Virus record (IMG/VR): IMGVR_UViG_3300027782_000151
Coordinates: 1-42,198 of that record
Strand: one strand, 5' to 3'
DNA from: a virus
Length of the DNA stretch: 42,198 nucleotides
Shown here piece after piece: positions 1 through 42,198 of the stretch. Under the pieces are notes generated by a model, which saw only the letters and a program-made list of their open reading frames with translations, searched no databases and had not been told where the DNA came from. Each line of letters opens with the position of its first letter. Within the stretch, counting starts at the first letter, position 1. The translations under genes and the position numbers were made by a program.

Positions 1-3000
1 TAGTGGTAGATATATTATCTACTATATTATCATTAGGACAATCTAAGTAATGTGCTTTGGTAGAAATAAGATTCTTCATCAAAGTACCACCTACATAGTA
101 GTCAGACAGAACTGATCTAGCTGAGTACCAGTATTGTGGATAAGCTATGTTACCCAACTCATCATAGTAAATATCAGAATCATCTGGAGCATTTACTCTG
201 TTGTCAATAAAGAAAGGAAGTTTAGTTTTGAATCCAAACTTACCAATAAATGTATCACCACCAAATACCACCTCAGAATCATTTGCTGGTAAAGAATTAA
301 ATAATCTTTGGAATCCTGTATCAATAGTTTGATATGTATATATCTGTCCCCATTGGCTATTGTTAATAGCTTTTATTGATGCATAATAGGATACTACTTT
401 AATATCATGTTGAAACTCAGGAGCAGCACAACTATCCTTTTGAGAGATAGTAAATCTTGAGTTATCAGATATCTGACTTACACCACCTACATATAATGAA
501 GGAGTTTGATTTGGATAAGGTAATGCTATAACAGTACCAACTCCAGGTCTAGCCTCAATAGTTTTTGTATAAACTGAAGACTCTCTATTCCAGTTATTAA
601 GATCATGATTATCACCCACGTTCTGTACACCAGGGAATACATACTGACATTTATCAAGTTGTCTTTGTTTAACTCCTTGACCATTTGGTATATCTACACT
701 ATAGTCATAGCTAGAGATAGAGTTAAATGATTGTGCAAAATTCTTTCTGCTAATACCTGTAATGTATATTTGTAGATATGTTTGGTATGCTGTAAAGAAA
801 GCTGTAGCACTAAATCCTCCAAGATCAGCTATCTTCTTACTAGAGTTCAAAGCATCAATTTGAGCCTGTCTAGTGATAAGCTTATACATTGAGTGTTTTT
901 GCACCTGAACAAAGTGAGCTCTACCACCACCAAACAATACACTCTCTAGTTTAAGAACATCACCTAATGTAGGTTGTCCAAAAGAAGTTTCTGGTGAGTT
1001 GAACACTTGTCTATATGGAGATTCAGTATTATTGAATCCATCTAAGTTTTTTGGAAATGCATCAACGTTTATAGTATTACTTGATACTATGTTGTAACGC
1101 TTACAACCTGACACATATGTAGGAGCTCCTAATGAGTTAATTGTTACTGACGTTCCTTTTACTACAGTAACATTAGTTACTGCACCAGTAGTAGGATCTG
1201 TATATTGGAATGTAGGAGATGCTTGAACAAAACATCCTCCAACCTGTGCAGTGATGATATATGTAGCAAGAGTAACATTTGTAAATGTAGCTGCACCTGA
1301 GTTTACAACAGGAAGTGTAAGAGAATACACACTACTAGTAGATGTAGTAAAGGTACCAGTTGTTACAGTTCCTGTATAGCAGTCTGTGTATTGATATACT
1401 CCATCAGCTGTAGCTGTTACTTGATAAGTATCACATTCAGACATATATGCATTGTTCTTTTCTAATAAGAAAGGATCAATACTAAGGTCATTGTATGGAT
1501 AGTTAGGATAATAAAAGTCTGTACCTTGTCTAGTATACTTACCTACGTTTCTTAATATACCTTTAGCAATAATAGATTTATTTGTACTTCTATTACCTCT
1601 TACTATTTTAAATCCAACAATAGCTGCTTTCTCTGCATCTGTTAAATTAGAAGTTTCAATTAAGAATGCTACTTGTTGTACATCTATTTTTACACCTATT
1701 GGATAAATAGCATTGGAAGTTTGCATCACTGGTTCTATCTGACCACCAACATATGTAATAGGAGGAGTCTCAAAATAAGGAGATACTAATACATCAGGAA
1801 ACTTGTGATGTCTAATTTTTGTATTAGCAAGATCTCCCCACAACTCTACGTTGCATGGATACTCTTCATTAGATTCCCAATAAGCAAATTCTCCAGATTG
1901 GTAAGGATATGCTTCTCCTATCTTCCCAGCATTAGTTGTAGGAACAGGATAAGTAGTTAATACATTAGCAGTATTATATATCTTCCAATATGGCTGAGGA
2001 GTTCCATCTCCAATATAATCTGGATTTGATGTGGTAACATCTGGTTGAGATAACTCCTGAGCATTTTTAACTCTACCAGGAATATGGAAACCATCAGTTT
2101 GTTTACCATTATCTAATAAGAATACTATCTCAAACGCATACACTTCATCTCTTAAATAGCCTCTAAGATTAGATGTATAGAAAGGATTTGAATAGTCATT
2201 ACCTGCTGGTAATTTATAAGTTTCCCATTGTAGGGTAATATTGTTAGCAATTCCTTGATAGTTGATTCTATCAACAGATGTAAGGTTATCCCAAACTATA
2301 TAGTCTTGCACGCTTGTAACATCCTGTGCAATATCATAGTAAGGAAACTTTTCTAATATATCACCAAGACTTAAAGGGATCTGAGTTGTATTTTGACCTG
2401 TGTAGGTAATTGTTGTTATTTTATCTTCAATATTGTAAGTTCCTACAAGTTCTACACTTGTGCCATTATTGATTGTTTTAATAACAGCCAAGTTAAAATA
2501 TTGAAAGTATCCTGTAATGTCTATATTACTAATACTCATTTCAATAGACTTACCAACACGATAGTTAAAGTCAGGTGTAGTGATATCAGTGTTTGCAATA
2601 GAAGTGGGATTAGTTACAGAATAGTAAGATGTATATCCATCTCCTGATGCATTACAATATTGAATAGCAAACTGATAGGTACCAGCTACTAAGTCTCCAC
2701 CTACAGGTGTACCAGTAACTTCTATGCTAGGAATAGAGAAGTTAGGTTGTACTTTTAACTTATTACAGTCAAGCACAGGAGTAACAACTGGATCACAGTT
2801 TTGACTACCTACGTATGTTGTAATATATGGAACTTGTTCAATGTTAATGTATCTTCTTGGATTTAATCCATCAGTCCAATATACTTCAGTTGTACAGTTT
2901 GTAATCTTATGTACAGCTTTGTGAATAGGATAGTTAATATCAAAGTTTAAGCATGGAGAGTTAGCACACACTGTCTCTCCTGTAGTTGTTTCACTACATA

Positions 3001-3340
3001 GTGTATGATATACACAATCATTGTTATCCATATATCCAATCTCACTTGCTCCTGTTTCAGGATTAGTTAAGAAGAATATATGTTTGTTTTTCTCTTGAAT
3101 AAAATGGTTTCCAATTACATGATAATTTGCAGGAAAGTTCAAACAAATCTCATTAGATTGTTCATTTTGATAACTTACAGAATTAGCATCAAAGTTTTCC
3201 AATGCTGCGTTTAGGGCATAGGAAAGTTTACCCTTCTGTATTTGATTTACAGAAGAGTCCATATCTAGTCCAATTCTTCCAAGATTATACTCTTGTCTTA
3301 TGTTAGACGTTCCCTCGTTAGCTGTTCCATCCATTGCCAT
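1..3340 (-). CDS. Giant tail protein, muzzle-like (partial, 3' end outside window)
   Basis: The leftward frame starting at ATG 3340 (MAMDGTANEG...) is open to the window edge, giving at least 1113 residues with no stop codon. It overlaps the 3' end of the preceding ring-protein gene by 23 bases. The visible part is rich in Tyr, Asn, Thr and beta-type segments and has no signal peptide or membrane span. Near the middle lies a Thr/Ser-rich Ig-like stretch with Cys pairs (around positions 1200-1450). In crAss-like phages a protein of more than 1000 residues follows the ring proteins and forms the distal muzzle of the short tail; size, position and composition fit that role. The function is inferred from order and size, and an alternative is another large tail-tip or host-contact protein. 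ATG 3334, six bases in, is an alternative start. Confidence 0.72.
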   Translation of the reverse strand, partial: MAMDGTANEGTSNIRQEYNLGRIGLDMDSSVNQIQKGKLSYALNAALENFDANSVSYQNEQSNEICLNFPANYHVIGNHFIQEKNKHIFFLTNPETGASEIGYMDNNDCVYHTLCSETTTGETVCANSPCLNFDINYPIHKAVHKITNCTTEVYWTDGLNPRRYINIEQVPYITTYVGSQNCDPVVTPVLDCNKLKVQPNFSIPSIEVTGTPVGGDLVAGTYQFAIQYCNASGDGYTSYYSVTNPTSIANTDITTPDFNYRVGKSIEMSISNIDITGYFQYFNLAVIKTINNGTSVELVGTYNIEDKITTITYTGQNTTQIPLSLGDILEKFPYYDIAQDVTSVQDYIVWDNLTSVDRINYQGIANNITLQWETYKLPAGNDYSNPFYTSNLRGYLRDEVYAFEIVFLLDNGKQTDGFHIPGRVKNAQELSQPDVTTSNPDYIGDGTPQPYWKIYNTANVLTTYPVPTTNAGKIGEAYPYQSGEFAYWESNEEYPCNVELWGDLANTKIRHHKFPDVLVSPYFETPPITYVGGQIEPVMQTSNAIYPIGVKIDVQQVAFLIETSNLTDAEKAAIVGFKIVRGNRSTNKSIIAKGILRNVGKYTRQGTDFYYPNYPYNDLSIDPFLLEKNNAYMSECDTYQVTATADGVYQYTDCYTGTVTTGTFTTSTSSVYSLTLPVVNSGAATFTNVTLATYIITAQVGGCFVQASPTFQYTDPTTGAVTNVTVVKGTSVTINSLGAPTYVSGCKRYNIVSSNTINVDAFPKNLDGFNNTESPYRQVFNSPETSFGQPTLGDVLKLESVLFGGGRAHFVQVQKHSMYKLITRQAQIDALNSSKKIADLGGFSATAFFTAYQTYLQIYITGISRKNFAQSFNSISSYDYSVDIPNGQGVKQRQLDKCQYVFPGVQNVGDNHDLNNWNRESSVYTKTIEARPGVGTVIALPYPNQTPSLYVGGVSQISDNSRFTISQKDSCAAPEFQHDIKVVSYYASIKAINNSQWGQIYTYQTIDTGFQRLFNSLPANDSEVVFGGDTFIGKFGFKTKLPFFIDNRVNAPDDSDIYYDELGNIAYPQYWYSARSVLSDYYVGGTLMKNLISTKAHYLDCPNDNIVDNISTT

Positions 3341-4286
3341 ATCTTGAGCTTCTATTTGGTAATTCATATTGTGCAAAACGTTGTAAGTCATTTCTTACTC
3401 TTCTTTGCTTTGTCCATGCATCTTGCTTCTTGATTTCAGTGTAAGCCATGATAAAGGCTTCTTCTGAAAGTTGCTTGTAGTAAGCTAACTTAGCTTGTAT
3501 TTGGTTGAATGTCTCATCATTGATTTGGTTAGATAAGGTTTCAAAAACTTTATATTTAAGGAAGGCTTCTATATATTCTCTCACACGATAGTTATCAGGA
3601 ATCAATTGGTTACCTGTAGCATCATAGTCTGTAGCATAAAAGATCATATGAACTATACCACAACTAAAGTTGGTAACAAACTTATTATCTCTAATGTCAA
3701 AGCTATCATAGCTAGCACTTCCTGGAGTGAACTCATGTACAGGAGGTACATTTGTATAGAACTGCCAAGCATCTGTGTAACTTACATCACACTTACCTTG
3801 ACAAGATATATTACCTGGTTTTAATAAGTACTCTTTTCTAATACCTCTAGCTATTTGTTGATTGGTCTTATATACAGCTTGGATAAGATCAGGCATACAA
3901 CTAGGACATCCTGTTGTACATTGAGGATTGGTACATGGTACTGTTCCACTGATAATAGGAGAAACTTGTATTGTTGTTTGGCTAGCTGCTTGAGAATAGA
4001 ATGAGTTAGCTGTTTGATATGGAAGCTGAGGAATCTCTGTACACATCCAAGCTTCTCTAACAGCAAAGAAGTTGTCAGGAAGTCTAGCTTCATATCCAGA
4101 AATATCTAATGTTTGTTCAGCAATGACATAACTTGATCTACCCATCTTTTGTAGACACTTGTCTAAATAAGTGGGGAACATCAAATCATCAACAGCTCCA
4201 GTGTCAAAGTAAGATTTTAACTCTTCTTTAACAATAGAGTAGATTGGCTCAGGAGAGACAAAGTTGTATTTGTAATAGTATGCCAT
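3318..4286 (-). CDS. Tail ring / collar protein, crAss-like
   Basis: This 322-residue protein has no membrane segment. It begins with a helical segment of the type seen in podoviral tail-tube and ring proteins (EPIYSIVKEELKSYFDTG at about residues 13-30, then a conserved-looking YLDKCLQKMGRSSY). The middle has a Cys cluster (PCTNPQCTTGCPSCMPD, about residues 118-134) that could bind metal or form a disulphide-stabilised loop. The C terminus is charged and helical. In crAss-like phages several ring proteins stack between portal and muzzle, and this gene sits directly before the giant muzzle-like gene. It belongs to the same leftward unit as the genes at 4293, 4769 and 5506, separated from the next by six bases. 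The ring call comes from sequence feel and context, not from an alignment. Confidence 0.7.
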   Translation of the reverse strand: MAYYYKYNFVSPEPIYSIVKEELKSYFDTGAVDDLMFPTYLDKCLQKMGRSSYVIAEQTLDISGYEARLPDNFFAVREAWMCTEIPQLPYQTANSFYSQAASQTTIQVSPIISGTVPCTNPQCTTGCPSCMPDLIQAVYKTNQQIARGIRKEYLLKPGNISCQGKCDVSYTDAWQFYTNVPPVHEFTPGSASYDSFDIRDNKFVTNFSCGIVHMIFYATDYDATGNQLIPDNYRVREYIEAFLKYKVFETLSNQINDETFNQIQAKLAYYKQLSEEAFIMAYTEIKKQDAWTKQRRVRNDLQRFAQYELPNRSSRYGNGWNS

Positions 4287-4292
4287 AGTCTT

Positions 4293-4769
4293 TTATTTTT
4301 TCCATTCCCTATAAAGGTGCTGGTATTTATCATCTGTTTTTATGTAATGTGACAATAATCTAGAAGTGGTACGAGAGGGCTTGAAGTACCAAAGGTTTAT
4401 ATTTCTAAGTCTAGCAGATTCTTTAAACCACATCCATCCAAAAAAGAATCCTTCTGTGTGATAATTAAAGTTGTAGATGATCTTCCCTTTTTCTTTGCTT
4501 CGTTTCCAATCAACTGGTAGGTTAACCATCTCCTTACCATCAACTGTTTTCATTTTCTTTCTCTTCTTTTTATTGATAGAGAATTCACCAAAGCCAAAAG
4601 GAAGTCTTGCTTTCTCTCCTGTTTCTAGAATGTAGTTTTTGAAATGTTCATTATATTGATATATAATGTTTCTCCACTCATTAAATGTAATTTTTATGGT
4701 GGGGTTTTTTCTGCAGAAGTTGTTGTAGTTTTCTTTACTGGAGCTTCTCCAGTCAATCTTGGTTCGCAT
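4293..4769 (-). CDS. Conserved crAss-like structural-module protein of unknown function
   Basis: This 158-residue basic protein has a Lys/Arg patch (INKKKRKKMK at about residues 65-74) and an aromatic-rich C-terminal half (FNYHTEGFFFGWMWFKESAR, then WYFKPSRTTSRLLSHYIKT). It resembles a short, well-conserved protein found between the ring-protein genes in crAss-like phages, and I have no reliable function for it. Its start codon shares one base (4769) with the stop of the upstream ring-like gene, so the two are probably translationally coupled. The basic patch and the conserved Thr-Ser-Arg segment could contact nucleic acid or the acidic face of a ring protein. It has no signal peptide or membrane span. 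Confidence 0.72.
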   Translation of the reverse strand: MRTKIDWRSSSKENYNNFCRKNPTIKITFNEWRNIIYQYNEHFKNYILETGEKARLPFGFGEFSINKKKRKKMKTVDGKEMVNLPVDWKRSKEKGKIIYNFNYHTEGFFFGWMWFKESARLRNINLWYFKPSRTTSRLLSHYIKTDDKYQHLYREWKK

Positions 4770-5506
4770 TACTGGGTTGGTTTAGCATTGGGAGCTTGAC
4801 CATCTATACCATCAAATGTCATGTCAGTCTTAATGCTAAAGTAAGTAGATAATAGTTTTTGAGATGTTAGTTCAAGAACTTGCTTCTCTAAGTAACCTGG
4901 ACATCCAAACTCTTTATCTAGTGGGTTCATACAGTAATCTTCATCACTCACTGTAGGAGTAGGTCCACATGCACAATCTTGAGGATACAGTATATCATTA
5001 GGAACATCTTCTTCAAAGAATGCAGAGATTCTTACTGATTGCAAATTAGGATTATTAACATATAAATATCCACCATTTGCTATCCAGTAATACTGCTCGC
5101 TCTTAATGATAGGCAGCTTTAATAAGTTTAAGTATCTGTTAATTGTGATCTCTTTAAATCTTCTTCCTTTACCACCCATAGCGTTGATAGAGTAAACACC
5201 TTGAATAAGATATTGATAGTTTCCTTCACTGATGCGAGGTAGTTTATATTTACTTCTTGCCACTTGACAAGGATCAACATACTCACAGCAATCAGAAATA
5301 GGAACCTGTACCATCTCTAAACAAGGAAGCGTTTGGAATACTGTATCAGTAGCCCAAAGCTTTCTAAGGTTTGTTTCCCTTTTTACCAATAAAAATGTAT
5401 TGTTTCTAATTTCAGATGCAACCACCCTATCAGTGATAAGGTTATCTGTTGTCAATAGTTTGTGCATTGCACGAACATCTGAAACCATTTTACGTAATGT
5501 AGCCAT
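4769..5506 (-). CDS. Tail ring / head-tail adaptor protein, crAss-like
   Basis: This 245-residue protein opens with a helical segment (MATLRKMVSDVRAMHKLLTT, then DNLITDRVVASEIRN) and a pattern around FQTLPCLEMVQVPISDCC that I associate with crAss-like ring proteins. A second Cys group lies near residues 178-205 (DCACG, YCMN, FGCPG). The C terminus ends in a flexible Pro/Ala/Thr segment. Its gene overlaps both neighbours by one base (5506 and 4769), consistent with co-translation of tail proteins in fixed ratio. The likely role is a dodecameric ring stacked below the portal. It could instead be a connector of the P22 gp4 type. Confidence comes from position and the characteristic N-terminal half. 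Confidence 0.7.
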   Translation of the reverse strand: MATLRKMVSDVRAMHKLLTTDNLITDRVVASEIRNNTFLLVKRETNLRKLWATDTVFQTLPCLEMVQVPISDCCEYVDPCQVARSKYKLPRISEGNYQYLIQGVYSINAMGGKGRRFKEITINRYLNLLKLPIIKSEQYYWIANGGYLYVNNPNLQSVRISAFFEEDVPNDILYPQDCACGPTPTVSDEDYCMNPLDKEFGCPGYLEKQVLELTSQKLLSTYFSIKTDMTFDGIDGQAPNAKPTQ

Positions 5507-6756
5507 TATAAATACTGTTTGAATATATTTGTTATTCCATCTCCCTCATCTATTAGGAAGCCTGTCACTTCTGCTTTAGACATTGTGTGACCATTCTTGT
5601 CATCCCATAGACTCTTAGCATTAGAGAATGCTGGGATTTGATAAAACTTAATACCATTGAAATCATGACTTACTTCATGATGTTTGTCTCCAGTAAAGAT
5701 GTAGAACTTGTTATGGAAAGACCATGCTTCTCTAAACTCTATTGGAAATAATGCAGCAAGCTTTGCAGGCTTGATAGCATCTCCATGGTTAAACATCAAT
5801 GCTGACTCACCATAGCTTATGTACTTTCTATACTTAGGAGAACAGTCAAATGTCAATCTTTCTGTGTTTCTAAAGTAAGTCTGTAACCAGTTTACCATAT
5901 GCCATCCTACAAACTCATCATGATTACCTGCTACGTATACAACGTTCACATTCTGTGCATATTGTAATAACATTGTAATCATCAATACCTCATGTCCACA
6001 TATATACTCAAAAGAGGTATGGTAGCTGTGAGTGTTTTGTTGAGGAGTTCCTTTTGTAGTCATACCAGTGTATTCACTGTTGAACTCGTCAGAACCAATG
6101 ATATATGTAATTTGTTCTAAGTTATTGGAGAGCTGGGCTTGGTTAGCTATTAACTCTACCTTGTACATGATGTTAGCCAATCTGTCTACCACATTGTTGT
6201 TCCCATCTATGTCATGCTTATTCAAGTGAGAGTCTTGTTTATTGATAACTAGCATACCATTTGGTTTGCCAAAGTCAACCTTAGGACTCATAACTTCTTG
6301 AGACACAGGACTATATGAACTTAAAAAGTCTACAAATGCATCTTGAAAAACTTGCTCTGTAGACTTCTTCCCTAACCATGCTTTGACTTGCCAATGTGGT
6401 GTCTCACCATTTCCCCAGTAGTTCTGTACGTATTTGGTGATTTCCCATTTGTCTGTGTCAATCTTACACTTTACTATGAGCTCATCAAGACTCTTGATCT
6501 CATCCTTTGTATTGAAGATAACCTCTCCTGTTCCTTTAGCTAGATCTTCTTCAAATCTTACTATTGTCTCTTCTAGCTCAGAGATATAGTTGGCTGCTTC
6601 TGCCTCTTGAATAATACTCTCTCTACTTCTCAACTCTTTTAATAACTCATCAACATCTGACTCTGTAATTCCAAGCTTGTCAGCGTAGAATTTTTTACTC
6701 TTTTTCCAGTGTAGGATTTCTTCTAGCTGGTTTAGCAATGCTTGATTCTCAGGCAT
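5506..6756 (-). CDS. Calcineurin-like metallophosphoesterase with N-terminal helical region
   Basis: All five motif blocks of the metallophosphoesterase fold are visible in this 416-residue protein: DSH at 175-177, GSDEFN at 221-226 (in the place of the usual GDxxD), GNHDE at 277-281, NHGD at 324-327 and GDKHH at 356-360. Together these form a two-metal phosphoesterase site. Residues 1-75 are helical and charged and contain an HTH-like stretch (FYADKLGITESDVDELLKEL), so nucleic-acid contact is plausible. The gene has its own promoter-like element upstream (6785-6816) and the ACTACATATG start context. It lies inside the tail block, between adhesion proteins and ring proteins. Its substrate cannot be read from sequence; DNA, RNA or cyclic nucleotides are all possible. 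Confidence 0.85.
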   Translation of the reverse strand: MPENQALLNQLEEILHWKKSKKFYADKLGITESDVDELLKELRSRESIIQEAEAANYISELEETIVRFEEDLAKGTGEVIFNTKDEIKSLDELIVKCKIDTDKWEITKYVQNYWGNGETPHWQVKAWLGKKSTEQVFQDAFVDFLSSYSPVSQEVMSPKVDFGKPNGMLVINKQDSHLNKHDIDGNNNVVDRLANIMYKVELIANQAQLSNNLEQITYIIGSDEFNSEYTGMTTKGTPQQNTHSYHTSFEYICGHEVLMITMLLQYAQNVNVVYVAGNHDEFVGWHMVNWLQTYFRNTERLTFDCSPKYRKYISYGESALMFNHGDAIKPAKLAALFPIEFREAWSFHNKFYIFTGDKHHEVSHDFNGIKFYQIPAFSNAKSLWDDKNGHTMSKAEVTGFLIDEGDGITNIFKQYL

Positions 6757-6784
6757 ATGTAGTTCATTTTAGTTAAAATTACTG

Positions 6785-6816
6785 TAAAGGTATGAACTAT
6801 TTCTGAATTTCCCAAA
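6785..6816 (-). promoter_or_regulatory. Bacteroidota-type promoter for the distal tail unit
   Basis: Read leftward, TTTG (6816-6813) is followed by 20 bases and then TACCTTTA (6792-6785), close to the Bacteroidota consensus TTTG-N19/21-TAnnTTTG with the last base changed. It lies 29 bases upstream of ATG 6756 and just downstream of the leftward terminator at 6871-6899, as expected for a fresh transcription unit covering the metallophosphoesterase, ring proteins and muzzle-like gene. Confidence 0.65.
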
Positions 6817-6870
6817 AATAACCTAACTATTTTAATTATATAGAATAACTTTTTTAGTTAGTTTTTAAAC

Positions 6871-6899
6871 AAAAACCCCCAGGGTAGAAACCCTAGGGG
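6871..6899 (-). terminator. Rho-independent terminator after the adhesion genes
   Basis: In the leftward transcript CCCC, a bulged U and AGGGU pair with ACCCU-GGGG around a UUCU loop, followed by G and a run of five U. It sits 42 bases past the stop of the gene at 6941-7507 and upstream of the next promoter. It is a compact G/C-rich hairpin in otherwise A/T-rich DNA. Confidence 0.85.
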
Positions 6900-6940
6900 A
6901 GACCTTCTGTAAACCAACAAACAGAGGTTTTTAAATTATA

Positions 6941-7507
6941 TTAACATTGGAACTCATTATAGTCAAAGTTGCCAGCTGATAGTTTCCAAGATATATTATC
7001 TGTATCAAAGAATAGAGCAGTGATAGGAACACCTATAGAATTTCTAGCAATTGCTGTACAAGTTGTAGAAGAACCTCCTCCAAGACCTGCAAATGAGTAA
7101 CCATTGTTTTCAAACAATGCATAGTCAGAAGCATCTAAGAATATTCTTAGTATTGATGCTAAAGGACATCCATCACGCTGAGAATAGCGTCCTATCTGAG
7201 CTAATGTATATTCAGTAGGAGCAGCAGTTGTACTAGTAGAAGTTGTACTTGTACTACTGGTAGTTGTTGTAGTTGTAGCAGGTGCCCCAGCTACAGCTAA
7301 GTAGAGGTCTCTCTGACAAGCTCCTGTTGATCTTACTAAGATTTCTGTAGTTCCATCAGGAACTGTACCAGTTGTAAGTCCTGCTCCTAGAAAGTCACCT
7401 CTAGGTACATTAGTTTGAAATGCAGAAGTATATCCATCTACATCTGAGTATAAGTTGAAAGGACCTGTATCTGATCCTGCTAGGGTAAGAGTTATTGTTA
7501 CTGTCAT
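6941..7507 (-). CDS. Two-domain virion surface protein with Thr/Ser linker
   Basis: This 188-residue protein has three parts. Residues 1-75 form a compact beta-type domain (MTVTITLTLAGSDTGPF...). Residues 77-97 form an almost pure Thr/Ser linker (TTTTTTSSTSTTSTSTT). Residues 98-188 form a second domain with three Cys and several aromatic residues (TEYTLAQIGRYSQRDGC...). The last residue is Cys. A linker of the same composition ends the structural protein at 13461-14621, so the domain behind the linker looks exchangeable. The position at the end of the adhesion cluster, just before a terminator, suggests a fibre tip or decoration protein. I recognise no family. The linker could be glycosylated, flexible, or mainly a recombination point. 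Confidence 0.7.
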   Translation of the reverse strand: MTVTITLTLAGSDTGPFNLYSDVDGYTSAFQTNVPRGDFLGAGLTTGTVPDGTTEILVRSTGACQRDLYLAVAGAPATTTTTTSSTSTTSTSTTAAPTEYTLAQIGRYSQRDGCPLASILRIFLDASDYALFENNGYSFAGLGGGSSTTCTAIARNSIGVPITALFFDTDNISWKLSAGNFDYNEFQC

Positions 7508-7519
7508 ATTGGTTTTATA

Positions 7520-9205
7520 TTAAAGTTGAGTCCATGTGCTTCCTCCATTTGTAGATCTAAATAATCCAGTTGTTGATCCAAGTAATCTATATGGTCCATC
7601 TGTACCACCTACAGCACAATCTGTAAATGGTCTTGTTCCCATGCCTGTAAGACTACTATTGACAACAGATCCTAAAGTATCACCACCAACAGGAACTGTT
7701 TTTGCTGCATCAATTGCTTGATTAGGATAGTCACCTGCATAAGTCATTACAGTGCCATATCCAGAAGGAGATGTAGATGCATATAATTGTCCCACTCTGT
7801 ACCAGTTTCGTAAGTAAGAGTTTCCAGTTTCAATACTAGTATAAGATGCTCCATAATTAGTAGATTTAAACATAAAGCCTCTTGTTAAATATGCTGCACC
7901 ATAGTTTTGCACAGCACCTGTTACAACAACTGTTGATCCATCACTGCTACAACTAATATCTCTTACATATTGAGTTCCAGGATATACTGTTTGCCATGTA
8001 GCACCATAGTCAGATGATTTCACAATTGTTCCAGCACTTGATAATGAAGTATAACTATATGAAAGATATATATATTGACCAGTGTCACTTATTGCCACTC
8101 CTTGAATACTGTAACCATCTTCATAATAAGGTGAAGTACTGTATGATATTCCTGGAATAACTGACCAAGATCCAGCAGCTCCATAGTTGTTTGAAATCTT
8201 TGTAGTATATTGAGAATTACCTAATTCATAACAAACTATTATATACTGTCCATTTCCAGAAACTCCCACTCCTTCAAAATATTCTGTAGCATTACCTCGT
8301 ATTCTACTAGTTATATCAACAAAACTTGCACCATAGTTACTAGATAACATTAATGGACCATTTAATGAAGCACCAATCATATACTGACCAGTGTCAGACA
8401 TTGCTATTCTTTGCCAATAATATAATGTATTATTAGAAGATTTTTGCCATGTTGCACCATAATCAATAGATCTATATAAACTTCCTTCTTTGAAACCTAT
8501 ATTTCGTCCATCAGAACCAGTTGCTACCATTTGATATTGACCAGATCCTCTATTCATGGATACTGCTGTTATAGGAATTCCTCCATTCTGATCTTGGAAG
8601 GTAAAATTTATAGGAGTTGCTTGTCCATCAATAATAGTTAGTTCTATACTATTAGGAGCATATATAAGTTCAGGATTAAGATAAACTATAGTAGGTTGTG
8701 GTCCACTTGTATAGTAAAAAGTACCATCAGAAACTACACTTCCATTTACAGATAGATTTACACTAAAATATCCTGATGGACTAGTGCTAGTACCATCAAC
8801 TTCTATATATAAATAAGGAAAACCACTAATACCAAAACTAGAATAGTATTGAGTATTTTGAGTTGAAGATGCAGGAAGACTCCAAATTCCTACTGGTATG
8901 TAACTACTAGCTAGATCATAATAAGATATTCCTGTAAAAGATATACCATAATTAGGAGTTAATATAGCATCTCCAAATATTGCAACGTCACTTTTTACAA
9001 CAAGTTGATTTTGAGCTTTGTTTACAAAAGGAGGATAGTTAGATACACTATCAGGTACAAGTATATAATCTTGAAAGTCTTGTTTAGTAATTTGTTCAGT
9101 GCTTACAGGAATAGGTTGAGTTGAAAAAAAGAATAATTGATTACAAGCATCTTGTAAATTATTAAATGATATACACTGATTTGGTAGTAATGTATTCCAA
9201 CTCAT
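7520..9205 (-). CDS. Beta-propeller (BNR/sialidase-like) tail fibre or receptor-binding protein
   Basis: This is a 561-residue protein. Residues 1-200 form an N-terminal domain with a helical start (MSWNTLLPNQCISFNNLQDACNQLFF), likely for virion attachment. From about residue 230 onward there are repeated blades with the BNR/Asp-box pattern: SIDYGATWQ, SSNYGASF, SNNYGAAGSW, SSDYGATWQ, STNYGASY and a final STNGGSTWTQL. Between blades the phrase SDTGQY recurs (MSDTGQYM, ISDTGQYI). This is the signature of a six- or seven-bladed propeller like those in sialidases, Ycf48 and many phage adhesins. No sialidase catalytic set can be assigned, so glycan binding rather than cleavage is the safer inference. 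Its start abuts the collagen-like fibre gene with a one-base overlap at 9205. Confidence 0.8.
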   Translation of the reverse strand: MSWNTLLPNQCISFNNLQDACNQLFFFSTQPIPVSTEQITKQDFQDYILVPDSVSNYPPFVNKAQNQLVVKSDVAIFGDAILTPNYGISFTGISYYDLASSYIPVGIWSLPASSTQNTQYYSSFGISGFPYLYIEVDGTSTSPSGYFSVNLSVNGSVVSDGTFYYTSGPQPTIVYLNPELIYAPNSIELTIIDGQATPINFTFQDQNGGIPITAVSMNRGSGQYQMVATGSDGRNIGFKEGSLYRSIDYGATWQKSSNNTLYYWQRIAMSDTGQYMIGASLNGPLMLSSNYGASFVDITSRIRGNATEYFEGVGVSGNGQYIIVCYELGNSQYTTKISNNYGAAGSWSVIPGISYSTSPYYEDGYSIQGVAISDTGQYIYLSYSYTSLSSAGTIVKSSDYGATWQTVYPGTQYVRDISCSSDGSTVVVTGAVQNYGAAYLTRGFMFKSTNYGASYTSIETGNSYLRNWYRVGQLYASTSPSGYGTVMTYAGDYPNQAIDAAKTVPVGGDTLGSVVNSSLTGMGTRPFTDCAVGGTDGPYRLLGSTTGLFRSTNGGSTWTQL

Positions 9206-11241
9206 TATTTGTTTAATTTAGCTTCTAATTCTGCAATACGTTTTTCTAATGCTGCTATTTTCAAAGTATGAACATCCATGTAGTTTACAGATAGTTTATC
9301 TTCTCCTGTAACTGCATCTGGAAGTATTGATTGTACTTGTTGAGCTGAATATCCATATCTAACTTTATTTGTTTCATCATCAGTTCTTACAAACTTGATT
9401 ACATCTATTCCTAATAAATCTATTTGAGGATTTGTTTCAATTACATTTTTATATCTAATATCAGAAGACTCAAAGAATGCTGTAGCACTAATTGCTGTAC
9501 TAGATACCCATCCTCCTCCTGTTATTGCATAGAAAGTATAGTTATTAGCTTGATTGTATATACCTGTATTAGTATTATCAAATTGTACAATTCCTGCTGT
9601 TTTAAAGTTGTTTGCAGTATATACAATTTCAGATGTAGCAATTGTTGTACCATCATCAACAAATCCACTATTACCAAGTGTTGAAGCACTTGTAAATTTA
9701 CCTAAATAATTAGTTGTTCCAGAAAGTGCTACTGATGAGCCACTTGAGCCAGAAGAACCAGATGAACCAGATGAACCAGATGAACCTGAAGATCCACTAG
9801 AGCCACTTGTACCACTAGAACCATTTGAACTAGAACCACTTGATCCTGAAGAGCCAGATGAACCAGATGAACCACTAGTTCCACTAGTTCCACTAGTTCC
9901 ACTTGATCCTGAAGAGCCAGATGACCCAGATGACCCAGATGACCCAGACGATCCTGAAGTTCCTGCAGTTCCAGATGCACCTGTACCACCAGAGGTACCA
10001 GATGATCCACTTCCACCAGATGTTCCAGAAGAACCTGTAGCTCCACTAGAACCATTTGCACCAGATGTACCAGAAGTACCAGTACTTGTACCTGCTGTAG
10101 CAGATGTACCTGCTGAGCCTGAACTACCACTTGTTCCATGAGTTCCTGCACTTGCAGATGTACCACTGGTTCCACTGGTTCCACTTGTACCAGAGCTACC
10201 ATTAGTTCCTGATGATCCTGAACTACCAGAAGTTCCAGCTGTTGCAGATGTTCCAGATGTTGCAGATGATCCTGATGATCCACTGGTACCAGAAGTACCA
10301 TTACCACCAGCAGCTCCAAATAAGTTTACAGTCCAAACTGCATATGTTCCAGAACCTGTTGTTGTAGTAACATTAACTATCAAAGCACCTGTACCACTAT
10401 CGTAGCTAGTAACAGAGCCTTGCATTGTATTGGAACCATCATAAGTTATTAAAACAGTTTGAGCAACACTATATGCTAGTCCTGTTCCTACTGTTAGACT
10501 TTTTACTCCAGCTCCTATTAATAAAGAAGTAGTAGAAGAAGTTAAATATCTATCTCCATTTAAACCAGATGTACCAGAAGTACCAGTTGTACCATTGGTT
10601 CCTGAAGAAGCAGAAGTTCCAGATGTAGCAGAAGTTCCAGAAGATGCACTTGATCCAGAAGTACCAGCTGTTGCATCACGTCCTGATGTACCAGAGCTAC
10701 CATCTGTTCCTGTTGTACCTGCTGTACCAGATGAACCATCTGATCCAGATGTACCTGCAGTACCTGAACTTGCAGAAGTACCTGATGATCCAGAAACACC
10801 TGCTGTTCCACTTAATCCTGATGTACCAGAAACTCCACTAGAGCCATCTCTACCAGCTGTTCCTGCTGTACCAGTAATACCTGACGTAGCACTAGTACCA
10901 GATGAACCAGCAGCACCAGCAGCACCACTCGCACCAGAAGTACCAGAAGAACCATTAGTACCAGCAGCTCCTGAAGCACCAGACGTACCAGCAGTACCTG
11001 TGCGACCACTAGAACCAGAGGTTCCAGATGTACCATTAAGACCAACAACACCATTACTGAATGCATCATCTATTTTTGATAAAGCACAGTCTAAGTTGTT
11101 GCCAGTTTGTATTCCTGTATAAGGAAGGTTAGGACCATTATATATAACAAGATCTGCTGTAGTTGCACAAGGAAGTGAATTACAGTTTTGATTAGGTTGA
11201 TAGTATGCGTTGTAACAAGGATCTCCAGGATTGCAAGCCAT
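9205..11241 (-). CDS. Collagen-like tail fibre with C-terminal S74 intramolecular chaperone
   Basis: This is a 678-residue fibre. Residues 1-68 form a Cys-containing N-terminal domain resembling that of the neighbour at 11263 (the TGIQTGNNL...AL pattern). Two blocks of Gly-X-Y triplets (about 69-229 and 311-500), nearly all GTSG, GSSG or GASG, flank a small globular domain (about 230-310). A beta-rich tip follows. The C-terminal ~90 residues are a Peptidase_S74 domain: SSDIRYKNVIE carries the Ser and Lys of the self-cleaving dyad, and a trimeric coiled coil follows (LKIAALEKRIAELEAKLNK). S74 domains trimerise the fibre and then cut themselves off. The long triplet tracts would form a collagen-like triple helix. 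The coding repeat makes the locus prone to length change. Confidence 0.9.
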   Translation of the reverse strand: MACNPGDPCYNAYYQPNQNCNSLPCATTADLVIYNGPNLPYTGIQTGNNLDCALSKIDDAFSNGVVGLNGTSGTSGSSGRTGTAGTSGASGAAGTNGSSGTSGASGAAGAAGSSGTSATSGITGTAGTAGRDGSSGVSGTSGLSGTAGVSGSSGTSASSGTAGTSGSDGSSGTAGTTGTDGSSGTSGRDATAGTSGSSASSGTSATSGTSASSGTNGTTGTSGTSGLNGDRYLTSSTTSLLIGAGVKSLTVGTGLAYSVAQTVLITYDGSNTMQGSVTSYDSGTGALIVNVTTTTGSGTYAVWTVNLFGAAGGNGTSGTSGSSGSSATSGTSATAGTSGSSGSSGTNGSSGTSGTSGTSGTSASAGTHGTSGSSGSAGTSATAGTSTGTSGTSGANGSSGATGSSGTSGGSGSSGTSGGTGASGTAGTSGSSGSSGSSGSSGSSGSSGTSGTSGTSGSSGSSGSSGSSGSSSNGSSGTSGSSGSSGSSGSSGSSGSSGSSGSSVALSGTTNYLGKFTSASTLGNSGFVDDGTTIATSEIVYTANNFKTAGIVQFDNTNTGIYNQANNYTFYAITGGGWVSSTAISATAFFESSDIRYKNVIETNPQIDLLGIDVIKFVRTDDETNKVRYGYSAQQVQSILPDAVTGEDKLSVNYMDVHTLKIAALEKRIAELEAKLNK
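9735..11037 (-). repeat. Two tracts of Gly-X-Y coding repeats
   Basis: Two stretches (about 10555-11037 and 9735-10311) consist of 9-base units coding mainly Gly-Thr-Ser or Gly-Ser-Ser, separated by a 240-base unique segment. In the tract nearest 9.75-9.97 kb the units are nearly identical at the DNA level (repeated GATGAACCA or GATGACCCA on the + strand), which suggests recent expansion. Assembly collapse or expansion is possible here. Confidence 0.85.
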
Positions 11242-11262
11242 TTTATAATTAGTTTAAGAAGA

Positions 11263-12426
11263 TTAAGGAATGTACATGATATAATATGCAGCTATGACAG
11301 GTTGAATATTTGGATGAGATTCACCAGATCCTGTATTAGCATTTGTAACAGCCACACTAAGTGATACTGATCCAGCTCCACTTGCACTTGTTATACCAGT
11401 ATTATGTGATTGCACATTGGCAGGTAACAGTTTATATGAAGAGTTTCCACCTTGTGCAGTTTCATTTGCTATAACTTGTGTAGAATTAGGAACGTTTCCT
11501 GAACCAGGACCTCCACCTCCCATAACAATATGAGTGTGGTTGCCTACTGATCCAGATGCTACCACTGAAGCACCATGTGAGTGTGAAGGAATTTGAGCTG
11601 TGATAAGGGTAACAGTATTTGCACCTGCTGTGTTGTATACAGCATAGTTTGGATTACCTGGATTTGCTGGATTTACAGCAGCATCTAAGCCCACTCCCAC
11701 TGGAGGTACATTAGCAATAGCTCCAACAGCAACACGTCCTCTTTTATCAGGGGTACCATTTAAGCCATTACATAAATATACTTTATAAAATCCAGCAGCA
11801 TTTAAACCTGCACCTGTACCATCAAAGTTATTTAATGACCCATAGTATTCATATGCTACATATGGAACCATTTTTAAATATTGTTGGTTTGAACCACCAC
11901 CACCTTGACTAGCTAAATAAGCTGCAATCAAAGCATCAAGGTCTGCAAGCTTAACATAGTTTGTATCTACATCAAGTGTAAGAGCAGCAAGATCAGCCAC
12001 TGTTGTACAAAGCTTTGTTATAACAGCTTGTAAAACAGCATGAGTGTCAGAAGAAGCTGTTACTCCTGTAAGACAATCAATTGAATAATCAGCATTAAGT
12101 ATAGCTAATGTATTATTAATAGCTACAATCTGTGCTTGTAAATTACACTCTCCTTTAGAAAGAGCTGTAATCCATTCTTTAGATGTATGAGTTAAACCTG
12201 ATGTAAGATAGCCAGTAACTAATGCACATACATCTCCTGCACTAAGAGTGATTGCATCTCCTGTACCAGTTAGTAAAGGAACCAGAGCATTCATTATAGC
12301 TTGTTCTACAGAGATTAAATTGTCTCCTGTTTCAACACCTAATGCAGGATAGTTTATACCTGTATATCTAACACATTCATCAGACACTGTCTGAACACAT
12401 CCATTATAGCAACTTTCGCAAGACAT
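11263..12426 (-). CDS. Collar-type short tail fibre protein with HxH metal-binding region
   Basis: In this 387-residue protein, residues 1-60 are Cys-rich at the start (MSCESCYNGCVQTVSDEC) and contain the TGINYPALGVETGDNL phrase, which is echoed in the collagen-like fibre next door. That implies a shared virion attachment module. A helical middle section (about 60-175) follows. The C-terminal half resembles the phage tail-collar / T4 gp12 receptor-binding tip: a GRVAVG phrase, then PSHSHGASV and GNHTHIV (two His-x-His motifs, which hold metal ions in the T4-type tip) and the closing SHPNIQPVIAAYYIMYI, typical of short-fibre C termini. It is probably a trimeric receptor-binding fibre. It is separated from the collagen-like gene by 21 bases and likely co-transcribed. 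Confidence 0.8.
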   Translation of the reverse strand: MSCESCYNGCVQTVSDECVRYTGINYPALGVETGDNLISVEQAIMNALVPLLTGTGDAITLSAGDVCALVTGYLTSGLTHTSKEWITALSKGECNLQAQIVAINNTLAILNADYSIDCLTGVTASSDTHAVLQAVITKLCTTVADLAALTLDVDTNYVKLADLDALIAAYLASQGGGGSNQQYLKMVPYVAYEYYGSLNNFDGTGAGLNAAGFYKVYLCNGLNGTPDKRGRVAVGAIANVPPVGVGLDAAVNPANPGNPNYAVYNTAGANTVTLITAQIPSHSHGASVVASGSVGNHTHIVMGGGGPGSGNVPNSTQVIANETAQGGNSSYKLLPANVQSHNTGITSASGAGSVSLSVAVTNANTGSGESHPNIQPVIAAYYIMYIP

Positions 12427-12433
12427 GGTTTAT

Positions 12434-12709
12434 TTATTTATGAATTAACACTTTAACTCTACTAACCACCTGTGATGTTGTGGGAAGTCCACATATCATA
12501 GCATAGGTTGGGTTACAAAGTCTGTATGTTAATATTTGTTTGTAATTTAATAAATCTTGTATTATCTCTCCAGGAATATAATTATTCACAGAGAAGACAA
12601 TATTATTATATTGGAGATTTGCCCAATATGTTAATCTTTCATCAATTTGTGTTAATGTAACAGGAATACTGGCATCAATAACACAATCTGTTAATCTTGG
12701 TGATAACAT
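12434..12709 (-). CDS. Small structural-module protein, unknown
   Basis: This 91-residue soluble protein (MLSPRLTDCVIDASIPVTLT...) has a helix-rich N-terminal half (LTQIDERLTYWANLQYNNIVF) and no membrane segment. It lies between the collar fibre and a zinc-ribbon-like small gene, with its start overlapping the end of that gene by 35 bases. I do not recognise the family. The context suggests a minor tail or fibre-assembly protein, but that is inference only. Confidence 0.6.
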   Translation of the reverse strand: MLSPRLTDCVIDASIPVTLTQIDERLTYWANLQYNNIVFSVNNYIPGEIIQDLLNYKQILTYRLCNPTYAMICGLPTTSQVVSRVKVLIHK

Positions 12710-12821
12710 CTTTTATTCTATTTGTAGCAGTTTTAAGTTTGTTGTTGCATGCTGAACATAGGCCATTAATTAATTGACAGCCACATCCCACCTTCATGCC
12801 ACAACCTCTACAGTTTGCCAT
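12675..12821 (-). CDS. 48-residue zinc-ribbon-like protein
   Basis: This short frame starts at ATG 12821 and ends at TGA 12675-12677. It encodes MANCRGCGMKVGCGCQLING and then LCSACNNKLKTATNRIKDV, followed by a short tail. The Cys spacing (CxxC, CxC, then CxxC) with Gly next to Cys is that of a small zinc-binding ribbon, and a basic C-terminal helix follows. It fills the gap between the genes at 12434 and 12823 and overlaps the former by 35 bases in another frame. Proteins of this kind occur in the virion modules of related phages, but their role is not known. The ordered Cys pattern makes chance unlikely. Confidence 0.65.
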   Translation of the reverse strand: MANCRGCGMKVGCGCQLINGLCSACNNKLKTATNRIKDVITKINRLCY

Positions 12822-12822
12822 A

Positions 12823-13380
12823 TTAAGGAAAATTAATTATATAGTTGTTTCCTGTACAACCACATTGGTTTGCAATAAAATAATCCAACTGTCTGTTCGC
12901 TTGTGTGTATAGTTTATTGGCTGTGTCAATAGCACAGTTATTAGCTGCTGCTATGGAGCCTTGAATCATAAAGTTGATACTACTTAAAACTACTTTTGCT
13001 TGGGTTCTAATTGCTGAATCACATTCCATCATATCCAACTTCATAAATGCATTGTCAAACTTCTCTTGGATAAGTTCTGTACGCATAATGTTTTTCTCTA
13101 CATAGTTTACATTAGCAGGAGCAACTGAATACTTCATGAAGTAAACTCCATCAGGTAAAGGTGTTGTTGCTGGGAATGTACTTAATCCTAAAATGATTGA
13201 GTTATAAACATTAAAGCTATTCACATTAAATGGAATAGAAACAGGTGTTGTGAAACCAGGAACAGTAATTTGCATAGTAGGAGCACTTACATTAGGTGGA
13301 TCTGTATCATATACAGATATATCAGCTATACCCAATGTTTGTGTAGTATATGTATTGATTACTAAAAAATCTAATGTCAT
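12823..13380 (-). CDS. Virion structural-module protein, unknown
   Basis: This 185-residue protein starts at ATG 13380 (MTLDFLVINTYTTQTLG). A longer reading to 13425 would place codons inside the terminator hairpin at 13393-13433. The N-terminal half is beta-rich (SAPTMQITVPGFTTPVSIPF, then PLPDGVYFMKYSVAP), like a sandwich or Ig-type domain. The C-terminal half is helical with a terminal Cys group (QCGCTGNNY). The arrangement resembles small adaptor or fibre-attachment proteins beside phage fibre genes. I recognise no family. Confidence 0.65.
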   Translation of the reverse strand: MTLDFLVINTYTTQTLGIADISVYDTDPPNVSAPTMQITVPGFTTPVSIPFNVNSFNVYNSIILGLSTFPATTPLPDGVYFMKYSVAPANVNYVEKNIMRTELIQEKFDNAFMKLDMMECDSAIRTQAKVVLSSINFMIQGSIAAANNCAIDTANKLYTQANRQLDYFIANQCGCTGNNYIINFP

Positions 13381-13392
13381 GGTTATTCTAAT

Positions 13393-13433
13393 AAAAATGC
13401 CAGAGGATTTGAGATATCCTCTCACCCTCTGGC
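13393..13433 (-). terminator. Rho-independent terminator after the Thr-tailed structural gene
   Basis: In the leftward transcript GCCAGAGG pairs with CCUCUGGC. Inside lies a second stem, UGAGA with UCUCA, around GGAUA. The 3' side runs into AUUUUUAUU. It sits 27 bases past the stop of the gene at 13461 and 12 bases before ATG 13380, so transcription is likely reduced or reset between the capsid-proximal genes and the fibre genes. Confidence 0.82.
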
Positions 13434-13460
13434 ATAGGTTAATATGATACTACCTTTTTC

Positions 13461-14621
13461 TTAAGGGATCAAAGTAGTTGTTGTTGTTGTAGTACTAGTT
13501 GAACTTGTAGTAGTACTAGTAGTTGTGATACAAATAGTGTCACTAACCACAGGTCCTAAACCAGCCACTAATATTTCTTCAATGTCAGTTGTTTCACCTT
13601 GAGGAACAGCAATGATCACAGTGCTATCTTCATAAATGTAGTCACCCCATTGATAAGCACTCTTATCATACTCATTGAATTTGATGTAATACAAATCATA
13701 GATTGTACCATCAGTTACCCAAGACTCAAAGTTCTCGTTGTAACCATTCATTCTGTATAAATGCTTTAAGTAACCAGCTTGGTAGCTATAGAAGTTCTTC
13801 TCTAATTGTTGAACTTCAGCAGAAGTACCAGCAGGATAGTTAGAACGTTGTACAATTACAGGCTCAGCAACTCTATTACAAGGATCAGCAACGATGAAGT
13901 CAGCAGTAGTTGCAGGACCAGCGAAGATGAAAGTTCTAAAATAGAATCTGTCATACTCCCAAGGGAATGCAGCAACGTCACAAGGTTGTCCATATACAGT
14001 CAATGGTTTACCAGTGATACGTAAGAAAGCGTCTTGATCGTCACCAACTCTTTGGAATTGATAGAACTGAGTTAAGTAAATGTTGTCTGGGTTGTCACCA
14101 GGTGCATGAGATTCCAACTTGATGATTAATTCATCAATTAAAGTAGGAACATCAACATCTGTACAAGGATTTTCACCACATTGTAAACATGGAGCATTAA
14201 CTGTTACAGAACGAGTGAAACCATTGAAGTACAATGTGTTTAAATAACTAGAGAAACCACGTAATGTTAAAGTGATAATTTCACCTGGTTTAACAGTGAA
14301 GTTAACTACATCTGTGATTTGATTCACAGCAGTAGCACAGCCACTTGACTTATACCATTCAGTTACGTTTGTTTTACAAGAGTTACCAGTAGGACATCCA
14401 GAGATTTTGTCTGAACGCTTGGAACCTTGTAAGTATGTATTTACTCTACCTTGAGCGACATAGAAGTAAGGGAAGTCTGTAATGTTACCAGCGTCAGCCA
14501 CTGTGTAATCACTACCAAAAATTCCTACTTGACCAGCTGTTAAGTTTTGTGTAGATCCAGAGCTAGGTAGAGTATTTCCTACTGGAACCACAAAGAGCGT
14601 GGTTAATGAAAAATCAGCCAT
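13461..14621 (-). CDS. Virion structural protein with C-terminal Thr/Ser tail (auxiliary capsid or head-fibre class)
   Basis: This 386-residue soluble protein is beta-rich (MADFSLTTLFVVPVGNTLP...) with Cys pairs near residues 75-95 and 143-153 (CLQCGENPC). After a globular body of about 360 residues it ends in a Thr/Ser tract (TTTSTTTSSTSTTTTTTT) followed by LIP. The tract matches in character the internal linker of the protein at 6941-7507. The gene follows the ring-protein gene and precedes a strong terminator, and its codon use looks more regular than that of the fibre genes, as for an abundant virion protein. An auxiliary capsid protein or head fibre is my inference from position and composition. 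A tail protein is also possible. Confidence 0.65.
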   Translation of the reverse strand: MADFSLTTLFVVPVGNTLPSSGSTQNLTAGQVGIFGSDYTVADAGNITDFPYFYVAQGRVNTYLQGSKRSDKISGCPTGNSCKTNVTEWYKSSGCATAVNQITDVVNFTVKPGEIITLTLRGFSSYLNTLYFNGFTRSVTVNAPCLQCGENPCTDVDVPTLIDELIIKLESHAPGDNPDNIYLTQFYQFQRVGDDQDAFLRITGKPLTVYGQPCDVAAFPWEYDRFYFRTFIFAGPATTADFIVADPCNRVAEPVIVQRSNYPAGTSAEVQQLEKNFYSYQAGYLKHLYRMNGYNENFESWVTDGTIYDLYYIKFNEYDKSAYQWGDYIYEDSTVIIAVPQGETTDIEEILVAGLGPVVSDTICITTTSTTTSSTSTTTTTTTLIP

Positions 14622-14648
14622 TTTGATTATATTTTAGGTTATGAAAAA

Positions 14649-15380
14649 TTATTCGTTTGTTTGAATCCTATAGATTGAGCTTTGAACAGCACTTTGGTTT
14701 TCTGTATACATAGCCAAGTTCTGTACTGTCAGATCTAATAATTCATCTTCTAGGTAAAGTTCAAGCTCACAATCCTGATCGAATGATGGTTCTCCATCAA
14801 GCATGATATATCCTGTTTTATTTATATATTGAGGATATCTCATGTAAGAGATATTTATAGTCTTTGGTGTAAATGTACCATCTGTAAATATAGAGATCTC
14901 ATCAGAAGATATAAAGTTGAATGTCTCTTGATATTCAAAAGAAGGTTTGTAGTGGACATTGTTTAAGCAAAACTGTAAGTCACCATGCTTAGCCAAGTCT
15001 CTATTAATCCATATCTTTCTATCTGTACATCTACCTTTATCAGCTAATACATAACTATCTACATAGAACATATACTGAGGATCAAGAAGATGGATGTTTG
15101 CAAACCACTGGTTTAACTCAGCATTTTTTAATGCTAGGGTAAGAGGTTGGTGGTTATAAGGCTCTACTAAACTTTGCAAGTCTTCGTAACGTTTCTTAAA
15201 CGCATCCATACCTAATCCAGAAACTGTACTCCATCCATCAACTTTCTGCTTTATCAGCTTGATTTGAGCTTCATTCAAAGCTAGTATCTTATCTTCTACA
15301 GGAATCTCCTGATGTTCGTTAGTGGATAGTTTATTTAGTTTCTGATCAATCTTGTATAATAAACTATCTACTGGGATCAT
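14649..15380 (-). CDS. Ring / head-tail adaptor protein, crAss-like
   Basis: This 243-residue protein starts with a helical segment (MIPVDSLLYKIDQKLNKLST) and a central ALNEAQIKLIKQKVDGWS phrase typical of head-tail adaptors that pack under the portal. The C-terminal half is beta-type (ISYMRYPQYINKTGYIMLDG), ending in a helix (LEDELLDLTVQNLAMYTEN). The start codon overlaps the stop of the upstream gene by four bases (15377-15380, ATGA on the leftward strand), indicating coupled translation. Family recognition is by pattern only. I consider it one of the collar rings together with the products at 3318 and 4769. Confidence 0.65.
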   Translation of the reverse strand: MIPVDSLLYKIDQKLNKLSTNEHQEIPVEDKILALNEAQIKLIKQKVDGWSTVSGLGMDAFKKRYEDLQSLVEPYNHQPLTLALKNAELNQWFANIHLLDPQYMFYVDSYVLADKGRCTDRKIWINRDLAKHGDLQFCLNNVHYKPSFEYQETFNFISSDEISIFTDGTFTPKTINISYMRYPQYINKTGYIMLDGEPSFDQDCELELYLEDELLDLTVQNLAMYTENQSAVQSSIYRIQTNE

Positions 15381-16342
15381 ATTGAAGCTATTTTTTTACC
15401 TTTTAATTTACCTTCTAAAATCAACAATTGGTCTTGGTTATCTTCATCTGCTAAGAACTTCACTAAGTCATCTTCATCAGTAGCTATTTCAAATTCACCT
15501 TCATAGATCTTACCATTAGGTTTAGCTCTATATACTGAGTGAGCAACAGCTTGTTTAACCAAGTCTTTAATATGGAGTAAGTTTTCTTTCATATCTGCAA
15601 ATCTGTTGAATACCTCAATTGGATTCAAACCTTGATACTTGCCATTCTTGAATTCAGTTTGTTTCAATAGGTTATCCACCTGATTGTAAACTGCTTCTTC
15701 TTTGGAATCATCTGATACTGGAAGACCAAGTAGACGAGCCACTTTCTTCTTCTTCTCAGGAGTCATACTATCAAACTTAACAATTGCTTTGTTGATAAGC
15801 TGCTTCTTCTTAAACATTACCTTGTTCTCAATATCATCATCAGCAACATAATACTGAATGTCTGCAGGGAATTCACCACGCTCCCAAGCTTGGTAGCTAG
15901 AAGCAATTGTTGGATGTACCCTTAACCATGAGAATGCTAATTCTTGTAATGGTAATGTAAAGTCAAAATAGTTATCACCATCTAATAATTTCACAGGTTG
16001 AACGTGCATAGAATCATCAACAGAAGTTGATAAGCCATAGTTCCAAAACTGAGAACGTGGACCTAAGTCAGCATTCAAAGCCAATTCAAGTCTATCTCTT
16101 AATTCTGTTACTCTTTCAATTTCCATTTCCTTTTCTAAAGGATCTTGGATTCTTCTGATGTAACTAGCGTTAGGATCTAAGCCTGTTCTATACTGACCAT
16201 CTAATTCTTTGTAAGGATACTTAAATACACCTGTACCAGGGATTCTTGTATAACCTTTCATAGCAAGACCACCTTGCATTGTTTGCAATTGTGAGTTGTT
16301 GTACTCTTTCTTAATAGTAGAGATTTTTCCTATCTTACCCAT
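15377..16342 (-). CDS. Conserved head-associated protein of crAss-like phages, function unknown
   Basis: I place the start at 16342 (MGKIGKISTIKKEYNN), giving 321 residues. It carries the ACTACATATG start context shared with the genes at 6756 and 19389, and a longer reading to 16408 would cover the palindromes of the upstream gap. The N-terminal ~60 residues are basic with a Gly-rich loop (MQGGLAMKGYTRIPGTGVFK). The middle is helical and charged (TPEKKKKVARLLGLP at about residue 200), and an acidic segment near the end (IATDEDDLVKFLADEDNQD) precedes a basic tail. It sits directly after the capsid gene in the leftward unit, which suggests a capsid or vertex component. No membrane span is present. 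Confidence 0.68.
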   Translation of the reverse strand: MGKIGKISTIKKEYNNSQLQTMQGGLAMKGYTRIPGTGVFKYPYKELDGQYRTGLDPNASYIRRIQDPLEKEMEIERVTELRDRLELALNADLGPRSQFWNYGLSTSVDDSMHVQPVKLLDGDNYFDFTLPLQELAFSWLRVHPTIASSYQAWERGEFPADIQYYVADDDIENKVMFKKKQLINKAIVKFDSMTPEKKKKVARLLGLPVSDDSKEEAVYNQVDNLLKQTEFKNGKYQGLNPIEVFNRFADMKENLLHIKDLVKQAVAHSVYRAKPNGKIYEGEFEIATDEDDLVKFLADEDNQDQLLILEGKLKGKKIASI

Positions 16343-16375
16343 ATGTAGTTGTTTTTTTGTTTGGTTTATTTGCAG

Positions 16376-16530
16376 ATGGTTCCCATCGAAGGGAACACTG
16401 TACAGCATTTACTTGTACATGTCCATCTGTGTTTAGAAGACTCCCCCACTAGGAGGTGGGGGGAAGGTCTTCTGAGTTTTTTGCGAAACACCATTGGTGT
16501 CAGTCTGAGGATACTGTCCTTAGAGGGGCA
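16376..16530 (-). other. Highly structured intergenic region after the capsid gene
   Basis: The gap between the capsid stop (16535) and the next start (16342) holds a string of inverted repeats. GTTCCC/GGGAAC lies at 16379-16396 and two TGTACA copies at 16399-16404 and 16414-16419. A large two-part hairpin covers 16435-16473, ACACCA/TGGTGT lies at 16488-16500 and AGGA/TCCT at 16508-16520. It is markedly more G/C-rich than its surroundings. The short frames crossing it show no protein-like character. It may shape capsid mRNA processing or stability, or be a small RNA. Confidence 0.6.
16435..16482 (+). terminator. Terminator-like hairpin pointing against the operon
   Basis: On the + strand AGAAGAC (16435-16441) pairs with GTCTTCT (16467-16473). 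Inside it CCCCCAC (16443-16449) pairs with GTGGGGG (16456-16462) around TAGGAG. The stem is followed by GAG and six T. The T run is on the rightward side only, so it would stop antisense transcripts. In the leftward transcript the stem is present but is followed by AAACAC. Confidence 0.6.
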
Positions 16531-16534
16531 TTTA

Positions 16535-18088
16535 TTAGAATTGAGGAATTTCTTCAATCAATACTGTACGAGATAAATCTTCGATAAATACATCACAACG
16601 ATCTTTCATCCAGATCTCATATCCAGGGAATTTGTTTGCAGAACTCATACCTTGAGACTTAGCAAAGCCTAAGTGGTGACGAGTACCATCAATATAACCC
16701 CAAGTCATAGAAGGTGCACCCTTCATACGTACTTCACGAATGTTGTTCACCATAGAACCATCACTCATTGGAGATACATCAAATACCATGAATACAGGAG
16801 TAGATTTCTTATTTTGACCAAATTCCAAGTTTGTTTGAGGTAAGTCTAACTCTTTCAAGTGAATTAACTCAACACGACCAGTCTCACGAGTAACCATTGC
16901 ATCGAATGCAAAGTTGTATGTGATATGTTGGCCTTCTCCTTGCATGTATCTGTTACCAGAATCAGCCATGAAAGTTAAACCAGAATTTAAAGCATCTGTT
17001 TTTAAAGCTTGTTGGAATACGTCAAAGCCAGCTTCATTAGTGTACATTTTAACACGTCTGTCTTTAACATCCACACGTCTGTAGAATAAGTCACCAAATA
17101 CAGAACGAATTAAGTTCGCAGTGAACTCACCTCTGTTGTACTGTACTAAGTTACCATTGTTACGCATTCTGTGATATACACCAGCAGAAGTACGCTTTAA
17201 TTCTTGCTTAGAACCATTAGTCTTCACAGTACCAGGACGAGCCCAGATCATACGCTTAACTTTTAATTCTAACATAGACTTACGCATCCAGAACTCAATA
17301 AATGGTTCCCACTTAACATCATTACGAGTTAAAGGTAATTGGTTACGTCTTTGAGGAGCGTATACTAAGATATCTAAAGGTTTGCCAGAAGCATCTCTCA
17401 TCATCTTGTCATCAGCCCACTCAGTGATTTTGTGCTCATAACCATATGCAGAACCTAAAGATTCAAACATTGTGATTTGCTCACCTAAACGAGGAAGACC
17501 TAATAAGTCTTGATCGAATTCACCAATTGCAGCATCAACTAACTCTAATTCCACACCTACTTGCAAGAAGATAGAGCTTACGAAATCAACAGTTGGGTTG
17601 TCACTTACTAAAGTGAATGTGTACAAGTATCCAACGTTCCAAGGAACTGGATCTTTTACTACGTAGAAACGTGGACCATATTGACGTGTACCTACAGAGA
17701 TGATTGCGTTCTTAGAAAATTCATTAGTGTCAATGATTAATTGAAACTCTTGTCCATCAATACCAGGTTTGTTTAACTCCTGAGTAGAAACTGGAACGTC
17801 AATGATTTTTGGGAACTTGTAAGGTACTTGCACTTGCCATTTCCAAGCATCACTATTATTGTCGATATAGTAAGGTGTGCTCTTGTTAATCATATCCAAG
17901 AAGTCATTACTATAAAGAGAACTCTGAGTATATAAGCTGATGATCTTTTTATCATAATCAGCAGGCTCAGTTGAGTGAAAGCTCTCTAAATGGTTTGAGT
18001 CAGTCAATTTACCTACAGCACGCTTGTCCATAGAAGCGACTCTAGCATAGGTAAAACCAGTTAAACCTGGGATTGTTTGAATTGCCAT
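16535..18088 (-). CDS. Major capsid protein (probable HK97-fold, crAss-like)
   Basis: This 517-residue protein starts MAIQTIPGLTGFTYARVASM and has the size of the crAss-like major capsid protein. It lies in the expected place, 35 bases after a scaffold-like gene and downstream of portal and terminase. The composition is typical of a capsid protein: an early flexible N-arm, long beta segments (WQVQVPYKFPKIIDVPVS), few Cys and an even hydrophobic pattern. Codons are unusually regular (many ACGT-type third positions compared with the fibre genes), which fits high expression. The HK97 fold is known for the family and is inferred here. Its stop is followed by the hairpin-rich gap at 16376-16530. 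Confidence 0.85.
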   Translation of the reverse strand: MAIQTIPGLTGFTYARVASMDKRAVGKLTDSNHLESFHSTEPADYDKKIISLYTQSSLYSNDFLDMINKSTPYYIDNNSDAWKWQVQVPYKFPKIIDVPVSTQELNKPGIDGQEFQLIIDTNEFSKNAIISVGTRQYGPRFYVVKDPVPWNVGYLYTFTLVSDNPTVDFVSSIFLQVGVELELVDAAIGEFDQDLLGLPRLGEQITMFESLGSAYGYEHKITEWADDKMMRDASGKPLDILVYAPQRRNQLPLTRNDVKWEPFIEFWMRKSMLELKVKRMIWARPGTVKTNGSKQELKRTSAGVYHRMRNNGNLVQYNRGEFTANLIRSVFGDLFYRRVDVKDRRVKMYTNEAGFDVFQQALKTDALNSGLTFMADSGNRYMQGEGQHITYNFAFDAMVTRETGRVELIHLKELDLPQTNLEFGQNKKSTPVFMVFDVSPMSDGSMVNNIREVRMKGAPSMTWGYIDGTRHHLGFAKSQGMSSANKFPGYEIWMKDRCDVFIEDLSRTVLIEEIPQF

Positions 18089-18123
18089 TTGTTATCCTTT
18101 TTAATTTTTGTTATATAAATTGT

Positions 18124-19389
18124 TTATTGAAACCAAGATGTGGATTTAACTGCTGGCTTAGATTTCACTGAACTTTTTTGAGCTTGTCTGGCAACTTCAC
18201 CAAATAATTCATTAGACTTTTTGGTGATACCTGTCTTTTGAATAGTAGATAATGTAGGATCTTTCTCCATTATCTTCATGATCAACGCAAGTTTTACTTT
18301 GGTTGCATGATTCTCAGGACGTTTCAGCTCTAGAATAGTACGATCAAAATCTGTTAATGTTTCACCAGAATTTGTTTTGTACTTATCTGTTACTAGGAAA
18401 TCTTGTAGTTCACCAGCTAATTTAGGGTTAATTGGTATGCCATCAAATTCTTTAGCTTTAATCTTCTCTTGTAAAACATTGTTTACATTTTGATAGTATT
18501 GTTGCTTGATGGCTTGTTGCTGTTGTAATTGGGCTTCTTTTTGTTGCTCCAGTTGTTGAAGCTTTTGACCCTCTTTCTTTATTAGGACTTTATGATGTTT
18601 AGCAGCAACAGTTTCTAAATCACCATAGTTTTTTAATCTTTCTACTTCTGTTGTAACGTCTTCAGGTTCAAAACCTTGATCAGTTAAAGCTTGTCTGATG
18701 ACAGCTACTTGGTTACTTTCTTGTGTAAGATCCATTTCAGCAAAAGATTGAAGTTGGCCAAATGCACCAAAATATTCTTTAGGATCTATACCTTTTACAA
18801 ATATGGCATCAAATGCTTTTTGATAATCTTCTCCAAACTGTCCAATGAAGTTATCTACAATTTCAATAGCTCCTTTTTTCTTTTCTGCTTGGAAGCGTTC
18901 TAAGAATGCTTCAGGAGTATCTATTGGGGTATCTTCTTCATCTTCATCTTTAGAGAAAACACCTAGTTTGAAAAGGTCATTTGATAAAGCAGTAAATTGG
19001 CTCGTAGGAGCGTCTTCTTCTTCATCACTATCTTCTTGATTATCAGCAGTTTGTGCAGTAGCTTTCTTAGCTGGTGCAGCTGCTGGTTCGTCATCTTCTT
19101 CCTCGCCTTCTTCATCATCTTCACCATACAAGAAACTTTGAATATCCTTTTTAGAATCTTCATCTTTCTTTTCAGGTTCTGGATCTGAAGCAGCTGGTTG
19201 TTTAGAAGTAGTTTTCTTTGTTGGAGCAGGAGCAGGTTCATCTTTAATGTCCTGAATATCATCAGGGCTAGATGTTGCACTTTCAGGGGACAATAAGTCA
19301 TTTAATAACTCTTGACTACCCATTCCCATGTCCATAGTATCTTGAATACTAAAGTTGCCTATCTGAGGCATATCTAGATTTTCAGCCAT
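18124..19389 (-). CDS. Capsid scaffold-like protein
   Basis: This 421-residue protein starts at 19389 in the ACTACATATG context and has its own promoter-like element. It opens with a short segment (MAENLDMPQIGNFSIQDTMD). A long disordered acidic stretch follows (about residues 50-130; runs of Asp and Glu such as GEDDEEGEEEDDEP), then a helical region and a Gln-rich coiled coil (about 270-310; QQLEQQKEAQLQQQQ). The C terminus is basic (SSVKSKPAVKSTSWFQ). Position directly upstream of the capsid gene, high charge and helical content are typical of phage scaffold proteins. The basic tail would be the capsid-binding end. A role as internal cargo protein is the main alternative. Confidence 0.75.
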   Translation of the reverse strand: MAENLDMPQIGNFSIQDTMDMGMGSQELLNDLLSPESATSSPDDIQDIKDEPAPAPTKKTTSKQPAASDPEPEKKDEDSKKDIQSFLYGEDDEEGEEEDDEPAAAPAKKATAQTADNQEDSDEEEDAPTSQFTALSNDLFKLGVFSKDEDEEDTPIDTPEAFLERFQAEKKKGAIEIVDNFIGQFGEDYQKAFDAIFVKGIDPKEYFGAFGQLQSFAEMDLTQESNQVAVIRQALTDQGFEPEDVTTEVERLKNYGDLETVAAKHHKVLIKKEGQKLQQLEQQKEAQLQQQQAIKQQYYQNVNNVLQEKIKAKEFDGIPINPKLAGELQDFLVTDKYKTNSGETLTDFDRTILELKRPENHATKVKLALIMKIMEKDPTLSTIQKTGITKKSNELFGEVARQAQKSSVKSKPAVKSTSWFQ

Positions 19390-19418
19390 ATGTAGTTGTA
19401 TTTATTTGGTTTTCAATG

Positions 19419-19449
19419 TAAAAGTATATTAAGTTAAATTAATAGCAAA
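19419..19449 (-). promoter_or_regulatory. Bacteroidota-type promoter for scaffold and capsid genes
   Basis: Read leftward, TTTG (19449-19446) is followed by 19 bases and TACTTTTA (19426-19419), close to TAnnTTTG. It lies 29 bases upstream of ATG 19389, the same distance as the element before the gene at 6756. The gap 19390-19507 contains nothing else coding. A copy of the motif ATAATATAGCATTAA lies at 19483-19497. Confidence 0.65.
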
Positions 19450-19507
19450 GAGGGAAGGCTCTATATAGACCATTATTCAATATAATATAGCATTAATATT
19501 TTTTACT

Positions 19508-20038
19508 CTAATCTAATTTGTTAACAAAATTGTCATTTATTAGTCTAAAGCTTTTAATTGGAGCTAGATCTGTAAGTGTAACTTGTTGAACCTCAACTCC
19601 CCACTTACGTGCCTCAACCCTAACTTTCTTAGTCAAAGTATTATCTAATTCAGAATCTGTACATTCTTCCAAGGTCATAGACATGATAATGTTTTTGATT
19701 ATGCTTTGAGACATATCTGATAAAGCATCTTGGGCATCATACACTTCTAGTAAGAATGTTTTAACATCTGCTATCTTATACTTGATAAGTCCCTTAACTA
19801 CAATGTTTTGTTTGTCAAGAGTATATAAAGATTGGGCATCTAAACTTAACGTAGTTACTACTACATGTTGATCTATTACTTCATCAAAAAGAGGGATTTT
19901 CATATGCAACCCAGGTTTGAGAACAGCTTTAAATTTCCCAAACCTGAGCAACACAGCTTCTTCATAATCCCTGATGATGATAAGTGGGGTTATTTGTAAC
20001 CACCAGTTGGTTATTATCTCAATCAGTTTATCAAACAT
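19508..20038 (-). CDS. SPFH / band-7 domain protein (stomatin-prohibitin-flotillin-HflK/C fold)
   Basis: In this 176-residue protein, residues 1-25 form a short hydrophobic N-terminal region (IITNWWLQITPLIII) that could sit in or on the inner membrane. The rest reads as a complete SPFH domain: EEAVLLRFGKFKAVLKPGLH, then KIPLFDEVIDQHVVVTTLSL, the QSLYTLDKQNIVVKGLIKYKI strand pair, the helical AQDALSDMSQSIIKNIIMS and the terminal RKWGVEVQQVTLTDL. The long coiled-coil C terminus of host flotillins and HflK/C is missing, so it is a minimal form. SPFH proteins assemble into membrane-bound rings and regulate proteases such as FtsH. It lies two bases from the portal gene and just before the scaffold promoter. 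Its role in a phage is unknown to me. Confidence 0.85.
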   Translation of the reverse strand: MFDKLIEIITNWWLQITPLIIIRDYEEAVLLRFGKFKAVLKPGLHMKIPLFDEVIDQHVVVTTLSLDAQSLYTLDKQNIVVKGLIKYKIADVKTFLLEVYDAQDALSDMSQSIIKNIIMSMTLEECTDSELDNTLTKKVRVEARKWGVEVQQVTLTDLAPIKSFRLINDNFVNKLD

Positions 20039-20040
20039 AA

Positions 20041-22626
20041 TTATTTGGTTTTCTTAGCAGATCTATTCTTGGCATTCATTTGAGCAACTTTTAAATCATT
20101 TGCTTGGTTCTCTCTTTCTACTTGTAGTTTCTCTCTCTCTAGTTGTAACTTCTCAGAAGCAAGTCTACTCTTATTTTGAATATCCATCATTTTAGATTGA
20201 TAGTCTTTAGCAGCTTTAGATTGTTCATTCTGTAATTTACTAATTTCTAGTGCGTCAGGTACTCCATTTGAGTCTTTATCTGTTACAGACATACCCTTGG
20301 ACTCAGCCATAATTGTAGCAACCTCAACTTTATTGATTCTATCAAGATCTTTTTGGTAATCATCATGAGCTATTTTTTGATCATATTGTTGCTGAGCTTG
20401 TTGTAACTGAGCTTGAGCTTGTTCGTTTTGTTGATCTAATTGCTGTTGCTTTTGTTGTAATTGTTGATTTTGTAATTCATCTTGTCTATTCTTAAGCGTC
20501 TTGAATACCTTCTTCATCTGACGTACAGAGTTAGTACTATAAAGCTCAATGATATCATATAAGCTACCACCATTTTGAATAACAGCTTGAGATAATCCTC
20601 TAATCTCATTGAACATTTCTTTATCTTCAGGTCTGTTAGTTAAATATACTTTTAAATCTCTAAATCTAAGATCTGTACCATTTACAGTTACAAATGCTGA
20701 TTCACCTTCACTCGTGATATAAGATATAGTAGATTGTGGTTTTTTACTTTCAACAAATAAAGCTGCATCAATAATAGCTTGATACAACTGACCCATAATA
20801 TATTCATGTGCTACAAACAAAGGTTCTGTTTGAGAATAAGATTGTTGTATAGCAGTATTAGTACCTGTAGCTGATTCACTAGCTGATACAGATCCAAGTC
20901 TTTGCTTAGATAAACCAACTAATTCCCAACATTCATTCTTTATCTGTTGTGCTAAAGTATATCTTGCTTGGATCTCCTGCGTACGTGTAAGGTCTAAGCT
21001 TGTATATTGGTTAAAGCTAGAAGGACTCTTTAAGTTCTCTGGGCTATCATCCACAAATACTACTCCTCTATTACGTGCTTCCATTTCCCAGATATCTAAT
21101 GCATCTTGTGCATCACCATCTTTAGGAATAGGAATATGTCTAATAGACATTAACTGTACCTTACCTACTTCCTTCTCTAATAACTTATAAAGTTGATTCA
21201 TACAAACATTATAAATTACTTGGAAAGGTTTCATCATATCTACCAAGCTTTTAGCTTCTGTATTCTTAACTTCAAATGTTTGACCAATGATTGGACAATA
21301 AGGTAATAACTTATAAGGTTTAATGTGGTAGATATCTGGACCAATCTTAATACCTTGATACCATTGGTTAATCCATCCCCATTCTAATGATTCTTCTGTA
21401 GGTATAGTTTTTGACTTATAGTTTTCATCTACTAACAAAGATTGTTCATTACCCATTTCATCTAAGTAAATAACTTTACCAATCTTTTTCTTAGAAATCC
21501 AGTAAGCTCTTACTACAACATACTTATAACCAAAACTACTAACATTAGAAGTTAGTCCTAAGAAATCCTTAAGTCCATCATTGTTCTCTTTCATCTCAGA
21601 CTCAATGATCATTCTAGTTTGTAGAACTAATGGATCATATGTATCATATTGAATAGAGTCATTACCTGGAATAGCATTAGGGTTACCTAAATTAGATTCT
21701 CTAACATTGATAAGACCATAGTCTTGTAGTGAACTACGTAAGTGATCAATTTCATCTTTAGTTAAGTCTGGAATAGATTCAATAATCTCAGATAATTCTA
21801 ATACCTGTACAGTACCAGCAGCATATGCTCCTTGTGCTCTACCTGTAACATCTGAAATCCACTTTCTATCAGGAGTGGTTAAGAACCAAGTGTTTTTTGG
21901 GTTAGCTACTTCTACATTAAATCCAAGCTTTGAGTTATCTTCATAGATATGGAAGAACTCTCTAGCAGATATTAAAAGATCTCTAAATGAATCTTCACCT
22001 TTCTCTTTAAGATTAAATTCTAACTTTTGAGCTGTAAGAATATGGTTAGCCCATTTCTCAGCAATAGATGTATAACTATCTAATTCATCTTTAACATCCT
22101 CTAACGTCATTTGATTTAGCTCTTCTTCTTCAATCTCCTGACCTTCCATAGCAGCCTTTTCTTGTATCTTTTGTTTTGCTTGATTAGTAATATAATCATT
22201 TAACATTTGAGTTTTAAACTCTAGTTCTTCTGATTTACTATCATCATCAAATGCTTTGACACGAAATGCATCAGGTCTTTTACTGATCTCTCCCACTAAT
22301 TCATTAACAGGAGTAGTCATTATAGAATAATGTTTCACATACGCAGGAAGCTCAAGATCTGCTGTAAGTACATCTGTAAAGCTTCTAACTTCTGGTTCTA
22401 CATAAAAATCTTCTCTTCTTAAAATACCTTTAATAAGATCATAGTTCTTTACAAATGTATCTCTGCTTCTTACATATTCAGCATATGCTTTGTTAGCAAA
22501 GTAGTCCATTGTGTTCTTGATCCAGCTTTCATCCATCTTCTCTTTCTCAGTCTTAAACTGATCAGGGAAGATATTCAGATAAGCATATCTTATTGTTGCG
22601 TCTTTCGTATACCTTATAATTGCCAT
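20041..22626 (-). CDS. Portal protein
   Basis: This 861-residue protein is of the size known for crAss-like portals. It directly follows the terminase gene with a one-base overlap (22626). The N-terminal third contains helices and a WISKKKIGKVIY strand region. The central core (TPVNELVGEISKRPDAFRVK; PFQVIYNVCMNQLYKLLEKEVG; LSKQRLGSVSASESATGTNTA) follows the pattern of podoviral portal wing and stem segments. The last ~150 residues are a Gln-rich coiled coil (QLQQKQQQLDQQNEQAQAQ) and a charged helix (REKLQVERENQANDLK) that would form the barrel reaching into the head. It forms the dodecameric DNA channel at the special vertex. Identification is strong from position, length and layout. Confidence 0.85.
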   Translation of the reverse strand: MAIIRYTKDATIRYAYLNIFPDQFKTEKEKMDESWIKNTMDYFANKAYAEYVRSRDTFVKNYDLIKGILRREDFYVEPEVRSFTDVLTADLELPAYVKHYSIMTTPVNELVGEISKRPDAFRVKAFDDDSKSEELEFKTQMLNDYITNQAKQKIQEKAAMEGQEIEEEELNQMTLEDVKDELDSYTSIAEKWANHILTAQKLEFNLKEKGEDSFRDLLISAREFFHIYEDNSKLGFNVEVANPKNTWFLTTPDRKWISDVTGRAQGAYAAGTVQVLELSEIIESIPDLTKDEIDHLRSSLQDYGLINVRESNLGNPNAIPGNDSIQYDTYDPLVLQTRMIIESEMKENNDGLKDFLGLTSNVSSFGYKYVVVRAYWISKKKIGKVIYLDEMGNEQSLLVDENYKSKTIPTEESLEWGWINQWYQGIKIGPDIYHIKPYKLLPYCPIIGQTFEVKNTEAKSLVDMMKPFQVIYNVCMNQLYKLLEKEVGKVQLMSIRHIPIPKDGDAQDALDIWEMEARNRGVVFVDDSPENLKSPSSFNQYTSLDLTRTQEIQARYTLAQQIKNECWELVGLSKQRLGSVSASESATGTNTAIQQSYSQTEPLFVAHEYIMGQLYQAIIDAALFVESKKPQSTISYITSEGESAFVTVNGTDLRFRDLKVYLTNRPEDKEMFNEIRGLSQAVIQNGGSLYDIIELYSTNSVRQMKKVFKTLKNRQDELQNQQLQQKQQQLDQQNEQAQAQLQQAQQQYDQKIAHDDYQKDLDRINKVEVATIMAESKGMSVTDKDSNGVPDALEISKLQNEQSKAAKDYQSKMMDIQNKSRLASEKLQLEREKLQVERENQANDLKVAQMNAKNRSAKKTK

Positions 22627-24665
22627 TATGAAAACAATTTATTGCGTTTATATTTATTTTTTGATTGTCCAAACATACTATTTCTAGCATCAGTGAACAA
22701 TATATTTCCTCTCTTCTTTTTAAACATAGAAGTAACTCTTTCGTCTGAAGTTCCTCCTATCTTACCCATAATTGGGTCCATCTTTAAAGCTTGTGCTATG
22801 GCTAACTCTGCAGCTACAATTCTATCAAAGTTACCTTGATCATTGTATTGAATAATCTCTTCAAGCAATACAGGATCAAATATCTTACTTACTCCTAGCA
22901 CTTCTCTAATCACTTCACCAGCTTCATTCTTCTCTACAAAGATAGGACTTTCCATGTATTTTTTAAGACATGTGTGAAGGTAGTCAATTATCTTTTCACT
23001 TGAACGATGAATTCCATAATCTCTTTTAACTGTAGTGTTAGGAACAATTTCCTTAAGCCACTCAGGTTGTTTCTCTAAATAATGAGCATCACCTTTACTC
23101 TTCATATATTCAATAAAGGATATATCATCATTCTCACAAAGAGCTCTAGCGTTATAATACTTTATAAGAAATCTAGCTTGTTCTTCCCAAGTTTCTTTCT
23201 TATCAGGTCTTGCACAATATGAAGCTACAAACATATCTTGATACTTCTCACCACTAATCTCATGCATTCTCTTATATATGTACACAGATCCAAGTGAAGT
23301 TGAATATGCAGACTTACCTTGTCTATATGGATCGACTCCTGCTACATACAAACCATAAGGTGGATTATCTATAGGGAATTCATATATAACTACAGGTGCT
23401 TCTTTTAAATCTGAGTTCTTTAGAGGGAAGTTAGAGATAGGCATTTTGTCTGTAAACTCATGAGCTATCTTCTCTCCATCATTAAACAATATAACAGGTG
23501 TACCTGTTCTTTCTTGATTTAATAATCTAATCTTCTGTCTCTTAGCACTCTCAATATCAAATATATTTGTGTCCTCATTCAAAAAGATATCATCCACTTC
23601 TTGAGGGTAGTACATCTTTTCTTTTAAATAAGCTATACGATCACCAGCTTTCTTAAGTCTTTCTAAGTTATCATTTGTAACTTTTGTAGCTTTCTCCTCA
23701 TTACTTACAAGCATCTTAACATTATGTAAGTCTGATCCACTAGGCTCATCTAAGAAAACTCCAAGACTAGATTCCTCCTTTGCCTCCATTCTATATTTAT
23801 GGGAGATGAACAATCCATGAATACGTTTGTCATCTTTAGCATTATTATATGTAAGGAAATTAAAGTTATCTACGTCAAACATTAAGCTCTTGGCATCCAT
23901 AAATTTCTTCATGTCACCACCAGTCCCAGTAAGTATGGGGCTACATCCCCAACCATAGGGTGTAGTGAAGCCAGGAATAGCTGCCTGTAAACCTCTAAGG
24001 AAATTACCTTTACCAATCTCATCTATAATTAATTTACGTGGTTTTGTACCTGCAATTGCCTCTTCATTATTACCTTCATCAAGGTTACGTATTAGAATGG
24101 AAGAGAATGGGATACGTTCACCAGACTTGGTCTTTATACCTAGAGTCACTTGGTTCTTCCAGTTGTCCTCAATTCTCTGCCACCTCCAATACTCAGGAAT
24201 GAAATTCAATCCCTTGTCTATCTTATCAGTAATCAGTTTAATATCTGGGGCATTTAAGCCTGCTATGATATTCTGACTGTTTTCATCAAAGGTTGCACCC
24301 CATGCTATATAGGATGCTTCTAAAACTGACTTGGCAAAACGTCTAATACCTAGAATGACTAAGCCCCTCTTTTCTTGTTGAGCTCTGTCAATTTCGTTCG
24401 TCACAAGCCATTCGTTATCTCTTAATAGGGGATTGGCATATTTCTGTGCAATCCTCCCATAATCATCTATTACGTCTACTTCTGTATGCCATATGTTAAG
24501 GTGCCAATATAAAAAGGGGTTAATGTAAGTACCCCCCATCATTGCTCCATTCAAGCATAGTTCTCTGTGAAAGTCAAAAAATGGCTTACACTCAGCAGAG
24601 TCCTTGTCAGGAATACGCTTCTGATTTATGAACCAGTCTTTATAGTCTATACTTTGTAGTTCCAT
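22626..24665 (-). CDS. terL: Terminase large subunit (DNA packaging ATPase/nuclease)
   Basis: This is a 679-residue protein. The ATPase half shows a Walker A variant, GIRRFAKS at 106-113, and a Walker B with catalytic Glu, LIIDE at 212-216. The C-terminal RNase H-like nuclease starts near YVAGVDPYRQG (D445) with further acidic positions at ALCENDDISF and near KIFDPVLLEE. It packages phage DNA through the portal, cutting concatemers. The gene overlaps the portal gene by one base and shares its start with the stop of the upstream small gene (24665). The Walker A with Arg-Arg-Phe-Ala instead of Gly-rich residues is usual for phage terminases. Confidence 0.93.
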   Translation of the reverse strand: MELQSIDYKDWFINQKRIPDKDSAECKPFFDFHRELCLNGAMMGGTYINPFLYWHLNIWHTEVDVIDDYGRIAQKYANPLLRDNEWLVTNEIDRAQQEKRGLVILGIRRFAKSVLEASYIAWGATFDENSQNIIAGLNAPDIKLITDKIDKGLNFIPEYWRWQRIEDNWKNQVTLGIKTKSGERIPFSSILIRNLDEGNNEEAIAGTKPRKLIIDEIGKGNFLRGLQAAIPGFTTPYGWGCSPILTGTGGDMKKFMDAKSLMFDVDNFNFLTYNNAKDDKRIHGLFISHKYRMEAKEESSLGVFLDEPSGSDLHNVKMLVSNEEKATKVTNDNLERLKKAGDRIAYLKEKMYYPQEVDDIFLNEDTNIFDIESAKRQKIRLLNQERTGTPVILFNDGEKIAHEFTDKMPISNFPLKNSDLKEAPVVIYEFPIDNPPYGLYVAGVDPYRQGKSAYSTSLGSVYIYKRMHEISGEKYQDMFVASYCARPDKKETWEEQARFLIKYYNARALCENDDISFIEYMKSKGDAHYLEKQPEWLKEIVPNTTVKRDYGIHRSSEKIIDYLHTCLKKYMESPIFVEKNEAGEVIREVLGVSKIFDPVLLEEIIQYNDQGNFDRIVAAELAIAQALKMDPIMGKIGGTSDERVTSMFKKKRGNILFTDARNSMFGQSKNKYKRNKLFS

Positions 24666-24997
24666 TATTTTCTATTTGCTAAGAACTCAGCAGCAGCTCC
24701 TGATAACTCACCTTTACCTCTCACTTCTACCTTTGCTTCTTCCATGCTTCTTAGCTTATCTACCACCTCAACTAAAGCTAAGTAGTTCTTCATTGTTTCC
24801 TGAACAAACTTACCTTGTGCTTCTATAGAGGCTATCACCATAGGTAACATTCCTCCTTTAGCTGTAGGTTTCCACTCAATCCTATCTTTCAATTCATGTA
24901 GTGGGTTAGCATCAACATAAGCTTTCCATGTTTTGAGTTGTGACTCAGCCCATTCAAGCTCTGTATTTACATATGTAGTTTTCTTAATAGTCGCCAT
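24665..24997 (-). CDS. Small protein before TerL, candidate small terminase subunit
   Basis: I place the start at 24997 (MATIKKTTYVNTELEWAESQ), giving 110 residues. A Met two codons upstream is possible. The protein is helical (EWAESQLKTWKAYVDANPLH; VDKLRSMEEAKVEVRGKGEL) with a conserved-looking central KPTAKGGMLPMVIASIEAQG. It overlaps the preceding gene and shares a base with the TerL start. Position immediately upstream of TerL, length and helical oligomer-like pattern fit a small terminase, but no HTH is clear and crAss-like small terminases are poorly defined. The assignment is an inference. Confidence 0.6.
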   Translation of the reverse strand: MATIKKTTYVNTELEWAESQLKTWKAYVDANPLHELKDRIEWKPTAKGGMLPMVIASIEAQGKFVQETMKNYLALVEVVDKLRSMEEAKVEVRGKGELSGAAAEFLANRK

Positions 24998-25268
24998 CTT
25001 CATCCTCCTCCTTGAGGATATTGTCGAGGTCCATGCCCTCTTTGATTATTTTTTCTAATTCAGATTCATCTGTATGAGGAACATCCATCTCAATCTCAGT
25101 CTTGTATTTGCTTAGAGCAAAAGCAAGTTCTTTGTCTGTTATGCCCCAAATATCACCATAATCTGCAAGAGCTGTAGCTAGGTGTCTTCCCAAATTATAT
25201 GTAGGAAAATCCTTATGTAGTTCTTGTAGTATATTAATGACTTCTGTATAGTGAGTTTTTTTACTCAT
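24984..25268 (-). CDS. Small conserved protein of the packaging block, unknown
   Basis: This 94-residue helical protein (MSKKTHYTEVINILQELHKD) has an acidic C terminus (KEEDEDGDY). The segment NLGRHLATALADYGDIWGITDKELAFAL could form a compact helical bundle. It overlaps the next gene by 14 bases and sits six bases after the gene at 25274. I do not recognise a function. Its constant place upstream of terminase suggests a packaging or early-late transition role. Confidence 0.65.
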   Translation of the reverse strand: MSKKTHYTEVINILQELHKDFPTYNLGRHLATALADYGDIWGITDKELAFALSKYKTEIEMDVPHTDESELEKIIKEGMDLDNILKEEDEDGDY

Positions 25269-25273
25269 TAGTC

Positions 25274-25528
25274 TTATATTAATTCGTTTAAATCATCATC
25301 TGTTAACTTAGGAGTTGTGATCTCTATATCAAGATTTACTCCTTCAAAGTTTTTCTTTCCTTGTTCTGTCATATAGTCTCTTGTAAAAGCTATTCCCATT
25401 CTATCAAACTCTTTGCCAGGAACACCCACTACATCTATGTAGTCTATGCCTCTGTTATATAAGTCAACAAGCGTATCAATTAGCTTGTCCAGTGGAATCT
25501 TCTCTATTTTCACTTCCCTGTTTTCCAT
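25274..25528 (-). CDS. Small protein, unknown
   Basis: This 84-residue soluble protein starts MENREVKIEKIPLDKLIDTL. It has an alpha/beta pattern (IDYIDVVGVPGKEFDRMGIAF) and an acidic C terminus (PKLTDDDLNELI). The first 53 bases overlap the end of the zinc-protein gene in another frame, so the genes are packed tightly and probably coupled. No family is recognised. Confidence 0.62.
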   Translation of the reverse strand: MENREVKIEKIPLDKLIDTLVDLYNRGIDYIDVVGVPGKEFDRMGIAFTRDYMTEQGKKNFEGVNLDIEITTPKLTDDDLNELI

Positions 25529-25823
25529 ATATTGTTTGTATTAATTGTTCTTCATCTTCCCTAGAGTCCATTTCTGGTCCCCATTTTTCTATGGGACAGG
25601 CACAAGATAAACACTTAGTCTTGGCTGCTAGGGTACATCCACAATGTGTACAGTGTTTGTCAAACCTACGAGGTTTCTTGGGTTTGTTTTCAGAACACCA
25701 TTCACATGCATCACAGATAGCCATGCGTTCTTGACTCACCTGTCTTATATGTTCCTTCATGTCGTCTGCTGGAAAGAGGTTATTCTTCCACCCCTCGTAA
25801 ATCTGAGAGAAGTTGATCTTCAT
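25476..25823 (-). CDS. Cys-rich zinc-binding protein
   Basis: This 115-residue protein has nine Cys in three close groups: CDACEWC (37-43), CTHCGC (58-63) and CLSCAC (71-76). This is a pattern for two or more structural zinc sites, and PKKPRRF lies between the groups. The N-terminal ~30 residues are helical (INFSQIYEGWKNNLFPADD), and the C-terminal ~35 are acidic and flexible. The start at 25823 carries ACTACGTATG, a one-base variant of the start context seen at 6756, 16342 and 19389. It overlaps the IHF-like gene by 44 bases. Zinc-ribbon proteins of this type are frequent beside phage terminase genes; nucleic-acid or protein contact is the usual role. Confidence 0.7.
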   Translation of the reverse strand: MKINFSQIYEGWKNNLFPADDMKEHIRQVSQERMAICDACEWCSENKPKKPRRFDKHCTHCGCTLAAKTKCLSCACPIEKWGPEMDSREDEEQLIQTIYGKQGSENREDSTGQAN

Positions 25824-26166
25824 ACGTAGTTTTTGTTTTTAACAAATTGATCAGAGCTTCTGTTTTTTCTAGTGTCACCTGAGACGAACGTCTCTTTTGT
25901 TCAGATGTTGTCGTATCTGATATAATGTTTTCTATTGCCTTCTTCTTAGCGTTCAGTTGTCCTAGTCGTTTTGTAGCTTTCTTCTCATTGAAGTAAAACT
26001 TCCCAAAGCTAGCTATCTCAATACTGTTGTTTAGATCCATTGCCTCATTAGCAGACTGAAACTGGTGGTTTACCACTGTCTCAATTGTCTTCTCAGAGAC
26101 CATCATCTTCACAGCTAGTGTCCTAACCAAGAAGTCCTTAACAGACATGCTTATTGGCTTATCCAT
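25780..26166 (-). CDS. IHF/HU-like DNA-bending protein
   Basis: In this 128-residue protein, residues 7-70 follow the HU/IHF pattern. An N-terminal helix pair comes first (VKDFLVRTLAVKMMVSEKTIETVVNHQFQSANEAM), then the beta region NNSIEIASFGKFYFNEKKATKRL, in which SFGKF matches the GFGxF turn of the family. The C-terminal 55 residues are a charged helical extension not found in cellular HU (KKKAIENIISDTTTSEQKRR). IHF-like genes in the structural block are a hallmark of crAss-like phages. It may bend DNA at packaging sites or promoters. The start overlaps the end of the HTH gene by eight bases. Confidence 0.78.
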   Translation of the reverse strand: MDKPISMSVKDFLVRTLAVKMMVSEKTIETVVNHQFQSANEAMDLNNSIEIASFGKFYFNEKKATKRLGQLNAKKKAIENIISDTTTSEQKRRSSQVTLEKTEALINLLKTKTTYEDQLLSDLRGVEE

Positions 26167-26521
26167 GTATTAGACTTATTTGCAATATAATATCCTTGTC
26201 GAAGTTGAGCAAGATGATTGGATTCACCTTCACCTTGGTGCCATCCTTTATAAACACTCCCATCTTCTTCAGCTTACTTACAATGTTGTTTATAGCAGGG
26301 GGTGTACTGCCATAAGTCTCACAGAATTCCTTACGTATGTTAGCATAGGATATATTACCCTTGTTAGCAGCAAACGCAATCAACTGAATCTCCCTATTAG
26401 TCAACTTAAGGTCGTTTACAGCTGACAGTATTCTATAATACTTCTCAGCCATAACAACACTGTCATTGACTGATGTCTTCAGTCGTTGTACAATAGGGGA
26501 TGTTGTTGGTTTGGTTTCCAT
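26159..26521 (-). CDS. HTH protein at the head of the packaging operon
   Basis: I place the start at 26521 (METKPTTSPIVQRLK), giving 120 residues. The middle reads as a winged helix: LKLTNREIQLIAFAANKGN, SYANIRKEFCETYGSTPPAINNIVSKLKKMGVF, then a wing-like strand KDGTKVKVNP. It is the first gene behind a consensus promoter, only 12 bases past the -7 element, so its mRNA leader would be very short. A regulator of the late operon or a DNA-recognition part of the packaging machinery are both possible. The start choice is tentative because of the short leader. Confidence 0.68.
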   Translation of the reverse strand: METKPTTSPIVQRLKTSVNDSVVMAEKYYRILSAVNDLKLTNREIQLIAFAANKGNISYANIRKEFCETYGSTPPAINNIVSKLKKMGVFIKDGTKVKVNPIILLNFDKDIILQISLIHG

Positions 26522-26533
26522 AATTAGTTGATA

Positions 26534-26564
26534 CAAAGGTATGTATATCTTACCTATCTACAAA
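26534..26564 (-). promoter_or_regulatory. Consensus Bacteroidota promoter of the leftward packaging/virion operon
   Basis: Read leftward, TTTG (26564-26561) is followed by 19 bases and TACCTTTG (26541-26534), an exact match to TTTG-N19-TAnnTTTG. A copy of ATAATATAGCATTAA, on the same strand, lies 24 bases upstream (26602-26588). Confidence 0.78.
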
Positions 26565-26599
26565 TAACTAATTTAGTTATTGTAAAAGTTAATGCTATA

Positions 26600-26845
26600 T
26601 TATGCATCAAATCTCCTAAACAGGATAACAAAGCTAAATAACAGCAAGCCTATCCTAAGCTCCTGTTCTAATCCATCGTCTTGTAGATGGTAGTTTCTAT
26701 TAGATACACCTAGTTCAAAACTGTTGTAATCCTTAGGTAGGAATTCTATACCCACTTCATACTCATCAAAGAAGGCAAATCCCCATATCACTACACCTAT
26801 CATCATAATCAATGTAGCTGCAAGCACCATGTTTAATATCATCAT
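26600..26845 (-). CDS. Small membrane protein with two transmembrane segments
   Basis: This 81-residue protein starts at 26845 (MMILNMVLAATLIMMIGVVIWGFAFF), and a second Met follows at once. A longer reading from TTG 26896 would begin inside the -7 element of its promoter, so it is rejected. Residues 3-26 form a clear transmembrane helix. A soluble loop follows (EYEVGIEFLPKDYNSFELGV), then a second hydrophobic segment near the end (RIGLLLFSFVILF) before RRFDA. It is the first gene on the leftward side of the divergent region and is separated from the packaging genes by their own promoter. A lysis, superinfection or early membrane role is possible but nothing in the sequence decides. Confidence 0.6.
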   Translation of the reverse strand: MMILNMVLAATLIMMIGVVIWGFAFFDEYEVGIEFLPKDYNSFELGVSNRNYHLQDDGLEQELRIGLLLFSFVILFRRFDA

Positions 26846-26893
26846 ATCTAAGCTTTGTTTGTCAAGGGGGATATACAACCCACCCTCCACCCT

Positions 26894-26926
26894 CAAAGGT
26901 AGTGGTAAAAAATAATACCAACCAAA
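26894..26926 (-). promoter_or_regulatory. Bacteroidota-type promoter of the small membrane gene
   Basis: Read leftward, TTTG (26926-26923) is followed by 21 bases and TACCTTTG (26901-26894). The -7 element is identical to that of the next promoter; the spacing is at the long end of the usual range. ATG 26845 follows 48 bases downstream. Confidence 0.65.
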
Positions 26927-26948
26927 TTTATTTTATACCCTATCGCAT

Positions 26949-27005
26949 ATAATGTCCCTTATAAGGACCAAATTATATCTTATTGGGTATAATAAAGGAC
27001 ATTAT
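26949..27005. repeat. Inverted repeat around an AT-rich core
   Basis: ATAATGTCC (26949-26957) is matched by GGACATTAT (26997-27005). Inside lies the perfect palindrome CCTTATAAGG (26957-26966). An outer TATACCC just to the left (near 26934-26940) is echoed by GGGTATA near 26985-26991. Confidence 0.7.
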
Positions 27006-27058
27006 GTTCACAAATAAAGCTTGTTCACGTATTCGTGAACAGAAGGGAAATGTGAACA
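27005..27058. repeat. Symmetric four-half-site operator-like repeat
   Basis: TGTTCAC (27005-27011) and TGTTCACG (27022-27029) face CGTGAACA (27034-27041) and GTGAACA (27052-27058). Inner and outer pairs share the same centre, 27031.5, and each outer site is displaced by 17 bases. The inner pair can also form a hairpin with a TATT loop. Confidence 0.8.
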
Positions 27059-27060
27059 AA

Positions 27061-27126
27061 AGTAAAGCTATAGCTTGACCACAGGGGGTGTATAGTAAAG
27101 TTATAGCTTGACGTTCCATATGGAAC
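27061..27126. repeat. 19-base direct repeat pair followed by a 14-base palindrome
   Basis: AGTAAAGCTATAGCTTGAC (27061-27079) recurs with one change (GCT to GTT) at 27094-27112, exactly 33 bases further on. The first copy contains the palindrome AAGCTATAGCTT. The perfect palindrome GTTCCATATGGAAC (27113-27126) abuts the second copy. Spacing near three helical turns suggests protein binding on one face. Confidence 0.75.
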
Positions 27127-27310
27127 CATCCCCTGCTTAGGCAACAAAATTTTATATGGCCCCCCCTACCTTTTGTGTCCATGGGAGGAGAGCCTACTCC
27201 ACATCACAACCCCCTGTGCGATTTGGGATGTTGGGGGTGCCCCCCAGGGTCAGCGTGGCAGGCCTCAAAATCTGTGGCAAAAAGTTGCAAAAGAAAAATT
27301 GCCACACCCT

Positions 27311-27350
27311 GTCATAACCCTTCTCAGCCCAGTCATAACCCTTTTTACAT
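27311..27350 (+). repeat. AACCCTTTT-type leader repeat, copies 1 and 2
   Basis: GTCATAACCCTT occurs at 27311-27322 and 27332-27343. The second copy extends to a 22-base element (27329-27350) that recurs at 27695-27716 with two changes. Both long copies lie just upstream of a rightward gene (27369 and 27755), which suggests a shared early-gene control element. Confidence 0.6.
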
Positions 27351-27368
27351 TCCTAAATAAATAAAATT

Positions 27369-27584
27369 ATGAGAAACTACAAAGTTTTGTACTTGAATGA
27401 AGACTATGATGTTAAGTGTAAATATATTAGTGCTAACAGTGCTGATGAAGCAAGAGCATTAGTCTATGGTGATACACTTGATTGTCTTCAGACATTAAAG
27501 GCTGAATTAGTAAACAGTTCACCAACACTTAATGGTGATATGGCTAACGAATTCAATGACTCATTTCATTCTGAACCACTTTAA
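27369..27584 (+). CDS. First rightward early gene, unknown small protein
   Basis: This 71-residue protein starts MRNYKVLYLNEDYDVKCKYI. The pattern of strand, then ISANSADEARALVYGDTLD, fits a small alpha/beta domain in which an N-terminal beta hairpin is followed by a helix, as in many short phage proteins that modify a host partner. It is the first gene of the rightward convoy, behind the leader repeat. The gap to the next gene holds a candidate structured RNA. No family is recognised. Confidence 0.6.
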   Translation: MRNYKVLYLNEDYDVKCKYISANSADEARALVYGDTLDCLQTLKAELVNSSPTLNGDMANEFNDSFHSEPL

Positions 27585-27591
27585 CATAATT

Positions 27592-27679
27592 GAACAACTG
27601 TAACAAGGTTCTGCAGGATCTCTGTCACCATTCAAGACTACGTGAGCTTGGGGGTAAGCGAAGCACAGTGCAGTTGTTC
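27592..27679 (+). ncRNA. Candidate structured RNA (three-way junction-like)
   Basis: GAACAACTG (27592-27600) pairs perfectly with CAGTTGTTC (27671-27679). Inside are two hairpins. In the first, GGT/ACC (27607-27609 with 27627-27629) extends to GCAG/CTGT with loop GATCT. In the second, GTG/CAC (27642-27644 with 27664-27666) extends to GCTT/AAGC with loop GGGGGT. No good protein frame crosses it, and it is not a tRNA because no T-arm is visible. It matches no RNA class I can name. Confidence 0.4.
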
Positions 27680-27694
27680 ATTCTTCACCATTCT

Positions 27695-27716
27695 CCAGTC
27701 ACAACCCTTTTAACAT
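27695..27716 (+). repeat. AACCCTTTT-type leader repeat, copy 3
   Basis: This 22-base element matches 27329-27350 at 20 positions (CCAGTCAC..., AACCCTTTTAACAT) and stands 39 bases before ATG 27755. CACCATTC directly before it (27686-27693) also occurs at 27626-27633. Confidence 0.55.
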
Positions 27717-27754
27717 ATTAACATTTTTTTATTCACAATTAAAGCTAAAACAAA

Positions 27755-28168
27755 ATGGCGTTAAATTTCAAAGTACGAGAAGCACGTGCACCAATTGCTT
27801 CATTAGGTAAAGTAGTAGATGTAGTAGGTAAAGGTGGAAAGATTGAGTTCCTACCAAACAACTATGTTGCTACAGACAGACGATTAGTTGCTTGCTTAAT
27901 CAAAGCAGATGGCACAGAAGAGCAAGTTACTTGTTCACAACCTGTTTCTGATGGCATTAGAAGCAAAGAGATTTCATTGAACCAATTATTTGGTTTTGAA
28001 ATCAAAGAACAAATCAGTTCAGCAGGTGAGGTTTACAACCAAATCAATATGCCTGATAACAATGCAGGCAGAATTAGCTTTAATGCTGATGAAATCACTG
28101 TGGAAGAGTTCAAAGTAGAAGCTCTTACAGAAGATAAGATTAAGAATTTGATTGCAGTCTCCTTGTAA
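27755..28168 (+). CDS. Early protein of unknown function, probably abundant
   Basis: This 137-residue protein starts MALNFKVREARAPIASLGKV. It has a beta-rich body (VVDVVGKGGKIEFLPNNYVATDRRLVACLIKADG) and a C-terminal segment with helix (ITVEEFKVEALTEDKIKNLIAVSL), without Cys clusters or membrane spans. It stands alone between a long leader and a strong terminator (28176-28207), and its codon use is regular, both pointing to a highly expressed single-gene transcript. A nucleic-acid-coating or host-modifying role would suit such an early gene, but I recognise no family. Confidence 0.68.
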   Translation: MALNFKVREARAPIASLGKVVDVVGKGGKIEFLPNNYVATDRRLVACLIKADGTEEQVTCSQPVSDGIRSKEISLNQLFGFEIKEQISSAGEVYNQINMPDNNAGRISFNADEITVEEFKVEALTEDKIKNLIAVSL

Positions 28169-28175
28169 TTAATAA

Positions 28176-28210
28176 GAGGGCAGTGTTCCACAAAGAACAT
28201 TGCTCTCTTT
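28176..28210 (+). terminator. Rho-independent terminator
   Basis: GAGGGCAGTGTTC (28176-28188) pairs with GAACATTGCTCTC (28195-28207) over 13 positions, two of them G-U, around CACAAA, followed by TTTATATAT. The wobble pairs exist only in the rightward RNA. It closes the gene at 27755. Confidence 0.82.
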
Positions 28211-28386
28211 ATATATATTATGAGGGTGTAGGGGCTAGGGGTTGAGGGATAACACACTGATTCTCAACAATTTCTGCGTGAAAGAGAGAAATGGTGTGGG
28301 TTTAATAGACCCTTTTAAGCATATTTAACAACATTGATCATTCATGCTATACAATATAATATATATAGCATTAAATAGACATTTAT
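28208..28386 (+). promoter_or_regulatory. Intergenic leader with AT-rich inverted repeat
   Basis: No gene is supported here. It holds ATGCTATA (28344-28351) facing TATAGCAT (28364-28371), which together form an AT-rich hairpin and include the motif GCATTAA also seen at 19483-19497 and 26588-26602. A weak GGGTTTAATAGACCC hairpin followed by TTTT lies near 28298-28316. No consensus promoter is visible. Confidence 0.4.
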
Positions 28387-28644
28387 ATGAGAGAAACACA
28401 AACATTTGAGTTTATTAGAATAGTTCATACTAATGAGATATGGCAACATAATGAAGAAGGATGGTGTGAGATTAGTGTCTACGATAAGGATAACAATCTT
28501 ATTACCTCTGGACATGATCATCTTATGTTTCAGGGTAAGACATTCTCTATGGATTGTCATAAGGATAAACCTGGCTTTAACTGCTATATGGGTAAGTTTG
28601 AGCTTGAGTTAGGATACAATACATTAACCATCACAGTTAAATAA
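28387..28644 (+). CDS. Small early protein, unknown
   Basis: This 85-residue protein starts MRETQTFEFIRIVHTNEIWQ. It is beta-rich throughout (WCEISVYDKDNNLITSGHD, then YMGKFELELGYNTLTITVK), fitting a small beta sandwich or barrel. It has four His and three Cys without clear metal spacing. It is the first gene after the AT-rich leader, seven bases before the next gene. No family is recognised. Confidence 0.6.
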   Translation: MRETQTFEFIRIVHTNEIWQHNEEGWCEISVYDKDNNLITSGHDHLMFQGKTFSMDCHKDKPGFNCYMGKFELELGYNTLTITVK

Positions 28645-28651
28645 CATTTAT

Positions 28652-28834
28652 ATGGAAACATTTCAAACCATGCTTATGGCTATGCAACTTATATGCTTTG
28701 GTATATTTATACTTATTGGTATTAAGATTGTTTATATGATTATTAAAGACTTTCTTAAACATGAGGATGACCAACATGCAGCTATATTGATATGCATTCT
28801 AATCATTGGTGCTACATTAGGAGCATCATTATAA
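28652..28834 (+). CDS. Small membrane protein, two transmembrane helices
   Basis: This is a 60-residue protein. Residues 7-33 (MLMAMQLICFGIFILIGIKI...) and 44-60 (AAILICILIIGATLGASL) are hydrophobic helices joined by a short charged loop (KDFLKHEDDQH). There is no signal cleavage site. An inner-membrane hairpin of this kind could be a holin-like, superinfection or signalling protein, but position in the early region argues against a simple lysis role. Confidence 0.6.
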   Translation: METFQTMLMAMQLICFGIFILIGIKIVYMIIKDFLKHEDDQHAAILICILIIGATLGASL

Positions 28835-28840
28835 CACATT

Positions 28841-28891
28841 ACATACATCTTGGATTATTAGCCTTTTATGCTTACCAAAGGCGATGTATGT
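28841..28891 (+). ncRNA. Candidate cis-acting RNA hairpin with long bulge
   Basis: ACATACATC (28841-28849) pairs with GATGTATGT (28883-28891), and GCCTTT (28861-28866) pairs with AAAGGC (28877-28882). The two stems stack directly on the 3' side and leave an 11-base bulge on the 5' side and a 10-base loop. It stands between two small genes and ends 18 bases before a possible ATG. Confidence 0.4.
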
Positions 28892-28909
28892 ATTATATCA
28901 ACTAATACT

Positions 28910-29017
28910 ATGAAGCAGATTATATTATTATTCTTTTGGATAAGACGCTTATTCATTAAGAATGACTATGGACCAGGTAACGATACATTTATTAACAAAC
29001 ACAATACAAAACTATGA
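28910..29017 (+). CDS. 35-residue hydrophobic/basic peptide, tentative
   Basis: The frame from ATG 28910 encodes MKQIILLFFWIRRLFIKNDY and a polar tail, and its stop overlaps the next start as ATGA (29014-29017), which suggests coupled translation. A longer reading from 28868 would run through the RNA hairpin. It has one hydrophobic helix followed by Arg/Lys, which suits a membrane-associated microprotein. It is too short to rule out chance. Confidence 0.42.
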   Translation: MKQIILLFFWIRRLFIKNDYGPGNDTFINKHNTKL

Positions 29018-29277
29018 GTAAAAGTATGCATGAAATGTTGATAGTCACAATGGCTGATACATTACCATTTAAAATCCTTGTTAAACAAGTACAAAGAGGT
29101 ATTGATGATTATTTAGAGAATCCATCTGAAGAAAAAGAAGGATATCTTGTATTTGTCATGCAAATTGCGATGTTAAAACATATTATGCAGCATCAGGGCA
29201 AAGATGCCAATGATATTCTGCATGATATTGAGAAACATGGTGATATAATGGATTTGTTTAAGGAAAATAACAATTAA
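29014..29277 (+). CDS. Small helical early protein, unknown
   Basis: This 87-residue soluble helical protein starts MSKSMHEMLIVTMADTLPFK. It has a pattern of regular Leu/Ile/Met spacing (ILVKQVQRGIDDYLENPSEE, then MQIAMLKHIMQHQGKDANDI) and several His. It might be a small bundle or dimer that interacts with a host protein. It is followed by a long inverted repeat and a terminator, so it ends the small unit begun at 28387. No family is recognised. Confidence 0.6.
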   Translation: MSKSMHEMLIVTMADTLPFKILVKQVQRGIDDYLENPSEEKEGYLVFVMQIAMLKHIMQHQGKDANDILHDIEKHGDIMDLFKENNN

Positions 29278-29278
29278 C

Positions 29279-29366
29279 CTAACACATATAATTAATTATC
29301 AATTAGTTATACGACACATTCAACACAGCTATAAAAATATTGGCTAGTTGGTAATATGTGTGTTAG
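29279..29366 (+). ncRNA. Candidate 3' structured RNA closing the early unit
   Basis: CTAACACATAT (29279-29289) pairs with ATATGTGTGTTAG (29354-29366) with a two-base insertion. Inside are AT-rich hairpins, including CAAC/GTTG with AGC/GCT around an A/T loop. It begins one base after the stop codon and ends four bases before the terminator stem, so it may protect the mRNA end or be released as a small RNA. No T-arm is seen, so it is not a tRNA. Confidence 0.33.
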
Positions 29367-29370
29367 ATTT

Positions 29371-29405
29371 AGGGCTCTGCTTCCCCTAGCAGGGCTCTAT
29401 TTTTA
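29371..29405 (+). terminator. Rho-independent terminator
   Basis: AGGGCTCTGCT (29371-29381) pairs with AGCAGGGCTCT (29388-29398) over 11 positions, two of them G-U, around TCCCCT, then ATTTTTAT. The G-U pairs make the stem specific to the rightward transcript. Confidence 0.82.
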
Positions 29406-29433
29406 TTAATTTACACCATCTAAAACAAACAAT

Positions 29434-30051
29434 ATGCTTATATTAGCAAAACTAGTGTTTAAATCATATATGCCCAAGCAATTGGAGATAGGTATGTGGT
29501 TTAAGAAACATCACAGTGATGTGGTGTATGGTAAGATATATAATTATATCACCATATATGAATTAAAGGAGCTACCACATGACATGGATGAATATATATC
29601 CATTAATGGTGCACCTGTTGAGCCATTTATTATTCAGCCAATGAATAATCCAGATGATGTAGAAGAAATACTTGTACGTCCTGAGTTTATAGGTTGGTGG
29701 GAATATGATGATGGCTATGAAGATGATGATGGTAATTGGACTGAGAATATAGTATTAGAAGACTTGTCACCTAAGTTCATCAATGAGTGGATATATGGAG
29801 AGAATGGAGATAATGATGGATTAATAGCTCTTGAAGTCAATGATGATAGAGAAGCTATTACTTATGTTGATGACGAAGGAAATGATACAGGAAAGGTAAT
29901 TATTAAACAATCAGACTATGTGAATGAGGAAGATACAATTGAAGAAGAGTATCTTGAGGATGAAGGAGATTGGGATGATATGGATGATGAGCCTGAAGAT
30001 GAATGGATACATGATCACCCTAAAGATAAGACAGATCATGACCCAGAATAA
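29434..30051 (+). CDS. Strongly acidic early protein
   Basis: In this 205-residue protein, residues 13-70 are mixed alpha/beta (MPKQLEIGMWFKKHHSDVVY). From about residue 90 the protein is dominated by Asp and Glu (DDGYEDDDGNWTENIVLED; EEDTIEEEYLEDEGDWDDMD). ATG 29470 (MPKQLE) is an alternative start and gives a cleaner soluble N terminus. Such charge density is found in DNA mimics and in anti-restriction or nucleoid-interfering early proteins, but also in flexible assembly factors, so the role is open. Its end overlaps the next gene by 14 bases. Confidence 0.62.
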   Translation: MLILAKLVFKSYMPKQLEIGMWFKKHHSDVVYGKIYNYITIYELKELPHDMDEYISINGAPVEPFIIQPMNNPDDVEEILVRPEFIGWWEYDDGYEDDDGNWTENIVLEDLSPKFINEWIYGENGDNDGLIALEVNDDREAITYVDDEGNDTGKVIIKQSDYVNEEDTIEEEYLEDEGDWDDMDDEPEDEWIHDHPKDKTDHDPE

Positions 30052-30253
30052 CAATATTATTAACGAAAATGATATAGCTATGAAAAAGGTATTAGAACTA
30101 TTCAAAAGCAAACAAAAGACAGAAGACAACCCCAAGATTACAGTTAAGTCAGTTAAGCCATTTACACCTGAAGAGCGTGAAAGATACAATAGATGGTGTA
30201 GAGAACTGAATGTCAGTGCATTATGGGAAGATAATAGATTAAGGCTAGGTTAG
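30038..30253 (+). CDS. Small early protein, unknown
   Basis: I place the start at 30038 (MTQNNNIINENDIAMKKVLE), overlapping the acidic gene by 14 bases and giving 71 residues; a start at 30080 (MKKVLEL) is possible. It is a basic helical protein (LELFKSKQKTEDNPKITVKS) with a compact C-terminal motif (TPEERERYNRWCRELNVSALW). Being basic directly behind a very acidic partner, it could bind that protein. It is closed by the terminator at 30279. No family is recognised. Confidence 0.55.
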   Translation: MTQNNNIINENDIAMKKVLELFKSKQKTEDNPKITVKSVKPFTPEERERYNRWCRELNVSALWEDNRLRLG

Positions 30254-30278
30254 ATATGGTGTGTGGTTAGTAAGAACT

Positions 30279-30306
30279 GAGCCCTGCAGAAATGTGGGGC
30301 TCTTTT
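30279..30306 (+). terminator. Rho-independent terminator with GAAA loop
   Basis: GAGCCCTGCA (30279-30288) pairs with TGTGGGGCTC (30293-30302) over ten positions with two G-U pairs, closed by the tetraloop GAAA and followed by TTTT. GNRA loops are very stable, and the wobble pairs fix the direction as rightward. Confidence 0.85.
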
Positions 30307-30321
30307 ATTAAATTTATTATT

Positions 30322-30573
30322 ATGATAGTATATAAGAAAAAGACTGGTAAAAGACTAACTAAAATACTTAAGCCAGGAGAAAGAGAAATAGATGGTAGGT
30401 TCAAAGATGGTGTTGATACAGGTAGATTCAGTAAGAATACAATACCATTACCATTAAAACCTATGAGTCCAGTATCACCTGCTATGAGTCAAATGTTGGA
30501 TGATTTGCCTAAGCAAGTTAAAAGACAGAAGTGCATGCCAGGTAAAAATAGAGGTAAAACTAATTTTCAATAA
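30322..30573 (+). CDS. Small basic protein, unknown
   Basis: I place the start at 30322 (MIVYKKKTGKRLTKILKPGE), because a start at 30292 would lie in the terminator. It has 83 residues, is strongly basic at both ends (PKQVKRQKCMPGKNRGKTNF) and is Pro-rich in the middle (TIPLPLKPMSPVSPAMSQM). A disordered, nucleic-acid-binding or scaffold-type peptide is likely. It is the first gene of a run that continues to the polymerase without a visible terminator. Confidence 0.55.
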   Translation: MIVYKKKTGKRLTKILKPGEREIDGRFKDGVDTGRFSKNTIPLPLKPMSPVSPAMSQMLDDLPKQVKRQKCMPGKNRGKTNFQ

Positions 30574-30588
30574 TTAAAAACAATTCAC

Positions 30589-30885
30589 ATGAAAACAAAA
30601 GGTCAAGTTAATTACTCTAACAAAGAGTTAAAACAAATCAAGAACGCATTAACTGATAATGCAAAGATGCCTAAACCATTGTCTCTATGCAGATTAGCAC
30701 ACGTTGTTGCTAAAGCTTTAGGTAGATCATATACAGGTGTGTATTACAAGATGTTACACATGCAACCAGTGCGTAACAAGAGAACAGCTGTTGAAACAGC
30801 TAAAGTGATGACTAAACAGTCTATTACATTTGGTAAGCCAACTAAGATAGAGATATCTGACAATGGTATGACATTCTATTTCTAA
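30589..30885 (+). CDS. Myb/SANT-like HTH DNA-binding protein, tentative
   Basis: This 98-residue protein starts MKTKGQVNYSNKELKQIKNA. The layout of NYSNKELKQIKNAL, then LCRLAHVVAKALGRSYTGVY and KMLHM, follows a tri-helical Myb/SANT pattern, with GRSYTGVYYK in the place of the recognition helix. A small beta strand pair follows (FGKPTKIEISDNGMTFYF). This suggests a transcription or replication regulator of the early genes. No Trp anchors are present, so the family is uncertain. It is separated from its neighbours by 15-18 bases. Confidence 0.58.
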   Translation: MKTKGQVNYSNKELKQIKNALTDNAKMPKPLSLCRLAHVVAKALGRSYTGVYYKMLHMQPVRNKRTAVETAKVMTKQSITFGKPTKIEISDNGMTFYF

Positions 30886-30903
30886 TCAATAATACACACA
30901 ATT

Positions 30904-31152
30904 ATGTCTTACAGCCTAGTCTACAGTGCTAAACCACATAGCACACATACAATCAGAGTTCAAGAAAAAGAACAAGATTCTGCTTACGTTAAGAGTCTTA
31001 AAGCATGTTCTAAACTAATAGATGCTATATTTGCTGTCAAAGCACAATATAGACCATCTAAGCGTCTTCATATTAAAGGAGACAAATATATGTATATACC
31101 ATCTGACGCACATCAAATGTTACTAGTTAGATTTAAAAACTTTGAGAGATGA
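30904..31152 (+). CDS. Small basic protein, unknown
   Basis: This 82-residue basic protein starts MSYSLVYSAKPHSTHTIRVQ. It has strand-helix-strand character: VKSLKACSKLIDAIFAVKAQ is helical, and LHIKGDKYMYIPSDAHQMLL is a beta pair ending in a basic tail. It may bind nucleic acid. Its stop overlaps the start of the next gene as ATGA (31149-31152). No family is recognised. Confidence 0.58.
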   Translation: MSYSLVYSAKPHSTHTIRVQEKEQDSAYVKSLKACSKLIDAIFAVKAQYRPSKRLHIKGDKYMYIPSDAHQMLLVRFKNFER

Positions 31153-31286
31153 TATATTTAATTACCTTTGTATTATTAGTTTGGGTGTGGATTATAGCAG
31201 AATGGATAAACGCACCTCTTGACAATACAAAACAAGACAATGATGATTCAATTAAACCCAATGATACCAATAACCAGGAAATCTGA
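31149..31286 (+). CDS. 45-residue single-pass membrane protein
   Basis: The ATG overlaps the previous stop (ATGA). Residues 1-19 form one hydrophobic helix (MIYLITFVLLVWVWIIAEW), followed by a polar, acidic tail (APLDNTKQDNDDSIKPND). This topology resembles a short type I or tail-exposed membrane peptide. The tight overlap with both neighbours supports it as a coding gene. Confidence 0.52.
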   Translation: MIYLITFVLLVWVWIIAEWINAPLDNTKQDNDDSIKPNDTNNQEI

Positions 31287-31461
31287 TGGTGTCAAAGGAT
31301 ATGCATTCTTAGTGATAGATTATTCTCAAGAACATTACACACTATTTGTGTGTGGAATGGATGATGGAGATATATGGATATTAGATAATAGAGAGATATC
31401 TCTACAGAATAATCCATCACTTGGAAGGCATTTAAAAACAAAACAACATGGCAAAGAGTAA
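31240..31461 (+). CDS. Small protein, unknown
   Basis: This 73-residue protein starts at 31240 (MMIQLNPMIPITRKSDGVKG); ATG 31261 (MIPITRKSDG) is an alternative. The core is beta-rich (YAFLVIDYSQEHYTLFVCGMDDGDIWILDNREI), like a small barrel of SH3 or Tudor type. The end overlaps the next gene by 14 bases. No family is recognised. Confidence 0.55.
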   Translation: MMIQLNPMIPITRKSDGVKGYAFLVIDYSQEHYTLFVCGMDDGDIWILDNREISLQNNPSLGRHLKTKQHGKE

Positions 31462-31762
31462 AGTTCCAGCAGTAAAAGATTTGAATGGCTATTTCTTTAT
31501 GGGCATTCGAGGTAATCATGTAGAATTAGTATATCATGATGACACAGATAAGGGATTAGCAATTGGTGCTGCATTATCTAGTGTATTAGAAGAAGATGAT
31601 AAGCTATTTGGTATTATTAGTGCTGCAATGTTAACAGTATTAGAAAAGAAAAATAATAATCCTAATTGGGAGAAAGTAAAAATTGCTCCAAATAAGAAAG
31701 ATATTTCTAAAACTCCTAAAAAAGCTGTTAAAACTCCTGTAAAAGCAGCAAAAAGGAAATAA
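31448..31762 (+). CDS. Small protein with histone-H1-like Lys tail
   Basis: This 104-residue protein has residues 1-70 as a compact domain (MAKSKVPAVKDLNGYFFMGI; then LAIGAALSSVLEEDDKLFGIISAAML), and the last ~30 residues are Lys/Pro/Ala-rich (KTPKKAVKTPVKAAKRK). The tail is like that of histone H1 and HU tails and likely binds nucleic acid without sequence preference. It lies 130 bases before the oxygenase gene. A nucleoid-modifying role is inferred from the tail. Confidence 0.6.
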   Translation: MAKSKVPAVKDLNGYFFMGIRGNHVELVYHDDTDKGLAIGAALSSVLEEDDKLFGIISAAMLTVLEKKNNNPNWEKVKIAPNKKDISKTPKKAVKTPVKAAKRK

Positions 31763-31772
31763 ATTTCCAATT

Positions 31773-31895
31773 ATGAATAAGTATTTTGCATGTTATGAAG
31801 CTTTACACAAGCTATCTAAACCTGAACAGAGATATTATTTATGGGACATGATTAAATGGTGCATCAAAGCATACATTAAAACATATAAGAAATGA
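31773..31895 (+). CDS. 40-residue basic helical peptide
   Basis: This frame encodes MNKYFACYEALHKLSKPEQR and a Trp/Tyr/Lys-rich second half, and its stop overlaps the oxygenase start as ATGA (31892-31895). It has a consistent amphipathic pattern and a net positive charge. Perfect placement between two genes supports it, but it is too short for a family call. Confidence 0.5.
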   Translation: MNKYFACYEALHKLSKPEQRYYLWDMIKWCIKAYIKTYKK

Positions 31896-32536
31896 ATATA
31901 GTTATACCTGATTATCTATGGCTCACACAGTGGAATAATATAGATAATAAAGCATTATACAAAACATGTGTAAATGTAGAGAATGAGCTTAGCAAGATAT
32001 TTCCATTCATACCTGATGAAAAAGGGTATGGATGTTTTACTTCTATATATCACGATCATTACAATCTGTTCTCATTTCCATGTGAGCAGTTGAGTGAGTT
32101 GTATATGAATATGGCTAGATCATTTGGTGAGATACTACGTCCAGGTAAATACTACATACGTTCATGGGTTAATCTATTTGATAAGGGTAAGAATATAGAT
32201 TGGCATAGCCATTGGAATGCTAAGTATAAAACATATCATGGTTTCTATTGTGTTAATACAGAGGGTGAGCACGAATCATACACTGATTATGCTGTCCCAG
32301 CACTAATAGGTGAGCAGATATGTAGAATCAAAAGCATTGATGGATTATGTGTAATAGGTAAATCAGAGAGTGATCAACACAGGAGCTCAGAGTGGTTAAA
32401 TGATAATGGATACAGAGTAACAATTGCATTTGATATCATACCATTAGAAGCATTAAGACCTGAAGAAAGATTTACACATATAGATATAAACAAAGAGTTT
32501 TTGCATAACTTCATACCACTATTAATTATTAAATAA
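31892..32536 (+). CDS. 2OG-Fe(II) oxygenase-like protein
   Basis: In this 214-residue protein the centre has DWHSHWNAKYKTYHGFYCVNT, matching the HxH/D-like iron-binding start of phage 2OG-Fe(II) oxygenases (followed in the family by a GxYYV strand). Near the end, SESDQHRSSEW and GYRVTIAFDII supply the distal His and the Arg-containing strand that binds 2-oxoglutarate. N-terminal residues 1-75 carry substrate-side features (TCVNVENELSKIFPFIPDEKGYGCF). Such enzymes hydroxylate proteins or demethylate/modify nucleic acids. It shares one base with the start of the polymerase gene, so it may act on replicating DNA or on a host protein. The assignment rests on motif spacing only. Confidence 0.62.
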   Translation: MNIVIPDYLWLTQWNNIDNKALYKTCVNVENELSKIFPFIPDEKGYGCFTSIYHDHYNLFSFPCEQLSELYMNMARSFGEILRPGKYYIRSWVNLFDKGKNIDWHSHWNAKYKTYHGFYCVNTEGEHESYTDYAVPALIGEQICRIKSIDGLCVIGKSESDQHRSSEWLNDNGYRVTIAFDIIPLEALRPEERFTHIDINKEFLHNFIPLLIIK

Positions 32537-34488
32537 TGAATGTACTTATCTATGATATTGAAACACTGAAAGAACTGTTTCTTGTAACTGTGTACAATCC
32601 AGAGAGTGATGTGACATATGAGTTTCAGGTGAGTAGGTGGACCAATCAATTAGATGGATTCATTAGATTCACTGAAGAGTATGACGAGCATTATTGGGTT
32701 GGCTACAATAACTTACGCTTTGATAGTCAGGTTGTTGAGCATATACTTAGAAACTATGAGAATTGGCATGAGTTGAGTGGTCTAGAGATATGTGCTATGA
32801 TAGCACAGAAGGCTGCAGATGTTATTCATGATGCTAATTATGATGTATTCCCTGAATATAGAGAAGAATGGTTGAGTCTCAAGCAAATAGATTTGTTCAA
32901 GGTGAACCACTATGACAACAAGAATAGAATGGTCTCTTTGAAGAGATTAGAGTTTGAGATGGATCTGGAGAACATTGAAGAGATGCCTATCCATCATAGT
33001 AAAGAGAACATGACTCAGGAAGAGATAGCTCTAACAAGAGACTATTGTCGTAATGATGTTATGGCTACTTATGAATTCTATAAGGTAACAACAGGTAACA
33101 CTGAGCACCCACTATACAAGGGTAATAATCAAATAGAATTGAGACAAGATATATTTGAAGAGTTTGGCATACCATGTTTAAACTATTCAGATAGTAAGAT
33201 TGGTGATGAGATGATTAAAAAGTTCTATTGTGAGGCCAAAGGCATACAATATTCTGATCTACCAAAGAAAGGATTATTTAGAACTGAAGTTAAGGTGAGA
33301 CACTGTATTGCTGATTATGTAGCATTCCAGACACCAGAACTACAGCAGTTCTTAAAGAAGATTAGCAAGGAGCGTTTTACAATCAAGGATGAATTCAAAG
33401 AATCATTAGAGTTTTATGGAAACACATATACATTTGCCAAAGGTGGTTTGCACACAGAAAACAAGCCTAAAGTATTTGAAGCTGATGAAGAGCATAGTAT
33501 TGTTGATTGGGATGTCTCCAGCTATTATCCTGCTATTATTATTAACAATAAGCGTTATCCTCATCATCTTGGTCCTGAATTTCTTAGGGGCTATGAGCAA
33601 ATGTTTAATAAAAGATTGGAACTCAAACCCTTGGCTAAGCGAGATAAGAAGATTAAAGGGATTGTGGGAGCTCTTAAGCTTGCTGTCAATTCTGTCTATG
33701 GCAAAAGCTCTGATATGCAGAGCTGGATTTATGACAGACAACTAACTATGTTCACCACTATTACAGGTGAATTGAGTCTGTTGATGTTGATTGAAGCATA
33801 TGAACTAGCTGGTATACGTGTTATATCTGCAAATACAGATGGAGTGACAATACTTGTAAAAAATGCAAGTTTTGATACTATGACTGCCATCAACAAATGG
33901 TGGTCTGAGCTAACACAATATGAGTTAGAACGTACAGACTATCAGAAGATTATATTCTCAACAGTAAATGACTATTTAGCAATCAAAACAGATGGCGAAA
34001 TTAAAAAGAAAGGTGATTTCCTTACAGACTTTGAGCTCCATAAGAATAAGTCAGCTAGGATTGTACCTATTGCACTTGAGCGTTATTATACTAATGATAT
34101 CCCTGTGGCTACCACTATTCATAATCACGCAAATATTTATGATTTTTGCCTTAGGCAGAAAGCTACTAAAGACTTTCACTTCGAAGGACAAAGCAAAGAA
34201 AAAACAAGAGTCTACAATAAACTTATCAGATATTATGTGAGTAATACTGGTGAGAAACTATTGAAGGTTAAGAATGATAACTCAGACAGCACAGCTGTTA
34301 ATGTGTCTCAGGTTGAAGCAGGTGAATGGGTGATGACAGTATGTAATCATCTATTACCAGATCATCCTCTGGATAACATTAATCATGCATATTATATTGA
34401 GCGTGCTGAGAAGATCATACATAAGATACAATATGAAGGTAAGAAACGTAAAGTTATTGTTAACCCAAATCAAATGACACTATTCTAA
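32536..34488 (+). CDS. Family B DNA polymerase with 3'-5' exonuclease
   Basis: This is a 650-residue protein. Exonuclease motifs: DIE at 7-9 (Exo I), NNLRFD near 58-63 (Exo II) and YCRND near 170 (Exo III). Polymerase motifs: DWDVSSYYPAIIINN (motif A, about 324), KLAVNSVYGK (motif B, about 380) and ANTDG (motif C, about 432-436; NTDG where the classical form is DTDS). It copies the phage genome. The C terminus ends in QMTLF, resembling the beta-clamp-binding pentapeptide. The gene shares a base with the oxygenase stop (32536) and the following small gene (34488), so translation is coupled. Family B polymerases occur in many crAss-like phages. Confidence 0.92.
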   Translation: MNVLIYDIETLKELFLVTVYNPESDVTYEFQVSRWTNQLDGFIRFTEEYDEHYWVGYNNLRFDSQVVEHILRNYENWHELSGLEICAMIAQKAADVIHDANYDVFPEYREEWLSLKQIDLFKVNHYDNKNRMVSLKRLEFEMDLENIEEMPIHHSKENMTQEEIALTRDYCRNDVMATYEFYKVTTGNTEHPLYKGNNQIELRQDIFEEFGIPCLNYSDSKIGDEMIKKFYCEAKGIQYSDLPKKGLFRTEVKVRHCIADYVAFQTPELQQFLKKISKERFTIKDEFKESLEFYGNTYTFAKGGLHTENKPKVFEADEEHSIVDWDVSSYYPAIIINNKRYPHHLGPEFLRGYEQMFNKRLELKPLAKRDKKIKGIVGALKLAVNSVYGKSSDMQSWIYDRQLTMFTTITGELSLLMLIEAYELAGIRVISANTDGVTILVKNASFDTMTAINKWWSELTQYELERTDYQKIIFSTVNDYLAIKTDGEIKKKGDFLTDFELHKNKSARIVPIALERYYTNDIPVATTIHNHANIYDFCLRQKATKDFHFEGQSKEKTRVYNKLIRYYVSNTGEKLLKVKNDNSDSTAVNVSQVEAGEWVMTVCNHLLPDHPLDNINHAYYIERAEKIIHKIQYEGKKRKVIVNPNQMTLF

Positions 34489-34667
34489 TGGACAATAAAA
34501 GAAAAGCAGCAGAATTAGTAATGGCTTTCCTACCAATTGTAGGACAAGATCCATATACAGGTATTACCACAGCTAAAGACTGTGCTAAAGTGAGTGTAAC
34601 TTTATTAAAAGAAACACAAACAGATATAGACTGGGAAGAAGTAGTTCAACATATAGATTCATTCTAA
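34488..34667 (+). CDS. Small protein behind the polymerase, unknown
   Basis: This 59-residue protein begins at ATG 34488, sharing a base with the polymerase stop, and ends sharing a base with the next start (34667). It has helical character (MDNKRKAAELVMAFLPIVGQ; then VSVTLLKETQTDIDWEEVVQ). Placement suggests a polymerase accessory or a host-interacting peptide. No family is recognised. Confidence 0.55.
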   Translation: MDNKRKAAELVMAFLPIVGQDPYTGITTAKDCAKVSVTLLKETQTDIDWEEVVQHIDSF

Positions 34668-34921
34668 TGGCAAAAATCAATAGAGAGAACATAGCTGAGC
34701 ACTTGGTAGACTATCAACTAGAAATGGTTGGTAAGTCTATGCAAGAAGCTCATATGACAAGAGAATGGTACAGTAAATGGACCATGACAACAGAACAACA
34801 TGAAGCATTCAAAGCCTATGCAATACCACTATTAAAAAAAGTGTTTAAATGCAACAAATCAAGAGCTGAGGATACATTCAATTGGTTTGATCTGAAGTTT
34901 GGTCTACGTATTAAAGATTAA
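34667..34921 (+). CDS. Small helical protein, unknown
   Basis: This 84-residue helical protein starts MAKINRENIAEHLVDYQLEM. It has several aromatic residues (MTREWYSKWTMTTEQHEAF; KSRAEDTFNWFDLKFGLRIKD) and a compact bundle pattern. It has no metal motif or membrane span. It is co-transcribed with the polymerase. The regular Trp/Phe positions resemble a small protein-binding domain. No family is recognised. Confidence 0.6.
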   Translation: MAKINRENIAEHLVDYQLEMVGKSMQEAHMTREWYSKWTMTTEQHEAFKAYAIPLLKKVFKCNKSRAEDTFNWFDLKFGLRIKD

Positions 34922-34932
34922 AAAACACAATT

Positions 34933-35496
34933 ATGGGAGCATGTCAATTTAAAGTGAGAAGCACTGGTAAAACAATACAAGAAGCATATTATAGAGCTTG
35001 TGAAGTGGCTATAGATGAATATGGTCATCAAGATGGCTATAATGGTACAATTAGTACTACACATAGTTTTAAAGATGAAACAGAAACATATAATAAAAGT
35101 AAGTTTGATGATGTATCTACTTACATACGTGATAGATTTGATAGTCATGCTATGAACAAACGTGATTGTTCAGCTATATGTGTTAGAAAACCTATTGCTA
35201 ATAAGAACAAGACTAAGACTCAAGTAGAGCACGTAGTTACACCAGGTACGAAGAAATGGGTACTTAAATATGAAGTAGAAGAGCATTATGGTGATGGTAA
35301 AGTTCTTGCTTCTTGTCCTCAGAAAGGTGATGCTGTTAAAATGGCTAGAGCCTACACAGAGAAGACAGGAAATACCACTGTAGTTATGATGCGTAAGTTG
35401 TTACTAGGACCAAATTTAACAGCTAAGATAACATACAAGAAAGCGAGTGATGAAAGAGATGGTGAGTGGATATTTTTTGGTTATGCAGCAGAATAA
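34933..35496 (+). CDS. Protein of unknown function, two similar halves possible
   Basis: In this 187-residue soluble protein the N-terminal half (MGACQFKVRSTGKTIQEAYY, ACEVAIDEYGHQDG) and the C-terminal half (WVLKYEVEEHYGDGKVLASC, AVKMARAYTEKTGNTTVVMM) show a similar beta-alpha arrangement, each starting with a strand and a long helix. Internal duplication of a ferredoxin-like fold is a reasonable reading. It lies between polymerase and helicase genes. The protein is basic overall and may bind nucleic acid, but nothing decides. Confidence 0.58.
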   Translation: MGACQFKVRSTGKTIQEAYYRACEVAIDEYGHQDGYNGTISTTHSFKDETETYNKSKFDDVSTYIRDRFDSHAMNKRDCSAICVRKPIANKNKTKTQVEHVVTPGTKKWVLKYEVEEHYGDGKVLASCPQKGDAVKMARAYTEKTGNTTVVMMRKLLLGPNLTAKITYKKASDERDGEWIFFGYAAE

Positions 35497-35507
35497 AACA
35501 ATATTAT

Positions 35508-35777
35508 ATGTTAGGAAGACATCCTTATTTTAAACAAAAACAAACACAGATGCCAGATATTTCAATGTGCAAAGGTGGTAGTTGTCTACTAAGACTGAAC
35601 TGCCACAGATATACAGCTAAGGCTGAAGAACTAGGACAATCATTTTTTAGTGAACCTCCATATAAATTAGACTTTATGTTTGATGAACATCATGTTGGTC
35701 TTGGTGTTGCTACATTAAGTTGTTCTTATTTTTGGAACAATAAAGAATATAAAGATGAAAAACCTAAAAATAATTGA
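35508..35777 (+). CDS. Small Cys-containing protein, phage-type, unknown
   Basis: I place the start at 35508 (MLGRHPYFKQKQTQMPDISM), giving 89 residues. The segment MCKGGSCLLRLNCHRYTA shows Cys at regular six-residue spacing followed by an aromatic pair, a pattern common in small phage proteins and likely a metal site with His or a further Cys (LSCSY near the end). It overlaps the next gene by 23 bases. Function unknown. Confidence 0.58.
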   Translation: MLGRHPYFKQKQTQMPDISMCKGGSCLLRLNCHRYTAKAEELGQSFFSEPPYKLDFMFDEHHVGLGVATLSCSYFWNNKEYKDEKPKNN

Positions 35778-35955
35778 GGATTGGGAGAGAGAATATCTCA
35801 AGGATTTCATATATTTGCATGAACAGGGGCAGGATTGGAACGAAGCAATTCAGAAAGAGTTGAATAAGAAACAACCTGCTCGCATTGAAGTAATAGACAC
35901 AGATAAAATCCTAGAGAAACACAATGAACCTCACGCTAACGTTCTCCCATTTTAA
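35755..35955 (+). CDS. Small helical protein, unknown
   Basis: This 66-residue protein starts at MKNLKIIEDWEREYLKDFIY. It is helical and acidic in the first half, with a short basic middle (NEAQ..., NKKQPARIEVID). It overlaps both neighbours, as is typical for this gene run. A helicase-accessory role is possible by context only. Confidence 0.52.
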   Translation: MKNLKIIEDWEREYLKDFIYLHEQGQDWNEAIQKELNKKQPARIEVIDTDKILEKHNEPHANVLPF

Positions 35956-36550
35956 AGAGCTAACTAAAGCTGGCTACAGCTTAGACATGTTATGCTTCAT
36001 AACACTTGTTGAAGAAGGCAACGATGTAGATGAAATGTGTGCAGATGATGCTAAAATGAAAATGCTTTATCAAACTGTACGCAGAAAAGGTCTATTGTCA
36101 GAGTCAAATAAGATTACTATAGTAGGTAAGGAAGTTCTATCTTTTCTTAATGAAGAGATAGAACAACCTAAAATACCTAAAAAGAAGAAGTCAGATTCAG
36201 ACTTTGATAAGTGGTGGAACCAGTATCCAGGTACTGATACATTCACTTACAAAGGACAATCATTTACAGGTACACGTGGCATGCGTGTAAAGAAAGAGGA
36301 TTGTAAAATCAAATTCAATAACATTATTGGAGAAGGTGAATACAAATCCACAGAACTCATAGCTGCATTAGAATACGAAATACTGCAGAAGAAAGAGAAT
36401 TCAATTAAGACAAAAGTCAATAGACTTACATTTATGCAGAACAGTCTCACCTATCTCAACCAGAGGTCATTTGAACCATTCATTGAGTTGATAAGAGAAG
36501 GTAAGACTATCAAAGAATCTGCTGAACCAATTAAAGGTATGGATATATGA
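35924..36550 (+). CDS. Probable replisome-organising / helicase-loading protein
   Basis: In this 208-residue protein, residues 1-80 read as a winged-helix-type domain (LTFSHFKELTKAGYSLDMLC; then MLYQTVRRKGLLSESNKITI). A basic linker follows (PKIPKKKKSDSD), and the second half (FDKWWNQYPGTDTFTYKGQS through ELIAALEYEILQKKENSIKT) resembles DnaD/DnaT-like or primosome C-terminal domains. Its stop overlaps the DnaB-like helicase start as ATGA (36547-36550). Coupling to a replicative helicase is the usual place of a loader. The function is inferred from this context and from domain shape. Confidence 0.58.
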   Translation: MNLTLTFSHFKELTKAGYSLDMLCFITLVEEGNDVDEMCADDAKMKMLYQTVRRKGLLSESNKITIVGKEVLSFLNEEIEQPKIPKKKKSDSDFDKWWNQYPGTDTFTYKGQSFTGTRGMRVKKEDCKIKFNNIIGEGEYKSTELIAALEYEILQKKENSIKTKVNRLTFMQNSLTYLNQRSFEPFIELIREGKTIKESAEPIKGMDI

Positions 36551-37608
36551 GTTTTGAAGATTTAAAACGTGAAGTTCAAGCTGGCCTAGATGGTAGAAAC
36601 AATGGTATACCAATGGGCTTTGAAAGATTGAACAGATACATTGGCATCAGGAAGTCTATGTACACACTTGTAGGTGGTCTCACTGGATCAGGTAAAACTA
36701 GCTTCATTGATGATGCATATGTTTTAAATCCATTTGATTGGTTTATCAGTCAAAAGACTCCAGGTGTTAAGCTAAAGATCATATATAGATCTATGGAGCG
36801 TAGCAGAACATACAAGTATGCTAAATGGGTATCAAGAAAGATATTCTTAGACCAAGGTATAATCATTCCTGTATCCAAGCTATTGGGTTGGACTGAGAAG
36901 ATGACACATGATGAGCACGATCTATTTCTAATGTATGAGGATTATATGGAGACCATGAAAGATGTAATTACAATCATTGATGGACCAGATAATCCAATTG
37001 GTATATCTAAGCATCTTAGAGACAATGCATTAGCTAATGGTGTAATAGAAGAAGTAGATCAGTACAACAGAAGGTATATACCTAATAATGATAATGAAAT
37101 CACTATTGTTGTTATTGATCATATAGGTTTATTAAAACCAGTTAAAGATTATCCTACAAAGAAGCAGACAATTGATAAGATGTCTGATGAGCTGCGATAT
37201 GCTCGTGACATGTATGGATACAGTCCTGTTATTGTTAGTCAATTCAACAGAGACATAAACAATCCTATTAGGATCAAGAGTGGGGACGTAGAACCACAGC
37301 TAGAAGATTTTGCTGATAGTTCACAAACACAAAATGATGCTGATGTTGTCCTAGCATTGTTTGATCCTATGAGATATAAGGTTGCTGACCCTTCAGGGTA
37401 TGACCTGAACAAGCTCAGAGATGAGTTTGGTGCTAAGTATTTCAGATCATTGAGACTAATAAAGAATAGTTATGGCGAAGATGATGTTAGAATAGGATTA
37501 GGATTTCTTGGCCAGATTGGTATGTTCAGAGAACTACCTAAGGTCAAGTATATGAATGAGAGCACATATAGTGATATTACTAGTAAAACATTCTTTTTAA
37601 ATAAATGA
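36547..37608 (+). CDS. DnaB-like replicative helicase
   Basis: In this 353-residue protein, GGLTGSGKTS at 43-52 is the Walker A of the RecA-type helicase core. IVVIDHIGLLK at about 187-197 contains the Walker B Asp and the following His. MERSRTYKYAKW and SDELRYARDMYGYSPVIVSQFNRD match the H2 to H3 region, in which Gln contacts phosphate; ADSSQTQNDADVVLALFDPM is the H4 stretch. The N-terminal DnaB domain is missing, so this is the RecA-only form found in many phages. It unwinds DNA ahead of the polymerase as a hexamer. It is coupled to the loader-like gene and to the next small gene. Confidence 0.88.
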   Translation: MSFEDLKREVQAGLDGRNNGIPMGFERLNRYIGIRKSMYTLVGGLTGSGKTSFIDDAYVLNPFDWFISQKTPGVKLKIIYRSMERSRTYKYAKWVSRKIFLDQGIIIPVSKLLGWTEKMTHDEHDLFLMYEDYMETMKDVITIIDGPDNPIGISKHLRDNALANGVIEEVDQYNRRYIPNNDNEITIVVIDHIGLLKPVKDYPTKKQTIDKMSDELRYARDMYGYSPVIVSQFNRDINNPIRIKSGDVEPQLEDFADSSQTQNDADVVLALFDPMRYKVADPSGYDLNKLRDEFGAKYFRSLRLIKNSYGEDDVRIGLGFLGQIGMFRELPKVKYMNESTYSDITSKTFFLNK

Positions 37609-37820
37609 TAATGAGATTAAATATAAAAGTGTATAATACACTACCTGTAAAAAATAGTCATTGGTGGCAGGTGGTATTGATTCCTACAATGAGTGTGATG
37701 AACAACATCCAAAAACATGACCCATATATAGCTCTAAACATGGAGTGGTTATTCTGGTCATTTACAACAATTATAAGCTATGGCAGTCAAAACACTCCCC
37801 ACCCTTACGTTACGAGATAG
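37605..37820 (+). CDS. Small aromatic-rich protein, unknown
   Basis: This 71-residue protein starts at 37605 (MIMRLNIKVYNTLPVKNSHW) or 37611. It has a Trp/Tyr-rich core (WWQVVLIPTMSVMNNIQKHD; then WLFWSFTTIISYGSQNTPH). Such a short protein with buried aromatic residues occurs near replication genes of related phages; its function is not known. It overlaps the helicase stop and extends 41 bases into the next gene. Confidence 0.55.
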   Translation: MIMRLNIKVYNTLPVKNSHWWQVVLIPTMSVMNNIQKHDPYIALNMEWLFWSFTTIISYGSQNTPHPYVTR

Positions 37821-38877
37821 AAGACAGGCTGAGTTTGCTCAAGTATTCTTAGACCATGCAGAATTTGGTATCCTTAATCTATGCCCTAGATTTGGTAAGA
37901 TATTTACAACTATCAATATACTAGAGAAATTAGATGATGATATCAACATTCTGATAGCATATCCTGATCTTAAGATTAAGAGTGCTTGGGAAGAGGATTT
38001 CAAGAAAAGGAAGTATAAGAATCAGAACATCACTTATACCACCCATTTGTCTATTAAAAAGCATACAGCTGGCTTTTACGACCTAGTTGTGCTTGATGAG
38101 ATACATTTACTCTCTGAAGCACAAATAGAGGCTGTAAAGGAGCTAAAATGCGTTAGTGTGCTTGGTTTAACAGGTACATTATCTAGTCATACAGAAGAAA
38201 CATTAGGATTGGAGTTAAAACTACCAGTTTTAGCCACTTATTCCATAGATCAGGCAATTAAAGAAGGTGTCATTACAGACTATGAAATCACAGTGGTTGG
38301 GGTACCACTTGATAACAAGAGAAAAAATGACTACAAGGGCAAATTGAAGACTGAGAAACAGCAATTTGACTCATATGGATATGTTATAGACCAACTAGAA
38401 AGAAAAGGTCAAAATACAATGTTCTTAAGACTAGCTAGAATGAGAGTAATTCAGAATAGTCTTGCTAAAATGGAGAAAACAAAAGCTTTATTAGCAAAAC
38501 ATAAAGACGAACGTGTTTTAGTATTCTGTGGGCTCACAAGTATAGCAGATGGCTTAGGAATTCCTGTATATCATAGCAAAGCAGGAGACAAAGATGTCTT
38601 TGAGAACTTTGCTAATGGTGATGGTAATCACTTAGCTGTTGTCAAGATAGGCAACACTGGTATTACATATAAACCTCTTAATAGAGTGATAATCAATTAC
38701 TTTGATAGTAATGCAGAGAATCTTGCACAAAAGATTAATAGATGCATGGCTATGGAGTATAATACACCTGATAAGAAAGCACACATCTACATCGTGTGCA
38801 GTGTAGAAGATGTAGAAAGAAAGTGGCTTAAAAAAGCACTAGAATTTTTTGATAAAGACAAAATTAAATACATATGA
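37780..38877 (+). CDS. SF2 DNA helicase
   Basis: This is a 365-residue protein. CPRFGKI at 35-41 is motif I with Ile in place of the usual Thr/Ser. LDEIH at 105-109 is the DExH motif II, and LGLTGTLSS near 128-136 is motif III. The C-terminal RecA half has VLVFCGLTSIADG (motif IV), VKIGNTGITYKPLNR (motif V) and QKINRCMAME (motif VI). The layout is a compact phage SF2 helicase of the UvsW/RecG type, acting on branched replication intermediates or as an annealing helicase. Its start is 170 bases after the DnaB-like gene and its stop overlaps the next gene as ATGA (38874-38877). Confidence 0.85.
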   Translation: MAVKTLPTLTLRDRRQAEFAQVFLDHAEFGILNLCPRFGKIFTTINILEKLDDDINILIAYPDLKIKSAWEEDFKKRKYKNQNITYTTHLSIKKHTAGFYDLVVLDEIHLLSEAQIEAVKELKCVSVLGLTGTLSSHTEETLGLELKLPVLATYSIDQAIKEGVITDYEITVVGVPLDNKRKNDYKGKLKTEKQQFDSYGYVIDQLERKGQNTMFLRLARMRVIQNSLAKMEKTKALLAKHKDERVLVFCGLTSIADGLGIPVYHSKAGDKDVFENFANGDGNHLAVVKIGNTGITYKPLNRVIINYFDSNAENLAQKINRCMAMEYNTPDKKAHIYIVCSVEDVERKWLKKALEFFDKDKIKYI

Positions 38878-39092
38878 GCAATACAGTAAAAATTGAAATG
38901 GTTGAACAACTAGAACCATTTAGTGAAAACCCTTGGTATGGTGTAAAAGTTGATGATAAAACAGTAAAATGGTGTAGAGATAAAGAGACTGCACAAGCAA
39001 TTTATGATGAAATAATTAGTGACCCAAGTGTACTAAAAACTAAAGAAAATGTTTTGTATTCTCAAGATATTATCATACCTTTGGAATCATAA
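38874..39092 (+). CDS. Small acidic protein, unknown
   Basis: This 72-residue protein starts MSNTVKIEMVEQLEPFSENP. It is acidic and soluble with a strand-helix-strand pattern (WYGVKVDDKTVKWCRDKETA, AIYDEIISDP). It lies between the SF2 helicase and the ATPase gene and is coupled to the former by ATGA. It may be a small partner of one of them. Confidence 0.55.
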   Translation: MSNTVKIEMVEQLEPFSENPWYGVKVDDKTVKWCRDKETAQAIYDEIISDPSVLKTKENVLYSQDIIIPLES

Positions 39093-39110
39093 AAAAAACA
39101 AATATAAAAC

Positions 39111-39782
39111 ATGGCAAGCAAATTAATTGGAATTGTTGGTGCTACTGGCACTGGCAAGTCAACATCAGTAAAACATTTAAACCCAAAAGAAACTTACATC
39201 ATCAACGTTGCTAAGAAAGAATTACCTTTCAAAGGAGCAGAGAAATTGTACAATTTAGAAGCAAAAAACTACAAAGAAGTGGATGATGCTAATGAGATTA
39301 CACGTCTATTAAAGACTATCTCTGACAAGGCACCACACATTAAGAACATTATTATTGAAGACTCTAATTACATTATGGGCTTCAATATGTTAGCAAGAGC
39401 TACAGAAGTAGGATTCACCAAGTTTACCATTATGGCTAAAGATATGGTGGAACTATTCAGAGAAGCTAGACGCTTACGTGATGACTTAAAAGTATTCTAT
39501 TTCACACACCCAGAAACTATTGAAGATGGTGGTGAGATTGTAGGATACAAGATTAAGACTGCAGGTAAATTGATTGACAACCAGATTGTATTAGAAGGTT
39601 TGTTAACAGTTTGTTTGTATACACACGTAGAAGAAAGCAAAGATGGCACAGCCACATATAATTTTGTAACTAACAGATTCAAGAAATATCCAGCAAAGAG
39701 TCCTGATGGAATGTTTGCAGATATTAAAATCCCAAACAACTTACAGCAAGTAGTCAATTCTATTGACGAATATTACAATTAA
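39111..39782 (+). CDS. Sak4-like RecA-fold ATPase (recombination/annealing)
   Basis: This is a 223-residue protein. GATGTGKST at 10-18 is Walker A, and IIIEDSNYIM at 80-89 is Walker B with catalytic Glu and Asp. FYFTHPETIEDGG near 127-139 fits sensor positions of the RecA-like core. The shape matches Sak4-type phage ATPases, which work with single-strand DNA-binding proteins to promote annealing. The next gene encodes such a candidate partner, 21 bases downstream. An alternative is a general P-loop ATPase of phage replication modules. Confidence 0.75.
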   Translation: MASKLIGIVGATGTGKSTSVKHLNPKETYIINVAKKELPFKGAEKLYNLEAKNYKEVDDANEITRLLKTISDKAPHIKNIIIEDSNYIMGFNMLARATEVGFTKFTIMAKDMVELFREARRLRDDLKVFYFTHPETIEDGGEIVGYKIKTAGKLIDNQIVLEGLLTVCLYTHVEESKDGTATYNFVTNRFKKYPAKSPDGMFADIKIPNNLQQVVNSIDEYYN

Positions 39783-39803
39783 TAACAAATAAATCCAGAA
39801 AAA

Positions 39804-40679
39804 ATGAGTAACATTGGAGGAGAAAAAAGACAAAACCCAGTATTTGAAGAAAAAGAATTTGCCAAGAAGATTGGTTTATTCGAAGCAAAAGTGATTGCAG
39901 TTAACCCTACAGCAGAAGAATATGCTGATGTGTTGGGAAGACAATTAAAAGAAGATAGCAAAGCTACAGAGTACTTAGGTACTAGTCAAGCTGGTAATGC
40001 TAGATTACGTTTAGACTTCTGGTTAGAAGAAGTTAAAACACAAGAGAAGTTCAAATTAACTTTCTTCATTGAGAATAAAGAGAAAGAGAACAAAGACGCT
40101 ACAAAGAAACAATACATCAACAACATTGGACGTTGTACATGGGCAGACAGTCCAAACAACTTACCAACATGGTTCAAAGAAAGAGAGAATCGTGTAGCAT
40201 TTGTTGGTGAAGAAGATTTATATAATTTCTTACGTTCTTGGTTAAGTAATATTGATTACAGTAGCAAGAAGTCTACATTACAATTAGAATTCAATAAATT
40301 GATCAAGGGTAATGTTAAAGAAATCAAAGAACAAATTAATGGTGAGTGGGCTGCAAATATTGTAGCATTAGCAACTATTAGTTCAAAAGAGACACCAGAT
40401 GGTGTTAAGGAGTATCAAGGTGTTTATAACAAAGCATTCTTGCCTGCATATAGTATCAAAGCATTTAGATTATTAGATTATAACGCAGCTGGTACAATCA
40501 GTGGCTTACGTCAGAAGTCTTCTAAAGATCTTAAACCTCATGAGCGTTTTGTATTAAACGTAGTGGGTGAATATGGTTGTAAAGATTTCTTTACATTCAA
40601 AGAATTAAAAGACTACAACTCTGAAGATAATTTAGTAGCATCTGACAAGGTGATTGCTGAAGATGATGGAGATTATTAG
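39804..40679 (+). CDS. Putative single-stranded DNA-binding protein
   Basis: This 291-residue protein starts MSNIGGEKRQNPVFEEKEFA. A beta-rich core (GNARLRLDFWLEEVKTQEKFKLTFFIENKE...) is compatible with an OB-fold, and charged, helical segments flank it (WFKERENRVAFVGEEDLYNFL). The C terminus is acidic (SDKVIAEDDGDY), a hallmark of SSB-type proteins that recruit partners through an acidic tail. It directly follows the Sak4-like ATPase and ends the unit at a strong terminator. The regular codon use suggests high expression, as expected for SSB. Confidence 0.68.
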   Translation: MSNIGGEKRQNPVFEEKEFAKKIGLFEAKVIAVNPTAEEYADVLGRQLKEDSKATEYLGTSQAGNARLRLDFWLEEVKTQEKFKLTFFIENKEKENKDATKKQYINNIGRCTWADSPNNLPTWFKERENRVAFVGEEDLYNFLRSWLSNIDYSSKKSTLQLEFNKLIKGNVKEIKEQINGEWAANIVALATISSKETPDGVKEYQGVYNKAFLPAYSIKAFRLLDYNAAGTISGLRQKSSKDLKPHERFVLNVVGEYGCKDFFTFKELKDYNSEDNLVASDKVIAEDDGDY

Positions 40680-40700
40680 TATGCCCTCTAAATAAGAATT

Positions 40701-40725
40701 GGCCTCACTATTGTGGGGCCTTTTC
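40701..40725 (+). terminator. Rho-independent terminator
   Basis: GGCCTCAC (40701-40708) pairs with GTGGGGCC (40713-40720), one position as G-U, around TATT, and TTTTC follows. It ends the helicase-ATPase-SSB unit before the primase gene. Confidence 0.85.
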
Positions 40726-40738
40726 ATTAATTTAAGTT

Positions 40739-41743
40739 ATGATTACTGGAGAAAGAAAAACAAAACTATCCATAGATGCTATTCTTAGCAGGATATCAGA
40801 GTATGATATATTTAGGTATTATATGCCTAATCAGGATTGGAAGATTAATAGAGTTACATATTCTCCATTTAGACATGAGAACAATCCATCCTTTATGATA
40901 GGTAATAAGATGGGCTATCTTATGTTTATAGATTATGCTGACACTAGTAAACGTGGTGACTGTTTCAATTTTGTACAGATGCTTCATAGTCTTCCTAGCG
41001 TTAGTGATACTTTGAAGATGATAGATAAAGACTTTGGTCTTGGTTTGTCTACAGGTATCATGACAGGGGAGTATAAGAAGATTATATCTGAATACAAACA
41101 GCCTGAGATAGAGAAGAGATATTCCCTGATTCAGGTAAAAACTAGAAAGTTCACTAATAGAGAACTTGAGTATTGGGCAGAGTATCACCAGGATCTCCAG
41201 GACCTCAGAGATAACAACATATATTCTATTAAAGAACTTTATCTCAATAAACAAAGATTTGTATTAGGAGATGATGAGCTTAGATTTGGATACCTTTATG
41301 AAGGACAGTATTGGAAGATATATAGGCCATGTGCTGATAAGAAGCATAAGTGGATGCCTAATAATGTTCCTATCACAGCAATGGATGGTAAAGAGAATAT
41401 AAAAGACTGCAGCGTAGCATTCATCAACAAGAGTAAGAAAGATTACATGGTGATGAAGAAGATATTCCCATGCAGCTGTGCTGTCCAAAATGAAGGACTT
41501 GGATGTTTCTCCCATGAGAATGTAGAATATCTAAAAGCAAACTCTGATAGACAAATCCTGAGCTTTGATGCTGATGATGTTGGTGTACAGAATTCCAAAC
41601 AGATTACAGAGATGTTTGATTTTGAATATACTAACGTCCCACGTCAGTATCTAGCAGAAGGTATTAAAGATTGGGCTGATCTTGCAAAAGCCCATGGATT
41701 AGAAGTAATAAAAGATTATTTAAAAAGTAAAAACCTGTTATAA
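40739..41743 (+). CDS. DnaG-like primase with degenerate zinc domain
   Basis: In this 334-residue protein, residues 41-80 align in pattern to the CHC2 zinc domain (YSPFRHENNPSFMIGNKMGY... GDCFNFVQ), but the first Cys is Ser and the YHCFGC pair is replaced, so no full zinc site remains. The TOPRIM part shows FINKSKKDYMVMKK (about 228-241), in the place of the EGxxD segment, and LSFDADDVG (about 273-281) with its DxD pair. It makes RNA primers for the phage polymerase. It starts 14 bases after the terminator T run and shares one base with the next start (TAATG at 41741-41745). Confidence 0.85.
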   Translation: MITGERKTKLSIDAILSRISEYDIFRYYMPNQDWKINRVTYSPFRHENNPSFMIGNKMGYLMFIDYADTSKRGDCFNFVQMLHSLPSVSDTLKMIDKDFGLGLSTGIMTGEYKKIISEYKQPEIEKRYSLIQVKTRKFTNRELEYWAEYHQDLQDLRDNNIYSIKELYLNKQRFVLGDDELRFGYLYEGQYWKIYRPCADKKHKWMPNNVPITAMDGKENIKDCSVAFINKSKKDYMVMKKIFPCSCAVQNEGLGCFSHENVEYLKANSDRQILSFDADDVGVQNSKQITEMFDFEYTNVPRQYLAEGIKDWADLAKAHGLEVIKDYLKSKNLL

Positions 41744-42198
41744 TGGACACATTTAACACAACAAAAGAACTGATAATGAATACATCAGTTCCAGTACAAA
41801 CACGTACATATAAGCCAGTAAGTCATTCATCATTGATTGACCTTACATTAAACAGTATTGAGAAAGCAGGATTTGTTTTAGACAAAGAAACTTATTCTGC
41901 AGCTAGAGATGGTCAGATTGCTAATGGTAGATTCTCTATTAGTAACGTAGCAGACAGTGAGATGCAATTGCAGATTGGTTGGCAGAACAGCTATGACAGA
42001 AGCATGAGCTTGAAGTTTGCTATTGGTACACGTATATTAGTATGTTCTAATGGTTGTGTATCAGGAGACTTTGGTGCTTTCAAGAAAAGACACAAAGGTG
42101 ACATCCAAGACTTCACACCAGGTGCTATCATTGATTACATCAAAGGTGCAGGTGAAGCATTTACTACTATGCAAAAGCAAAGAGAACAAATGAAACAA
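41743..42198 (+). CDS. DUF932-like protein (partial, 3' end outside window)
   Basis: This frame runs from ATG 41743, coupled to the primase stop, to the window edge: 152 residues with no stop. YKPVSHSSLIDLTLNSIEKAG and RDGQIANGRFSISNVAD lead to a strand-rich core: LQIGWQNSYDRSMSLKFAIG, then TRILVCSNGCVSGDFGAFKK. The NSYDRSMSL/KFAIG/VCSNGCVSGD series is the usual core of DUF932 proteins found in phages and plasmids. Their biochemical function is unknown; replication-linked roles are suggested by neighbourhood. Confidence 0.7.
   Translation, partial: MDTFNTTKELIMNTSVPVQTRTYKPVSHSSLIDLTLNSIEKAGFVLDKETYSAARDGQIANGRFSISNVADSEMQLQIGWQNSYDRSMSLKFAIGTRILVCSNGCVSGDFGAFKKRHKGDIQDFTPGAIIDYIKGAGEAFTTMQKQREQMKQ

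Follow-up and report, generated by a model that had tools for sequence, protein, structure and literature searches.

The gene at 19508..20038 (minus strand) of a 42,198-nucleotide (nt) stretch of viral DNA (IMG/VR record IMGVR_UViG_3300027782_000151, here called the window) encodes what is almost certainly a genuine SPFH protein of 176 amino acids (aa), reduced to the two SPFH subdomains and devoid of the long C-terminal coiled coil that characterizes the canonical ring-formers stomatin, HflK/C, prohibitin, and flotillin. The gene sits in a slot between the portal gene and a putative scaffold gene of a crAss-like phage, and its distribution among relatives makes it very probably an optional, moron-like accessory that the capsid does not need. 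Our whole explanation, in which an accessory minimal SPFH protein acts at the host membrane from a crAss-like cargo slot, is evenly poised between right and wrong. SPFH proteins are widespread across cellular life, and both their ring assembly and their function in bacteria are poorly understood; a swappable yet strongly conserved form that lacks the coiled coil, carried by a common environmental group of crAss-like phages, would offer a clean test of what SPFH1 and SPFH2 do alone.

Fold and anatomy of the SPFH protein

The open reading frame starts with ATG and ends with TAG. Its product matches the Pfam Band_7 family (PF01145) with an E value of 2.1e-26 and a score of 93.5 bits, which exceeds the curated gathering score of 23.6 bits; the match covers profile positions 2 to 150 of 176 and protein residues 21 to 163. 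Sequence matches in the PDB included stomatin and QmcA (E values of ~5e-10) and HflK (3e-8). An AlphaFold model based on 70 aligned relatives (pLDDT of 75.7), used instead of a poor earlier model from 28 sequences (pLDDT of 63), contains both SPFH1 and SPFH2 and runs from an N-terminal helix through the SPFH1 strands and the SPFH2 alpha/beta unit to a disordered tail. When this model was compared with known structures using Foldseek and VIA-align, stomatin, prohibitin, flotillin, QmcA, and HflK/C were recovered at Z scores of 12 to 16, with stomatin at 14 to 16 (VIA-align, residues 1 to 162); the SPFH2 of stomatin alone aligned with the model at a Z score of 15.7 and an rmsd of 2.4 over 103 residues. 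Model secondary structure, the Pfam match, and the alignment to stomatin together place the SPFH1 and SPFH2 subdomains at residues 19 to 162 (19553..19984, minus strand). A preliminary description of this gene, made from the DNA letters, had proposed an apparently complete SPFH domain, and the profile and structure comparisons bear this out with high-scoring matches to SPFH families. The top NCBIfam match is HflK (E value of 1.4e-20), but membership in that family was rejected, the score of 73.9 bits against the TIGR01933 equivalog comparing with a cut-off of 159.4 bits.

The long C-terminal coiled coil is indeed lacking, as had been proposed. Only 18 residues follow profile position 158, compared with 88 to 141 residues after the SPFH domain in host proteins of the slipin/QmcA type, and ~14 residues remain beyond SPFH2. 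Where the coiled coil would be, these form a short tail (residues 163 to 176; 19511..19552, minus strand) that is modeled as disordered, with a pLDDT below 50 for residues 165 to 176. Stomatin/slipin and QmcA (PDB 9z7u, 3bk6, and 8z5g) share the SPFH1-SPFH2 fold with the phage protein at ~16 to 22% identity and Z scores of 13 to 16, but they also differ from it at the other end, where a transmembrane or hairpin segment takes the place of the amphipathic helix described below. All 86 of 86 distinct full-length relatives in IMG/VR are exactly 176 aa long, and therefore the short form is no decayed remnant. Selection on the gene is strongly purifying: the median dN/dS is 0.064, next to 0.056 for the major capsid protein (MCP), 0.099 for the portal, and 0.175 for the scaffold, all of these being rough values with many pairs near saturation at synonymous sites. 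A ratio this low is also what one might see in a structural protein or in one frequently needed for other reasons. The last codons of the tail sit in DNA that resembles empty-slot sequence and, because GATTAG and neighboring bases are common to slots that are empty or hold a different cassette, the invariance of L175-D176 may be partly a DNA-level constraint.

The N-terminal hydrophobic segment of the preliminary description was only partly substantiated. A helix is predicted at residues 1 to 18 (19985..20038, minus strand; model helices at residues 2 to 10 and 12 to 16), but it is strongly amphipathic, with a hydrophobic moment of 0.43 to 0.60 across the family (mean, ~0.5), and its 19-residue Kyte-Doolittle maximum of 0.96 to 1.40 across the family stays below the usual transmembrane cut-off of 1.6; the octanol scale is more permissive and allows a transmembrane segment in most members. 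Neither an export signal nor a clear transmembrane segment was found at the N-terminus, and a lipobox is likewise missing, the N-terminus MFDKLIEIITNWWLQ containing no cysteine. This composition calculation makes it fairly likely that the protein is membrane associated, with the helix as a putative in-plane anchor.

The portal-scaffold slot

All the genes around the slot lie on the minus strand. Ahead of the SPFH gene are the gene for the terminase large subunit (TerL; 22626..24665; phrog_6681, E value of 1.8e-81), the first large gene of a TerL-portal unit, and the portal gene (20041..22626; phrog_6547, E value of 1.5e-99). Behind it follow a gene for an acidic, glutamine-rich protein (18124..19389; phrog_16294, "unknown function"), labeled as scaffold from its position before the MCP gene and its composition only, and the MCP gene itself (16535..18088; phrog_11589 major head protein, E value of 9e-33). 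The location between portal and putative scaffold had thus been given correctly. Only 2 nt separate the portal stop codon from the SPFH start codon, and from this spacing, which is short in every SPFH-bearing locus measured in the portal-based sample, the two genes are probably cotranscribed.

A Bacteroidota-type promoter-like element, TTTG-N-TAnnTTT, separates the slot from the scaffold gene (19419..19449, minus strand). It is found ~32 nt ahead of the scaffold ATG in 92 of 95 distinct upstream regions, compared with 1.6 expected from mononucleotide shuffling, a control that ignores the kinship of these related, nonindependent regions. A conserved 15-mer, TTAATGCTATATTAT (19482..19496, minus strand), is located just downstream of the slot and, with slight variants allowed, is present in 91 of the 95 regions whatever the slot contains; the same 120 to 150 nt precede the scaffold gene in all three slot states. 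The conservation of the element within an AT-rich intergenic stretch suggests a promoter for the scaffold and MCP genes. The scaffold gene would then open the next unit, and the SPFH gene would close the TerL-portal unit, so the earlier placement "inside the capsid operon" holds for the position between portal and scaffold but not for the transcription unit of the scaffold and MCP genes. The 15-mer, a possible phage regulatory element, has a second exact copy elsewhere in the window (26589-26603, plus strand). A perfect match to the Bacteroidota-type promoter (TTTG-N19-TAnnTTTG; 26534-26564, minus strand) is located close to where the leftward late gene block begins; across the window, the promoter pattern occurs 10 times against 5.7 expected, which is not clearly above chance.

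Searching with the SPFH protein recovered relatives in which the gene, where the contig reaches far enough, lies between portal and scaffold, but such a search is biased toward presence, and a portal-based search is less so. Among the best 80 portal relatives, the slot holds the SPFH gene in 42, a two-gene cassette in 13, and nothing in 24, and is cut off in 1; adding the window gives 43, 13, and 24, respectively. The MCPs of relatives with and without the SPFH gene are 92 to 98% identical, and the portals are about 80% identical. In a second portal-based sample of 80 contigs, centered nearer to the window and sharing contigs with the first, the SPFH gene was present in 69, the slot was empty in 10, and 1 contig had the cassette. 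Slot content switches at least 12 times on the portal tree, also inside well-supported groups, an indicative count given partly unresolved forks and likely recombination. No Band_7 match was found anywhere in 12 SPFH-negative records, 5 of them longer than 110 kb. The isolates Lbo-JY46, Fpv3, and cr6_1 have no SPFH gene in the slot, and all relatives found to carry one there are uncultivated contigs. The synteny anticipated in the preliminary description is conserved in at least 80 related contigs, but roughly half of the portal-selected sample lacks the gene.

Since the distant relatives Lbo-JY46, Fpv3, and L226 show only a short gap at the slot, it is more likely that the SPFH gene was gained than that it was ancestral there. 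SPFH distances correlate better with scaffold distances (rho of 0.55) than with portal distances (rho of 0.36), a pattern that joint exchange of the slot and the DNA downstream of it would produce. Patchy presence at a fixed site in close relatives is the mark of a moron or cargo gene, and this turnover, together with the promoter-like element before the scaffold and MCP genes, argues for an accessory without a required capsid or docking role. The slot, whose flanks are nearly identical while its contents vary, is also a place to seek more host-takeover genes.

Known SPFH proteins, origin, and host

Phage-encoded SPFH proteins are already known. The T4-like phages 44RR, Aeh1, and RB43 carry SPFH genes (PMC1524935), and the SPFH protein of the N4-like phage GIB1 has been described as a lipoprotein (PMC13239085). 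The phrog_200 SPFH lipoproteins are also Band_7 proteins encoded by phages, but the window protein matches them weakly (E value of 2.6e-8) and, unlike them, has no lipobox. Lbo-JY46 carries an SPFH gene elsewhere in its genome (~3.9 kb record position; L088:1429-2211), far from the portal; its ~260-aa product has a signal-peptide/lipobox-like start. In Burkholderia phage CSP3, orf75 was reported as an SPFH_prohibitin moron (PMC10269572) and is thus likewise a phage SPFH gene called a moron, but the phage is unrelated, the annotation is to the HflC family, and the genome position is different. The prohibitin-like protein of podovirus ctgrD200 (MW202733, Manatee Spring) is also short, stops shortly past SPFH2 in a tail resembling that of the window protein, and is encoded next to a terminase gene, but it is only 27.5% identical and belongs to an unrelated phage with other neighbors. 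Its annotation (L087:1420-1983) is probably too short; an upstream open frame adds an N-terminal helix and SPFH1, which would make it a further SPFH protein without a coiled coil. Many predicted viral structures are also SPFH proteins, the best match being a 173-aa "HflK" of an uncultured Caudovirales phage (BFVD A0A6J7WFI0; 26% identity). A literature search whose coverage left out most subscription papers returned no report of SPFH proteins in crAss-like phages, and an SPFH protein without a coiled coil, carried in the cargo slot of crAss-like phages, looks new.

No close bacterial donor was found in 84,980 species genomes scanned with the SPFH alignment, and genomes of the Chitinophagaceae type had only longer, distant SPFH proteins. 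In length and tree placement, the best-scoring host proteins resemble slipin or QmcA rather than HflK/C, but the branches of the SPFH tree are long and their support is weak, and we therefore name no donor. Neither a minimal SPFH protein of the Manatee type nor a bacterial slipin was found in IMG/VR, and the PADLOC library gave no anti-defense match. One match in MT835563 (H2) was set aside as a longer SPFH protein of 301 aa in DNA that looks bacterial.

The crAss-like affiliation suggested previously is supported by Pfam matches in the window to CrAss_Ring_1 (PF24228; E value of 2.1e-8) and CrAss_Ring_2 (PF25702; E value of 4e-14). The portal matches crAss portals with E values down to 1e-54, and TerL also resembles crAss-like phages; on this pairwise and profile evidence, the window phage is placed with them. 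The longest contigs among its relatives are ~110 to 118 kb. The host is likely a member of the Bacteroidota, given the type of promoter element, a Chitinophaga-integrated relative (60% MCP identity, within a 4.8-Mb chromosomal contig from Chitinophaga sp. YR573), and Flavobacterium phages among the MCP relatives; the phylum is not certain, since Lbo-JY46, also a distant relative, is a Leptolyngbya phage and infects a cyanobacterium. The YR573 relative (L208:1712-14441; portal identity of 51%) is integrated, which is unusual for crAss-like phages, and its slot is filled by ~4.3 kb of oppositely oriented DNA, in which one gene encodes an 872-aa protein whose sequence looks like that of a secreted M4-type metallopeptidase. 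The window also encodes a 678-aa tail-fiber-like protein (9205-11241, minus strand) with collagen-like and tail fiber PHROG matches.

Possible roles

We propose that the SPFH protein would be made late, together with TerL and portal, and that it would be attached to the inner membrane from the cytoplasmic side by its N-terminal helix and SPFH1, staying out of the virion. There it could contact host SPFH assemblies of the slipin/stomatin or QmcA-NfeD type through SPFH-SPFH contacts, contributing no coiled coil, and thereby alter membrane organization or membrane-linked proteolysis in late infection. Interference with, or coassembly into, host SPFH assemblies is our leading guess, and that the protein acts on a host SPFH or protease assembly at all is a tentative proposition; were it so, host SPFH assemblies would be a possible target of phage infection. 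It is conceivable, although improbable, that the coiled-coil-less protein is an evolved phage inhibitor or adaptor that enters host inner-membrane SPFH assemblies and blocks cage closure or partner binding, thus disabling a quality-control or antiviral function, with the alternative HEHFH cassette serving the same purpose in a different way.

A different possibility, rather unlikely in our estimate, is that the protein assembles by itself into a small membrane-domain organizer that changes the envelope, through superinfection exclusion, membrane protection, or lysis timing, and leaves host SPFH proteins untouched. The complete SPFH1 and SPFH2 of the model are compatible with such an organizer, as are strong purifying selection and the moron-type turnover of the slot, which is usual for exclusion and host-takeover genes. 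The coiled-coil region, however, stabilizes SPFH rings, and with this region missing a stable homo-ring is uncertain. Antagonism of host HflK/C-FtsH, sparing a phage protein from proteolysis as the preliminary description had raised, would accord with HflK as the best NCBIfam match and has a parallel in phage lambda, where the stability of CII is affected by HflKC and FtsH (cited for phage CSP3 in PMC10269572), but the score falls far under the equivalog cut-off, and the best host proteins resemble slipin and QmcA instead. In addition, the SPFH part of HflK/C is periplasmic, and because the phage protein lacks both an export signal and a clear transmembrane segment, it is less likely to join that cage than to act at the cytoplasmic face. 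Taken together, we regard HflK/C-FtsH antagonism as distinctly unlikely.

We give just as little weight to a component of the virion or procapsid, such as a portal-vertex or membrane-docking ring. The start of the gene just past the portal gene and a dN/dS about as low as that of the MCP would suit such a component, and procapsid docking had been raised in the preliminary description. The slot census speaks against it and led us to reject a capsid or docking role as unlikely: the SPFH gene is missing, or replaced by an unrelated cassette, in relatives whose MCPs are near-identical and whose portals remain closely similar, and the promoter-like element sets it apart from the scaffold and MCP genes.

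The alternative cassette encodes a ~78- to 83-aa protein and an 89-aa protein with the invariant HEHFH motif, part of a longer invariant LHEHFHLxHPDWSE (HExxH, zincin-like); the 89-aa protein had no match in Pfam, PADLOC, the PDB, or phage records. The cassette lies at L138:10589-11057, with equivalents in L139-L142, L144, L146, L157-L159, and L164-L166. Gene content offers only a lead, from a comparison of four genomes with five that is partly confounded by descent: four extra genes are common to the SPFH-positive near-complete genomes (G002, G003, G004, and G006) and missing from the SPFH-negative ones (G009, G014, G016, G017, and G018; loci L231-L284). One of them encodes a 149-aa protein containing the sequence VQHELLHV, and another encodes a 122-aa protein that has a single hydrophobic segment.

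Follow-up and report, generated by a model that had tools for sequence, protein, structure and literature searches.

The closest described counterpart of the element reported here is the operator of the Streptococcus agalactiae abiE type IV toxin-antitoxin operon, at which AbiEi, described as monomeric, is reported to repress its own operon and to bind two 23-bp inverted repeats with a 3-bp gap, TGTTGCTTTTATACCACAAATAT-N3-AAAATTGTAGTGTAAAAGCAACA (PMC3985639). Two AbiEi monomers are further reported to bind with positive cooperativity and to bend the DNA (PMC7319586). A second group of related sites is formed by the operators of Bacteroidota AbiEi_2 genes (PF09952, described as 'Transcriptional regulator, AbiEi antitoxin, Type IV TA system'), which read TGTTCAC-N10-TGTTCACG-N4-CGTGAAC[AG]-N10-GTGAACA with steps of 17, 13 and 17 (as in loci L219, L232, L239 and L241) and abut the abiEi start codon. 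In this work we describe an array on a virus record that has the same half-sites and steps as these bacterial operators, but other spacers, and that stands as an orphan. Like the published streptococcal operator, it consists of two long inverted repeats with outer ends TGTT...AACA; it differs from it in its proportions (25-4-25 against 23-3-23), in the further TGTTCAC copy towards the inside of each repeat and in having no abiE genes behind it. We propose that the array is probably a copy of an AbiEi-type autoregulatory operator, carried without its operon by a crAss-like phage, which the AbiEi of the host is predicted to bind and which would act as a decoy or as a borrowed repressor site.

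The window, by which we mean the whole stretch of DNA analyzed, is a virus record of 42,198 bp (IMGVR_UViG_3300027782_000151) and a fragment of a crAss-like phage, presumably from freshwater given the kind of records involved. The isolates with the best terminase matches are Leptolyngbya phage Lbo-JY46 (39%) and Cellulophaga phages phi17:2 and phi4:1 (31%), and no near DNA match to positions 20000-42198 was found among GenBank phage records. Relatives were obtained from IMG/VR through their terminase (best 80 of 493 confirmed stretches) and their DNA polymerase (best 80 of 85), with contigs of up to ~118 kb. The leftward genes follow the order HTH protein, HU-like protein, terminase, portal and capsid, the rightward set contains DNA polymerase, helicases and primase, and the array occupies the main divergent intergenic region between them, where the original prediction had placed it. 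The features that define the locus are the following:

27005 to 27058, no strand: 54-bp array of four half-sites, putative orphan AbiEi-type operator
27005 to 27029, plus strand: left 25-bp repeat, two direct TGTTCAC copies 17 bp apart
27034 to 27058, minus strand: right 25-bp repeat, inverse of the left and identical to it at 17 of 25 positions
27030 to 27033, no strand: 4-bp array centre, TATT (its reverse complement, AATA, in the other four phage versions)
26159 to 26521, minus strand: 120-aa winged-helix-like (HTH) protein, first conserved leftward gene
25780 to 26166, minus strand: HU/IHF-type protein (Pfam PF00216, E 1.6e-6)

The four half-sites, TGTTCAC (27005-27011), TGTTCACG (27022-27029), CGTGAACA (27034-27041) and GTGAACA (27052-27058), were read directly and recovered by repeat and pattern searches. 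The outer and inner pairs share the centre 27031.5, with a step of 17 bp between inner and outer half-sites on either side, as had been predicted, and the array can equally be described as a pair of inverted repeats of 25 bp each, 27005-27029 and 27034-27058, flanking 4 bp. TGTTCAC occurs 8 times in the window against 7.23 expected, without enrichment, and the signal is the arrangement of the half-sites rather than their frequency: the array is the only perfect symmetric quad of 7-mers in the window, and no such quad arose when the whole window was simulated 300 times under a Markov-2 model with free spacing. The initial proposal of cooperative binding by two dimers survives as regards a cooperative type of operator; in place of the dimers, the site would probably hold two protein molecules, one per 25-bp repeat, as published for AbiEi (PMC3985639, PMC7319586).

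An exact scan of IMG/VR for the quad returned 10 contigs, all in the clade of the window, with five distinct array sequences that include the window's own. Across these five versions one of the 30 half-site columns varies, against seven of the 24 spacer columns (Fisher p 0.016). A nested palindrome of this kind might instead work through its structure, as a hairpin or a cruciform formed by RNA or by single-stranded DNA, without serving as a protein site, and the predicted fold is indeed strong on either strand (−13.5 kcal/mol for the 54 bases as single-stranded DNA; shuffled sequences average −3.84, z −6.2). We regard this explanation as highly improbable, because the half-site sequence itself is conserved beyond what pairing requires, one outer pair is broken in L035, the quad recurs at the starts of bacterial AbiEi_2 genes, and a search for an RNA family in Rfam gave no more than two sub-threshold matches.

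The bacterial occurrences were located with a relaxed pattern of 24 fixed bases, scanned against viral contigs and bacterial genome contigs, which matched 15 viral contigs and 29 bacterial loci, nearly all of the latter in Bacteroidota and mostly in Flavobacterium and its relatives. Half-sites and steps are kept at these loci, spacers are unrelated, and host and phage agree at the six half-site positions that the search left unfixed. Outside the fixed bases, phage and Flavobacterium arrays agree at 21 of 30 positions at best and at 15.4 on average, so that the best pair lies only moderately above the mean. At 15 of the 29 loci, tblastn places the start of an AbiEi_2 gene at 0-4 bp from the array, and a sixteenth, in a Verrucomicrobia bin (L220), was recognized by Pfam. 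The encoded proteins match PF09952 with E values of 2.4e-29 (L219) and 8.7e-25 (L224), and the gene after AbiEi_2 matches AbiEii (PF08843), above cut-off in L224 and just below it in L219.

The association was also assessed in the reverse direction, on 37 AbiEi_2 loci drawn regardless of the array (L252-L289 minus the fragment L260, representing the best AbiEi_2 matches; ten weaker Bacteroidota AbiEi_2 places and two second copies lie outside this sample). Allowing up to one mismatch, steps of 16-18 and a centre distance of 12 or 13, a quad is present in 29 of the 37, against 0 of 380 shuffled loci; L272, L274, L276, L277, L280, L282, L288 and L289 are the eight without it. A second pattern used alone identified 17 of 395 Bacteroidota genomes, against 0 of 395 for the reversed-pattern control, and AbiEi_2 adjoins 12 of these 17 loci; in L442, a second-pattern locus, the sequences of the neighbouring ORFs read like another AbiEi/AbiEii pair. 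No AbiEi_2 neighbour was detected for 13 of the 29 relaxed-pattern and 5 of the 17 second-pattern bacterial arrays, so another protein might use the site too. The phage array shares with AbiEi-type operators the two long inverted repeats, bearing the conserved half-site, around a short gap, and it has the half-sites and steps of the AbiEi_2 operators.

A complete abiE locus is not what the phage carries: searches for abiEi (PF09952, E up to 10) found no match in any of 13 virus records, the window and the other carriers included, and the array is therefore an orphan AbiEi-type operator. A profile-based search of IMG/VR did yield two viral AbiEi_2 loci (L290 and L291), each with an array of its own. 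Scans with five-base half-sites detected at least 120 viral contigs with a centre distance of 12, and 36 with 13. Among the matches listed, 141 new viral loci (L292-L432), each covering part of its contig, contribute 115 further distinct arrays, and a single locus (L365) has a detected AbiEi_2 gene. In the listed 120 viral 12-type arrays, the positions that the search did not fix show a strong preference for T or A (T1 93, T18 91, A36 97 and A53 94), which argues that these are true sites. Compared with the array in the window, the orphan arrays of other viral contigs (L215, L216, L218 and L292-L432) have the same half-sites, with steps of 17/12/17 or 17/13/17, and different neighbouring genes, the nearest of which are varied and include terminases, structural genes and others. 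Those of L215, L216 and L218 have GIY-YIG or HNH/endonuclease VII-type genes at a distance of 99-287 bp, the L215 neighbour being named through its likeness to that of L218.

Within the phage clade the array is rare. In a set of 64 distinct upstream regions, each of at least 640 bp, it is present in four, the window counted. It is missing from L001, L002 and L005-L009, which have TerL identities of 94-96% and the same divergent gene order, and it is absent as well from L142 and L088. Carrier L020 and non-carrier L025 are separated by a clean 57-bp indel, with a left flank identical at 150 of 150 positions and a right flank identical at 57 of 60. The carriers are scattered on the terminase tree (56 rows), where at least four changes are required, and the window and the other carriers share 49-51 of 54 array positions against 16-29 of 60 in the ungapped flanks. 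The array is an optional cassette of 54/57 bp that is either present or absent. Its absence from close relatives that keep the gene order, which the original prediction had itself named as a refuting observation, speaks against the master early/late switch and the origin-binding site put forward there: the array cannot be essential as such a switch or form the core of an origin. The conservation across the clade expected of origin iterons was not observed, most of the clade being without the array.

These data bear on the possibility that a regulator encoded by the phage itself acts on the array to govern early/late transcription or the initiation of replication. The exact replication mode of crAss-like phages has been described as unknown (PMC10136315). 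The array occurs once per genome, located at the divergent junction in the company of other dyads, and the cumulative GC-skew minimum falls nearby in most records (in G002 the global minimum is elsewhere). GC skew also follows gene strand, however, and the two are inseparable here, so the minimum is no proof of an origin. No plausible gene is common to the compared carriers and missing from four non-carrier genomes, the window being a fragment; the ten ORFs that passed this filter were judged spurious, being short and mostly intergenic or overlapping longer genes on the opposite strand (one of them, G008 35507-35857, encodes 116 aa, has a 43% match in G009 and is absent from the window). The HTH protein at 26159, suggested at the outset as a binding partner, is nearly identical in L020 and L025 by alignment, so this protein is not the partner that discriminates carriers from non-carriers; its profile-comparison probability against AbiEi_2 is also only 23%, and pairwise BLAST returned nothing. 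With close relatives keeping the gene order and lacking the array, a switch operated by a phage regulator appears very unlikely.

The array could also be a relic, a functionless operator left behind after an ancestral abiE operon in the intergenic region lost its genes. It sits exactly where other cassettes come and go, the rare AbiEi_2 genes of viral contigs (L290, L291) occur together with their array, and bacterial genomes too hold arrays without a detected AbiEi_2 neighbour. A decayed site would nevertheless fit poorly with half-sites that are conserved while spacers drift, with an element that stays almost invariant through at least four changes on the tree, with the lack of AbiEi_2 matches in the 13 virus records and with the orphan arrays of many other viral contigs, and we consider this origin unlikely. 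The recurrence of the geometry with drifting spacers, in bacteria as in viruses, is the pattern originally anticipated for a genuine site.

If the array is an AbiEi-type operator, the source of the site type would be the type IV toxin-antitoxin operons of Bacteroidota, which encode an AbiEi_2 repressor/antitoxin and an AbiEii-like nucleotidyltransferase. Upon infection of an AbiEi_2-bearing cell, two AbiEi molecules would occupy the two 25-bp repeats cooperatively and presumably bend the DNA. The array may then work as a decoy, titrating the repressor/antitoxin away from the host operon while phage DNA multiplies, as a borrowed repressor site acting on phage transcription, in keeping with the host-like -7 element that overlaps it in the window, or as a signal sensed by the host. 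AbiEi_2 is uncommon, with 10 positives among 199 Flavobacterium-group genomes and 37 among 296 from Bacteroidota, so many hosts would be without the binder. Two promoter-like elements are relevant to these options:

27057 to 27064, minus strand: TACTTTTG, TAnnTTTG match overlapping the outer half-site and facing the leftward (structural) genes
26923 to 26930, minus strand: CAAATTTA (minus-strand reading TAAATTTG), conserved and a candidate -7 element for the leftward genes

The sequence TAnnTTTG is the reported Bacteroidota -7 promoter consensus (PMC6847099). Among the 16 AbiEi_2 operators of the 24-fixed-base pattern set, 12 have it across the outer half-site, at the same place as TACTTTTG in the window, and it is rarer in the independent AbiEi_2 set (3 of 19 distinct arrays). 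The other four phage versions lack the overlapping element and so, among the matches listed, do all 114 other distinct viral arrays, where ~2.7 would be expected by chance. This weakens the case for borrowed promoter control and makes simple promoter repression less likely as a general role of the viral arrays.

That orphan switches of this kind occur in many other phages points to interference of phages with AbiE defence, or to sensing of phages by it. A broader reading, which we offer tentatively and regard as rather doubtful, is that widespread orphan operators in Bacteroidota phages reflect competition between phage and AbiE, either as phage decoys or because AbiE adopted a phage element, its antitoxin being a direct sensor of phage DNA. 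In the latter version, incoming phage DNA would pull the antitoxin off its operon and set the toxin free. To our knowledge, the triggering of AbiE by phage infection is not settled. Judged from sequence, an AbiE-repressor operator on phage DNA would constitute a concrete physical link between an incoming genome and a toxin-antitoxin operon, one extending beyond a single phage to the 115 other distinct arrays among the viral loci listed, and AbiEi would be a first candidate DNA-binding partner for the regulatory hub of crAss-like phages. No report of AbiEi operators on phages was found in the titles and abstract openings searched.

The intergenic region around the array is a patchwork in which other dyads come and go, among them a GTTCC....GGAAC palindrome and the following elements:

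27061 to 27080, plus strand: class A dyad AGTAAAGCTATAGCTTGACC, clade-wide neighbour of the array
27094 to 27113, plus strand: second class A dyad, 33 bp further
27113 to 27126, no strand: perfect palindrome GTTCCATATGGAAC, with parS-like GTTYCACGTGRAAC in relatives

Class A dyads (20 bp, TGTMAAGC-WATW-GCTTKACA) are widespread in the clade as pairs ~33 bp apart and are confined to the junction region in 13 of the 15 records with a match, and likewise in the window. They were rejected as a Flavobacterium operator, the degenerate pattern being found without mismatch in 0 of 398 Flavobacterium-group genomes. Sites within two mismatches of the chromosomal parS core GTTTCACGTGAAAC occur in 18 of the 64 distinct regions, exact in L048 and L065, against two parS-like sites in 733 kb of shuffled sequence. 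ParB was rejected as a partner for these parS-like sites, since no ParB_N match above cut-off was found in 10 phage genomes. The rightward set of G009 encodes a ParB/Srx-like protein (27597-28325) with kin in G002 and G003 (~242-268 aa), below the Pfam cut-off.

A conserved non-coding block, GGGAG-GAGG-TACTCC...ACCCC...GTTGGGG...CCCC, precedes the rightward genes (window ~27180-27250) and was found by motif scan in 26 of the 64 regions. It has no Rfam match; its consensus fold over 21 rows reaches −10.3 against a column-shuffled mean of −0.35, and the window's own block alone folds no better than shuffles. Next to the conserved CAAATTTA lies TGTGGATAA, which we take to be a DnaA-box-like site, in the upstream regions of L035, L038, L050, L051, L060, L066, L068, L072, L132 and L144. 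Just upstream of the HTH gene, the palindrome AATAACTAATTTAGTTATT (~26563-26581) is kept with drift in the compared relatives and is a candidate autoregulatory site.
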